Source: Rhodocyclaceae bacterium (GTDB taxonomy: Bacteria; Pseudomonadota; Gammaproteobacteria; Burkholderiales; Rhodocyclaceae). From it: DNA of 41,262 nt. Of this stretch, positions 1 to 41,262 are shown piece after piece (positions within the stretch are counted from its first letter, which is position 1; the number at the start of each line of letters is the position of its first letter). The notes below the pieces were generated by a model. It saw only the letters and a program-made list of their open reading frames with translations, was not told the DNA's origin and ran no database searches. A program made the translations under genes and the position numbers. Where the stretch lies: assembly GCA_025353195.1 (NCBI GenBank), contig JANXRC010000112.1, forward strand, positions 1-41,262, written 5' to 3'.

Positions 1-2
1 CG

Positions 3-122
3 CAGATCTACCGTGGCCAAGCTGGCCATCGGCTGCAACAGGCGCAAGGCAATTCGCGGCCGTCGGACCTGCCGCAAACCGTTGCCGCCTCCCGATCAGC
101 CTGTCACCGCGCCCAGGTCTAA
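3..122 (+). CDS. possible 3' end of an unidentified gene (partial)
   Basis: One plus-strand frame is open from the window edge to a TAA at 120-122 and reads ..QIYRGQAGHRLQQAQ.. before the stop. If real, it is the tail of a gene convergent with the FecR-domain gene at 140. No family is recognised. The other plus frames are also open for most of this stretch, so coding status is uncertain. Confidence 0.2.
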   Translation, partial: QIYRGQAGHRLQQAQGNSRPSDLPQTVAASRSACHRAQV

Positions 123-139
123 CGGCGGCAATCTGCCAC

Positions 140-2194
140 TCAGCGCTTGAATGCGATTGCCCCGGTCACGCCGCCCGAAGTGCCGTAACCGTAGGTGAAC
201 GCAACGCCTGCTGCCTCGGCATTCGGGCCGGCAAACATGCCTCCGAAAGAACCGCCCAATGTGTTGCCGAGGGGGTTCGCGCAAGTTCCAGTGCAACTGC
301 CGCTGGCGAAGGCGGCGCTGAAGCGTCCCGAGACTGCGCTGAAACCAGAACTGCCACTCATTGAATAGACACTGCCATTCGTATTGCTGGCCGTGATGCC
401 AACAGTCATGTTGCGATTGACGAAATCCGCCGTGAGCATCGCGCTGTTCAGACTCCCATTGATATTGGCATTCACGACCGATCCGATCGGCGAATAGCTT
501 ACCGTACCCAGCGTTGCCGGAAGTGTCTGGGTGGCCTGACCGACTATCCAGGGAAGATTGAAGCCGCTACTGCTCGTATACGAGGCGTAGTTATAGTCGA
601 CCACCTGTGCTCCGCTGCCGTTCCAGTAGCCCCAGCGCAGGTTGCCCGGCCCGCTGTCGGACCCCACCACGACATTGCCTGCAGTGCCCAGACTCGCCCG
701 GCGATTCCCCGCCGGCGGCCCGATCCGCGTCAGCGAGCCGGCCGCGTCCACTTGCACGTCCCAGAATGCCGAGGTTGAAATCACCGACCCGTTGCCGCCG
801 CCAGGATAGTTCGGGATTATTGCGGCAGCGGCCAACTGATTGGGCGGTGTCTGCTGCGGTACGGCGACGGTAAAGGTGCCACCGCCCGTGGCGGCATTTG
901 AACCGGAGAAGGTCAAGCTTGCCTGCGATCCGCTAATCGTTCCCGACACGCTTAGCGTATCAAGAAAGCCTACCGTGTTGCCGGGGCCGCAGGTCGAACA
1001 GCGGAACGCTCCTTGCTGCGTCGGGTAGTCGGCGCGGTTGGCGCTCCCGCTGAACGTTATGGTGCCACCCGAAATAGTGACCGGAATGCCATCCGAGTTG
1101 GACGGGGTACCGACGTTGAAGAACCCTCCCGAGTTATCCTGGAACGCCACGTTCACATAAGCGCGCTGCAGCACCAGGCTGACCCCGAGGACGACTTCGT
1201 TGATCGTGGCGTTTCCACAAGGTCCGTTTGTACAGGCGCTGACCGGTACGGTGCCACCGGTCAGGCGAAAGAACAGGATCGGCGAACTCGTGGTCGGCTG
1301 GACCAGCGTCGTGGGTCCTGATACGGCAACTTGATTGGTCGTCTGGAACGGAACAACCGTTACCACAGTCGGTAGCGTGCCGCCGCCAGCGCTCGAGGTT
1401 ACGCGACTGTCACCATTGGTGGCGCCCTGGCCCGTCTGTGCGACCGTTGTTGAGGACTCCGAGCCGCCCCCGGACTGGGACGAGGAGGCAGTCTGCTGCC
1501 CGCCGCTTGCACGTGCCCGCCCTTCCAGTACGTCGCGCAGGAAGCCCGGCGGTGCGATGATTCGCTGTGGCGCGGCAGCAGCGCTGGGTACCTGGAAATA
1601 CTGGTTGGCGCCAAACAGGCGCTCGCCGGTCTGGTTGGTGACCGCTATGCGGCCGTCGGTTACCGCGCCATACGTCCCGTTGGATGCGACACTGCCGTCG
1701 GCATTCCGGCAGTTGCCATCACAGTGCACCAGCGTGTAGTTGGTGCCTCGAATGCCGATCGTCGATGTCGGCGTCGTGACCTTGTAATCGTTGTCGTGAG
1801 TGAGTTTGCCGATCAGACCCGTCACCGTCCGCATGCCGCCCTTGGCAAGGTTGAAGAAGGCGCGCTGGAAGCCGCCCGGTTCGGCGTTCTTGAACGAGTA
1901 TTCGCTGACCTTGAATGTCGTCTCGGGCCGCAGCGCGACCATCGAGTCGTCGGTGAATAGGACCTGGGCGTTGGACTGTGCTCCCAGTTGCAGCGTGTCG
2001 CCGGAACGCACTTCACTGCCGCGCTGGGCAGTGATGGTCTGTGAACCACGTTCGATCTTCACGTCGCCGATCGCGATCAGCACCCTGCCGGCGACCTCCT
2101 GCGCGTGCAACGTTGATGAGCAGAGCAATGCCGCGAAAATGGACAGCAGCGATGCCGTGTGCGCAGTGAAGATCCTCGACTTACTTGAATTCAT
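140..2194 (-). CDS. FecR-domain protein with C-terminal TbpB-like barrel, probable T11SS cargo
   Basis: The start is set at the internal ATG (MNSSKSRIF), giving 684 aa, because a signal peptide follows directly (about residues 1-32, ending LHA before QE); the longer track ORF runs back into the upstream gene. The peptide has no lipobox, so the product should be soluble after export. Residues ~35-200 form an FecR domain (VAGRVLIAIGDVKIERG, then RSGDTLQLGAQSNAQVLF). A Ser/Gly/Gln/Thr-rich linker follows. The C-terminal ~350 residues carry features of the TbpB-type beta-barrel found in Slam substrates: RWGYWNGSG, LPWIVGQATQTLP, then TADFVNRNMTVGI and the closing GGMFAGPNAEAAGVAF. The gene overlaps the Slam-like gene by 14 bp and is probably co-transcribed. 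Ligand unknown; haem or metal binding as in hemophilins would be a guess. The domain calls are firmer than the secretion role. Confidence 0.8.
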   Translation of the reverse strand: MNSSKSRIFTAHTASLLSIFAALLCSSTLHAQEVAGRVLIAIGDVKIERGSQTITAQRGSEVRSGDTLQLGAQSNAQVLFTDDSMVALRPETTFKVSEYSFKNAEPGGFQRAFFNLAKGGMRTVTGLIGKLTHDNDYKVTTPTSTIGIRGTNYTLVHCDGNCRNADGSVASNGTYGAVTDGRIAVTNQTGERLFGANQYFQVPSAAAAPQRIIAPPGFLRDVLEGRARASGGQQTASSSQSGGGSESSTTVAQTGQGATNGDSRVTSSAGGGTLPTVVTVVPFQTTNQVAVSGPTTLVQPTTSSPILFFRLTGGTVPVSACTNGPCGNATINEVVLGVSLVLQRAYVNVAFQDNSGGFFNVGTPSNSDGIPVTISGGTITFSGSANRADYPTQQGAFRCSTCGPGNTVGFLDTLSVSGTISGSQASLTFSGSNAATGGGTFTVAVPQQTPPNQLAAAAIIPNYPGGGNGSVISTSAFWDVQVDAAGSLTRIGPPAGNRRASLGTAGNVVVGSDSGPGNLRWGYWNGSGAQVVDYNYASYTSSSGFNLPWIVGQATQTLPATLGTVSYSPIGSVVNANINGSLNSAMLTADFVNRNMTVGITASNTNGSVYSMSGSSGFSAVSGRFSAAFASGSCTGTCANPLGNTLGGSFGGMFAGPNAEAAGVAFTYGYGTSGGVTGAIAFKR

Positions 2195-3494
2195 ATCGCA
2201 CCTTGAGAGCAAAGAGATCGCGCGGGAAAGTGTAGAGCTCGATGTTCGAATGGTTGCGTGCAGTAGTGATCTCACCGCGGAAGGACAGGTTACGCGAATA
2301 AAGGTAGGACGCTGCGATATCGATCGCCTCATAACGGTCGGAGCGCTTCACGCCGAGCAGCGCATCGACCTCCTTGTAATCCGAGTTGAGCAGCGTGTAA
2401 CCGAACGACACCCCCCATTCTGCTGCAGGCGTAAAGCTGACACCGATGCGGCCGCCTGATGTTCTCGGTACCAGGTCGTTACGGTTGTCGAGGGTATATT
2501 GCTCGCCGGCATTGAGCGAAACATTCAGAACAGGTTGCAGCGGATGGGCGAACAGCCTTCGGTAGCCGGCGGCCAGGCCGACGAAATCCGCATTTCGCGG
2601 CTGGTTGGGGTTCGCGTAAGTGAGACGCCCCGCTTGCGCACCGAGTGTAAACGCCTGTTGCTCATCGATCTGGTACTGCCATTCGCCTTGGCCGGCGTGG
2701 GTCGCCAGGTAACTGTTGTTCCCCATATGGAGCTGGCTTTCGCTCGCTCCCAGGCGAAGCAGGTGCTTTTCGTTGAGCCACGACGCACCACCGCTCAGAT
2801 TGTAGTTTTCTGAATTGTAGAGATGGTTTTCGGACTTGTCGTTGTACTTGAAGTCAAGCTGCCCGCTGCCGAACAAAGCTATGCCCGGGGCGACCGGGTA
2901 GGAGATGTAGCCGCCTGCTCCGAGGCTTGTGAAATTATCGCGCTGCTTGGTACCGCCTTGCGCGATCAGAACCGGACCCAGATTTGGCAACACGATATTG
3001 GGGCTTGCGACGCCACCATTGACGTTCGAATCAGCACCGATTCCGACCTCGACATACATCGACTGCGTCACCGAATAGCGGGATTCCCGCAACCGGATCA
3101 CGTCCAGAAACCGGTCGATGGTCGCCGCGACATCGGCAGGTGGCGAGAGCTTGCGCAGCGCCTCGAACTCGTCCCTGGCACGGGCATCCTCGCCGAGAAT
3201 GAAGTAGCCCCGGGCAAGTTGAAGCCGAGCCGAGGTGTTGTCCGGAAACTGCAGCAGATAGCGCTCGAGAGCCAGCACACCCTCGCCGGCATGACCGCTC
3301 TCGACCGCCGCAATGCCGAAATAGAAGTCGAACGCCGAATCACCGAACGAATCCCGTGACTGTCTGCCGGCAGCGTAAGCATCGGCCAGCTTGCCGGCTT
3401 CGACCAATGCCTTGACGTCTTCGACCGGGGTGGCGAGGGCGCAAACCGGAAGCGCAAGCGCCGCAATCAGGCAAAGATGGTGCTTGAGTTTCAT
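2181..3494 (-). CDS. Slam/T11SS-like outer membrane protein (TPR + DUF560-type barrel)
   Basis: The start is placed at MKLKHHLCLIAALALPVCALA, a clear Sec signal peptide (437 aa); an ATG three codons earlier is also possible. The track start lies far upstream and has no signal. Residues ~25-150 are TPR-like helices (SAFDFYFGIAAVESGHAGEGVLALERYL). The rest is a beta-barrel rich in alternating aromatic strands, beginning with the VGIGADSNVNGG signature typical of the DUF560 family and ending VRYEFK. Slam/T11SS proteins move lipoproteins or soluble hemophilins across the outer membrane, and their genes usually sit beside a TbpB-barrel cargo. Here such a protein is encoded immediately downstream with a 14-bp overlap. 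The length is slightly short for the family but both domains appear complete. A plain TPR porin is the alternative. Confidence 0.75.
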   Translation of the reverse strand: MKLKHHLCLIAALALPVCALATPVEDVKALVEAGKLADAYAAGRQSRDSFGDSAFDFYFGIAAVESGHAGEGVLALERYLLQFPDNTSARLQLARGYFILGEDARARDEFEALRKLSPPADVAATIDRFLDVIRLRESRYSVTQSMYVEVGIGADSNVNGGVASPNIVLPNLGPVLIAQGGTKQRDNFTSLGAGGYISYPVAPGIALFGSGQLDFKYNDKSENHLYNSENYNLSGGASWLNEKHLLRLGASESQLHMGNNSYLATHAGQGEWQYQIDEQQAFTLGAQAGRLTYANPNQPRNADFVGLAAGYRRLFAHPLQPVLNVSLNAGEQYTLDNRNDLVPRTSGGRIGVSFTPAAEWGVSFGYTLLNSDYKEVDALLGVKRSDRYEAIDIAASYLYSRNLSFRGEITTARNHSNIELYTFPRDLFALKVRYEFK

Positions 3495-3524
3495 ATTTGT
3501 CATTCTTGAAAGGGACCCGAAGTC

Positions 3525-3553
3525 ATTGTTTCTGATCAAGCTACTTCTGTCAA
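3525..3553 (-). promoter_or_regulatory. sigma70-type promoter for the T11SS-FecR operon
   Basis: On the minus strand a perfect -35 TTGACA (3548-3553) is followed after 17 bp by AACAAT (3525-3530, four of six consensus bases). It ends 30 bp upstream of the chosen start codon of the Slam-like gene, and no other gene intervenes. The call rests on hexamer match and spacing only. Confidence 0.55.
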
Positions 3554-3663
3554 TACGGGCTTCAGGGCTGGAATTCTGTCGTTTCCCTTGCAAGTGAGGC
3601 AGATGGCTCGGGCTAGTGCGGCTCATCGCCATCCGACGTCCCGTGACAGTTCGACGGCGTGTT

Positions 3664-5904
3664 TCAGTTCGCCACGCAATCCACGTAGTAGCGCACGGCG
3701 CCATTGCTGGCGTCCTTCACCAAGCCGTGAATGTCGGTCTCGAAACCGGGGAACTTCTCGTTGAACTCGCGGGCGAACTTCAGGTAGCGGACGATCGTGG
3801 CATTGAAGCGCTCGCCGGGAATCAGCAGCGGAATACCCGGCGGATAGGGCGTCAACAGCACCGCGGTAACGCGGTTTTCCAGCTTGTCGATGGATACGCG
3901 GTCGATTTCCCGGTGCGCCATCTTGGCAAACGCGTCGCCCGGACGCATGGCCGGCACCATGCTGGACAGATACATCTTGGTCGTCAGGCGGGCGACGTCC
4001 CTGGCCTTGTACACCTCGTGGATCTGGGTGCACAAGTCCTTGAGGCCGACCCGCTCGTAGCGCGGATGCTTGACCACGAACTCGGGCAGCACCTTCCATA
4101 GCGGATGGTTCCGGTCGTAGTCGTCCTTGAACTGCTGCAGGGCGGTGACCAGGGTGTTCCAGCGGCCCTTGGTGATGCCGATGGTGAACATGATGAAGAA
4201 GGAATAGAGGCCGCACTTCTCGACGATCACACCGTGTTCGGCGAGGTACTTGGTGACGATCGCCGCCGGAATGCCATTGTCATCGGAAAAGGCCCCATCG
4301 ACGTCGAGTCCGGGGGTAATCACGGTGGCCTTGATCGGATCGAGCAGGTTGAAGCCCTTGGCCAGCTTGCCGAAGCCATGCCAGCGCGCGCCGGGCTTGA
4401 GCATCCAGGCGTCGCGCTCCTCGATGCCTTCCTCGGATAGGTCGTCCGGACCCCAGACCTTGAACCACCAGTCGGCGCCCCATTCCTTGTCCACCTTGCG
4501 CATGGCGCGGCGGAAATCCAGCGCCTCGGCGATGGACTCCTCGACCAGCGCCCTGCCGCCCGGCTCCTCCATCATCGCCGCAGCGACATCGCAGGAGGCG
4601 ATGATCGAGTATTGCGGCGAGGTCGAGGTGTGCATCAGATAGGCCTCGTTGAAGACGTCGCGGTCGAGCTTGTTGTTCTCGGCGTCCTGCACCAGGATCT
4701 GCGAGGCCTGCGAGAGGCCGGCCAACAGCTTGTGCGTCGACTGCGTCGAGAACACCATCGACTCCTTGCAACGCGGGCGGTCGGCGCCGATGGCGTGATA
4801 GTCGCCGTAGAAATCGTGGAAGGCGGCATGCGGCAGCCAGGCTTCGTCGAAGTGCAGGGTGTCGATCTTGCCGTCGAGCATTTCCTTGATCTCTTCGACG
4901 TTGTAGAGGATGCCGTCGTAGGTGCTCTGGGTGATGGTCAGCACGCGCGGCTTGGCGTTCTTGTCGGTGGCGAAGGGATGCGCGGCGATCTTCTTCTGGA
5001 TGTTCTTCCAGCGGAACTCCTCTTTCGGGATCGGCCCGATGATGCCGTAGTTGTTGCGCGTCGGCATCAGGAACACCGGGATCGCGCCGGTCATCATGAT
5101 GGCGTGCAGGATCGACTTGTGGCAGTTGCGATCCACCACCACGATGTCCCCCGGCGCCACCGTGGAATGCCAGACGATCTTGTTCGAGGTCGAGGTGCCG
5201 TTGGTGACGAAGAACAGGTGATCGCAATTGAAAATTCGCGCGGCGTTGCGCTCGGAAGCCGCCACGGGGCCAGTGTGGTCGAGCAGCTGGCCGAGTTCCT
5301 CGACCGCGTTGCAGACGTCGGCGCGCAGCATGTTTTCGCCGAAGAACTGGTGGAACATCTGGCCCACCGGGCTCTTGAGGAAAGCGACGCCGCCCGAGTG
5401 GCCGGGGCAGTGCCACGAGTAGGAGCCGTCCGCCGCGTAATGCACCAGGGCGCGGAAGAAGGGCGGCGGCAGCGAATCCAGATAGGTCTTGGCCTCGCGC
5501 ACCACATGGCGGGCGATGAATTCCGGCGTGTCCTCGAACATGTGGATGAAGCCGTGCAGCTCGCGCAGGATGTCGTTCGGGATGTGGCGGCTGGTGCGAG
5601 TTTCGCCGTGCAGGAAGATCGGGATCTCGGCGTTCTTGTAGCGGATTTCCTCGACGAAGGCGCGCAGTTCGGCGATGGTTTCCTTTTCGCGGTTGGCCAG
5701 TTCCTCGTCGTCGACCGAGAGGATGAACGCCGAGGCCCGGCTTTGCTGCTGGGCAAACGAGCTCAGGTCGCCGTAGCTGGTAACGCCCAGCACATCCATG
5801 CCTTCTTCTTCGATGGCGTCCGCCAATGCACGGATGCCGAGGCCTGAAGCGTTTTCGGAACGGAAGTCCTCGTCGATGATGATGATCGGAAAGTGGAAGC
5901 GCAC
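3664..5904 (-). CDS. class I Orn/Lys/Arg decarboxylase (AdiA-like, PLP)
   Basis: This 746-aa protein is a fold-type I PLP decarboxylase of the large bacterial group that includes AdiA, LdcI and SpeC/SpeF. Residues 1-130 are the response-regulator-like wing domain (FPIIIIDEDFRSENASG). The PLP domain includes SWHCPGHSGGVAFLKSP, NGTSTSNKIVW and HFDEAWLPHAAFH, with the cofactor lysine in STQSTHKLLAGLSQ (about K391). The C-terminal domain is complete. The length is close to AdiA (about 755 aa), so arginine is a reasonable substrate guess, but lysine or ornithine cannot be excluded. The start is GTG, supported by GAAGGA about 8 bases upstream. It lies 16 bp downstream of dcd and is probably in one operon with it. 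The product would make a diamine or agmatine for polyamines or acid resistance. Confidence 0.9.
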   Translation of the reverse strand: MRFHFPIIIIDEDFRSENASGLGIRALADAIEEEGMDVLGVTSYGDLSSFAQQQSRASAFILSVDDEELANREKETIAELRAFVEEIRYKNAEIPIFLHGETRTSRHIPNDILRELHGFIHMFEDTPEFIARHVVREAKTYLDSLPPPFFRALVHYAADGSYSWHCPGHSGGVAFLKSPVGQMFHQFFGENMLRADVCNAVEELGQLLDHTGPVAASERNAARIFNCDHLFFVTNGTSTSNKIVWHSTVAPGDIVVVDRNCHKSILHAIMMTGAIPVFLMPTRNNYGIIGPIPKEEFRWKNIQKKIAAHPFATDKNAKPRVLTITQSTYDGILYNVEEIKEMLDGKIDTLHFDEAWLPHAAFHDFYGDYHAIGADRPRCKESMVFSTQSTHKLLAGLSQASQILVQDAENNKLDRDVFNEAYLMHTSTSPQYSIIASCDVAAAMMEEPGGRALVEESIAEALDFRRAMRKVDKEWGADWWFKVWGPDDLSEEGIEERDAWMLKPGARWHGFGKLAKGFNLLDPIKATVITPGLDVDGAFSDDNGIPAAIVTKYLAEHGVIVEKCGLYSFFIMFTIGITKGRWNTLVTALQQFKDDYDRNHPLWKVLPEFVVKHPRYERVGLKDLCTQIHEVYKARDVARLTTKMYLSSMVPAMRPGDAFAKMAHREIDRVSIDKLENRVTAVLLTPYPPGIPLLIPGERFNATIVRYLKFAREFNEKFPGFETDIHGLVKDASNGAVRYYVDCVAN

Positions 5905-5920
5905 GGCGGTATCCTTCGCT

Positions 5921-6487
5921 CTAGATCTTCGGCAGGGTCACGCCGACCTGCCCCTGGTACTTGCCGCCGCGATCCTTGTAGGAGGTCTCGCAGACTTCGT
6001 CGGCTTCGAAGAACAGTACCTGGGCACAACCTTCGCCGGCGTAAATCTTGGCCGGCAGCGGCGTCGTGTTGGAGAATTCCAGCGTCACGTAGCCCTCCCA
6101 TTCCGGCTCGAACGGCGTCACATTGACGATGATGCCGCAGCGGGCGTAGGTGCTCTTGCCGAGGCAGACGGTGAGGACATTGCGTGGAATGCGGAAATAC
6201 TCCAGGGTGCGCGCGAGGGCGAACGAGTTGGGCGGAATGACGCAATGGTCGCCGTCCATCTCGACGAAGGAATTCGGATCGAAATTCTTCGGATCGACGA
6301 TCGTCGAGTAGACGTTGGTGAACACCCGGAACTCGCGCGAGCAGCGGATATCGTAGCCGTAGCTCGAAGTGCCGTAGGAGACGATCTTGCGGCCATCGAT
6401 CTCGCGCACCATGTCGGGCTCGAAGGGTTCGATCATTCCATGCTCGGCCGCCATGCGGCGGATCCATTTGTCACACTTGATGGTCAT
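5921..6487 (-). CDS. dcd: dCTP deaminase
   Basis: This 188-aa trimeric dUTPase-fold enzyme deaminates dCTP to dUTP, feeding dTMP synthesis. The sequence shows the family start [13 protein letters not shown], the SSYGYDIR motif and the active-site segment [29 protein letters not shown], then the C-terminal [14 protein letters not shown] that closes over the nucleotide. The length is standard and no key segment is missing. It lies 53 bp downstream of bioD on the same strand and 16 bp upstream of the decarboxylase. The dcd-decarboxylase pairing near mrp and metG is familiar from other betaproteobacteria, while bioD here looks like an addition to the group. Confidence 0.96.
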
Positions 6488-6520
6488 GGTACATCCGTAA
6501 AGAGGAGCTCAAGGGGGCGC

Positions 6521-6549
6521 AGTATACGGCCTGCGCAGATTTAGCACAG
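6521..6549 (-). promoter_or_regulatory. possible dcd promoter
   Basis: In the bioD-dcd gap the minus strand shows TATACT (6521-6526), a good -10 hexamer 34 bp before the dcd start. The matching -35 position (CTGTGC, 17 bp away, overlapping the end of bioD) is poor. It could be an internal promoter that separates dcd expression from biotin synthesis. Confidence 0.3.
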
Positions 6550-7209
6550 CAGTTCGGCCAGTCGGGCGACATCGGCCGGGGCGCTGTCCCGGGCGATGGC
6601 CGCCAGCGGGATGCCGGCAACAAAGCGCGACAGGGTTTCCAGCGTGGCATTCAGTGCAACCGCCGAATCCGGCGTTTCATTGACGACAATCGCCGTCACA
6701 CCAGCGCCGACTCTTGCCAGAGCCTCCAGTGCCGTCAGCGTGTGGCTCAGGCTGCCCAGATAGCTGCCGGCCACCAGCACGCAGGGGAGGCCACTGGCGG
6801 CGATCCAGTCGCGCACCGTGTGCCGCTCGTCGAGCGGAGCCATGACGCCGCCGACGCCTTCAATCAGCAGCGGGCGGTCCGGCGCGGCGATGGCCCTGCG
6901 CGAGAAATCGACGAGTTCAGCGAAATCGATCCGGCGTCCTTCCCGTGCCGCCGCCATGTCCGGCGACAGCGGCGCGGCGAGACGCCAGGGCGCGATGGCA
7001 TCGAGTTCCGCGATGCTGACCTCGCGTCCCAGCGCCGCCAGCAATGCCCCGGCGTCGCTCGCCTGCGGCAGGAGCGGATCGAAGCCGGACAGCACCGGCT
7101 TGATCGCCGCCGGCCGCCGGCCCTCGCCACGCCAGTGCCGCAGCAGCGCGCAGGCCAGCCAGGTCTTGCCGATGTCGGTACCCGTGCCGGTGATAAAATT
7201 TGCGCCCAT
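6541..7209 (-). CDS. bioD: dethiobiotin synthetase
   Basis: BioD closes the ureido ring of 7,8-diaminopelargonate with CO2 and ATP, the penultimate step of biotin synthesis. The 222-aa protein starts FITGTGTDIGKTWLA, the modified P-loop with K15, and continues with KPVLSGFD, the substrate segment LLIEGVGGVMAPLDE and a VVNETP nucleotide-base motif. The length is standard. It is transcribed away from bioA and bioF with only 48 bp between the two start codons, so a shared divergent control region is likely. No BirA-type operator was recognised there. It runs in the same direction as dcd and may read through into it. bioB, bioC and bioH are not in this window. Confidence 0.95.
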   Translation of the reverse strand: MGANFITGTGTDIGKTWLACALLRHWRGEGRRPAAIKPVLSGFDPLLPQASDAGALLAALGREVSIAELDAIAPWRLAAPLSPDMAAAREGRRIDFAELVDFSRRAIAAPDRPLLIEGVGGVMAPLDERHTVRDWIAASGLPCVLVAGSYLGSLSHTLTALEALARVGAGVTAIVVNETPDSAVALNATLETLSRFVAGIPLAAIARDSAPADVARLAELLC

Positions 7210-7257
7210 TCTTCCTCCGCCGCGTCATTCTAGCCGGCGTACCCGTCCCCGTTCGAC

Positions 7258-8562
7258 ATGTCCGACTGGCTCACCAAAGGCCTGCCCCATATCTGGCTGC
7301 CCTACACCCAGATGGCCACCGCCGCAGCGCCGCTGGCGGTGATGGCGACGCACGGCGCACGCATCCGCCTGGCCGATGGCCGTGAACTGATCGACGGCAT
7401 TTCCTCGTGGTGGACCGCCTGCCACGGCTACAACCATCCGCACATCCGCGCCGCCGTCGAGCAGCAGCTCGCCACCCTGCCGCACGTGATGTTTGCCGGC
7501 CTGGTGCACGAGCCGGCGCTGCGTCTGGCACACCGGCTGGCGGCGCTGCTGCCCGGCGACCTGGAACGCGTCTTCTTTACCGAATCCGGCTCGGTGGCGG
7601 TCGAAGTGGCGCTCAAGATGGCGATCCAGTATTGGCGCAACAAGGGACAAGTGGAGAAGCAGCGCATCGTCTATTTCCGCCACGCCTATCACGGCGACAC
7701 CTTCGCCACCATGGCCTTGTGCGACCCCGAGGAAGGCATGCACACGCTGTTCGCCGGAACCATGCCGGACCAGTTGATGGCCGAGTTGCCGACCGACGAG
7801 AGACTGCGCTGCGCCTTCGACCTGCTGCTGGAAACCCACGGCAAACGACTCGCTGCCGTCATCATCGAGCCGCTGGTGCAGGGCGCCGGCGGTATGAAGA
7901 TGCACGACGCGCAGACACTGGCCTTCGTCGCCGAGGCTTGCGCCCGGCACCGGGTGCTGCTGATCGCCGACGAAATCATGACCGGCTTCGGCCGCAGCGG
8001 GCGGATGTTCGCCTGCGAGGAAGCCAACGTGGTGCCCGACGTCATCTGCCTGTCGAAGGCGCTGACCGGCGGCACGCTGCCGCTGGCGGCCACCGTGGCG
8101 CGCCGGCACGTGTTCGAGGCCTTCCTGTCCGACGACCCGTCTGCTGCGCTGATGCATGGCCCGACCTACATGGCCAACCCGCTGGCCTGCGCCGCGGCGA
8201 ACGCCTCGCTCGACCTGTTCGATCCCGGTCACAATTCGCCGCGGCTGGAACAGGTGGCGGCGATCGAAGCGCAGTTGCGCGAACAACTCGCCCCCTGCCG
8301 CGAGCTTGCCGGCGTCGCTGAAGTTCGCGTCAAGGGCGCAATCGGCGCCGTGGAACTGGCCGGCGCCATCGATCTCAAGCGCCTGCGCCAACGCTTCGCC
8401 GAACTCGGCGTCTGGGTGCGGCCCTTTGGCAGCGTGGTGTATCTGATGCCGCCCTTCATCATCAGCGCCGGGGAACTGGCGACACTCACCGCTGCCGTAA
8501 GCCAGGTGCTGACGGAACGCGCAGAAGCCCTGAAAGGGATGCCGACCTGGACACAATACTGA
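7258..8562 (+). CDS. bioA: adenosylmethionine-8-amino-7-oxononanoate aminotransferase
   Basis: BioA is the PLP class III transaminase that uses S-adenosylmethionine as amino donor to make 7,8-diaminopelargonate. In the 434 aa are HIWLPYTQM near the N-terminus, the substrate segment SSWWTACHGYNHP, the FFTESGSVAVEVALKMA loop, LLIADEIMTGFGRSG and the cofactor lysine in CLSKALTGGTLPLAAT (about K267). The length matches the family. The ATG follows the 48-bp divergent gap shared with bioD. bioF follows at once, and its likely ribosome binding site (AAAGGGAT, 8533-8540) lies inside the end of bioA, which suggests translational coupling. Confidence 0.96.
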   Translation: MSDWLTKGLPHIWLPYTQMATAAAPLAVMATHGARIRLADGRELIDGISSWWTACHGYNHPHIRAAVEQQLATLPHVMFAGLVHEPALRLAHRLAALLPGDLERVFFTESGSVAVEVALKMAIQYWRNKGQVEKQRIVYFRHAYHGDTFATMALCDPEEGMHTLFAGTMPDQLMAELPTDERLRCAFDLLLETHGKRLAAVIIEPLVQGAGGMKMHDAQTLAFVAEACARHRVLLIADEIMTGFGRSGRMFACEEANVVPDVICLSKALTGGTLPLAATVARRHVFEAFLSDDPSAALMHGPTYMANPLACAAANASLDLFDPGHNSPRLEQVAAIEAQLREQLAPCRELAGVAEVRVKGAIGAVELAGAIDLKRLRQRFAELGVWVRPFGSVVYLMPPFIISAGELATLTAAVSQVLTERAEALKGMPTWTQY

Positions 8563-8579
8563 AGGCGCATCTCGCCGCA

Positions 8580-9737
8580 TTGAGCGCTGCCCAGCGCCTG
8601 CGCCGCCTGCGGCCGTGGCACTGGCACGCTGGGGCTTTGCGCGATGCCGATGGCCGCGCCCTGATCGACGCCTCGTCGAACGACTATCTGGGCCTGAGCC
8701 AGCATCCGCTGGTGAAGGCGCGCGCTGCGGAATGGGCGCAGCGCCACGGCGCCGGAGCGCCTGCCTCGCGCCTCGTCACCGGTACGCGCGAAATCACCCT
8801 GGCGGTCGAAGAAAAGCTCGCCACCTTCAAGCGCTGTGAAGCCGCCTTGCTGTTCTCCAGCGGCTTCCAGGCCAATGCCACGGTGATCCCGGCGCTGAAG
8901 AGAGTTATGCGCAGCGGTATCCCCGGGGACGGCGCCGGTGATGCGGCGATTTTCAGCGACGCGCTCAATCACGCCAGCATGGTGCATGGCTGCCGGGTCG
9001 CCCGAGCGAAGACAGAGGTCTTCCGCCACAAGGATCTCGATCACCTCGATCATCTGCTTCAACAGCATGCGGGCCGCAAACTGATCCTCACCGAGTCGGT
9101 GTTCAGCATGGATGGCGACCGCGCCGATCTGCCGGCGCTGGTGAAACTGGCCGAGCGCCACGGCGCCACGCTGTATGTCGACGAAGCCCATGCCACCGGC
9201 GTATTGGGGCCACAGGGACGGGGACTTGCGGCTGAATGCAGCGGCGGTGTGGATGTCGTGATGGGCACGCTGGGCAAGGCCTTCGGCGCTTTCGGCGCCT
9301 ACATCGCAGGCTCGCGGACGCTGATCGACTATCTGGTGAATTGCTGCCCCGGCTTCATCTACACCACCGCGCTGCCGCCTGCGGTGCTCGGCGCCGTCGA
9401 CGCGGCGCTCGATCTGGTGCCGGGCATGGACCAGGAGCGGATGCGGCTGGCGCAGAATGCGCAGCGCCTGCGCGACGCGCTGGCGCGGCACAACTACGAC
9501 ACGCTGGGTTCCAGCACGCAGATCATTCCCGCCGTGATCGGCTGCGAAGAGGACGCGCTGGCTGCCGCCGGGCGACTCGAAGACGCAGGAGTTCTCGCCA
9601 TCGCCATCCGCCCGCCGACGGTACCGGACGGCACCAGCCGGCTACGCCTGACCCTCAGCAGCAGCCTCGGCGAGGCCGACATGCAGCGACTGCTGGATGC
9701 GGTCGCCACATGCCTGCCGGTAAGACCGCAAGGCTAA
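8580..9737 (+). CDS. bioF: 8-amino-7-oxononanoate synthase
   Basis: BioF is the PLP alpha-oxoamine synthase that condenses a pimeloyl thioester with alanine, the first ring-building step of biotin synthesis. Motifs are SSNDYLGLSQHP, LTESVFSMDGD, YVDEAHATGVLG and the cofactor lysine in GTLGKAFGAFGAY (K233 in this numbering). The TTG start at 8580 is the one offered by the track, but the frame is open upstream and reads LDTILKAHLAA, which fits the usual BioF N-terminus. A CTG at 8547, preceded by AAAGGGAT, may be the real start. Residues around [15 protein letters not shown] look like an insertion and coincide with a short repeat also present in metG. The stop overlaps that of the convergent mrp gene. 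Confidence 0.93.
   Translation: MSAAQRLRRLRPWHWHAGALRDADGRALIDASSNDYLGLSQHPLVKARAAEWAQRHGAGAPASRLVTGTREITLAVEEKLATFKRCEAALLFSSGFQANATVIPALKRVMRSGIPGDGAGDAAIFSDALNHASMVHGCRVARAKTEVFRHKDLDHLDHLLQQHAGRKLILTESVFSMDGDRADLPALVKLAERHGATLYVDEAHATGVLGPQGRGLAAECSGGVDVVMGTLGKAFGAFGAYIAGSRTLIDYLVNCCPGFIYTTALPPAVLGAVDAALDLVPGMDQERMRLAQNAQRLRDALARHNYDTLGSSTQIIPAVIGCEEDALAAAGRLEDAGVLAIAIRPPTVPDGTSRLRLTLSSSLGEADMQRLLDAVATCLPVRPQG
8900..8941 (+). repeat. short palindromic element inside bioF, also found in metG
   Basis: The core at 8913-8938 is identical over 26 bases to the reverse complement of metG 15875-15900, and 36 of 39 bases match over the wider segment. The centre is the palindrome TCCCCGGGGA. In bioF it encodes about [10 protein letters not shown], between KR and the conserved IFSDALNHASM, where other BioF proteins are shorter. 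The element is a multiple of three and keeps the frame. Confidence 0.7.
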
Positions 9738-10825
9738 GTGTTTACCACCTTGATGCTGGGGAACTTGCTGGTGTGGTCCTTGGCCCGCTCGGCGATCTTC
9801 ACCGCGATGCGCCGCGCGATGGTCTTGTAGATCTGTGTCGCCGGTCCTTCCGGATCGGCCTCGACGGTCGGCTTGCCATCGTCCATCTGCATGCGGATCG
9901 CCATGTCGAGCGGCAGGGCGCCGAGCATTTCCACGTCGTAGTCCCTGGCCATCCGGTCGCCGCCGCCGGAACCGAAAATGGGTTCGGCGTGGCCGCACTT
10001 GGAGCAGATGTGAATGCTCATGTTCTCGACGATGCCGAGGATCGGGATGCCGACCTTCTCGAACATCTTGAGGCCCTTCCTCGCATCCAGCAGGGCGATG
10101 TCCTGCGGCGTGGTGACGATGATGGCGCCGGTCACCGGCACCTGTTGCGCCAGCGTCAGCTGGATGTCGCCGGTGCCGGGCGGCATGTCGATGACGAGGT
10201 AATCCACATCGCGCCAGCGCGTCTCGGTCAGCAGTTGGGTCAGCGCCTGCGTCACCATCGGGCCGCGCCAGACCATGGGCTGCTCGGGATCGATCAGGAA
10301 GCCGATCGACATGGCCTGGATGCCGTGCGCATCCATCGGCTCGAGGCCCTTGCCATCGGCCGACTCGGGACGGCCGCTGGCGATGCCCAGCATCTGCGGC
10401 AGCGAGGGGCCATAAATGTCGGCATCGAGCAGGCCCACCGTGGCGCCTTCAGCGGCCAGTGCCAGCGCCAGATTGACCGCCGTGGTCGATTTGCCGACGC
10501 CGCCCTTGCCGCTGGCCACCGCAATGATGTTCTTGACGCCCGGAACCAGCTTGACGCCCTTCTGCACGGCGTGCGTGACCACCTTCGAATAGACGTTGGC
10601 GCTGATATTGCCGATGCCGGGGACGGTCTTCAACTGCGCAATCACTGCCGCGCGCAAGCCTTCGATCTGGCTCTTCGCCGGGTAGCCGAGTTCGACGTCG
10701 AGCGACACATCGCCGCCAGTGACGCGGATGTTCTTGGCGCTGCGGCTGCTGACCAGATCCTTGCCGGTGTTGGCATCGACCACAGTCTTGAGCGCAGCCT
10801 GAATGGTTTGTTCGTTGATGGACAT
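9734..10825 (-). CDS. apbC: Mrp/ApbC/NBP35-type iron-sulfur cluster carrier ATPase
   Basis: This 363-aa protein has an N-terminal MIP18/DUF59 domain (residues 1-85) and a deviant-Walker P-loop ATPase domain starting IIAVASGKGGVGKSTTAVNLA. Further motifs are LLDADIYGPSLPQMLG, VIDMPPGTGDIQLTL and the cluster-binding CSKCG followed by FGSGGGDRMA. ApbC/Mrp proteins bind and transfer Fe-S clusters to apo-proteins in the cytosol; a client here could be BioB, but that is inference. The end overlaps bioF by 4 bp (TAG and TAA interlock). A TATAAT hexamer lies on the minus strand at 10922-10927, about 97 bp upstream, without a good -35. In many proteobacteria this gene is next to metG; here metG is 3.4 kb away. 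Confidence 0.95.
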   Translation of the reverse strand: MSINEQTIQAALKTVVDANTGKDLVSSRSAKNIRVTGGDVSLDVELGYPAKSQIEGLRAAVIAQLKTVPGIGNISANVYSKVVTHAVQKGVKLVPGVKNIIAVASGKGGVGKSTTAVNLALALAAEGATVGLLDADIYGPSLPQMLGIASGRPESADGKGLEPMDAHGIQAMSIGFLIDPEQPMVWRGPMVTQALTQLLTETRWRDVDYLVIDMPPGTGDIQLTLAQQVPVTGAIIVTTPQDIALLDARKGLKMFEKVGIPILGIVENMSIHICSKCGHAEPIFGSGGGDRMARDYDVEMLGALPLDMAIRMQMDDGKPTVEADPEGPATQIYKTIARRIAVKIAERAKDHTSKFPSIKVVNT

Positions 10826-10934
10826 GAAAGGCCTTTGATGATGACGAAGAGTGGGGAGGAAATCGCGAGCGGCGGATTATCACCCGGAACCGTCACGTCA
10901 TACCCGAGTGAATTAGTCGGGATTATATATTATC

Positions 10935-10978
10935 CGGAGTGGCTTTGCCCGCGTCGTTTGCGGGCTTAGCCCACTCCG
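10935..10978. repeat. imperfect palindrome between histidine kinase and mrp
   Basis: An 8-bp outer stem (CGGAGTGG at 10935-10942 with CCACTCCG at 10971-10978) encloses a 6-bp inner stem (GCCCGC at 10947-10952 with GCGGGC at 10960-10965). It follows the kinase stop on the minus strand. No T-run follows, only AT-rich sequence, so it is either a weak terminator or an REP-like palindrome. Confidence 0.6.
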
Positions 10979-11032
10979 CAGGGGCATCATCAGGTTCGGC
11001 TGATTTTCCATCTTCGCCGACGGCGATCGGGA

Positions 11033-12352
11033 TCAGCCGGGCGATGCGCTCGCTTCGGCCAGCGGCAGTTCGACCCAGAAGGTGCTGCCAATGCCATCGA
11101 CGGACTCGAAGCCGATTCGGCCTCTCATTCTCTCGATCAGCCGCTTCGACATCACGAGTCCGAGGCCGACGCCCTGGATCGCCCCCTCTTCCAGACCCAG
11201 ACGCGAAAATGGATCGAACAGTTCATGCTGTTTTTCTCTCGCGACCCCGACCCCGGTATCGGCGACGAGGATGCGCAGATAGGCCGTGCCGGCTGGCTGG
11301 CACCAGATCCTCACGGTGCCGCCGGCACGATTGAACTTGACGGCATTGGATAGCAGATTCAGCAGCACCTCCTTGACCAGAACCCGGTCCGCCCACACCG
11401 CCCGGTCCGCGCCGACGCCGCAGTCATTGACCAGCCCGACGCTGTTTTTTTGCGCTTCCAGCTCGATGATCGACAGACAGGGCGCGATGACTTGTTCCGT
11501 AACGACGGGCTCGATGTTCAGCGACAGTTCGCCCGTCTCGGCGCGGCTCATCTCCAGCACCTGGGTCAGCAGATCCCCCAGATGCAGCCCCGCCGCGAGG
11601 ATGTTCCTGGCGCCTTTCTGCTGTTCATCGCTCAGCGGATGCTCCTTGTCGCCGCCAAGCCGTTCGGCAAAGCCGAGGATCGCATCCAGCGGCGCGCGAA
11701 ACTCGTGGCTCATCGACTGCAGAAACACGGCCTTGGCCCGGCTCGATTGCTCTGCTGCGTGCTGCGCCTGGCGCAGATGCGCCTTGACCCGCGCCCGGTC
11801 GCGTGCCACGACAACCCCCGCCAGGACCACCATCCCGGCGGATCCCAGCATCGAAGTCAGCATCACTCCGGGAGCGTCCGACGCGGCAATGAAACTCACG
11901 GGAACCCAGCCCATCGTCGTCGACAAATAGAGGAGCACCAACGCCGCCGCCAGCGCCACGCCCGTGACCAGGAGGATGGCGGCATTGCCGAAGGTGCTCT
12001 GCATGGCAAGGTTGGCGAGAAATCCCGGCAGTGCGATCGAGATGATGCCGCCGGTCAGGAAGGCCCATACCCCGATGATCAGAACGCCGCCGAAGTTGGC
12101 CACCACCAGGCCGAGGGTAATGTCTCCCGTGGCACGAATCAGGATCGCGCCGAGCACCGGAGTCAGAATGCCGGCCGCGAACAGGGCATATTCCACCGCC
12201 GGGAGATGCCCGCGCACCACGACGACGCCCAACAGCATCAGCGAAACGACCAGCGAGATAGTCAGCAGGGACTTGGCGATGCCCCTGTGACGCGTGTTCT
12301 TGCGCGGATCATCACGGCCTTCGGGCGGCACAAACCAATCGATCACATCCAT
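11033..12352 (-). CDS. orphan membrane sensor histidine kinase
   Basis: This 439-aa protein begins with about six transmembrane helices (residues ~27-185) with little periplasmic loop, suggesting it senses something in or near the membrane. A helical linker leads to the dimerisation domain with SMSHEFRAPLDAILGF, the phosphoacceptor being H216; FRAPLD replaces the usual LRTPL. The ATPase domain is complete: LLNLLSNAVKF (N box), VADTGVGV (G1), GVGLGLVMSKRL (G2). No receiver domain is fused and no response regulator gene is adjacent, so the partner is unknown. The ATG has GAGGGGGA about 7 bases upstream. It stands between mrp and the inverted-repeat cassette. Confidence 0.9.
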   Translation of the reverse strand: MDVIDWFVPPEGRDDPRKNTRHRGIAKSLLTISLVVSLMLLGVVVVRGHLPAVEYALFAAGILTPVLGAILIRATGDITLGLVVANFGGVLIIGVWAFLTGGIISIALPGFLANLAMQSTFGNAAILLVTGVALAAALVLLYLSTTMGWVPVSFIAASDAPGVMLTSMLGSAGMVVLAGVVVARDRARVKAHLRQAQHAAEQSSRAKAVFLQSMSHEFRAPLDAILGFAERLGGDKEHPLSDEQQKGARNILAAGLHLGDLLTQVLEMSRAETGELSLNIEPVVTEQVIAPCLSIIELEAQKNSVGLVNDCGVGADRAVWADRVLVKEVLLNLLSNAVKFNRAGGTVRIWCQPAGTAYLRILVADTGVGVAREKQHELFDPFSRLGLEEGAIQGVGLGLVMSKRLIERMRGRIGFESVDGIGSTFWVELPLAEASASPG

Positions 12353-12382
12353 GTAGCAATCCCCCTCGCGGCCCCGACAAGG

Positions 12383-12420
12383 CCGTCAATATCCATCGGT
12401 GAAGCCCATTTTATTGACGG
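12383..12420. repeat. inverted repeat upstream of the histidine kinase
   Basis: CCGTCAAT (12383-12390) and ATTGACGG (12413-12420) form a perfect 8-bp inverted repeat with a 22-bp spacer, 30 bp upstream of the kinase start. A second pair, TATGCAC (12482-12488) and GTGCATA (12502-12508), lies further out. Either could be an operator. The 12353-12529 gap holds nothing else I can name. Confidence 0.4.
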
Positions 12421-12529
12421 TCCAATCCGCCACATAGGACATATGACCGCCCATGCGATCGATTCTCGGCAAGGAAGACCCTATGCACAATAGGTGATTC
12501 GGTGCATACGAAACCGGCAGATGCGGCGC

Positions 12530-12814
12530 CGTATCACCAGCGCCGACTCCTGGGTTTCCCTCTCCGCGGAGATGCCGGGACTCGCCCCGGCGGGCGAGAT
12601 ACTTTCTTGTGATGCGACAAGAAAGTACCCAAAGAAGCGCACCCCCGCCGCCTCGGCCCTGCGGGCTGCCCTCGCTGCGGAAGGCCCGCCGGGCCGGTCG
12701 CTAAACTCGCTGCGCTCAGACAACGCGACCGGACTTCCCCCGGCGTACCTTCCTCGCTCGGCGGGTCAGAGGGGGAATGAAAGTCGTCGCGCGTGTGAGG
12801 CCGTGGCAAGAATG
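12530..12814 (+). repeat. left arm (A) of a large inverted repeat
   Basis: About 285 bp that recur in inverted orientation at 13812-14109 with high identity and small indels. Shared landmarks in order are the terminus ACCAGCGCCGACTCCTGGGT, a GGGACTCGCCCCGGCGGGCGAG block, the hairpin-forming pair ACTTTCTTGT/ACAAGAAAGT, GGAAGGCCCGCCGGGCCGG, CTTCCTCGCTCGGCGGG and an end at GTGGCAAGAAT. Short ORFs in it (for example 12494-12874) are low-complexity products of the repeat, not convincing genes. It resembles intergenic repeats seen in betaproteobacteria; that comparison is from memory. Confidence 0.85.
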
Positions 12815-12877
12815 AACGCGACGCTGGCCTTATTGCTCCACTTACGCATGGGCCCTTTCATGACGGTGATATAGTCC

Positions 12878-12891
12878 AATCAATTCAATTC
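12878..12891 (+). repeat. inner 14-bp inverted repeat, left copy
   Basis: AATCAATTCAATTC lies just before the ribosome binding site of the HIRAN gene. Its exact reverse complement is at 13801-13814, 48 bp after the stop codon, abutting arm B. Confidence 0.6.
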
Positions 12892-12904
12892 CAGGAGCAA
12901 ACAA

Positions 12905-13753
12905 ATGCACTGGATCATCGTTATCGGCATCATCGCCTTTCTCTTCTATGCACTGACGCGCAAGAGTCCGGGCACCAAGCCTTCCGGCAAATCAAGCTCT
13001 GGTGGCAAATCAGCGGGGCAGGGCACCAAGTTCCTGCCACCGATCCCCGAGGGCTTTCAAATCTTCAATGGACGGTTGGCCGTCGCAGGTGTCGAACACA
13101 GGCGCGATGATGCCATCCGCTTCGCCGGAGCTTCCGACCAGACGCTTGCGCTGGAACGCGAATCCGACAACACGCACGATGCGAACGCCATCAAGATCAT
13201 TGGCGTGTCACGCGGCACGCGCTGCTTTATCGGATACGTCCCCAAAGAAGTCGCCGAACAGATCGTCGGCAGCGGCCTTGTGGATGCCGTTCAACCGCGC
13301 TTGGAACGCATTTGGCGCACCGACAACGGCTTCGTCGATGTCACCTTCCAGATCGTCGGCCCGAAGGACAAGAGAGCACAATACGAAGACTTCCTGAACA
13401 ACAAGCCTGCCGACGCTTGGCAGAAGGAATGTTTGAAGTTCTTTGGGTTGCCAGTCTCCAAGGGACTCACCCTTGCACAGGCCGCGCAGATCATCGCGGT
13501 ACACCGCAAGAAACTGGAAATCGAAGACAAGACCCAACTCGACGAGTGGGATGCCTACGAGGAAATCTGCGAACAGTTCGACGAAGCCGATTTCCGAGAG
13601 GAGTTCGAATTAAAAAAGGTAAGTGCCAAGGCGCTTAAAGAAGCACTGGAGGCGTTGAAGCAGGAAGGTGACACGATGCGTTCGCTAGCCGGTGACATCG
13701 ACAAAGTTGTTGATAAGGTCATTGCTTTGAAGCCCGAGTTGGAGAAGAAATAG
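12905..13753 (+). CDS. membrane-anchored HIRAN-domain protein
   Basis: This 282-aa protein has one N-terminal transmembrane helix (HWIIVIGIIAFLFYAL, residues 2-17), a basic low-complexity linker, then a HIRAN-like domain at about 50-165. Motifs are FNGRLAVAGVEHRRDDAIRF, LALERESDNTHDANAIKI and CFIGYVPKEVAEQIV. The C-terminal ~100 residues are charged helices, probably a coiled coil (EELKK.. to ALKPELEKK). HIRAN domains bind DNA 3' ends in SWI2/SNF2 enzymes and also occur alone in bacteria. A membrane-tethered one suggests a role at the inner membrane, but the function is unknown. The ATG has AGGAG 8 bases upstream. Its codon use is less GC-extreme and more lysine-rich than the neighbours. It is the only gene between two large inverted repeats, consistent with transfer as a cassette. 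Confidence 0.75.
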   Translation: MHWIIVIGIIAFLFYALTRKSPGTKPSGKSSSGGKSAGQGTKFLPPIPEGFQIFNGRLAVAGVEHRRDDAIRFAGASDQTLALERESDNTHDANAIKIIGVSRGTRCFIGYVPKEVAEQIVGSGLVDAVQPRLERIWRTDNGFVDVTFQIVGPKDKRAQYEDFLNNKPADAWQKECLKFFGLPVSKGLTLAQAAQIIAVHRKKLEIEDKTQLDEWDAYEEICEQFDEADFREEFELKKVSAKALKEALEALKQEGDTMRSLAGDIDKVVDKVIALKPELEKK

Positions 13754-13800
13754 TGGCGGCGGATTAGCTGGCGGTCACACGCGATAAAAAGTCAGCTTTT

Positions 13801-13814
13801 GAATTGAATTGATT
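13801..13814 (-). repeat. inner 14-bp inverted repeat, right copy
   Basis: GAATTGAATTGATT is the exact reverse complement of 12878-12891. On this side it abuts arm B directly, whereas on the left about 60 bp separate it from arm A. Confidence 0.6.
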
Positions 13815-14109
13815 CTTGCCACGGCCTGACACGCGCGACGGCTTTCATTCCCCTCTGTCCCGCCGAGCGAGGAAGGTTCGCCGGGGGTCGTCCGGTCGCG
13901 TTGTCCGACGACGGCCGTTTTTTGGCCGGCTAGTTTAGCGACCGGCCCGGCGGGCCTTCCGCAGCGAGGGTAGCCCGAAGGGCTGGGGCGGCGGGGCACG
14001 CTTCTTTGGGTACTTTCTTGTCGTGCAACAAGAAAGTACCTCGCCCGCCGGGGCGAGTCCCGGCATCTCCGTTGAGGAAGAAGACCCAGGAGTCGGCGCT
14101 AGCGATACG
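13812..14109 (-). repeat. right arm (B) of a large inverted repeat
   Basis: About 298 bp that are the reverse complement of arm A (12530-12814). The main differences are an extra GGCCGGCCAAAAAACGGCC-like hairpin near 13905-13930 in place of GCTGCGCTC, and scattered substitutions. The outer terminus (AGTCGGCGCTAGCGATACGG) reaches to within 70 bp of the metG start, so metG promoter elements must lie in or next to the repeat. Confidence 0.85.
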
Positions 14110-14123
14110 GCACCCCGCGCCGG

Positions 14124-14129
14124 TACAAT
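14124..14129 (+). promoter_or_regulatory. possible metG -10 element
   Basis: TACAAT lies 51 bp before the metG ATG, just outside inverted-repeat arm B. The -35 position falls inside the repeat terminus and is poor (AGCGAT at 17-bp spacing). Weak evidence. Confidence 0.3.
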
Positions 14130-14179
14130 GCACCCCTTGAGATGCGGCCGCCGCCGCCAGCACCCGGAAAGACCGTGTC

Positions 14180-16333
14180 ATGACCCGCAAGATTCTCCTT
14201 ACCGCCGCCCTGCCCTATGCCAACGGCGCGATTCACCTCGGCCATCTGGTCGAATACATCCAGACCGATATCTGGACCCGCTTCCAGAAGATGCGCGGCC
14301 ATGAATGCTGGTTCGTCTGCGCCGACGACACCCATGGCACGCCGATCATGCTGCGTGCGGAAAAGGAAGGCATCACGCCGGAACAGTTGATCGAGCGCGT
14401 GCACGCCGAACATTCCCGCGATTTCGCCGGTTTCCATGTCGCCTTCGACAATTACTACACCACCCATTCGGACGAAACACGCCACTACTCCGAAGACATT
14501 TTCACCAAGCTCAAGGCCGCCGGCCTGATCGAAATCCGCTCGATCGAGCAGTACTACGATCCGGTCAAGCAGATGTTCCTGCCGGACCGCTTCATCAAGG
14601 GCGAGTGCCCGAAGTGCGGGACCAAGGACCAGTACGGCGATGCCTGCGAATCCTGCGGCGCAGCCTACGCGCCGACCGACCTGAAGAATCCCTACTCGGC
14701 GGTATCGGGTGCGCAGCCGGTACTGAAGTCGTCCGACCACTATTTCTTCAAGCTCTCCGACCCGCGCTGCCAGGACTTCCTGCGGCAGTGGACGCAGCAG
14801 GAAGAGCGGCTGCAACCGGAGGCCGCCAACAAGCTGCAGGAATGGCTGGGCGCGCCCGGCGAGAATAAGCTCACCGACTGGGACATCTCGCGCGACGCGC
14901 CCTACTTCGGCTTCGAGATTCCCGGCGCGCCGGGAAAATTCTTCTACGTCTGGCTCGACGCGCCGATCGGTTACATGGGTTCGTTCAAGAACTTCTGCGA
15001 CAGGAAGGGGCTCGATTTCGACGAGTTCTGGGGCAAGGATTCGAAGGCCGAGCTGTATCACTTCATCGGCAAGGACATCCTCTACTTCCATGCCCTGTTC
15101 TGGCCGGCGGAACTGGCGCATGCCGGCTACCGGACGCCGACCAAGGTCTTCGCCCACGGCTTCCTGACCGTCGACGGCGCCAAGATGTCGAAGTCGCGCG
15201 GCACCTTCATCACCGCCGAGAGCTACCTGACGCAGGGGCTCAATCCGGAATGGCTGCGCTACTACTTCGCCGCCAAGCTCAACGGCAGCATGGAAGACAT
15301 CGACCTCAACCTCGAGGACTTCACCCAGCGCGTGAATTCCGACCTGATCGGCAAGTACATCAACATCGCCAGCCGCGCGGCGGGATTCATTGCAAAGCGT
15401 TTTGACGGCAAGTTGCAGCGGGAGCACGTCATCGCCCGATTCAAGGCGGAATTGCCGGGATTGATGGAGGCTGCCGATGAAATCGCCGGGTATTACGAGG
15501 GCCGTGATACGGCGCGCGCCCTGCGCCGTGTCATGGCGCTAGCCGACCAGATCAATCAGTACGTGGACAGGAACCAGCCCTGGGTACTGGCCAAGCAGGA
15601 GGGACAGGACGCCAAGCTGCACGAGGTCTGCACGCTGCTGATCAATGCCTTCCGCCTGCTAACCATCTACCTCAAGCCGGTGCTGCCCAAGCTGGCGCAA
15701 CGCGCCGAGGAGTTCCTCAACGTCGCCCCGTTGCATTGGGCGGATGCCGGCCATCTGCTGCCGATCAGCCACCCGATCAACCCCTACGAACATCTGATGC
15801 AGCGCATCGACGCGAAGCAGATCGACGCACTGATCGCCGCCAACCGCGAATCGTTGGAGCCCACCGCCGTAGCGCCGGCGCCGTCCCCGGGGATACCGCT
15901 TCGCGTAACTCCTGAGCCGCACTCGCCGCAACGTCACGCCCAGCACCAGCAGGCCACGGAGGACAAGGTGCAGGCACAGACCAGCCCCGTGGAACCCGCT
16001 ATCTCGATCGACGACTTCAGCAAGGTCGACCTGCGCATCGCCCGCATCGCCGACGCGCAGCACGTCGAAGGCGCCGACAAGCTGATCCGCCTCACACTGG
16101 ATCTCGGCGAGGGTGACACGCGCAATGTCTTCGCCGGCATCAAGTCAGCCTACGATCCGGCACAGCTGGTCGGGCGGCTCACGGTTATGGTGGCCAACCT
16201 CGCGCCGCGCAAGATGAAGTTCGGCCTGAGCGAGGGCATGGTGCTGGCCGCGTCGGACACCGACGGCAAGTCGCCCGGTCTGTTTCTGCTTTCGCCCGAC
16301 AGCGGCGCGCAGCCGGGCATGCGCGTGAAGTAA
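14180..16333 (+). CDS. metG: methionyl-tRNA synthetase
   Basis: MetRS charges tRNA-Met in the cytosol. The 717-aa protein shows the class I signature [13 protein letters not shown] (HIGH-type) near residue 10, a zinc knuckle with CPKCG and CESCG (about 148-164), KMSKSRGTF with its first lysine at about 335, the helical anticodon-binding domain, and a C-terminal EMAP/OB-fold dimerisation domain ([26 protein letters not shown]). It is of the long, dimeric type. The linker between the last two domains ([22 protein letters not shown]) contains a short palindromic element also present in bioF. The stop codon overlaps the acylphosphatase ATG (TAATG), so the two are translationally coupled. Confidence 0.97.
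15871..15913 (-). repeat. short palindromic element inside metG, also found in bioF
   Basis: The reverse complement of 15875-15900 is identical over 26 bases to bioF 8913-8938; the flanks extend the match to 36 of 39. In metG it encodes about [13 protein letters not shown] in the flexible linker before the EMAP domain, a place tolerant of insertion. The outer end (CGCCGTAGCGCCGGCGCCG) resembles the termini of the large repeats at 12530 and 14109. Confidence 0.7.
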
Positions 16334-16605
16334 TGGAAGTTCGACGGTTGGTCATCACCGGCTTTGTTCAAGGCGTCGGTTTCCGCTATGCGATGATGGC
16401 GCAGGCCCGCCTGCATGGCGTGAACGGCTGGGTGCGCAACCGTCGCGACGGCAGCGTCGAGGCCACGATCGCCGGCAGCGCAGGCCAAGTCGAGGAGATG
16501 CTGGCATGGAGCCGTATCGGCCCGGCCGGCGCCACAGTCGATAAGGTCATGGTTGAAACCGCCAGCGGCGAATACACGGACTTCGAATTGCGGCCGACCG
16601 CTTGA
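16333..16605 (+). CDS. acyP: acylphosphatase
   Basis: This small 90-aa enzyme hydrolyses acyl phosphates in the cytosol. The active-site loop GFVQGVGFRY provides R18, and NGWVRNRRDGSVE provides the catalytic asparagine (about N36); both are intact. The beta-alpha-beta fold length is standard. The ATG overlaps the metG stop by one base, implying co-translation. A physiological substrate cannot be inferred from the context. Confidence 0.95.
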   Translation: MEVRRLVITGFVQGVGFRYAMMAQARLHGVNGWVRNRRDGSVEATIAGSAGQVEEMLAWSRIGPAGATVDKVMVETASGEYTDFELRPTA

Positions 16606-16667
16606 ATTGCGGCAAATAGCCACAACATAAACGAGGTTTCCACAATCACTACCTAAGGAGTTCCATC

Positions 16668-17264
16668 ATGGCCGTACTCGTTGGCAAAAAAGCCCCCGAC
16701 TTCATCGCGAATGCTGTTTTCGGCAACAATGAAATCAAGGAGCTCCAGCTGTCCTCGTACAGTGGCAAGCACGTTGTGCTGTTCTTTTATCCGCTCGATT
16801 TCACCTTTGTCTGCCCCTCGGAACTGATTGCTTTCGACCATCGCCTGGACGAATTCAAGAAGCGCGGCGTCGAAGTCATCGGCTGCTCGATCGATTCGCA
16901 ATTCACGCACCTGGCATGGAAGAATACGCCGGTGAACAACGGCGGCATCGGCCAGGTCGGCTACCCGCTGGTGGCCGACATCAATCACGCCATCTGCCAG
17001 GCCTATGACGTCGAAGCGGCGGGCGGCGTGGCCTTCCGCGGCTCCTTCCTGATCGACAAGGCCGGCGTGGTGCAGCACCAGGTGGTGAACAACCTGCCGC
17101 TGGGGCGCAACATCGACGAAATGCTGCGCATGATCGACGCCCTGCAATTCACCGAAGAACACGGCGAGGTCTGCCCGGCCGGCTGGCAGAAGGGCAAGAA
17201 GGGCATGAGCGCCTCGACCGCAGGCGTCGCCAAATACCTGGCCGAAAACGCTGCTGCGCTCTAG
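16668..17264 (+). CDS. typical 2-Cys peroxiredoxin (AhpC/Prx1 type)
   Basis: This 198-aa thiol peroxidase reduces H2O2 and organic hydroperoxides. The peroxidatic cysteine is C49 in [12 protein letters not shown] and the resolving cysteine is C169 in HGEVCPAGW, with the C-terminal tail of Prx1/AhpC proteins ([10 protein letters not shown]). It starts [12 protein letters not shown]. The ATG has TAAGGAG about 10 bases upstream. A weak promoter (TTGAAT at 16602-16607, 18 bp, CATAAA at 16626-16631) overlaps the acyP end. No ahpF or reductase gene is adjacent, so the electron donor is not visible. A strong terminator follows, so it is probably monocistronic. Confidence 0.95.
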
Positions 17265-17293
17265 GAAATAGCAACTCTCCGGCTGCAACCGGC

Positions 17294-17325
17294 AAGCCGC
17301 TCCCATTCAAGGGGCGGCTTTTTCT
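17294..17325 (+). terminator. rho-independent terminator of the peroxiredoxin gene
   Basis: AAGCCGCTCC and GGGCGGCTT form a roughly 10-bp stem (one G-U pair) around a CATTCAA-like loop, followed by TTTTTCTTT. It starts 30 bp after the stop codon. Confidence 0.9.
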
Positions 17326-17344
17326 TTGCGCAGCGGGGCACCGC

Positions 17345-17544
17345 GCAACGTTGCAAAGAAGCAATACCGCCTTTGCTCGGTCATCCCATTGCCCTTTCTG
17401 GCGTGACCCCGATGATCCATACTGCATTCGGGGATGACTACTCCCATCTGCGGCGCCGTCGAAGAGCACGAGCCTGGATCCGGCATCGCTGGAAATCAGC
17501 CATCCCATTTCAACCACGGGAAATCGTGGGGTTGGTATTTTTTT
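17345..17544 (+). promoter_or_regulatory. possible structured leader of the FeeM-type gene
   Basis: The 240-bp gap before the acyl amino acid synthase holds several potential helices. There is a perfect palindrome GCAACGTTGC (17345-17354), a hairpin CCCCGA (17407-17412)/TCGGGG (17428-17433), and a competing long-range pairing of GGGATGACT (17431-17439) with AGCCATCCC (17498-17506, one mismatch). A terminator-like hairpin ends it. The two pairings share bases and exclude each other, as in attenuators or riboswitches. It does not match the c-di-GMP-I consensus as I know it. Confidence 0.35.
17511..17544 (+). terminator. terminator-like hairpin just upstream of the FeeM-type gene
   Basis: CAACCACG pairs with CGTGG..GGTTG (two-base bulge) around GGAAAT, then GTATTTTTTT follows (seven Ts at 17538-17544). 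It ends 22 bp before the ATG and after the peroxiredoxin already has its own terminator, so it may act as an attenuator for the next gene. Confidence 0.45.
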
Positions 17545-17566
17545 AACCAAAAATGGAGACTTAACA

Positions 17567-18352
17567 ATGGAGCTGATTGCTGGCTTGGAATCTGAGCATC
17601 AAATCGCGGTGGCGCCTCTTGGCCGTTCCCTGTCCGTAACGAAGGAGCCGCTGTCGCAACCGAGCGTGACAGAGGAAAGATTGCCGTTCACCGTCAGGAT
17701 CGTGCGTAACGAGCAGGATCTCGACAAGGCGGTCTTGATCCGCCACTCGGCCTATGGGCGTCATATCCCGGAGGTCGCGGCATTGCTGGAGAAAGCCGAG
17801 GACTACGACAGCGAACCCGGTTCTGCGGTACTGCTGGCGGAATCCAAGCTGGATGGTTCACCTCTGGGCACGATGCGGATCCAGACCAACCGCTACCGCA
17901 AGCTGGCGCTGGAACAGTCGGCCGACTTGCCGTCATGGCTGCAAGGCAAGAGCCAGGCGGAAGCCACCCGCCTCGGCGTAATCGGCAACCGCATGGGGCG
18001 ACTGGTCAAGACAGCCCTGTTCAAGGCCTACTACCAGTATTGCGTGCTGGAGGACATCGAGTGGATGGTCATTGCCGCTCGCGCGCCACTGGATCGGCAG
18101 TACGAGGCGCTGCTGTTCCAGGATGTGCTTCCCGACGGCGGCTTCATCCCGATGCGTCATGCCGGAAATATTCCGCACCGGGTGCTGGCATTCAACATCG
18201 AGCGTGCCGACTTCAACTGGCGCCAGGCGAAGCATCCTCTGTACGGTTTCGTTGTGCTTACCCGCCATCCGGATATCGATCTCGGCGACGCAGGCAACCC
18301 GGCGTTTGCCGACAGGCATTACCCATCAATGGCTGGCGCCAGGAAGAACTGA
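17567..18352 (+). CDS. FeeM-type N-acyl amino acid synthase (GNAT fold)
   Basis: This 261-aa protein resembles the FeeM and exosortase-associated acyltransferase group: a GNAT-related fold that joins a long-chain acyl group from acyl-ACP to an amino acid. Visible features are FTVRIVRNEQDLDKAVLIRHSAYGRHIPE at the start of the fold, GTMRIQTN, the family-type ATRLGVIGN segment and an extended C-terminus (IPMRHAGNIPHRVLAFNIERADFNW). The product, if active, would be an N-acyl amino acid, possibly a signal or surfactant; the amino acid is unknown. The ATG has GGAG 9 bases upstream and sits behind a terminator-like leader. A GGDEF/EAL gene follows after 54 bp and may be co-transcribed. Confidence 0.7.
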   Translation: MELIAGLESEHQIAVAPLGRSLSVTKEPLSQPSVTEERLPFTVRIVRNEQDLDKAVLIRHSAYGRHIPEVAALLEKAEDYDSEPGSAVLLAESKLDGSPLGTMRIQTNRYRKLALEQSADLPSWLQGKSQAEATRLGVIGNRMGRLVKTALFKAYYQYCVLEDIEWMVIAARAPLDRQYEALLFQDVLPDGGFIPMRHAGNIPHRVLAFNIERADFNWRQAKHPLYGFVVLTRHPDIDLGDAGNPAFADRHYPSMAGARKN

Positions 18353-18406
18353 GGTGCGGAAGAAGGGCAGTAGAATCGCGGCCAGGGATGCCGGGGTTCT
18401 ACTGAG

Positions 18407-21355
18407 TTGGCTATAGAGCGTTTGCAGCGAATATTTGAGTCAGGCATTAGCGCGTCAGTCGATACGTTTCTGTACCGGCTGTCGGTCTATGGCGTTCCCG
18501 TCGTCATTGGCTTGGCGTCGCTGCTGGCGCTGGCCCTGTTGCCGAATGAATACCCGCTCGACGGCGCCAGCCCCCTCGAACTCAGCGTGCTGCAACAGGA
18601 TGGCGCGTCCCTGACGCCGCGCCAGGCGCTGGCGCAGCTGCCCGATCAACACGCCGCTGCCGAACTCAACACGCGCCTGTCGGAAGCGCCGTTCTGGTTC
18701 AGCTTCGTGGTGCCGGCGCAGGCTCAACCGGCGATCGTCGAACTCCCTTCCCGGCATGCGCTGGAAGCAGCGTGCTGGAGTGCGGCCGACCTGCAGCCGC
18801 TGGGCTTTGCCAGTCGCACCGCGGCGGAAGGCGCGATGAAGGCGGCGAAGACCGGCTTCGTGCTGGAGCTCGGGGCGCTGCCGGTATCGGCGCGCGTGCT
18901 GTGTCGGGCCAGCCACACCGGTCCGGCACACATCTCGGCCGTGCTGTGGTCGGCAGCGCAGTTCGATCTGTCGGACCTGAAGTTTCATCGCAACTCGGGC
19001 CTGCTCGACGGCGGGCTGATCGTGCTCTCGCTCTTCGTATTGATCACGGCGCTGATCAACCGCGAATGGCTGTACGTGCTGTTCGCCGCATGGCTGATCG
19101 CCAACCTGCGCCTGGCGGCCATTTCCGCCGGTTGGGATACGCAGTGGCTGGAACGCACAATACCTCCCGACTGGATCATTGCGCTGCGCAAGCTGACTAC
19201 ATCCGCATATTACGTGCTGACTTTCACGCTGTTCAGCGAACTGTTTTCCGACGATCTGAAACGGCTGAAATCGACCCTGATGTTGCGCGTCGCCCAGTGG
19301 TCATGCCTGATCCTGCTGGTGTCGGCCATCAGCCTGCCCTACGCAAGTTTCCTGCCCGTGCTCTGGCTATTGACGGCAGGCGGGGGCGCAATGATCGTCT
19401 TTCTGCTGATCCGCATCCTGGCCGTGACGCGTTCCAAGGTGGCGATCTGGTATGGCGCGGCGCTCGCCACCGCACTCCTGGCCAGTCTCAACGAAGTCCT
19501 GGCCGCTGCCCTCGGCTATCGCGGCTTGATCGGCAGCGTCAATAGCGTCACAGCGGCCCTCGCCTCGAGCCTGTTGGCCGCGCTGGCCATTGCCGAACAG
19601 ATGCGCCAGGAAAGAGAAGGGAGGAGAAAGGCCCAGGACGAATTGCGCAACACCTACGAAGCGATTCCGATCGGGCTGTTTTCGCTCGATGGACAGGGGC
19701 GACTGGTCCAGATCAATCCTGCCTATGCCGGCATGCTGGGGAGGTACGCAGGCGACTCCGGCCACTGGGGCGACGACTTCCAATCGGATGCCTGGGAGCG
19801 CCTGCAGATCCTTGCCGATAGTTCAGTCGCCGACGACATGGAACTCAAAGGCATCACCGGCCACGAGGGGCGTCAACGCAGCTTCCTGGTCAAGGCGACG
19901 CGGAACAAGGGGAGGATCGAAGGCTCATTGCAGGACGTCACGACGCGCGTCGAGGCGACCGAAAAACTTCGTTTCCTGGCCGAGCACGATCCATTGACCG
20001 GCATCTTCAACCGGCGCGGCATCGAGAAGACGTTCTATGCGGAGAATTTTTCGCTGACGAGCGGCAGCGCGATGGCGCTGGCCTATCTTGATCTGGATCG
20101 ATTCAAGCTGATCAACGACCTGTTCGGACATTTGGCGGGAGACATGGTCTTGCGCCATGTCTGCGACCGCGTCAACAAGATATTGACTGACGGGCAAGTA
20201 CTCGGGCGCGTCGGCGGCGACGAGTTCGTGATCATCTTTCGGCGGGGGCCGATACAATCGGCCGCCGAAAGATGCCGGCAAATCATTTCAGGAATATCCG
20301 CCGAGCCTTTCGCGGTCGGAGGGCGCGCATTTCAGGTCAAGTGTTCGATCGGGCTGGTCGAAATCGCCCGGGGAATCAAGGAAGACGACGCGGTATCGCT
20401 GGCGGACCGGGCCTGCCGCGAAGCGAAGGGAGGGCATGAGGGCAATCTGGTGATTTACCAGCAGGACATGTCGGTGTTTGCCGAGCGCGCGGAGGAATTG
20501 AGGCTGATCCAGCGCCTGGACATGCCGGAGCCGGAGGGATTGTTCCTGCTGATGCAACCCATCATGTCCTTGCGCGATCCCTACGGCTCACTCAACTTCG
20601 AGGTCCTGTTGCGCATGCGCGACAAGGACAATTCCATCCTGCCCGCTTGGAAAGTCATCACTGCAGCGGAACGCAACGGCCGCATTGCGGCGATCGACAA
20701 ATGGGTCCTGACGACCACGCTGGAGTGGCTCGTCACCCATGCCGCGCATCTCAAGAACTCGAGCTACGTGTCGGTAAATCTGAGCGGCGGCTCGCTCAAC
20801 GACGAGAATTTCATCGAAGACGCGTTTGCGATCCTGGCGCGCTATGGTCCTACCGTGCAGCGACTTTGCATTGAAATCACAGAGAGCGTGGCGCTGCACG
20901 ACCTCGCCAATACGCGGCATTTCATCGAGGGCATCCGGAAATACGGCGCGAGACTCGCGCTGGACGATTTTGGCGCCGGCTACACGTCATTCTCCTACCT
21001 CAGAAGCCTGCCGGCCGATGCGGTCAAGATCGACGGCGCCTATGTCAAGGACCTGCTCGCGCATCCGGCCAATCAGGCGATCGTGCAGGCGATCGTTGAT
21101 CTCACCCGCAATCTGGGCATGAAATGCATCGCCGAATGGGCTGAGGACGTGGCAACTCTTGAAGCGCTGGCCGAGATGGGTGTGGATTACGTGCAAGGCT
21201 ACGTGGTATCCGTGCCGCTGGCGCCGGAACGGATCCTGCTGGCCGGTTCCGCCGCGGACTGCATTGAAGACGAGCGCACGGCCCGTTTCGTCAGGGACTC
21301 GCTGCCTGCCATCCTGGTCCGCGCCGACCAGCCCGGTCGCGATCGTTTCAATTGA
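18407..21355 (+). CDS. 7TM sensor GGDEF/EAL c-di-GMP protein
   Basis: This 982-aa inner-membrane protein has a first helix (VVIGLASLLALALL), a periplasmic domain of about 150 residues, a block of about seven helices of 7TMR-DISM style (~200-400), a PAS-like domain (TYEAIPIGLFSLDGQGRLVQINPAY), then GGDEF and EAL domains. The cyclase motif RVGGDEF (about 603) is intact; the RxxD inhibitory site is absent. The EAL motif reads EVL (NFEVLLRM), but VNLSGG, EITES, LDDFGAGYTSF and VKID are kept, so phosphodiesterase activity is plausible. The track start is TTG with a weak GGGGTT upstream, and I found no better start. It follows the FeeM-type gene by 54 bp, suggesting linked lipid-signal and c-di-GMP functions. 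Confidence 0.9.
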   Translation: MAIERLQRIFESGISASVDTFLYRLSVYGVPVVIGLASLLALALLPNEYPLDGASPLELSVLQQDGASLTPRQALAQLPDQHAAAELNTRLSEAPFWFSFVVPAQAQPAIVELPSRHALEAACWSAADLQPLGFASRTAAEGAMKAAKTGFVLELGALPVSARVLCRASHTGPAHISAVLWSAAQFDLSDLKFHRNSGLLDGGLIVLSLFVLITALINREWLYVLFAAWLIANLRLAAISAGWDTQWLERTIPPDWIIALRKLTTSAYYVLTFTLFSELFSDDLKRLKSTLMLRVAQWSCLILLVSAISLPYASFLPVLWLLTAGGGAMIVFLLIRILAVTRSKVAIWYGAALATALLASLNEVLAAALGYRGLIGSVNSVTAALASSLLAALAIAEQMRQEREGRRKAQDELRNTYEAIPIGLFSLDGQGRLVQINPAYAGMLGRYAGDSGHWGDDFQSDAWERLQILADSSVADDMELKGITGHEGRQRSFLVKATRNKGRIEGSLQDVTTRVEATEKLRFLAEHDPLTGIFNRRGIEKTFYAENFSLTSGSAMALAYLDLDRFKLINDLFGHLAGDMVLRHVCDRVNKILTDGQVLGRVGGDEFVIIFRRGPIQSAAERCRQIISGISAEPFAVGGRAFQVKCSIGLVEIARGIKEDDAVSLADRACREAKGGHEGNLVIYQQDMSVFAERAEELRLIQRLDMPEPEGLFLLMQPIMSLRDPYGSLNFEVLLRMRDKDNSILPAWKVITAAERNGRIAAIDKWVLTTTLEWLVTHAAHLKNSSYVSVNLSGGSLNDENFIEDAFAILARYGPTVQRLCIEITESVALHDLANTRHFIEGIRKYGARLALDDFGAGYTSFSYLRSLPADAVKIDGAYVKDLLAHPANQAIVQAIVDLTRNLGMKCIAEWAEDVATLEALAEMGVDYVQGYVVSVPLAPERILLAGSAADCIEDERTARFVRDSLPAILVRADQPGRDRFN

Positions 21356-21386
21356 CCGCTGCAATGCCCGCAATCGGCCCGCTGAA

Positions 21387-21447
21387 TGGCGCTGATGGCG
21401 GCTAGCCGCGAATCGCTGAAGCCAATCGCCGTGTCACCAGCGCCGAC
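21387..21447 (+). pseudogene. short metG-linker-like fragment
   Basis: In the gap after the GGDEF/EAL gene one plus frame reads MALMAASRESLKPIAVSPAP, closely matching met[24 protein letters not shown] identity is about 45 of 60 bases. No more of metG is visible, and a stop lies just upstream in frame. It could be a small metG remnant or a member of the same repeat family. The rest of 21356-21498 shows nothing else. Confidence 0.35.
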
Positions 21448-21498
21448 TATTGTCGCCCCCCCCCATCGCCGACGCGCCGCGGCCTTGTTCGCGAGTTA

Positions 21499-22131
21499 TC
21501 AATCGAAGAGCTTGTGCTCGATGGCGTAGCGGATCAGGTCGGCATTGTTGCCGATGCCGAGCTTCTCCATCAGGTGCGTCTTGTGTGTGGTGACGGTCTT
21601 CGGGCTGAGATGAAGCTGCTCGCCGATCTGGCTGAGCATCATCCCTTGCGCGATCAGTCGCAGCACCTGCCATTCGCGCTGACTCAGATTCTGGTGCGGA
21701 TCACCGCCACCGTGGGCCCCGGTATCGAAAGCCAGCAACTCGGCGATGGTGGGATCGATATAGTGCTCGCCGGCGCCGACGCGGGTCACTGCCGTCAACA
21801 AGGTGTCCGGGCTTGATCCCTTGGTGATGTAGCCCGAGGCCCCGGCCTGCAGGGCGCGGCGCACCGTTCCCGGTTCGTCGTGCATGCTGAGCACCAGAAT
21901 CGGCAAGTCCGGTTGCGCCTTCCTTGTCTGCTCGATGAGGCTGGTCCCCGACGCGCCGGGCATGGTCAGATCCATGATGATGAGATCGGCACCGCCAGCG
22001 CTCGCCGCGGCGAGGGCTTCAGCCGCGTTGGTGGCTTCCCGGACGACATCCATTCCGGAGAACGAATGCAGCATCTGCTTGAGGCCGACACGGAACAGCG
22101 TATGGTCGTCGGCGATGATGATTCTGATCAT
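21499..22131 (-). CDS. NarL/FixJ-family response regulator
   Basis: This 210-aa regulator has a receiver domain (IIIADDHTLFRVGLKQML) with phospho-acceptor D54 in LIIMDLTMPG and the switch lysine in GYITKG. It ends in a LuxR-type HTH (LSQREWQVLRLIAQGMMLSQIGEQLHLSPKTVTTHKTHLMEKLG). All key residues are present. Its ATG overlaps the kinase stop by 4 bp, so the two are co-translated and form a cognate pair. It is divergent from the pilus operon, and control of pilE or of the nearby c-di-GMP gene is possible but only inferred from position. Confidence 0.93.
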   Translation of the reverse strand: MIRIIIADDHTLFRVGLKQMLHSFSGMDVVREATNAAEALAAASAGGADLIIMDLTMPGASGTSLIEQTRKAQPDLPILVLSMHDEPGTVRRALQAGASGYITKGSSPDTLLTAVTRVGAGEHYIDPTIAELLAFDTGAHGGGDPHQNLSQREWQVLRLIAQGMMLSQIGEQLHLSPKTVTTHKTHLMEKLGIGNNADLIRYAIEHKLFD

Positions 22132-23384
22132 GGCGAAGGTGAACTCCTGTCGTCATTGTCCGCCTTGAGCGGAACCTCCGGCAGCATGACGGCAAGGCGA
22201 GTGCCGGCGCCGGGCGTGCTGTCGATCTCGAGCACGCCGCCGAGCGAGGTGACGCGTTCCGAGATTCCCAGCAAGCCAAAGTGCGTGGCATGGTCGACCC
22301 GCTGCGCGTCGAATCCCCTGCCATCGTCTTCCACCAGCAGACGCATTTCACCCGCATTTTGACTGAGCGTGATGTTCACATTGCGCGCCATGGCATGACG
22401 GACGATGTTGGTCAGCGATTCCTGGATGATGCGGAACAGCGCAATTGCGTAATCATCGTCGAGCCTGTCCGCTGCCGGCGTACACGAAACGCCGCACTGG
22501 ATTTTCGCCGGCCCGAGAATGCGCGCGGCAACCCATTCCACGGCCGCCGTCAGCCCAAGATTGAGGGCTGCAGGTCGCAGGTCGGAAGCGATGGTCTTTA
22601 CGCTGCGGTAGGCGTCGGCAATCATCGCATCGATGTTGCGCGCCGCATTGCGGGCGTCCGTCGAGTCGGCGGGCAGGCTGCGTTCAAGCAATTGCAGATG
22701 CATGCGCGCGGTGGTCAGCACCTGGCCCAGTTCGTCGTGGAATTCGCGCGCCAGGCGCGCGCGCTCCTGCTCGATGCGTACCTCGCGGTGGCGCGTCAGT
22801 CGCCGCAGCTCCTCATGCGAGCGTTCCAGATCCTGCTGCGCCCGCTTCAGCGCCGTGACGTCGAGGATAACGCCGTGGATTGCGCGCTCGCCCGCTGCAG
22901 TGAATTCCGTGGTAGCCCTGATTTGCAGCCAGCGTGGATGCTCGGCCGTCGGCAGGCTGCGCACCACCGACTCGAATTCGCGCGCCGGCGGTGTCGCTGC
23001 ATCGCGCCAGACCAGGCCGCCAAGATCGTCGGCATGAATGCCGCGGAAAAAAGCCTGCGGATCCGCCAGAATTTCAGCCGCCGTGCACGGCAGCAGTCTC
23101 GCCACGCCTTCGCTTATGGAGCGAAACCCCGGGACCGGGGCGGCGACGTACTCGAACAACGCCACCGGCAGCTGACTCGAGACCTGGCGCAGGCGCTCTT
23201 CCGAGGCGCGCAAGGCCAGTTCGGCCTGGCGGCGGCGCAGCGCCAAGCCCTGCCGACGGCGCCACGACCAGAAGGCGAAGGCCATCATCAGGCTCAGCGT
23301 AATGCCGATCAGGATCATGGCGGAGAGCGTGAGCTGTCGCGATGATGCGATGCTGATATCCTCGGCGGCAAGAGCAAGCGACAC
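22128..23384 (-). CDS. NarX-type sensor histidine kinase with PAS domain
   Basis: This 418-aa kinase has one clear transmembrane helix (residues ~19-40), a short N-terminus without a true periplasmic sensor, a PAS/PAC region (~65-180, ending GVILDVTALKRAQQ), a HisKA_3 domain with LAREFHDELGQVL (H216), and an ATPase domain with DDGRGFD, FGLLGISERV and STPGAGTRLAV. The start is GTG with CTGGAG 11 bases upstream. It overlaps the response regulator gene by 4 bp (ATGA). Sensing is probably cytosolic through the PAS domain. It is divergent from pilE with a 316-bp gap. Confidence 0.92.
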   Translation of the reverse strand: MSLALAAEDISIASSRQLTLSAMILIGITLSLMMAFAFWSWRRRQGLALRRRQAELALRASEERLRQVSSQLPVALFEYVAAPVPGFRSISEGVARLLPCTAAEILADPQAFFRGIHADDLGGLVWRDAATPPAREFESVVRSLPTAEHPRWLQIRATTEFTAAGERAIHGVILDVTALKRAQQDLERSHEELRRLTRHREVRIEQERARLAREFHDELGQVLTTARMHLQLLERSLPADSTDARNAARNIDAMIADAYRSVKTIASDLRPAALNLGLTAAVEWVAARILGPAKIQCGVSCTPAADRLDDDYAIALFRIIQESLTNIVRHAMARNVNITLSQNAGEMRLLVEDDGRGFDAQRVDHATHFGLLGISERVTSLGGVLEIDSTPGAGTRLAVMLPEVPLKADNDDRSSPSP

Positions 23385-23700
23385 GGCGGGAAAACTCCAG
23401 ATATAGGGCCTGCGGCCGATTATAGACAGCGGGGGGTTCAGCGGTGATCCGCGAGAGAAGGGATCAGGAGGGTGGGCACCGACGCAGGATCAGGTTTGCC
23501 CTATCCATAATCAGCTTTTGCCGATGGCGAAAAAGTGCAGGAAAGGGAATCATGGTCCCATCGTCAAAGTGCACACCGCACAGCCAATGGTATGCGGACG
23601 AGCGTACGATGTGCATGTTTGGACACGATGGGTTCGCGGGTTGGTTCGTTGGGTCGCATCGACATCTTCTTTCAAGCATTGTTTACAGCCGAGGTCGCCA
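23385..23700. other. divergent intergenic region between the two-component genes and pilE
   Basis: These 316 bp must hold promoters for both directions. I looked for a sigma54 site (TGGCAC-N5-TTGCA) because pilin genes often use one; the nearest candidate, TGGC..GTGC at 23524, has wrong spacing. The upstream ORF extension in the track has no pilin character. No operator, terminator or RNA gene is convincing. Confidence 0.5.
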
Positions 23701-24138
23701 ATGAAAACACAAAAAGGATTCTCTCTGATTGAACTGATGGTCGTTGTTGCGGTGATAGGCATTTTGATGGCGATTGCGCTGCCGAACTACACCACCTATG
23801 TGATCAGAAGCAAGGTTCCGGACGCCACCTCGAACCTGTCGAGCAAACGGGTGCAAATGGAGCAGTGGTTTCAGGACAACCGGAGTTATGTCGGCGCACC
23901 CCCCTGCGTAAACGATACGGCCACCAGCAAGTACTACGACTTTTCGTGCCCGATCGCGACACCGGGCACGGCCACCACATTCACTCTGGCAGCGGCAGGC
24001 AAGTCGTCCATGGCTGGCTTTACCTACACCATCGATCAAAACGGCACCAAGACCACCACTATCGCCGCCCCGGCCCCTTCGAGCTGGCAAGCGACGTCGG
24101 CGAACTGCTGGATCACCAACGAGGCAGGCGCGTGCTGA
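23701..24138 (+). CDS. pilE: type IV minor pilin PilE
   Basis: The start is set at ATG 23701 (145 aa), because it gives the short prepilin leader MKTQKG, cleaved before FSLIELMVVVAVIGILMAIALPNY, with the conserved Glu5; the track start adds an unrelated 61 residues. GAGG lies about 7 bases upstream. The globular part has a C-terminal cysteine pair region (NCWITNEAGAC) as in the D-loop of PilE-type pilins. Processed by PilD and inserted in the inner membrane, it joins the minor-pilin complex that starts the pilus. It is first in the pilE-fimT-pilV-W-X-Y1 operon and overlaps fimT by 7 bp. Confidence 0.92.
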   Translation: MKTQKGFSLIELMVVVAVIGILMAIALPNYTTYVIRSKVPDATSNLSSKRVQMEQWFQDNRSYVGAPPCVNDTATSKYYDFSCPIATPGTATTFTLAAAGKSSMAGFTYTIDQNGTKTTTIAAPAPSSWQATSANCWITNEAGAC

Positions 24139-24761
24139 ATCTGAAACATCCCCAGCGCGGAATGAGCCTGGTCGAACTGGCGGTCGGGCTTTTGATCGTC
24201 GGGATCCTGCTTGCCCTGGCGGCACCCAGCTATACCGGGTGGATTCAAAACACCAAGATTCGCACCACCTCCGAGGCCATCCTGAACGGTCTCCAGTTGG
24301 CGCGCACCGAAGCGGTCAGGCGCAATACCCGGATCCGCTTCCAGCTCACCGACACGATTCTCGCCGGCTGCGCGAATTCGACGAGCGGCGCCAACTGGGT
24401 AGTCAGTTTTGACGACCCCACCAACCTGTGCGCCAACGCGCTGCTGACTGACGCCACAGACGCAGGTGACATCCTCGCCAGTCCGGCGCCACGCATGATT
24501 CAGCGCAGGCCGGCGGCCGAAGGCTCCACCGGCATTACCGTTCTGGCCGATCAGGCGGTCATTGTCTTCAACGGCCTCGGGCGGGTGGTACCGATTCCTG
24601 GCGCCACGATCAACATCAATATTTCCAACCCGGCTGCAGGAGCCTGTGCGGCCGTCGGCGGCGGCGGTCCCATGCGCTGCATGCGCGTAACCGTTTCCAC
24701 CGGAGGCCAGATCCGCCTGTGTGACCCGGCCCGCACCGGCACCGATCCAGTGGCCTGCTGA
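24132..24761 (+). CDS. fimT: GspH/FimT family pseudopilin
   Basis: The start is taken as GTG 24132 (209 aa), because it gives a leader VLNLKHPQRG cut before MSLVELAVGLLIVGILLALAAPSY, with Glu5 in place. An internal ATG would begin after the cleavage site, and the long track ORF runs through pilE in another frame. The globular GspH-like domain begins IRTTSEAILNGLQLARTEAVRRNTRI and has several cysteines. Members act as minor pilins; some FimT proteins bind DNA during uptake, which cannot be judged here. It overlaps pilE by 7 bp and ends 1 bp before pilV. Confidence 0.88.
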   Translation: MLNLKHPQRGMSLVELAVGLLIVGILLALAAPSYTGWIQNTKIRTTSEAILNGLQLARTEAVRRNTRIRFQLTDTILAGCANSTSGANWVVSFDDPTNLCANALLTDATDAGDILASPAPRMIQRRPAAEGSTGITVLADQAVIVFNGLGRVVPIPGATININISNPAAGACAAVGGGGPMRCMRVTVSTGGQIRLCDPARTGTDPVAC

Positions 24762-24762
24762 C

Positions 24763-25347
24763 ATGATGACCCACCGTTCAGATGCGCCTTCCCGCGATGG
24801 CCAATCCGGCTTCATGCTGCTCGAGGCACTCATCGCCATCCTGATTTTCTCTCTGGGCATTCTTGCCATCGTGGCCTTGCAGGCGGTTTCAATAAAGTTG
24901 ACGGAGGATGCCAAGTATCGCAGCGATGCTGCCCTGCTGGCCGAGGAGCTGCTCGGTCAAATATGGACCAGCGATCGCACACCGGCAACCATGAATGCCG
25001 TGTTCGCCACCGGCGCCAGCGCCTGCACCGCTCAGGCCGCCGGCATCGCCGCCGCCGCCGCCGCTTGTGCCGCTTGTACTGCGGATCCCTACAGCAACGC
25101 CTGTCAAAGTTATCCGACGTATACGACGTGGTCCGGGTATCCCTCTCCCCCCGCTGCCAGCGATCCGGTAGCGGACAGGAGGACGGTGAGCCACACCCTG
25201 CTTGGCACCATCACCAATCCGCCAACCGTGGTGGTTGACACCAGCGCCGGCACGGCCACCACCGGCACGGTGACCGTCACCGTGCGCTGGCAGGGTCCCA
25301 ATGATGGCCTTCCGCATTCCCACGTCGTCACGGCGCAGATCAGATAG
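24763..25347 (+). CDS. pilV: type IV pilus modification/minor pilin PilV
   Basis: The start is at ATG 24763 (194 aa), directly after the fimT stop; a second ATG follows at once. The leader MMTHRSDAPSRDGQSG is cut before FMLLEALIAILIFSLGILAIVALQ, with Glu5 conserved. The middle part is Ala/Thr/Cys rich (GIAAAAAACAACTADPY), and the end VTVTVRWQGPNDGLPHSHVVTAQIR fits PilV. The product belongs to the minor pilin set that primes pilus assembly and carries PilY1. No good ribosome binding site is seen, which suits coupling to fimT. Confidence 0.88.
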   Translation: MMTHRSDAPSRDGQSGFMLLEALIAILIFSLGILAIVALQAVSIKLTEDAKYRSDAALLAEELLGQIWTSDRTPATMNAVFATGASACTAQAAGIAAAAAACAACTADPYSNACQSYPTYTTWSGYPSPPAASDPVADRRTVSHTLLGTITNPPTVVVDTSAGTATTGTVTVTVRWQGPNDGLPHSHVVTAQIR

Positions 25348-25350
25348 GAG

Positions 25351-26463
25351 ATGAAATTGTTTTTTGTCACCCACAAATCTGTTCAGAAGACCACGTGCCG
25401 GGGCGCCAGGGGCTTCAGCCTGGTCGAAATCATGGTCGGCATGGTGATCGGCATGCTCGGCATCATCGTCATGATGCAGTTGTTTACCCTCACGGAAGGG
25501 CGCAAGCGCACCACCACCGGCGCGGGCGATGCGCAAAGCGCAGGAGCCATTGCCCTGTATGGCGTGCAGCGCGACATTCGCCAGGCCGGATACGGCATCA
25601 CCGATGTCAAGTTGCTGGGCTGCAATATCCTCTTGCGTACCGGCGTCACACTCAACGCGATTGCGCCGGTGACGATCAACCACGCGTCGATACCGGCGGG
25701 AGACCCGAACACCGACACCCTGCTGGTGGTCTACGGCAACTCCAACAGTTCGCCGCAGGGTGAAGTCATTATCGATCAGCTCGCGGCCGCCACACCGCCC
25801 TACACCGTTACTGCGCAGGCTTCGTTTGCGATCAACGACCGGGTCATCGCCGCCCCGGCCACCCGCCTGACACCCTGCAGCCTGATGCTGGACACCGTCG
25901 CCGGAGTCGGTGCCACCATTGGGGTCGCCACGGGCAGCGCCACCATGGGACAAGGGACGCTATTCGATCTGGGGCAAGGGCCGAAGATTCTGGCCTATGC
26001 CATTCATCGCGGCAACCTGACGGTGTGCGATTACATGACCAGCAACTGCGCTGCCGCCTGTTCGGCCACCGACGGTCCTGCCGCTACCCTGGTCGGCGGA
26101 TCGTGCAACACGGCCTGGACGCCGATTGCCAGCAATATAGTCAGCCTGCGCGCCGAGTATGGACACGACGTTTCGGTACCGATGGATGCCATCGTCGACA
26201 CCTATGACCAGGCCACACCCGGGACCGCATGCGCCTGGGCCATGGCGTCCGCGCTGCGGCTGGCACTGGTGGTACGCAACAGCCAGTTTGAAAAGACGGC
26301 CGTCACCGGTGGCGCCCCGGTCTGGGCCGGCACCACCAGCGCCGTCAGCGTGCCGATCAATCTGACCATCGACCCCAATTGGCAGAATTATCGCTACAAG
26401 GTCTACCAGACCACGGTGCCGCTGCGGAATGTCTCCTGGCTGGGAGTGCAATCAGGATGCTGA
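25351..26463 (+). CDS. pilW: minor pilin PilW
   Basis: This 370-aa protein has a 21-residue leader ending ..CRGARG, cleaved before FSLVEIMVGMVIGMLGIIVMMQLF (Glu5 present), followed by the large PilW domain (GAIALYGVQRDIRQAGYG). The Cys-rich end (WLGVQSGC) is typical. AGGAG directly abuts the ATG at 25351 with no spacing; a TTG two codons on (25357) would have normal spacing and may be the real start. The stop overlaps the pilX start by 7 bp. It acts with PilV, PilX, FimT and PilE at the pilus tip. Confidence 0.9.
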   Translation: MKLFFVTHKSVQKTTCRGARGFSLVEIMVGMVIGMLGIIVMMQLFTLTEGRKRTTTGAGDAQSAGAIALYGVQRDIRQAGYGITDVKLLGCNILLRTGVTLNAIAPVTINHASIPAGDPNTDTLLVVYGNSNSSPQGEVIIDQLAAATPPYTVTAQASFAINDRVIAAPATRLTPCSLMLDTVAGVGATIGVATGSATMGQGTLFDLGQGPKILAYAIHRGNLTVCDYMTSNCAAACSATDGPAATLVGGSCNTAWTPIASNIVSLRAEYGHDVSVPMDAIVDTYDQATPGTACAWAMASALRLALVVRNSQFEKTAVTGGAPVWAGTTSAVSVPINLTIDPNWQNYRYKVYQTTVPLRNVSWLGVQSGC

Positions 26464-27104
26464 TCAAACCTGCACCGAAGCCGGCCTGTCGAATCCAACG
26501 CTCGCGGCAGCGCGGAGTGGTACTCATGATTGCCCTGATCATGCTGGTGGCCATGACACTGGGGGGACTCGCGCTGGTGCGCTCGGTGAACATGACCAAC
26601 ATCATCGCCGGCAATCTGGCGTTTCAGCAGGGGGCGACCAACTCGGGCGATACCGGCGTCGAACTCGCGGTCCATTGGCTGGAGATTAACAGCGGCGTCA
26701 CCCTCTACACCAGCGTCGCAGCGCAGGGCTACGTTGCAACCCGGCAAGACCCGGCGCCGGGACAGAGTTGGGATGCCTTCTGGCGCGCAGTGCTGGTCAA
26801 TCAGGCCGTCACGGTCAATCCCGCCAACCCCGGCGTCTATATGGCCTATACCCCGTCGGCGCCGAATGCCGCCGGCAACACGGTTTCCTTTGCCATTCAG
26901 CGCCTGTGCGCACAGGCACTGCCGCCCAGCAGTGCCGGGGCGGGATGCTCCATGCCACCGGCCACCGTCAGCACCAGCAGCAGCAGCAAGGGCGCCGGCG
27001 TGGTTGCCCTGCAGTATGGCAGCCAGGTCTATTACCGGATTACCTCGCGCATTGCGGGGCCCCGCAACACCGTCAGCTACGTCCAGGCGATCGTGGCGAT
27101 GTGA
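26457..27104 (+). CDS. pilX: minor pilin PilX
   Basis: The start is at ATG 26457 (215 aa), overlapping pilW; the track start lies in another gene's frame. The N-terminus MLIKPAPKPACRIQRSRQRG is followed by VVLMIALIMLVAMTLGGLALVRSVNMTNIIAGN, the PilX_N signature, which lacks Glu5 as is normal for PilX. The globular part ends TSRIAGPRNTVSYVQAIVAM. In this system PilX is the link between the minor pilins and PilY1, whose gene follows after 24 bp. Confidence 0.9.
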   Translation: MLIKPAPKPACRIQRSRQRGVVLMIALIMLVAMTLGGLALVRSVNMTNIIAGNLAFQQGATNSGDTGVELAVHWLEINSGVTLYTSVAAQGYVATRQDPAPGQSWDAFWRAVLVNQAVTVNPANPGVYMAYTPSAPNAAGNTVSFAIQRLCAQALPPSSAGAGCSMPPATVSTSSSSKGAGVVALQYGSQVYYRITSRIAGPRNTVSYVQAIVAM

Positions 27105-27128
27105 TGTATCGAGAAAAAGGAAATCATC

Positions 27129-30100
27129 ATGACTAGCCGACTAATCAAAAGCATCAGTCTGGCGCTGCTATTTCTGGGCGCCGCTTCCGGCACCCAGGGT
27201 GCCGCCACCAGCATCGCGTCGGCACCCCTGGTGACATCTTCCGCCTCGGCGGTACTGCCCAACCTGACATTCATACTTGACGATTCCGGCAGCATGGCCT
27301 GGAACTACCTGCCCGACTGGGCCAGCGGCGCCCCCACCGTGCTGGCCAGAAACAACCGCTACAACGGAGTGGCCTACGACCCGGCCGTAATCTATCAGCC
27401 GCCGGTTCGGTACGCTGCGGACGGCACGCTGGACACCGCCACCTATCCCGGCCAGGCTGGAACCTCTGCCGCGACAGGGGCCAACACCGGCGCCGCCATG
27501 CCCAACTGGAAAGTGGTCAAGAACGATGCGTATGGCGTGCAAACCACCAGCACCACTGACCTGACCGCTGTCGCCTACTTTTACACCTTCCTGCCGGGTG
27601 AGTTTTGCACCGATGGTCACCTGCACAACTGCACGACCGGTTCCGCGCCGACCACGACCAATCCCAAGACAGCCTACCTGCGCTGGTGCGACAGCTCGGC
27701 GCAGACCAATAATGCAACACCGTCAGCAACCACGCCCAAGGGCTGCCAGTCGGCGTGGACCTCGGGCGCTTTCAATAACGCGCGTTATCCGGGGCTATTC
27801 ACCGGGACCCCGGCGACCAGCGTATTTACCGTAGCGACGGCGGCATCAAACCCGACGGTTACCAGCATCAAGGCCAACGGCCTGGAAATCCTCTCCGCCA
27901 CAACCGCAGGTTCCACCACGATAGCCACGGTCGCCGCCAATATCGTCGCCGGGATCAATGCCTGTACCGATTTCGTCACCGGCAATTGTCAGGTGGCGGG
28001 CTATAGCGCCGCCCTAAGCTCCACTTCCACGGTAACCATCACGGCGCCGACGACCATCGGTTCGACGGCGATCAACGCCAACACCTACTCTCTGGTGATG
28101 GCATTTACCAACACACTGACGACGACGAGCCCCACCAAGAGCGGCGCGTCGCCGTTCACCATGACCGCGTTCGCCGGATACAGCCTTGCGGCCGGCCAGG
28201 TCAACGTGCCGGGGCGCAACGTGCGCACCAACATCGTGTCGACCAACAACAGCTATCCCTATCCGGGCACCACCACCAAGGCATCCACACGCTCGGACTG
28301 CGCCGGCACCACCTGCACCTACGTCGAGGAAATGACCAACTACGCCAACTGGTTCACGTACTATCAGACGCGCATGCAGATGATGAAGACTTCGGTCAGC
28401 ATCGCCTTCAGTCCGGTGGGGCCCAAATACCGCGTGGGATATTTCAGTATCGACAACAATACCGGCACCGATTTCCTCAATGTGTCGGATTTCAACATAA
28501 CGCAGAAACGGGCGTGGTATGCCAAGCTGTTTGCTGCCCAGCCGAACAACAGCACTCCGCTGCATCCGGCGCTGACCAATGCCGGACGCATGTATGCCGG
28601 CAAGTTGAATGGCAGCACCTTCAACGGCAGCGTCGTCGTCGATCCGATGCAGTATTCCTGCCAGCAGAATTTCACCATCCTGTCTACCGACGGCTACTGG
28701 AACCTCGGCAGCGGCTATCAGCTCAATGGCACGACCACGGTCGGGCAGCAGGACGGCAACGAGATCCGGCCGTTTGTCGACTCCAGCATCGTCACCGACA
28801 CGACGGTGACGCCGTGGAGCAAGGTTGACCGCAAGCAGACTGTTACCCCCGTCACCGTCACCACGCCCTATACGCGCACGGTGACCACCGTATCCGCCAT
28901 CACACAGCCGACGTCGTGCCTGGCCGACAACAAGGCGAATTCAGCCGGCACCAAGACCAGGACCTGGTGCATTACCATGACCAACACGGCCAGCTCCGAT
29001 TGCAAGACCCTCGACAGCGGAGGCACCCGCGTTTACGCATGCCGTGGCTCGACCTCGTCGGGCCTGCCGCCCGGGGGCGCAGCGTGCCAGACCGATCCGG
29101 ACAATGGCCATACCTATTGCATCTACAGTGGCAACAGCACCATCGGGGCGAGTCGCTGCCAACAGGTATATTCAGGCAATACCTTGTATGCTTGCGACAT
29201 AAACGGCTTGTCCAGCGTCAGCGTCCAGACCCAGACCGCCAACGAGACCTCCACGGGAACCACCACCTCGATCGACGACTTTACCTCGACCTACAACAGC
29301 ACGGTGGTGACCACCAACGGTGTTGCCGCGCCGCCGACCAACAGCGCCGTCACGGTGAGCAGCGCCAACGTCACCCCGGCCACATTTGCCGCGACGACGC
29401 CATCGGACGATACCGGCGTCCCGGCTGCAGGGGCGTATGTCAACAGCGGTGCCCCGGTGGTCACGAGTACCAGCACACCGCCGGCCGCCGGGGCGTCACC
29501 GGGTACGGCCGGCTCACCGGTCAACACCAATGGCACACCGGTGGTCACCACCACGATTCCCGGGACCTATGCGGCAGGAGCCGCGACCACAACCAGCGTC
29601 GGCACCGGCGGCACCGCGAATACCCTGGCCGATGTGGCCGAGTACTACTACAAGACGGATTTGCGCACCACGGCATTGAGCAATTGCACCGGCGCGATCG
29701 TGCCTCCGGCGACGGCTGGCAGCGATGTGTGCAGCAACGACGTACCTGCCACAGGCGACGATGCGGCTTCCTGGCAGCACATGACCACCTTTACCCTGGG
29801 CCTGGGGGCGTCCGGCTACATGCTGTTCTCGCCCAGCTATGCGTCGGCAACGGCCGCCGGCGATGACTTCTTTGCCATCAAGAACGGCGAGAGTGCCAAC
29901 AGCGTCGCCGGCATCTGCAGGTGGCAAGCCGATGGCACGACCTGCAACTGGCCGACTCCGGTCAGCAACACGCAGACCACCATCGACGACCTCTGGCACA
30001 CCGCCATCAATGGCCGCGGCACCTACTTCAGCGCTACCAGCCCGGCGACACTGGCTTCCGGTTTGAGCAGTGCCTTGTCAAGCGTAAGTGCCCGCATCGG

Positions 30101-33059
30101 CGCTTCGGCCGCGGCGACCACCAGCAACCCGAACGTGACCTCGGGCGACAACTTCGTCTTCAGTTCCACCTTTTCCACCCAGGTTTGGGACGGAGAGCTG
30201 GTGCGGCAGCAAATCGACCTGACCACCGGCATCGTGTCGTCGGCAGTCGACTGGCACGCCGAAGAGAGGCTCGACCTCCAGACGTATTCGGCTCGCAACA
30301 TTTACACCTTCGATTCCGGCGCCGCGAACAAGCTGAAATCATTCACCTACGCCGGTTTGACGGCGACCGAGAAGACCTACTTCAACACCCCCGCCATCCT
30401 TGGCTTGACCCAATTCTGCGCGTCCGGCGCCACCTGCCTGAGTTCCACCGACCAGAGCAGCGCCGCCGGCGCCAACCTGGTGAACTTTCTGCGCGGTCAG
30501 CGCACCAACGAGGGGATTGCCAGCGACACGAGCAAGTACTACCGCCAGCGCAATCACCTGCTTGGCGACATCGTGACGGCCGAGGCAGTCTACGTAAAGA
30601 AATCCCTGTTCCAGTACCTCGATCGCGGCTACCTGAAGACACCGGACGGCACCACCTTTACGCCCTTCGTCACCACCAACAATACGCGTCGGGGCATGGT
30701 CTATGCGGCGGCCAATGACGGCATGCTGCATGCCTTCTATGCGGCGTCGGCGCCCTGCACGACGCTGCCGAACCCGTCGGCCAACCCGCCGGTCACGGCC
30801 GTTCCCGCAGATTGCGATCCCGATGTCACGACGGGCGCCGCCGTATCAGGCGGGGACGAGGCATGGGCCTACATACCCGCGCTGGTCATGCCCAATCTCT
30901 ACAAGCTGGCAGACAAGAATTATCCCAATCAACACAGTTATTTCGTTGATGGAACGCCGGTGGTGGCTGATATCTGTACCGCCAACTGCAATGCAACACC
31001 CAAGGTGGTCAAAAGCGGCGAAACCACCAATTTCATTATCGCCTCGATCAGCTGGGCGGCCGGGGTGGCGACCGTCACCACCAACGACGCCAATGGTTTT
31101 TCGCCGGGGATAGCCGTAATTCTCAGTGACGTCGCGGCCAATGGCTACAACGGTACCTTCACGATCGTGGCCATACTGAGTCCGACCACATTCACGTTCG
31201 CGCTGGCGGCGAATCCGGGCGCCAGCCCCAACCCGGTGTGGAAGACGATTCTGGTCGGCGGCCTGAACGCCGGCGGGCGCGGCTACTACGCGCTGGACGT
31301 CACCGACCCCTTGGCGCCCAAGGCGCTGTGGGAATATACCGACAGCAACATGGGCTTCACCTTTGGCAACCCCGAAATCGCCAAGCTCAAGGATGGCACC
31401 TGGGCGGTCATGGTGACTTCGGGCTACAACAACCTGTCGCCCGGAGACGGCATCGGCCGCCTGTACGTGCTCAATGCAAATACCGGCGCCGTGATCCGCA
31501 TCATCAGTACCGGCACCGGCACGCCGGCCGCCACCGTATCGACCGCGTCCTGGTCGGCCGGCAGCGCGACGATAACCACGACAGCCGCCCATGGCTTTGC
31601 GGTCGGCAATTCGGTCACGGTCACGGGACTCACCCCCGACGCATACAACGGTACCTTCACCGTGACCGCCGTGCCAACTACGACCACATTCAAGTATGCG
31701 CTGACCGCCAATCCGTTCGTGACGATCCCCGGTCTCGTAAATTCGCGGGCAGTCAGCGCAGCCTCGTGGTCGGCAGGCACGGTAACCATGGACACCACGG
31801 CGACCCATGGCTTGAGTGTCGGCAGTGCCATCACCGTCACCGGTTTTGACAATGCCAATACGGGTTACAACGGCAGCTTCATCGTGACCGCCGTTCCCAG
31901 TGGAACGCGCTTGCAGTATGCACTGGCGTCCGATCCGGGCGGCTGGACCCCGGTAGGCTTCGAAGCGGTCAGCAGGAGCGCATCCGTTGCAACGCCCTGG
32001 GCCGCCGGTGCAGCGACCATCACCACCGACACGGCGCATGGCTTCAGCGTAGGCAGCACGGTCACCATCGCCGGCTTTTCACCCAGCGGCTACAACGGTA
32101 CGGTCACCGTGACCGCCGTGCCGACGACGACCACGTTCAGGTATGCGCTGGCCGCCGACCCGGGCGCGACCGGAGCGGTTGCCGGGGGCACCCCGAGCAA
32201 TCTTGGCCACATCCGCGCCTGGGTAGATAACGCGACGAACGACAACACGGTCCAGCGCGTATACGGCGGCGACATGTTCGGCAACGTGTGGCGCTTCGAT
32301 GTCAACGGTGACATCGGTGCGGCGGGATACGATGCCCAACGCCTGGTGACGCTTTACACCGACGCGACGGGTACCGCGACGCAGCCGATCAGCAACAGGC
32401 CCGAGCTCGGCGAGATAACGGTAGGCAGCACGAAATATCCCGTGGTCTACATCGGCACCGGCCGCTATCTGGGCACCCCGGATCTGACGGATCTGTCGCA
32501 ACAGACAATGTACGCCATCAAGGACAGCATGGGCAGCACTTCCCTGGGCAATCCTCATGACGCCGCGTCGAAATTTGTCCAGCAGGTGCAGACCAACACG
32601 CTATGTCCGACCGGCACGCCGACCCATATCTGCCGTACCGGAGAAATCGTGCGCACCACCACCAACAATGCGGTGGACTTTTCGACCAGGAACGGCTGGT
32701 ATGTCGACTTCCCGGACCCTGGCGAGCGTGACAACACCGACCCTGTGCTGCAGCTGGGAACTCTGGTATTCAATACCAACGTCCCCAACGTCAGCGCCTG
32801 TACGGCGGGCGGCTACAGCTATACGTGGTTCCTCGACTACAGGACCGGCGGCGCCGTATCCAGCTCGACGACAGGTGTCTCGGCGCGCAGACTCGGCAGC
32901 GCGCTGGCGACGCGGCCGACGGTGGTGCGCCTGCCCAACAACACGGTGGTGGCCTTGACCCGACTGTCGGACAGTTCAACCACGACATCCGACGTCGCGA
33001 TCGGCTCCGGCGCGACCAATACCAGGCGCGTTTCCTGGCGCGAGTTGATTTCCGAGTAG
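27129..33059 (+). CDS. pilY1: PilY1 pilus-tip adhesin/anti-retraction protein
   Basis: At 1976 aa it is longer than classical PilY1 (about 1160). A Sec signal peptide (SLALLFLGAASGTQGAA) leads to a VWA-like N-terminal half starting LPNLTFILDDSGSMAWNYLPD with a MIDAS-type DxSxS. This half is split by insertions (Thr/Ser-rich near 230-330 and a low-complexity NSGAPVVTSTSTPP stretch near 740-830). The C-terminal PilY propeller has WAYIPALVMPNLYKL, YFVDGTPVVADI, a Ca-site-like YGGDMFGNVWRFDVNGD and ends FLDYRTGGAV..RRVSWRELISE. Four tandem modules are inserted in the propeller (residues ~1301-1678). PilY1 caps the pilus, mediates adhesion and surface sensing. The ATG has AAGGA 8 bases upstream. 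Confidence 0.92.
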   Translation: MTSRLIKSISLALLFLGAASGTQGAATSIASAPLVTSSASAVLPNLTFILDDSGSMAWNYLPDWASGAPTVLARNNRYNGVAYDPAVIYQPPVRYAADGTLDTATYPGQAGTSAATGANTGAAMPNWKVVKNDAYGVQTTSTTDLTAVAYFYTFLPGEFCTDGHLHNCTTGSAPTTTNPKTAYLRWCDSSAQTNNATPSATTPKGCQSAWTSGAFNNARYPGLFTGTPATSVFTVATAASNPTVTSIKANGLEILSATTAGSTTIATVAANIVAGINACTDFVTGNCQVAGYSAALSSTSTVTITAPTTIGSTAINANTYSLVMAFTNTLTTTSPTKSGASPFTMTAFAGYSLAAGQVNVPGRNVRTNIVSTNNSYPYPGTTTKASTRSDCAGTTCTYVEEMTNYANWFTYYQTRMQMMKTSVSIAFSPVGPKYRVGYFSIDNNTGTDFLNVSDFNITQKRAWYAKLFAAQPNNSTPLHPALTNAGRMYAGKLNGSTFNGSVVVDPMQYSCQQNFTILSTDGYWNLGSGYQLNGTTTVGQQDGNEIRPFVDSSIVTDTTVTPWSKVDRKQTVTPVTVTTPYTRTVTTVSAITQPTSCLADNKANSAGTKTRTWCITMTNTASSDCKTLDSGGTRVYACRGSTSSGLPPGGAACQTDPDNGHTYCIYSGNSTIGASRCQQVYSGNTLYACDINGLSSVSVQTQTANETSTGTTTSIDDFTSTYNSTVVTTNGVAAPPTNSAVTVSSANVTPATFAATTPSDDTGVPAAGAYVNSGAPVVTSTSTPPAAGASPGTAGSPVNTNGTPVVTTTIPGTYAAGAATTTSVGTGGTANTLADVAEYYYKTDLRTTALSNCTGAIVPPATAGSDVCSNDVPATGDDAASWQHMTTFTLGLGASGYMLFSPSYASATAAGDDFFAIKNGESANSVAGICRWQADGTTCNWPTPVSNTQTTIDDLWHTAINGRGTYFSATSPATLASGLSSALSSVSARIGASAAATTSNPNVTSGDNFVFSSTFSTQVWDGELVRQQIDLTTGIVSSAVDWHAEERLDLQTYSARNIYTFDSGAANKLKSFTYAGLTATEKTYFNTPAILGLTQFCASGATCLSSTDQSSAAGANLVNFLRGQRTNEGIASDTSKYYRQRNHLLGDIVTAEAVYVKKSLFQYLDRGYLKTPDGTTFTPFVTTNNTRRGMVYAAANDGMLHAFYAASAPCTTLPNPSANPPVTAVPADCDPDVTTGAAVSGGDEAWAYIPALVMPNLYKLADKNYPNQHSYFVDGTPVVADICTANCNATPKVVKSGETTNFIIASISWAAGVATVTTNDANGFSPGIAVILSDVAANGYNGTFTIVAILSPTTFTFALAANPGASPNPVWKTILVGGLNAGGRGYYALDVTDPLAPKALWEYTDSNMGFTFGNPEIAKLKDGTWAVMVTSGYNNLSPGDGIGRLYVLNANTGAVIRIISTGTGTPAATVSTASWSAGSATITTTAAHGFAVGNSVTVTGLTPDAYNGTFTVTAVPTTTTFKYALTANPFVTIPGLVNSRAVSAASWSAGTVTMDTTATHGLSVGSAITVTGFDNANTGYNGSFIVTAVPSGTRLQYALASDPGGWTPVGFEAVSRSASVATPWAAGAATITTDTAHGFSVGSTVTIAGFSPSGYNGTVTVTAVPTTTTFRYALAADPGATGAVAGGTPSNLGHIRAWVDNATNDNTVQRVYGGDMFGNVWRFDVNGDIGAAGYDAQRLVTLYTDATGTATQPISNRPELGEITVGSTKYPVVYIGTGRYLGTPDLTDLSQQTMYAIKDSMGSTSLGNPHDAASKFVQQVQTNTLCPTGTPTHICRTGEIVRTTTNNAVDFSTRNGWYVDFPDPGERDNTDPVLQLGTLVFNTNVPNVSACTAGGYSYTWFLDYRTGGAVSSSTTGVSARRLGSALATRPTVVRLPNNTVVALTRLSDSSTTTSDVAIGSGATNTRRVSWRELISE
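31032..32163 (+). repeat. four ~60-aa repeat modules inside pilY1
   Basis: Modules lie at about 31032-31230, 31534-31722, 31744-31937 and 31968-32163. The shared pattern is W(S/A)AG.(A/V)T, then HG(F/L).VG..(V/I)T(V/I), YNG(T/S)...V.AV and (F/L).YAL...P. Modules 2 and 4 share most DNA bases over the YNG-to-YAL segment, so they were duplicated or homogenised recently. A PilY propeller segment separates module 1 from the other three. Confidence 0.85.
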
Positions 33060-33101
33060 GGGCAGAGACGAAGCTGCCTGGATGATGGGCACGGGTGATC
33101 T

Positions 33102-33127
33102 CGGCAGCGGCCTGCTGGCTGCTGCCG
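33102..33127 (+). terminator. hairpin after pilY1, no T-run
   Basis: CGGCAGC (33102-33108) pairs with GCTGCCG (33121-33127), 42 bp after the pilY1 stop. Without a T-run it may only protect the mRNA end. The rest of 33060-33286 is GC-rich; a TAAAAT at 33258-33263 could be a -10 for the next gene, without a clear -35. Confidence 0.35.
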
Positions 33128-33286
33128 AATGCGCCCCGGGCTGGAGATGGATCACGGTCGGGCGGGCAGGGCGAACCCGGCTGCCGGTCGAATCGCCGTC
33201 CCGCCGGCGCCGACTGTTTGCCCGCGGGACGAATCGCCGGATTCCTGACGCACCCCCTAAAATAGCAGTAGGCAGAGAAGGGTCGA

Positions 33287-34030
33287 ATGCTTGGCCCAGA
33301 TGGCCCGATGCACCTTGCCATACCAGATATGAATGGTCGAATCGACGCTCCGCCCCCTCTGCTCCTCGATGGCTCGTCCATGGAAGACCGTTGGCGCGCA
33401 ACTCCGAAGGAAAGCCGCTTCATGCTTTCGCTGGGAGTCTCCTGCGCGCTCCATGTGTTCGTTCTGTTTGCGCCGGTGTTCGGCACGGTCGCCCGATCAG
33501 CGCTGCCGTATTCTCAAAGCAGCCAGAAGACGCCATCCAGTCTTTCCGTCAGCTTGCCTCCGTCACACATCGTCACGGCCGAGGACTGGAATCTGTCGGC
33601 GGACAACCCGGTTCCGGCCGAATTATCGGTACCGGAACCGATAACGAACGGCGCGTCGACTCCATCGGGCAACCGGGCGGATGCAAGCGATCTGTTGCCC
33701 ATGCCGGGGGTCGTCTATTACCCGACCAGTTTTCTGACCGTGCGCCCACAGCCAATCGGCGAAGCCGATCTTGATCCGCCACACTTAAGGCCCATTGTTG
33801 CGTCCGGCAAGGTGAGGCTGACAGTCTGGATCAACCCGTTTGGCGAATCTTCCAAGGTTGCGGTGGAAGCCACCGATCTTCCGCAGATTTTCGTTGACGC
33901 CGCGGTCGGGGCATTCGAGCGGCTACGCTTCAAACCCGGCGAACTTCATGGTCTCAAGGTTGGCGTCGTCATGAGAGTCGAGGTCACCTACGACGACGGA
34001 AGGATGATCAAGACAGAAGTGGCGCCGTAG
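33287..34030 (+). CDS. TonB-like C-terminal domain protein
   Basis: The ATG at 33287 has AGAAGGG close upstream (247 aa); ATG 33380 is an alternative. A cytosolic N-terminus of about 45 residues precedes one transmembrane helix (FMLSLGVSCALHVFVLFAPVFG), the usual TonB topology. A short periplasmic linker, less proline-rich than in true TonB, leads to a TonB-type C-terminal domain (ASGKVRLTVWINPFGESSKVAVEATDLPQIFVDAAVGAFERLRFKPG). TonB passes proton-motive force to outer-membrane receptors with ExbB and ExbD, none of which is encoded nearby. The gene follows pilY1, so it could be an unrelated TonB-fold envelope protein. Confidence 0.7.
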   Translation: MLGPDGPMHLAIPDMNGRIDAPPPLLLDGSSMEDRWRATPKESRFMLSLGVSCALHVFVLFAPVFGTVARSALPYSQSSQKTPSSLSVSLPPSHIVTAEDWNLSADNPVPAELSVPEPITNGASTPSGNRADASDLLPMPGVVYYPTSFLTVRPQPIGEADLDPPHLRPIVASGKVRLTVWINPFGESSKVAVEATDLPQIFVDAAVGAFERLRFKPGELHGLKVGVVMRVEVTYDDGRMIKTEVAP

Positions 34031-34147
34031 CAGTATCACGGCCTTGCCAGAATCAACTCGAAGGATCCGCGGCAGAACATGAATCGCCTTTTCTCCCTGC
34101 CGGAACACCACCGCGGCACGCCAATCGGACCATGACATAATCGCGCC

Positions 34148-35935
34148 ATGCCCCGCCTGCAACGCGACATTCTCCTTGGCTTTGCTCTGATCTGCGCGCT
34201 CGCGATCGGCCTGGCGTCGTCGAACCTGCTGCGCTGGGCCGATCAATCCCTGTATGACGCGCAGACGCGCTGGCTGCGTGCCCATGCGCCATCAGCGCTG
34301 CCCCAGGACGTGGTGGTGATCGGCCTCGATGAGGCCGCCTACGAGTCGATTCTCGAACCTTCCGCCCTTTGGCACAGGCATCTGGGCGACCTTCTCAGCG
34401 GACTGGCCGAAGCCAGACCGGCCGTGGTCGGACTGGCCACGGCGCTGCCGGTGCGCTCCTACGATTTTCTGATCAAGGGCATCGACGCGCCGCTGATCGA
34501 CGGCATCAAGCGACTGCGCGCGGCTGCTCCCCTGGTGGTAGGGCAGCCAATGGGCATTGGCCGCCAGTTGCGACCGATCGCACCCGAACTGCTGGCTGCG
34601 GCTGGCAATGACAGAGTGGCATCGCTGGCCATCTGCGAAGACGCCGACGGCACGGTGAGGCGCGTCTACCAAGCGCGCTGCCTCACCGAGGACAAGCACG
34701 AGCCCTTCGCTCACGCCATGGCCAGGCATCTGGGGCGGGAAGGTACCCGCACCGGCATGATCGATTACAGCGCCGGGGGAGAGATCGAGTACATCCCGTT
34801 CCGCGAGGTGCTCAGCTGGATTCGTCTGGGCGAGACCGATCAGTTGAGAAACCGTGTGCAAGGCCGCGTGGTGGTGGTGGCCAGCCTGCTGCCGACGGAA
34901 ATCCGCTACCGCCTGCCGGTCTCGCTGGCGGCATGGGAGCGCGGCAGCCGCACCGAGCCGGGCGCCGTGGTGCACGTGCAGGCCCTGCGTTCGCTGCTCA
35001 GCCGCGGCCTGATCGAGCGGATATCCGAACCCCTGTCCCTGGTGCTGGCCGGGCTCGGCGCGCTGCTCTGGTTCGGTCGCAACGGCTGGCGCAAGCTGGC
35101 CGCGGTACTGGGCGCGGGTGGCGCAGTGGTGGCGGGCGCCACCTATGCAATCTGGCAGGGTTACTATCTGCATTCCGGGACCCTGCTCGCCATCATTCTG
35201 ATGGCATTTCTGGCGCGCCTGGTCTGGGAGTCCGGGCGCCATTACCGTGAGAAGCAGTTGTTGCGTTCCGCATTCGCCGGGCATGTCAGTCCGCAGGTGA
35301 TGCGCGCCATTCTGGGCGGTGCGCTGCAACCGGATGCGGACGGCGAGCAGTGCAAGGTCACCATCCTGTTTGCCGATATCCGCGGCTTCACCGCACGCAG
35401 CGAGAACTCGACCCCGGAAGCCATGATCCGCCTGCTGAACCGCTATTACGCCGAGGTCTCGGCGGCGATCCACGCCCGCGGCGGCGCCATCGACAAGTTC
35501 ATCGGTGATGGCCTGATGGCTACCTTCGGCGTGCCGCAGCCCCTGCCGGCGCCGCAGCGCAACGCGCTGGAAGCGGCGCAGGACATGCTAGTGCGCGTTG
35601 CGCGACTGAACACCGAACTGGTCGCCGAAGGCCTGGCGCCGCTCGAAATCGGCATCGGCATTCATAGCGGCGAAGTTCTGGCCGGCTATGTGGGTTCGCG
35701 CAAGCGTCGCGATTTCACCGTGATCGGCGATCCGGTCAATACGGCGTCACGCCTGGAGGGCATGACCAAGACGGTAGGCTACCCGGTGGTCTGCTCCCAT
35801 GAAGTGGCGGCTGCCGTGGGCTTTGCCGGCGGACTGGTGGACCTCGGCGTGCAGGACATCAAAGGCCGTTCCGCGCTCCATCTGTGGGGCTGGAATCCGC
35901 CCCTGGCAAAGCGCGTGAAGACGAGGGCGCCTTGA
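34148..35935 (+). CDS. CHASE2-domain class III adenylate/guanylate cyclase
   Basis: This 595-aa membrane protein has TM1 (ILLGFALICALAIGLASS), a periplasmic CHASE2 domain (~28-295: RWADQSLYDAQTRWLRA, VVVIGLDEAAYE) and about three helices (~298-365). The cyclase domain follows (~390-560) with KVTILFADIRGFTARSE, KFIGDGLMATFG and RDFTVIGDPVNTASRLEG. Both metal-binding aspartates (FADIR, GDG) are present; the substrate is probably ATP, but this was not tested by specificity residues in detail. It would make cAMP in response to an extracytoplasmic cue. Its stop overlaps the likely TTG start of the MlaE-like permease, which ties it to the lipid transport operon. Confidence 0.9.
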   Translation: MPRLQRDILLGFALICALAIGLASSNLLRWADQSLYDAQTRWLRAHAPSALPQDVVVIGLDEAAYESILEPSALWHRHLGDLLSGLAEARPAVVGLATALPVRSYDFLIKGIDAPLIDGIKRLRAAAPLVVGQPMGIGRQLRPIAPELLAAAGNDRVASLAICEDADGTVRRVYQARCLTEDKHEPFAHAMARHLGREGTRTGMIDYSAGGEIEYIPFREVLSWIRLGETDQLRNRVQGRVVVVASLLPTEIRYRLPVSLAAWERGSRTEPGAVVHVQALRSLLSRGLIERISEPLSLVLAGLGALLWFGRNGWRKLAAVLGAGGAVVAGATYAIWQGYYLHSGTLLAIILMAFLARLVWESGRHYREKQLLRSAFAGHVSPQVMRAILGGALQPDADGEQCKVTILFADIRGFTARSENSTPEAMIRLLNRYYAEVSAAIHARGGAIDKFIGDGLMATFGVPQPLPAPQRNALEAAQDMLVRVARLNTELVAEGLAPLEIGIGIHSGEVLAGYVGSRKRRDFTVIGDPVNTASRLEGMTKTVGYPVVCSHEVAAAVGFAGGLVDLGVQDIKGRSALHLWGWNPPLAKRVKTRAP

Positions 35936-36681
35936 ATTCCGTTAATGCATCGCGCTTCTTCGGCTACGCCGCGCTGGCGTGGTTCGCCTCGACGCGCTGG
36001 GACCGGTTACGCGATCCGCAGTTGCGCATCCAGTTTCACCGCCAGATCAACGCTCACGGAATTGCCGCGCTGCCCGTCATCGCCGCGCTGGCAGCGCTGA
36101 CCGGGGCGACGGCGGTAACCCAGGTCACTGCGCTGGCCGGGCAGGACAACGACCTGGCCCAGCGCCTGCTGTTCTTCGGCCTGTTTTTCGAACTGGCACC
36201 CCTGCTCACGGCACTGGTGATGGTGGCTCGCAGCAGTGCCGCCATTGCCTCGGAACTCGCGGTGATGCATCTGTACGACGAATTCACCGCACTGCGCCGC
36301 ATGGGAGTGCCGGCGGCAGACTACCTCCTGCTGCCACGCATTCTCGGCCTGACGCTGGCCTTGCCGGCGGTGACCGTGTGCTTCCAGATCATCGCTGTCG
36401 GCAGCGGCTGGCTGGCTACGGCCCTGCTGCAGAATCAGCCCCTGTCAGAGATCGCCGGGCACTTCTTCGACCTCGCCGATCCGTGGCTGCCGCTTGCCAG
36501 CCTGGCGAAAAGCGCCCTGATGGGCGCGGTCATCGGCATCATCGCCTGCCATCACGGCAGCAGTGCCGCGCGCTCGACGCAGGCAATCTCGACGGCGTCG
36601 ATCCATGCCGTCGGCAACGGGTTGGTCGCAGTGTTCGTCGTGGATGTGACATTCGCCATCGCCGCCTATTTCCTGAAATGA
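35932..36681 (+). CDS. MlaE-family ABC transporter permease
   Basis: The TTG at 35932 is chosen (249 aa): it overlaps the cyclase stop by 3-4 bp, has GAGGG just upstream and gives LNSVNASRFFGYAALAW. The track GTG at 35884 would add 16 charged residues. The protein has about five hydrophobic segments and the MlaE coupling-helix motif ASELAVMHLYDEFTALRRMGVPAADYLLLPR. MlaE permeases move phospholipids or other lipids between the inner membrane and an MCE protein. Downstream are an ATPase-like gene, an MCE gene and a lipoprotein gene, the standard MCE set. Confidence 0.88.
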   Translation: MNSVNASRFFGYAALAWFASTRWDRLRDPQLRIQFHRQINAHGIAALPVIAALAALTGATAVTQVTALAGQDNDLAQRLLFFGLFFELAPLLTALVMVARSSAAIASELAVMHLYDEFTALRRMGVPAADYLLLPRILGLTLALPAVTVCFQIIAVGSGWLATALLQNQPLSEIAGHFFDLADPWLPLASLAKSALMGAVIGIIACHHGSSAARSTQAISTASIHAVGNGLVAVFVVDVTFAIAAYFLK

Positions 36682-36785
36682 AGCCCGTCGCGCGACCAGG
36701 TCTGCCGCACCGCCTGCCGGCCATCGCCATGGCTCGGGTGCGAAGCCGCGGCGCCGCGCTGCGGACGATCGAGGAAGTACGGTAG
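36678..36785 (+). CDS. possible 35-aa small ORF or leader of the ATPase-like gene
   Basis: An ATG overlapping the permease stop (ATGA) opens a 35-codon frame, MKPVARPGLPHRLPAIAMARVRSRG to ..TIEEVR, ending 2 bp before the next ATG. It is arginine-rich with no recognisable domain. It may be a coupling ORF or a remnant of an N-terminal part lost from the ATPase-like protein. It is unlikely to be a conserved gene. Confidence 0.25.
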   Translation: MKPVARPGLPHRLPAIAMARVRSRGAALRTIEEVR

Positions 36786-36787
36786 AC

Positions 36788-37402
36788 ATGTCGCTACTCG
36801 TCCAACTCGAGCAACGCACGCTGGTGCTGACCGGCGATGGCGAGCAGCGCCTGCTGATTCCGCTCGATCAGGGCGGTCGCCATCGCATCGTTGCTCCCGA
36901 TGCCGCGACCATCCAATGCGTCGTCGATGCGCTCGAAACCTGCGCCGGCGTCGGTGTCCTGCCTGCCAGCGGCGGCCTGCTGGGGGCCATGACGGTGGCG
37001 GACAATTTTGCGCTGGCTTTGCGCTACGGCGCCGATCCGCTGGACGATGCCGCCAGCGAATGGCAACACGCCCTGCAACTGGCATTCCAGCTTTGCGGTG
37101 TGCCCGAGGAACGCATCCGCAGCATCGGGCGCGAGCGGCCGATGAGCCTCGAACGGATCGAACGCTGGCTGGTCGGCTTCGTCCGCAACCTGCTGCGCCC
37201 GCCTGAATTGCTGGTGCTCGACCGGATCTTCGGCGGCCTCTCGCGCCGCCAGGCCGAGGCGGTGATCACCCTCGAAGCCGTTTATCATGACGTCCATCCC
37301 TTCCGCCCCACCCTGTTCGTCGATATCGATAGCCATGAACTGCCCGTCATACCGGATTGCATGAATCGCCTGGAACTGGAGGCCCTCGAATGTCCATGCT
37401 GA
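36788..37402 (+). CDS. degenerate ABC ATPase-like (MlaF-position) protein
   Basis: This 204-aa protein sits where the MlaF ATPase is expected and can be lined up with ABC ATPases. The Walker A position reads RIVAPDAATIQCVVDAL without the GxGKS. The Q-loop region reads VLPASGGLLGAMTVADNFALAL, like GALFDSLTVEENV but without Gln. The signature reads PMSLERIERWLVGFVRNLLRPPELLVLDRIFGGLS, so LSGG is gone and Walker B has LDR in place of D-E. The H-loop histidine is not evident. The fold is probably kept but ATP hydrolysis looks impossible. It may be a structural subunit, with energy from another ATPase or none. The ATG has GAGGAAG about 10 bases upstream; the end overlaps the MCE gene by 13 bp. Confidence 0.75.
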   Translation: MSLLVQLEQRTLVLTGDGEQRLLIPLDQGGRHRIVAPDAATIQCVVDALETCAGVGVLPASGGLLGAMTVADNFALALRYGADPLDDAASEWQHALQLAFQLCGVPEERIRSIGRERPMSLERIERWLVGFVRNLLRPPELLVLDRIFGGLSRRQAEAVITLEAVYHDVHPFRPTLFVDIDSHELPVIPDCMNRLELEALECPC

Positions 37403-38331
37403 TTGCGCAGGACCGCGAAGCCGAAGCATTGCGCCGCGGCACGCGCCGCTTCGTGCTGTTTGGCCTGCTCGTGGTACTCGCGCTGATCGTCGCCATCCTC
37501 GTGCGCCAGGGCCTGTTCCGCCAGACCGCGTCACTGGGCTTTGTCACCGATTCGGCGCAGGACATCAGCAAGGGGCAGGCGGTGCGGATCGCCGGCTTTC
37601 GCGTCGGCTCGGTGGTCGCCGTGACGCTGCGGCCCAATGGCGAGGTCGAGGTGGGAATGGAAATCGACGCCGACCACTTGCGTTTTGTCACCCGCGATGC
37701 CGTGGTCGAACTGCGCAAGGAGGCGTTGATCGGCGCCGCGGTGCTCGAGATCGTGCCCGGCCCCGATCGCACCCGGCTCGCTGCCGACCAGGCGCGACTG
37801 GCCTTCACGCGCGGCGACAGCCTGACCGCCATGGCCGGCCAGCTGCGCGAACAGATCGCGCCGATCCTGAAGGACGTCAAGACCATCACCGGCACGCTGG
37901 CCGACGCCCAAAAGGGGCTGCCCGCGACGCTCGACCAGGTGCGTGAAACCACCGGCGCGCTGCACACGCTGCTCGATACCGGCAACCGCCAGGTTGCAGG
38001 TGTTGCCGCTTCCGCCACCCGCGTGCTGGGCAAGGCAGAGGAAAATCTTTCCCAACTCGCTATCACGCTGGAGATCACCAACAGCCGCCTGCCACCCCTG
38101 CTCGACCGTAGCCAGCGCATTGTCGATCACATGGAAAAGATCACCGCGGACGCCGAAACCACCCTGCCGACAGCCTTGCGCGATGGCGGCGCAGCGGCAG
38201 CCGATGTGCGCGAGATCGTCGCCGGTGCCAAGACGGCCTGGCCGATCCGCAACCTGATTGACGCCCCGGCGCCGGTCACGCTCAAGGCAGACAGCGATCC
38301 GCGCGGCGAGGGTGCACATGTCGCGCCCTGA
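37390..38331 (+). CDS. MlaD-like MCE-domain protein
   Basis: The start is ATG 37390 (MSMLIAQDRE, 313 aa), with GGAGG 7 bases upstream. It is anchored by one transmembrane helix (FVLFGLLVVLALIVAILV), then a single MCE domain (~50-140: ASLGFVTDSAQDISKGQAVRIAGFRVGSVVAV and KEALIGAAVLEIVPG). A long helical tail follows (~150-300) with heptad-like stretches (LREQIAPILKDVKTITGTL), as in MCE proteins that form periplasmic tunnels or bundles. It binds the lipid moved by the permease. Overlaps at both ends (ATPase-like gene and lipoprotein gene) show a tightly packed operon. Confidence 0.9.
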   Translation: MSMLIAQDREAEALRRGTRRFVLFGLLVVLALIVAILVRQGLFRQTASLGFVTDSAQDISKGQAVRIAGFRVGSVVAVTLRPNGEVEVGMEIDADHLRFVTRDAVVELRKEALIGAAVLEIVPGPDRTRLAADQARLAFTRGDSLTAMAGQLREQIAPILKDVKTITGTLADAQKGLPATLDQVRETTGALHTLLDTGNRQVAGVAASATRVLGKAEENLSQLAITLEITNSRLPPLLDRSQRIVDHMEKITADAETTLPTALRDGGAAAADVREIVAGAKTAWPIRNLIDAPAPVTLKADSDPRGEGAHVAP

Positions 38332-39220
38332 GTTCTTCCCGCGACGGCCGTCGCTTTGCGCTGCGCTGCTGGCGTCGTTGCTGCTCGCCGCCTGCGCTGC
38401 GGCGCCAAAGGCCGGCGCCCCGCAGTTGCGCAAGCAGGCGCAGGAAGCAGAGGCGGATGGCGCACGGCGCTATGCGCGCGGCGACTACACGGGAGCGGCG
38501 CGCAGCTTCGGCGCGGCGCGGCAGTTGCAGCAAAGTTTTGACGATCCCGCCGCCGCCGGACGAAACGCCCTGAATCAGGCTCGTGCCGAACTGGCACAGG
38601 GCCAGGCGGAAGCGGCGCTGAATCGCGCGCAGCGCATCGCCCAGCCGGAACTCGCTCTCGAAGCCATGCTGCTGCAGGCGCAGGCGAACCTGGCACTGGG
38701 ACGGCTCGCCACGGCACAGGCGATCCTCGCCGCTGCGGCAACGGCCTGCGCGGCGAACTGCCCGCAGCTCGCCAGCCTGCATTTGTTGCAGGCGCGTGCC
38801 GCGCTCGCCGACAAGCACGCGGCGGACGCATTGGCGCACGCCGAAGCGGCCTTGAAGCTACTGCAGGATACGGACGAAGCGGCCGAGACGGGCAACGCCT
38901 GGCGGCTCATCGCCGCCGCGCGGCTCGCCAGCGGTGATGCCGCCAACGCCCTGCCCGCGGCGAGCGCCGCGCTCGAAATCGACCGCCGGCTGGCGCTGCC
39001 GGAAAAGATCGGCCGCGACTGGCTGTTGATCGGCGACATCCGGAAGAAAGTCGGCGCTGGGGCTCTGCACGCTCGGGACTCCGCTTCGCGGGCGAGCGAC
39101 ACGGTGGCAGCCTACCAGCGCGCGCTCGACGTGGCCACCGCAGCCGGTCTCGGCGATGTCGCCGGGAGCGCGACGCAAGCCCTGACCCAGGCCGGCCAGG
39201 GCACGGCCGCTGCCAGATAA
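38318..39220 (+). CDS. TPR-containing lipoprotein of the MCE operon
   Basis: The start is ATG 38318 (300 aa), with GAGGG upstream and a 14-bp overlap with the MCE gene. The signal peptide has a clear lipobox (SLLLAACAAAP), so the product is lipidated, probably on the outer membrane. The rest is alanine-rich helical repeats of TPR type (ARRYARGDYTGAARSFGAARQL, HADALAHAEAALKLL). It takes the position of the auxiliary lipoprotein found in other MCE operons but is not of the PqiC fold. The segment KVGAGALHARDSASRASD near the end looks like a small in-frame insertion. Confidence 0.82.
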   Translation: MSRPEFFPRRPSLCAALLASLLLAACAAAPKAGAPQLRKQAQEAEADGARRYARGDYTGAARSFGAARQLQQSFDDPAAAGRNALNQARAELAQGQAEAALNRAQRIAQPELALEAMLLQAQANLALGRLATAQAILAAAATACAANCPQLASLHLLQARAALADKHAADALAHAEAALKLLQDTDEAAETGNAWRLIAAARLASGDAANALPAASAALEIDRRLALPEKIGRDWLLIGDIRKKVGAGALHARDSASRASDTVAAYQRALDVATAAGLGDVAGSATQALTQAGQGTAAAR

Positions 39221-39294
39221 GATTCGTATCCGGCATACTTCATACTTCCCTGTATTCTTGAACCCTGTTTCACCCCACCACAAAGGAGTTCACC

Positions 39295-39513
39295 ATGGCA
39301 CGCAAAAAGAAACTCGACTTCTCCGACATCGCTACCGTCCGCAGCAAGGAGAACCTCAATCAGACCGCTTTCTGGACCCGCTATGGCGTCACCCAGTCGG
39401 GCGGCTCCCGTTACGAATCGGGTCGCAACATTCCGAAGCCGTTGGCTATCCTGTTGTGGCTTCATCGCTCGGGAAAGGTGACTGACAAGGATCTGGCGGA
39501 TGCCCTGAAGTAG
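39295..39513 (+). CDS. small helix-turn-helix protein
   Basis: This 72-aa protein reads MARKKKLDFSDIATVRSKENLNQTAFWTRYGVTQSGGSRYESGRNIPKPLAILLWLHRSGK.., an XRE-like HTH with the SRYESGR recognition region, too short for an effector domain. A strong AAAGGAG lies about 6 bases upstream of the ATG. It is probably a DNA-binding regulator. No toxin-like partner is adjacent, so an antitoxin role is not supported. Confidence 0.8.
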   Translation: MARKKKLDFSDIATVRSKENLNQTAFWTRYGVTQSGGSRYESGRNIPKPLAILLWLHRSGKVTDKDLADALK

Positions 39514-39575
39514 GCAACGGTTGTGGGCATGCCGTTTTTGGAAACCGGGTCACCAAAGATGCAAGGACTTCGCTG

Positions 39576-39995
39576 ATGATCGAAACGGCACGCGGCACGG
39601 TGCATGAGTGGCAGCGCGACCACATGGGCCACATCAACGTGCGCGCCTACATGGAGTTCCTCGAGGAGGCCTGCTGGCAGTTTTATGCCATGCTGGGAAT
39701 GACGCCCTCGCTGCTGCGCAGCGGCGCACTGCATCTGGCCGCCGTGCAGCAGAACATCAGCTACCGAAAAGAGCTCTATCCCGGCGATACCGTGGCCGTG
39801 CGCACCGGGGTGCTGGAAATGCGCGAGAAGGTGTTGCGCTTTCGGCACGAACTGTTCAATACCGAAACCAGCGATGTCTGCGCCGTTTGCGACTTCACGG
39901 TGGTCTGCCTCGACCCGAAATCCCGCAAGTCGCGGCCGTTTCCGCCGGAAGTGGCGGCACGAGCCGGTGAGTTGATCCTGCCCGCAAGACCCTAG
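39576..39995 (+). CDS. 4HBT-type hotdog acyl-CoA thioesterase
   Basis: This 139-aa single hotdog domain has WQRDHMGHINVRAYMEFLEEA, the 4HBT/YbgC-like entry with its Asp/His/Asn motif, and YRKELYPGDTVAVRTGVLE. It should hydrolyse acyl-CoA thioesters in the cytosol; the chain length is unknown. AAGGA is 9 bases upstream of the ATG. Another hotdog gene starts 15 bp after its stop, so the two are probably co-transcribed. Confidence 0.85.
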   Translation: MIETARGTVHEWQRDHMGHINVRAYMEFLEEACWQFYAMLGMTPSLLRSGALHLAAVQQNISYRKELYPGDTVAVRTGVLEMREKVLRFRHELFNTETSDVCAVCDFTVVCLDPKSRKSRPFPPEVAARAGELILPARP

Positions 39996-40010
39996 AGTAT
40001 CCATCCCACA

Positions 40011-40502
40011 ATGCCCACCACGAAGAAGCCCGCAGCAGAAGTGACGGTGACCGAGTTCGAGCCCGAATTCGTTGCCGGTCTGAAGAAGATCTTCGAGGAA
40101 ATGATCGCCTTCAACCAGGTCCTCGGCCTGAAGATCACTTTGATCACGCCTGAACGCGTTGCGGCATGCATCGCCATGCGGCAGGAGCTGGTCGGCAGCC
40201 CCAACCGGCTCCATGGCGGCGTCATCAGCGCCGGGCTCGACGCGATGGGCGGCCTGGCGGTGATGGGAGCCATCGGTGCGCGCCACATGGATGAAGCGCC
40301 GATGCAACGGCTTCACCGTTTCGGCAAGCTGGGCACCATCGATTTGCGAATCGACTATCTGCGCCCCGGCATCGGCGAACATTTCGAGCTGCGCGCGGAA
40401 GTGCTGCGCCTCGGCTCGCGCGTGGCGACCACCCGCATGGAATTCCTCGGCGCGGACGGCAAATTGCTGTCCACCGGGGCCGGCGCCTACATCGTTTCGT
40501 GA
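40011..40502 (+). CDS. PaaI/YiiD-type hotdog thioesterase
   Basis: This 163-aa protein has an N-terminal helix (FEPEFVAGLKKIFEEMIAFNQVLG) and a hotdog core with GSPNRLHGGVISAGLDAMGGLAVM, the PaaI-like HGG motif followed by an acidic residue, and IDLRIDYLRPG. It is likely an acyl-CoA thioesterase. It is downstream of and close to the 4HBT gene; two different thioesterases side by side suggest a shared substrate class but the pathway is not visible. Confidence 0.85.
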   Translation: MPTTKKPAAEVTVTEFEPEFVAGLKKIFEEMIAFNQVLGLKITLITPERVAACIAMRQELVGSPNRLHGGVISAGLDAMGGLAVMGAIGARHMDEAPMQRLHRFGKLGTIDLRIDYLRPGIGEHFELRAEVLRLGSRVATTRMEFLGADGKLLSTGAGAYIVS

Positions 40503-40852
40503 GCCGCTCGCAGAGCTTGTAAAGAAATCGTGGCGAGCGGGCCGCAGATTCCAGCCAAATCCGCCACCGACTCCATTCAAGATCGGGCCACTCGGGAACC
40601 CGAGGGTGAATGGCTGCAAAACGCCGTTCAGCTTTTTTGCGTCACCGGCGGCAGTGTGCCCGTTGCCGACGGTGGATGGAAGTGAAAGCCGCCATTGACA
40701 GCGAGCTTCCAGAATTCCGAAGCAGCCGTTCGCTATCCTTTCAGAATAATGACGATGATCCAGACGATGATGGATATAACAGCATAAAGTTACGGAAACG
40801 CTGATCATTTGTACCTCGCGGCACTCACCAGCCAATTCGGTGGCGATCTTCG
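40503..40852. other. intergenic region with two hairpins, no gene seen
   Basis: After the thioesterase stop, CCGCTCGC (40504-40511) and GCGAGCGG (40533-40540) form an 8-bp stem, and CTCGGG-AA-CCCGAG (40591-40604) forms a tight palindrome. No T-run follows the first; CTTTTTTG at 40633 is further on. The part from about 40690 is more AT-rich than the rest. The 64-aa ORF of the track here (40610-40804) shows no family features. Confidence 0.45.
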
Positions 40853-41262
40853 TTATCGCAGCTTCATATCATCAAGAAACTCCGACCCCGGCTCAACGCT
40901 CGTCACCAGCAACTGATCCCGCGCCCGCGTGCAGGCGACGTAGAGCAGGTGCCGCTCGGTGTCATACACTTCTTGCAGATCGGCGTCGTCGCCCACCGTC
41001 TCGATGCGCTCCTGCAAGGGAATGATCTCGTCGTCGCAGGCCATCACCGCCACGGCGCGGAACTCCAGTCCCTTGGCGAGGTGCATGGTGCTGATCGAGA
41101 CCTGATCACTACTGGTCTCGACGTGCTCATCCAGAATCTTGAAGGCCAGACCCGATTCCTCCACGGCGGCGCGGGCACGGTCCAGTTGTGCGGCAGACCG
41201 GACGAACACGCCGATCTCGTGCAGCAGTATGCCGGCCTCGGCGCATTCCGTGATCCAGTTGC
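40853..41262 (-). CDS. UvrD/Rep-like superfamily I helicase, 3' part only
   Basis: The frame is open beyond the window edge (upstream reads NWITECAEAGILLHEIGVFVRSA). The visible ~136 residues cover the C-terminal helicase domain: motif V as STMHLAKGLEFRAVAVMACDDEIIP and motif VI as ERHLLYVACTRARDQLLVTSV. They end EFLDDMKLR at a TAA. It is an ATP-dependent 3'-5' DNA helicase of the UvrD/PcrA type, or a related helicase-nuclease; the N-terminal motifs are outside the window. Confidence 0.85.
   Translation of the reverse strand, partial: NWITECAEAGILLHEIGVFVRSAAQLDRARAAVEESGLAFKILDEHVETSSDQVSISTMHLAKGLEFRAVAVMACDDEIIPLQERIETVGDDADLQEVYDTERHLLYVACTRARDQLLVTSVEPGSEFLDDMKLR

What the first reader, a model, noticed from the sequence alone, without database searches (positions are those of the whole stretch)
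140..3494. T11SS (Slam-like) gene overlapping an FecR/TbpB-barrel cargo candidate
The upstream gene has the TPR plus DUF560-type barrel layout with an ADSNVN-like barrel start. The overlapping downstream gene ends in a barrel with the GPNAE motif of Slam substrates. Slam/T11SS proteins are known for TbpB-type lipoproteins and hemophilins; a cargo carrying an FecR domain in front of the barrel would extend the cargo range, with FecR perhaps used for surface binding or signalling.
Basis: partly seen in the sequence, partly recalled or inferred. Interest (0 to 1): 0.65.

Follow-up and report, generated by a model that had tools for sequence, protein, structure and literature searches.

The report
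Protein exporter paired with FecR cargo
Two overlapping genes encode a Slam-type (type 11) outer-membrane exporter and its probable passenger, a FecR-domain protein ending in the same small barrel that marks known Slam passengers; this FecR pairing turns out to be the rule across many environmental beta- and gammaproteobacteria and was not found in the open-access papers searched.

Summary
On the minus strand, 2181-3494 encodes a signal peptide, a TPR domain and a 14-stranded barrel (model pLDDT 90.6). It overlaps by 14 bases a 684-residue protein (140-2194) with a signal peptide, a FecR domain and a C-terminal 8-stranded barrel. The upstream protein misses Pfam's Slam model by itself, but 23 of 30 full-length homologues match it. 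The cargo model's best solved-structure matches are TbpB, LbpB, HphA/hemophilin, NHBA and fHbp, the known Slam/T11SS cargo folds. A profile of its C-terminus hits only TbpB/LbpB in the PDB. The pairing is systematic: a FecR gene sits beside the exporter in 32 of 37 T11SS frames in relatives, 30 of 35 loci elsewhere (the others truncated or broken) and 27 of 29 class-wide loci. The barrel occurs on 47 of 56 exporter-adjacent FecR proteins and 0 of 19 others. Neither T11SS cargo survey mentions FecR. Best reading: a non-lipidated FecR-type T11SS cargo, a new variant of a known system. Secretion is inferred, not shown. Whether FecR ends up outside or stays in the periplasm as an anchor is open. 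A few partners lack any barrel, which limits the claim.

The parts
2181..3494 (-). T11SS (Slam/DUF560-type) outer-membrane protein, 437 aa: signal peptide, TPR domain, 14-stranded barrel
   Evidence: ORF; homologues match PF04575 SlipAM in 23 of 30; AlphaFold2 model pLDDT 90.6 with 14 long strands
3078..3428 (-). periplasmic TPR-type helices (residues 23-139)
   Evidence: Pfam TPR_19/TPR_16; helices in the model
2187..3068 (-). 14-stranded outer-membrane barrel (residues 143-436)
   Evidence: DSSP of the model
3018..3035 (-). ADSNVN motif at the start of the barrel (residues 154-159)
   Evidence: G153, D155, N157 invariant in 30 homologues
2181..2194 (-). 14-base overlap of the two reading frames, consistent with translational coupling
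   Evidence: sequence
140..2194 (-). FecR-domain protein with C-terminal TbpB-like barrel, 684 aa, probable T11SS cargo
   Evidence: ORF; Pfam FecR; model and Foldseek
1724..1999 (-). PF04773 FecR match (residues 66-157); modelled FecR-like domain is residues 34-212
857..1279 (-). middle all-beta region (residues 306-446), modelled as several strands at lower confidence
515..682 (-). pedestal-like region with the conserved W-G-x-W motif (W521)
   Evidence: alignment columns
146..505 (-). C-terminal 8-stranded TbpB-like barrel (residues 564-683)
   Evidence: DSSP of the model; profile hits only TbpB/LbpB in the PDB, best E 7.4e-5; Foldseek
215..229 (-). GPNAE motif (residues 656-660)
   Evidence: sequence; aligned motif in relatives and in TbpB
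3664..5904 (-). Orn/Lys/Arg decarboxylase, upstream neighbour (synteny marker, not part of the system)
   Evidence: Pfam; same neighbour in five other loci

Best explanation
The two genes are a self-contained type 11 secretion module. The upstream protein is a Slam-type outer-membrane translocon. The FecR protein is its dedicated, non-lipidated cargo: Sec exports it to the periplasm, its C-terminal TbpB-like barrel is recognised by the translocon, and the protein is moved across the outer membrane and displayed or released. The FecR domain is the conserved working part, most likely a binding or anchoring domain rather than an iron-citrate regulator. Shown here: both folds as predicted models, homology of both parts to T11SS components, the conserved gene pairing, and restriction of the barrel to T11SS-linked FecR proteins. 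Inferred: secretion, direction of transport, and FecR's ligand and final location.
For: T11SS membership: 23 of 30 full-length homologues match SlipAM, best E 1.5e-23, several match TPR_Slam; 14-strand barrel plus TPR. Cargo barrel: model matches TbpB, LbpB, HphA, hemophilin, NHBA, fHbp at Foldseek probability near 1; C-terminal profile hits 5 PDB sequences, all TbpB/LbpB; 5 of 34 members hit Pfam TbpB_B_D and one hits HphA_C. Pairing: 32 of 37 T11SS frames in relatives, 30 of 35 loci elsewhere with the other five truncated or broken, 27 of 29 class-wide loci, against about 3 FecR genes per genome (304 in 86 genomes). Barrel specificity: 47 of 56 T11SS-adjacent FecR proteins against 0 of 19 others, Fisher p 2.4e-11. 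Domain swap: in L062 a close T11SS homologue is paired with a C39-like peptidase domain on the same barrel, without FecR. Most partners show an Ala-x-Ala signal peptide; 7 of 90 pass a loose lipobox pattern.
Against: No experiment. The window T11SS protein has no direct PF04575 hit. Foldseek's top PDB matches for it are polysaccharide porins and general porins; no Slam structure appeared among them. A minority of exporter-adjacent FecR proteins have no detectable barrel: L061/L124 and L109 (other C-terminal domain), L083, and L173/L174 (254 aa, FecR only), so the barrel cannot be the only route to partnership. Distances of the T11SS correlate more with FecR (0.81) than with the barrel (0.69), so the data do not single out the barrel as the co-evolving part. 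The Fisher test ignores relatedness.
Confidence: 0.75

Rival explanations
1. The C-terminal barrel is exported, but the N-terminal FecR domain folds in the periplasm and stays there as a retention plug, so that the non-lipidated cargo is held across the outer membrane, as LapA-type and CdrA-type adhesins are.
For: 11 of 24 cargos weakly match NCBIfam's LapA retention module, best E 6.4e-6. Cargos L179 and L183 carry N-terminal LysM/FimV-type peptidoglycan-binding domains before FecR. Cargos mostly lack lipoboxes. A sibling Slam-like family sits beside LapG-type proteases.
Against: Matches to the retention module are below its curated cut-off, and the window cargo does not match it. The own genome has no LapG family protein. 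LapG-type cleavage motifs are not enriched after FecR, 5 seen against 5.9 expected. Known T11SS cargos are carried across whole.
Confidence: 0.25
2. The FecR protein is not cargo but a periplasmic partner or regulator of the exporter, and the true cargo is encoded elsewhere.
For: A few loci have FecR-only partners with no barrel (L173, L174, L109, L124, L083). FecR genes also sit beside other systems, such as a TpsB-type gene in L095.
Against: Most partners carry the barrel that marks T11SS cargo, and FecR proteins away from T11SS genes do not. In the own genome the barrel is found only on the two T11SS-linked FecR proteins and on one contig-end copy of the window's own barrel.
Confidence: 0.12
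3. The upstream protein is a TPR-barrel porin for polysaccharide export (BcsC, PgaA or PelB type) and the FecR protein is a matrix-associated accessory.
For: Foldseek's top matches are BcsC and PelB; weak hits to EpsL and BcsC models.
Against: The model has 14 strands, as T11SS does, where PgaA has 16 (PMC8406197). No polysaccharide synthase genes beside the pair. Homologues match SlipAM and partners carry the T11SS cargo barrel.
Confidence: 0.05
4. The FecR domain senses iron citrate or another ligand and signals through a sigma factor, as FecR of the Fec system does.
For: PF04773 match; the N-terminal domain resembles a solved FecR-like anti-sigma factor, 4m0n.
Against: Only PF04773 is matched, with no other anti-sigma FecR domain. 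Neighbours are decarboxylase, dcd, folA, recR and rluB type genes, with no sigma factor or TonB receptor seen.
Confidence: 0.03

Closest known systems
Type 11 secretion system: Slam1/TbpB, HpuA, HrpB/HrpC, HsmA/hemophilin, NilB/NilC
   Same: TPR plus 14-stranded barrel translocon (PF04575 family) encoded beside a Sec-exported cargo with a C-terminal 8-stranded TbpB-like barrel and an upstream pedestal-like region
   Different: The N-terminal domain is FecR (PF04773), not a heme- or transferrin-binding handle. No TonB receptor or heme gene was seen beside it. The hosts are environmental bacteria. The T11SS is too divergent to hit PF04575 directly.
T11SS cargo architectures catalogued by Grossman et al. 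2025 (PMC12282271)
   Same: N-terminal effector, pedestal, C-terminal barrel; soluble cargos exist
   Different: About ten architectures, none with FecR; the word FecR does not occur in that paper or in the 2021 survey. Only clusters 1 and 3 were analysed.
FecR anti-sigma regulators (Fec system)
   Same: PF04773 domain; fold match to an anti-sigma FecR-like protein
   Different: Only PF04773 is matched and no regulatory neighbours were seen
Leptospira FecR-domain surface proteins LipL45 and Lsa33
   Same: Best NCBIfam matches of the cargo's FecR region. Lsa33 is a laminin and plasminogen binder with a FecR domain (PMC3444417).
   Different: They are lipoproteins without the TbpB-like barrel, and the matches are far below the models' cut-offs
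LapA/CdrA retention modules
   Same: 11 of 24 cargos show weak sequence similarity to the retention module
   Different: Export route, no LapG in the own genome, no enriched cleavage motif

Membership tests
Type 11 secretion OMP (Slam, PF04575) | PF04575 SlipAM match | tested here: inconclusive
   None for the window protein alone; 23 of 30 full-length homologues match, best E 1.5e-23
Type 11 secretion OMP (Slam, PF04575) | N-terminal periplasmic TPR domain | tested here: met
   TPR_19/TPR_16 matches and helices 23-139
Type 11 secretion OMP (Slam, PF04575) | 14-stranded outer-membrane barrel | tested here: met
   14 long strands in a model with pLDDT 90.6
Type 11 secretion OMP (Slam, PF04575) | adjacent gene for a cargo with a TbpB-type barrel | tested here: met
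Type 11 secretion OMP (Slam, PF04575) | translocates the cargo across the outer membrane | not testable with these tools
   needs co-expression and surface assays
T11SS cargo (TbpB-like barrel) | Sec signal peptide | tested here: met
   N-terminal hydrophobic stretch ending LHA-QEV by inspection; same pattern in most relatives; no SignalP run
T11SS cargo (TbpB-like barrel) | C-terminal 8-stranded barrel like TbpB_B_D | tested here: met
   8 strands 564-683; Foldseek and profile hits. The window sequence alone has no PF01298 hit.
T11SS cargo (TbpB-like barrel) | lipid anchor (only in the lipoprotein subset) | tested here: not met
   no lipobox in the window cargo; soluble T11SS cargos are known (PMC12282271)
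FecR anti-sigma regulator | further Pfam domains of anti-sigma FecR proteins besides PF04773 | tested here: not met
   only PF04773 matched at E up to 1
FecR anti-sigma regulator | neighbouring ECF sigma factor and TonB receptor | tested here: inconclusive
   none recognised in neighbouring genes, by inspection and marker search rather than a full annotation
LapA-type retention module | match to NF033682 over its cut-off, with a LapG protease | tested here: not met
   weak sub-threshold matches in 11 of 24 cargos, none for the window cargo; no PF06035 in the own genome

The most novel reading that the evidence does not exclude
The FecR (sometimes LysM-FecR) part is a periplasmic anchor that holds a non-lipidated T11SS cargo across the outer membrane, making this a third route, after LapA-type T1SS and CdrA-type T5bSS adhesins, to retained and possibly releasable surface proteins; a sibling Slam-like family with LapG-type proteases would be its regulated form.
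Probability: 0.2. Interest if true: 0.75.

Novelty: new variant of a known kind. Interest (0 to 1): 0.58.

Why it matters
Verified T11SS cargos all come from one animal-associated cluster of the family; the 2021 survey says the other nine, mostly water and soil bacteria, held no characterised proteins (PMC8406197, PMC12282271). Here a large T11SS clade in environmental beta- and gammaproteobacteria (40 of 276 sampled class genomes) has one nearly constant partner, a FecR protein, usually with the cargo barrel. If right, this gives a default cargo for much of the uncharacterised family, moves FecR from regulator to surface or extracellular protein in these organisms, and offers ready two-gene constructs for testing what T11SS recognises, including natural swaps of the N-terminal domain on the same barrel.

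Tried and rejected
Direct Pfam, NCBIfam and single-sequence PDB searches of the window T11SS gave only TPR and weak barrel hits; the family only emerged through homologues. An alignment of 30 diverse T11SS proteins was too variable for a collection scan; three close sequences worked. Iron signalling was rejected. LapG cleavage for this family was not supported. A distance-correlation test did not discriminate between barrel and FecR. An apparent second copy of the barrel (contig C24) is better read as overlapping contig ends: 492 bases at 97%, both at contig starts, with the expected downstream gene folA beyond it. Searches for a missed barrel near barrel-less partners found none. Literature searches for T11SS or DUF560 with FecR found no paper on the pairing.

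Full report
What is there. The two genes lie on the minus strand at exactly the coordinates given. The upstream gene runs from ATG at 3494 to a stop ending at 2181 (437 aa). The downstream gene runs from ATG at 2194 to a stop ending at 140 (684 aa). The frames overlap by 14 bases, so they are probably translated together. A promoter-like match lies at 3553-3525, upstream of the first gene, but such matches are weak evidence.

The upstream protein. By itself it matches only TPR models and, weakly, barrel models and TPR_Slam. Its full-length homologues in 101 related genomes were aligned (A1); 23 of 30 match PF04575 SlipAM (best E 1.5e-23) and several match TPR_Slam. An AlphaFold2 model from 30 sequences has mean pLDDT 90.6: eight helices, then 14 long strands to the C-terminus. 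That is the strand count given for T11SS proteins, against 16 for PgaA (PMC8406197). Foldseek found BcsC, PelB, OmpG and CymA among its best matches, and no Slam among those shown. I therefore take it as a divergent T11SS outer-membrane protein; the direct Pfam test is inconclusive and the other structural tests are met.

The downstream protein. It has a signal peptide without a lipobox and a FecR domain (PF04773, E 6.9e-8). The model gives a confident FecR-like domain (about residues 34-222), a disordered linker, a middle beta region at low confidence, and eight C-terminal strands at 564-683. Foldseek's best solved structures are TbpB, then HphA/hemophilin, LbpB, NHBA and fHbp, the known Slam/T11SS cargo folds, plus a FecR-like anti-sigma factor for the N-terminus. 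Whole-model TM-scores against TbpB are low, as expected for a multidomain model with disordered parts, so the evidence is at the level of domains. Independently of the model, a profile of 34 C-terminal regions (A5) hits five PDB sequences, all TbpB or LbpB, best E 7.4e-5, aligned through the F-x-G-P-x-A motif. Five members match Pfam TbpB_B_D and one HphA_C.

The pairing is the rule. In relatives, 32 of 37 T11SS reading frames have a FecR gene next to them on the same strand, usually overlapping or within about 100 bases. A scan of species-representative genomes gave 35 loci, mostly betaproteobacteria but also Oceanospirillum and Chromatiales; 30 have the FecR gene, and in the other five the T11SS runs to the end of the contig or is broken. 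A sample of the whole class found T11SS of this type in 40 of 276 genomes; 27 of 29 fetched loci have FecR beside it. FecR genes number about three per genome (304 in 86 genomes), so this is far beyond chance.

The barrel belongs to the T11SS link. Counting distinct proteins, 47 of 56 FecR proteins beside a T11SS gene carry one of two related barrel profiles (A5, A6; hhalign E 2.7e-16), against 0 of 19 FecR proteins elsewhere (Fisher p 2.4e-11; relatedness not corrected). In the own genome there are four FecR proteins; the two beside T11SS genes have the barrel and the other two do not. In L062 a close T11SS homologue is paired with a C39-like peptidase domain on the same barrel and no FecR, and in L089 and L091 with proteins carrying barrels, a lipoprotein by inspection in L089. 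These swaps fit the effector-pedestal-barrel layout of T11SS cargo (PMC12282271).

What does not fit. Some partners lack a detectable barrel: L061/L124 and L109 end in another domain, L083 has two FecR proteins without one, and L173/L174 have a 254-residue FecR protein only. A search for a barrel hidden in another frame in L061, L083, L109 and L124 found none. So either FecR alone can be a partner or these cargos have changed. Distances do not single out the barrel as the co-evolving part.

How it most likely works. Sec export, recognition of the C-terminal barrel by the T11SS protein, and passage across the outer membrane, giving a surface or released protein. Skp may assist, as for TbpB (PMC9090332). 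These steps are inferred from homology. The FecR domain is better conserved than the barrel (mean identity 40% against 25%), so it is probably the working part. FecR-domain proteins on the surface or outside have precedents: Lsa33 (PMC3444417) and a Legionella type II exoprotein (PMC12239567). Alternatively FecR stays inside as an anchor: some cargos have LysM domains before FecR, and 11 of 24 weakly resemble the LapA retention module. Against that, the own genome has no LapG protease and cleavage motifs are not enriched. I leave location open, leaning to export of the whole protein.

Surroundings. The pair sits among housekeeping genes: decarboxylase and dcd on one side in several genera and folA downstream in seven loci, one of them the own contig C24, which overlaps the window's end; in other lineages it lies between rluB-like and recR-like genes, named by inspection. 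This may partly explain the reported co-occurrence of T11SS with nucleotide and one-carbon genes (PMC12282271), as synteny rather than function; that is inference.

Known or new. The T11SS is known. A FecR-type cargo is not in the two T11SS surveys, and no paper in the held open-access library contains both T11SS and FecR. Subscription papers and database annotations were not searched. I rate it a new variant of a known kind.

Noticed in passing
L188:3785-9341, L189:2390-10172, L192:1345-6758: A remote Slam-like family sits beside LapG-type proteases (PF06035), a dCache-PAS-HD sensor, and partners ending in TbpB_B_D above Pfam's cut-off (33.3, 31.8, 27.7 bits). This suggests a protease-linked T11SS-like module.
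   Followed up: partly
L062:2923-4545: Cargo-like protein with a C39-like peptidase domain on the T11SS-type barrel, next to a close T11SS homologue and without FecR.
   Followed up: partly
L089:4034-6436; L091:1107-2858: Proteins with T11SS-type barrels, two in tandem in L089 and a lipoprotein-like start there, beside T11SS genes in the same family of bacteria, without FecR.
   Followed up: partly
L126:6335-11326 and L127:6329-11323: Two T11SS-FecR pairs on one contig of Oceanospirillum sediminis, with cargos of more than 1,660 residues and repeated barrel-like units.
   Followed up: no
L179:7525-9750; L183:7409-9496: Cargos with LysM domains (FimV-like in L179) before FecR and the barrel.
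   Followed up: partly
L095:2617-5705: A two-copy FecR protein without barrel lies beside a TpsB/FhaC-like gene and a large repetitive exoprotein (named by inspection), so FecR proteins also accompany other secretion systems.
   Followed up: no
window 1-492 and contig C24:1-489 (L096): 492 bases at 97% identity at the starts of two contigs of the same genome; probably overlapping contig ends from strain variation, with folA beyond.
   Followed up: yes
window 34148-35932 and 27129-33056: CHASE2-adenylate/guanylate cyclase and a PilY1-type protein elsewhere in the window; a CHASE2 histidine kinase accompanies a LysM-FecR protein in a Burkholderia biofilm operon (PMC5192318).
   Followed up: no
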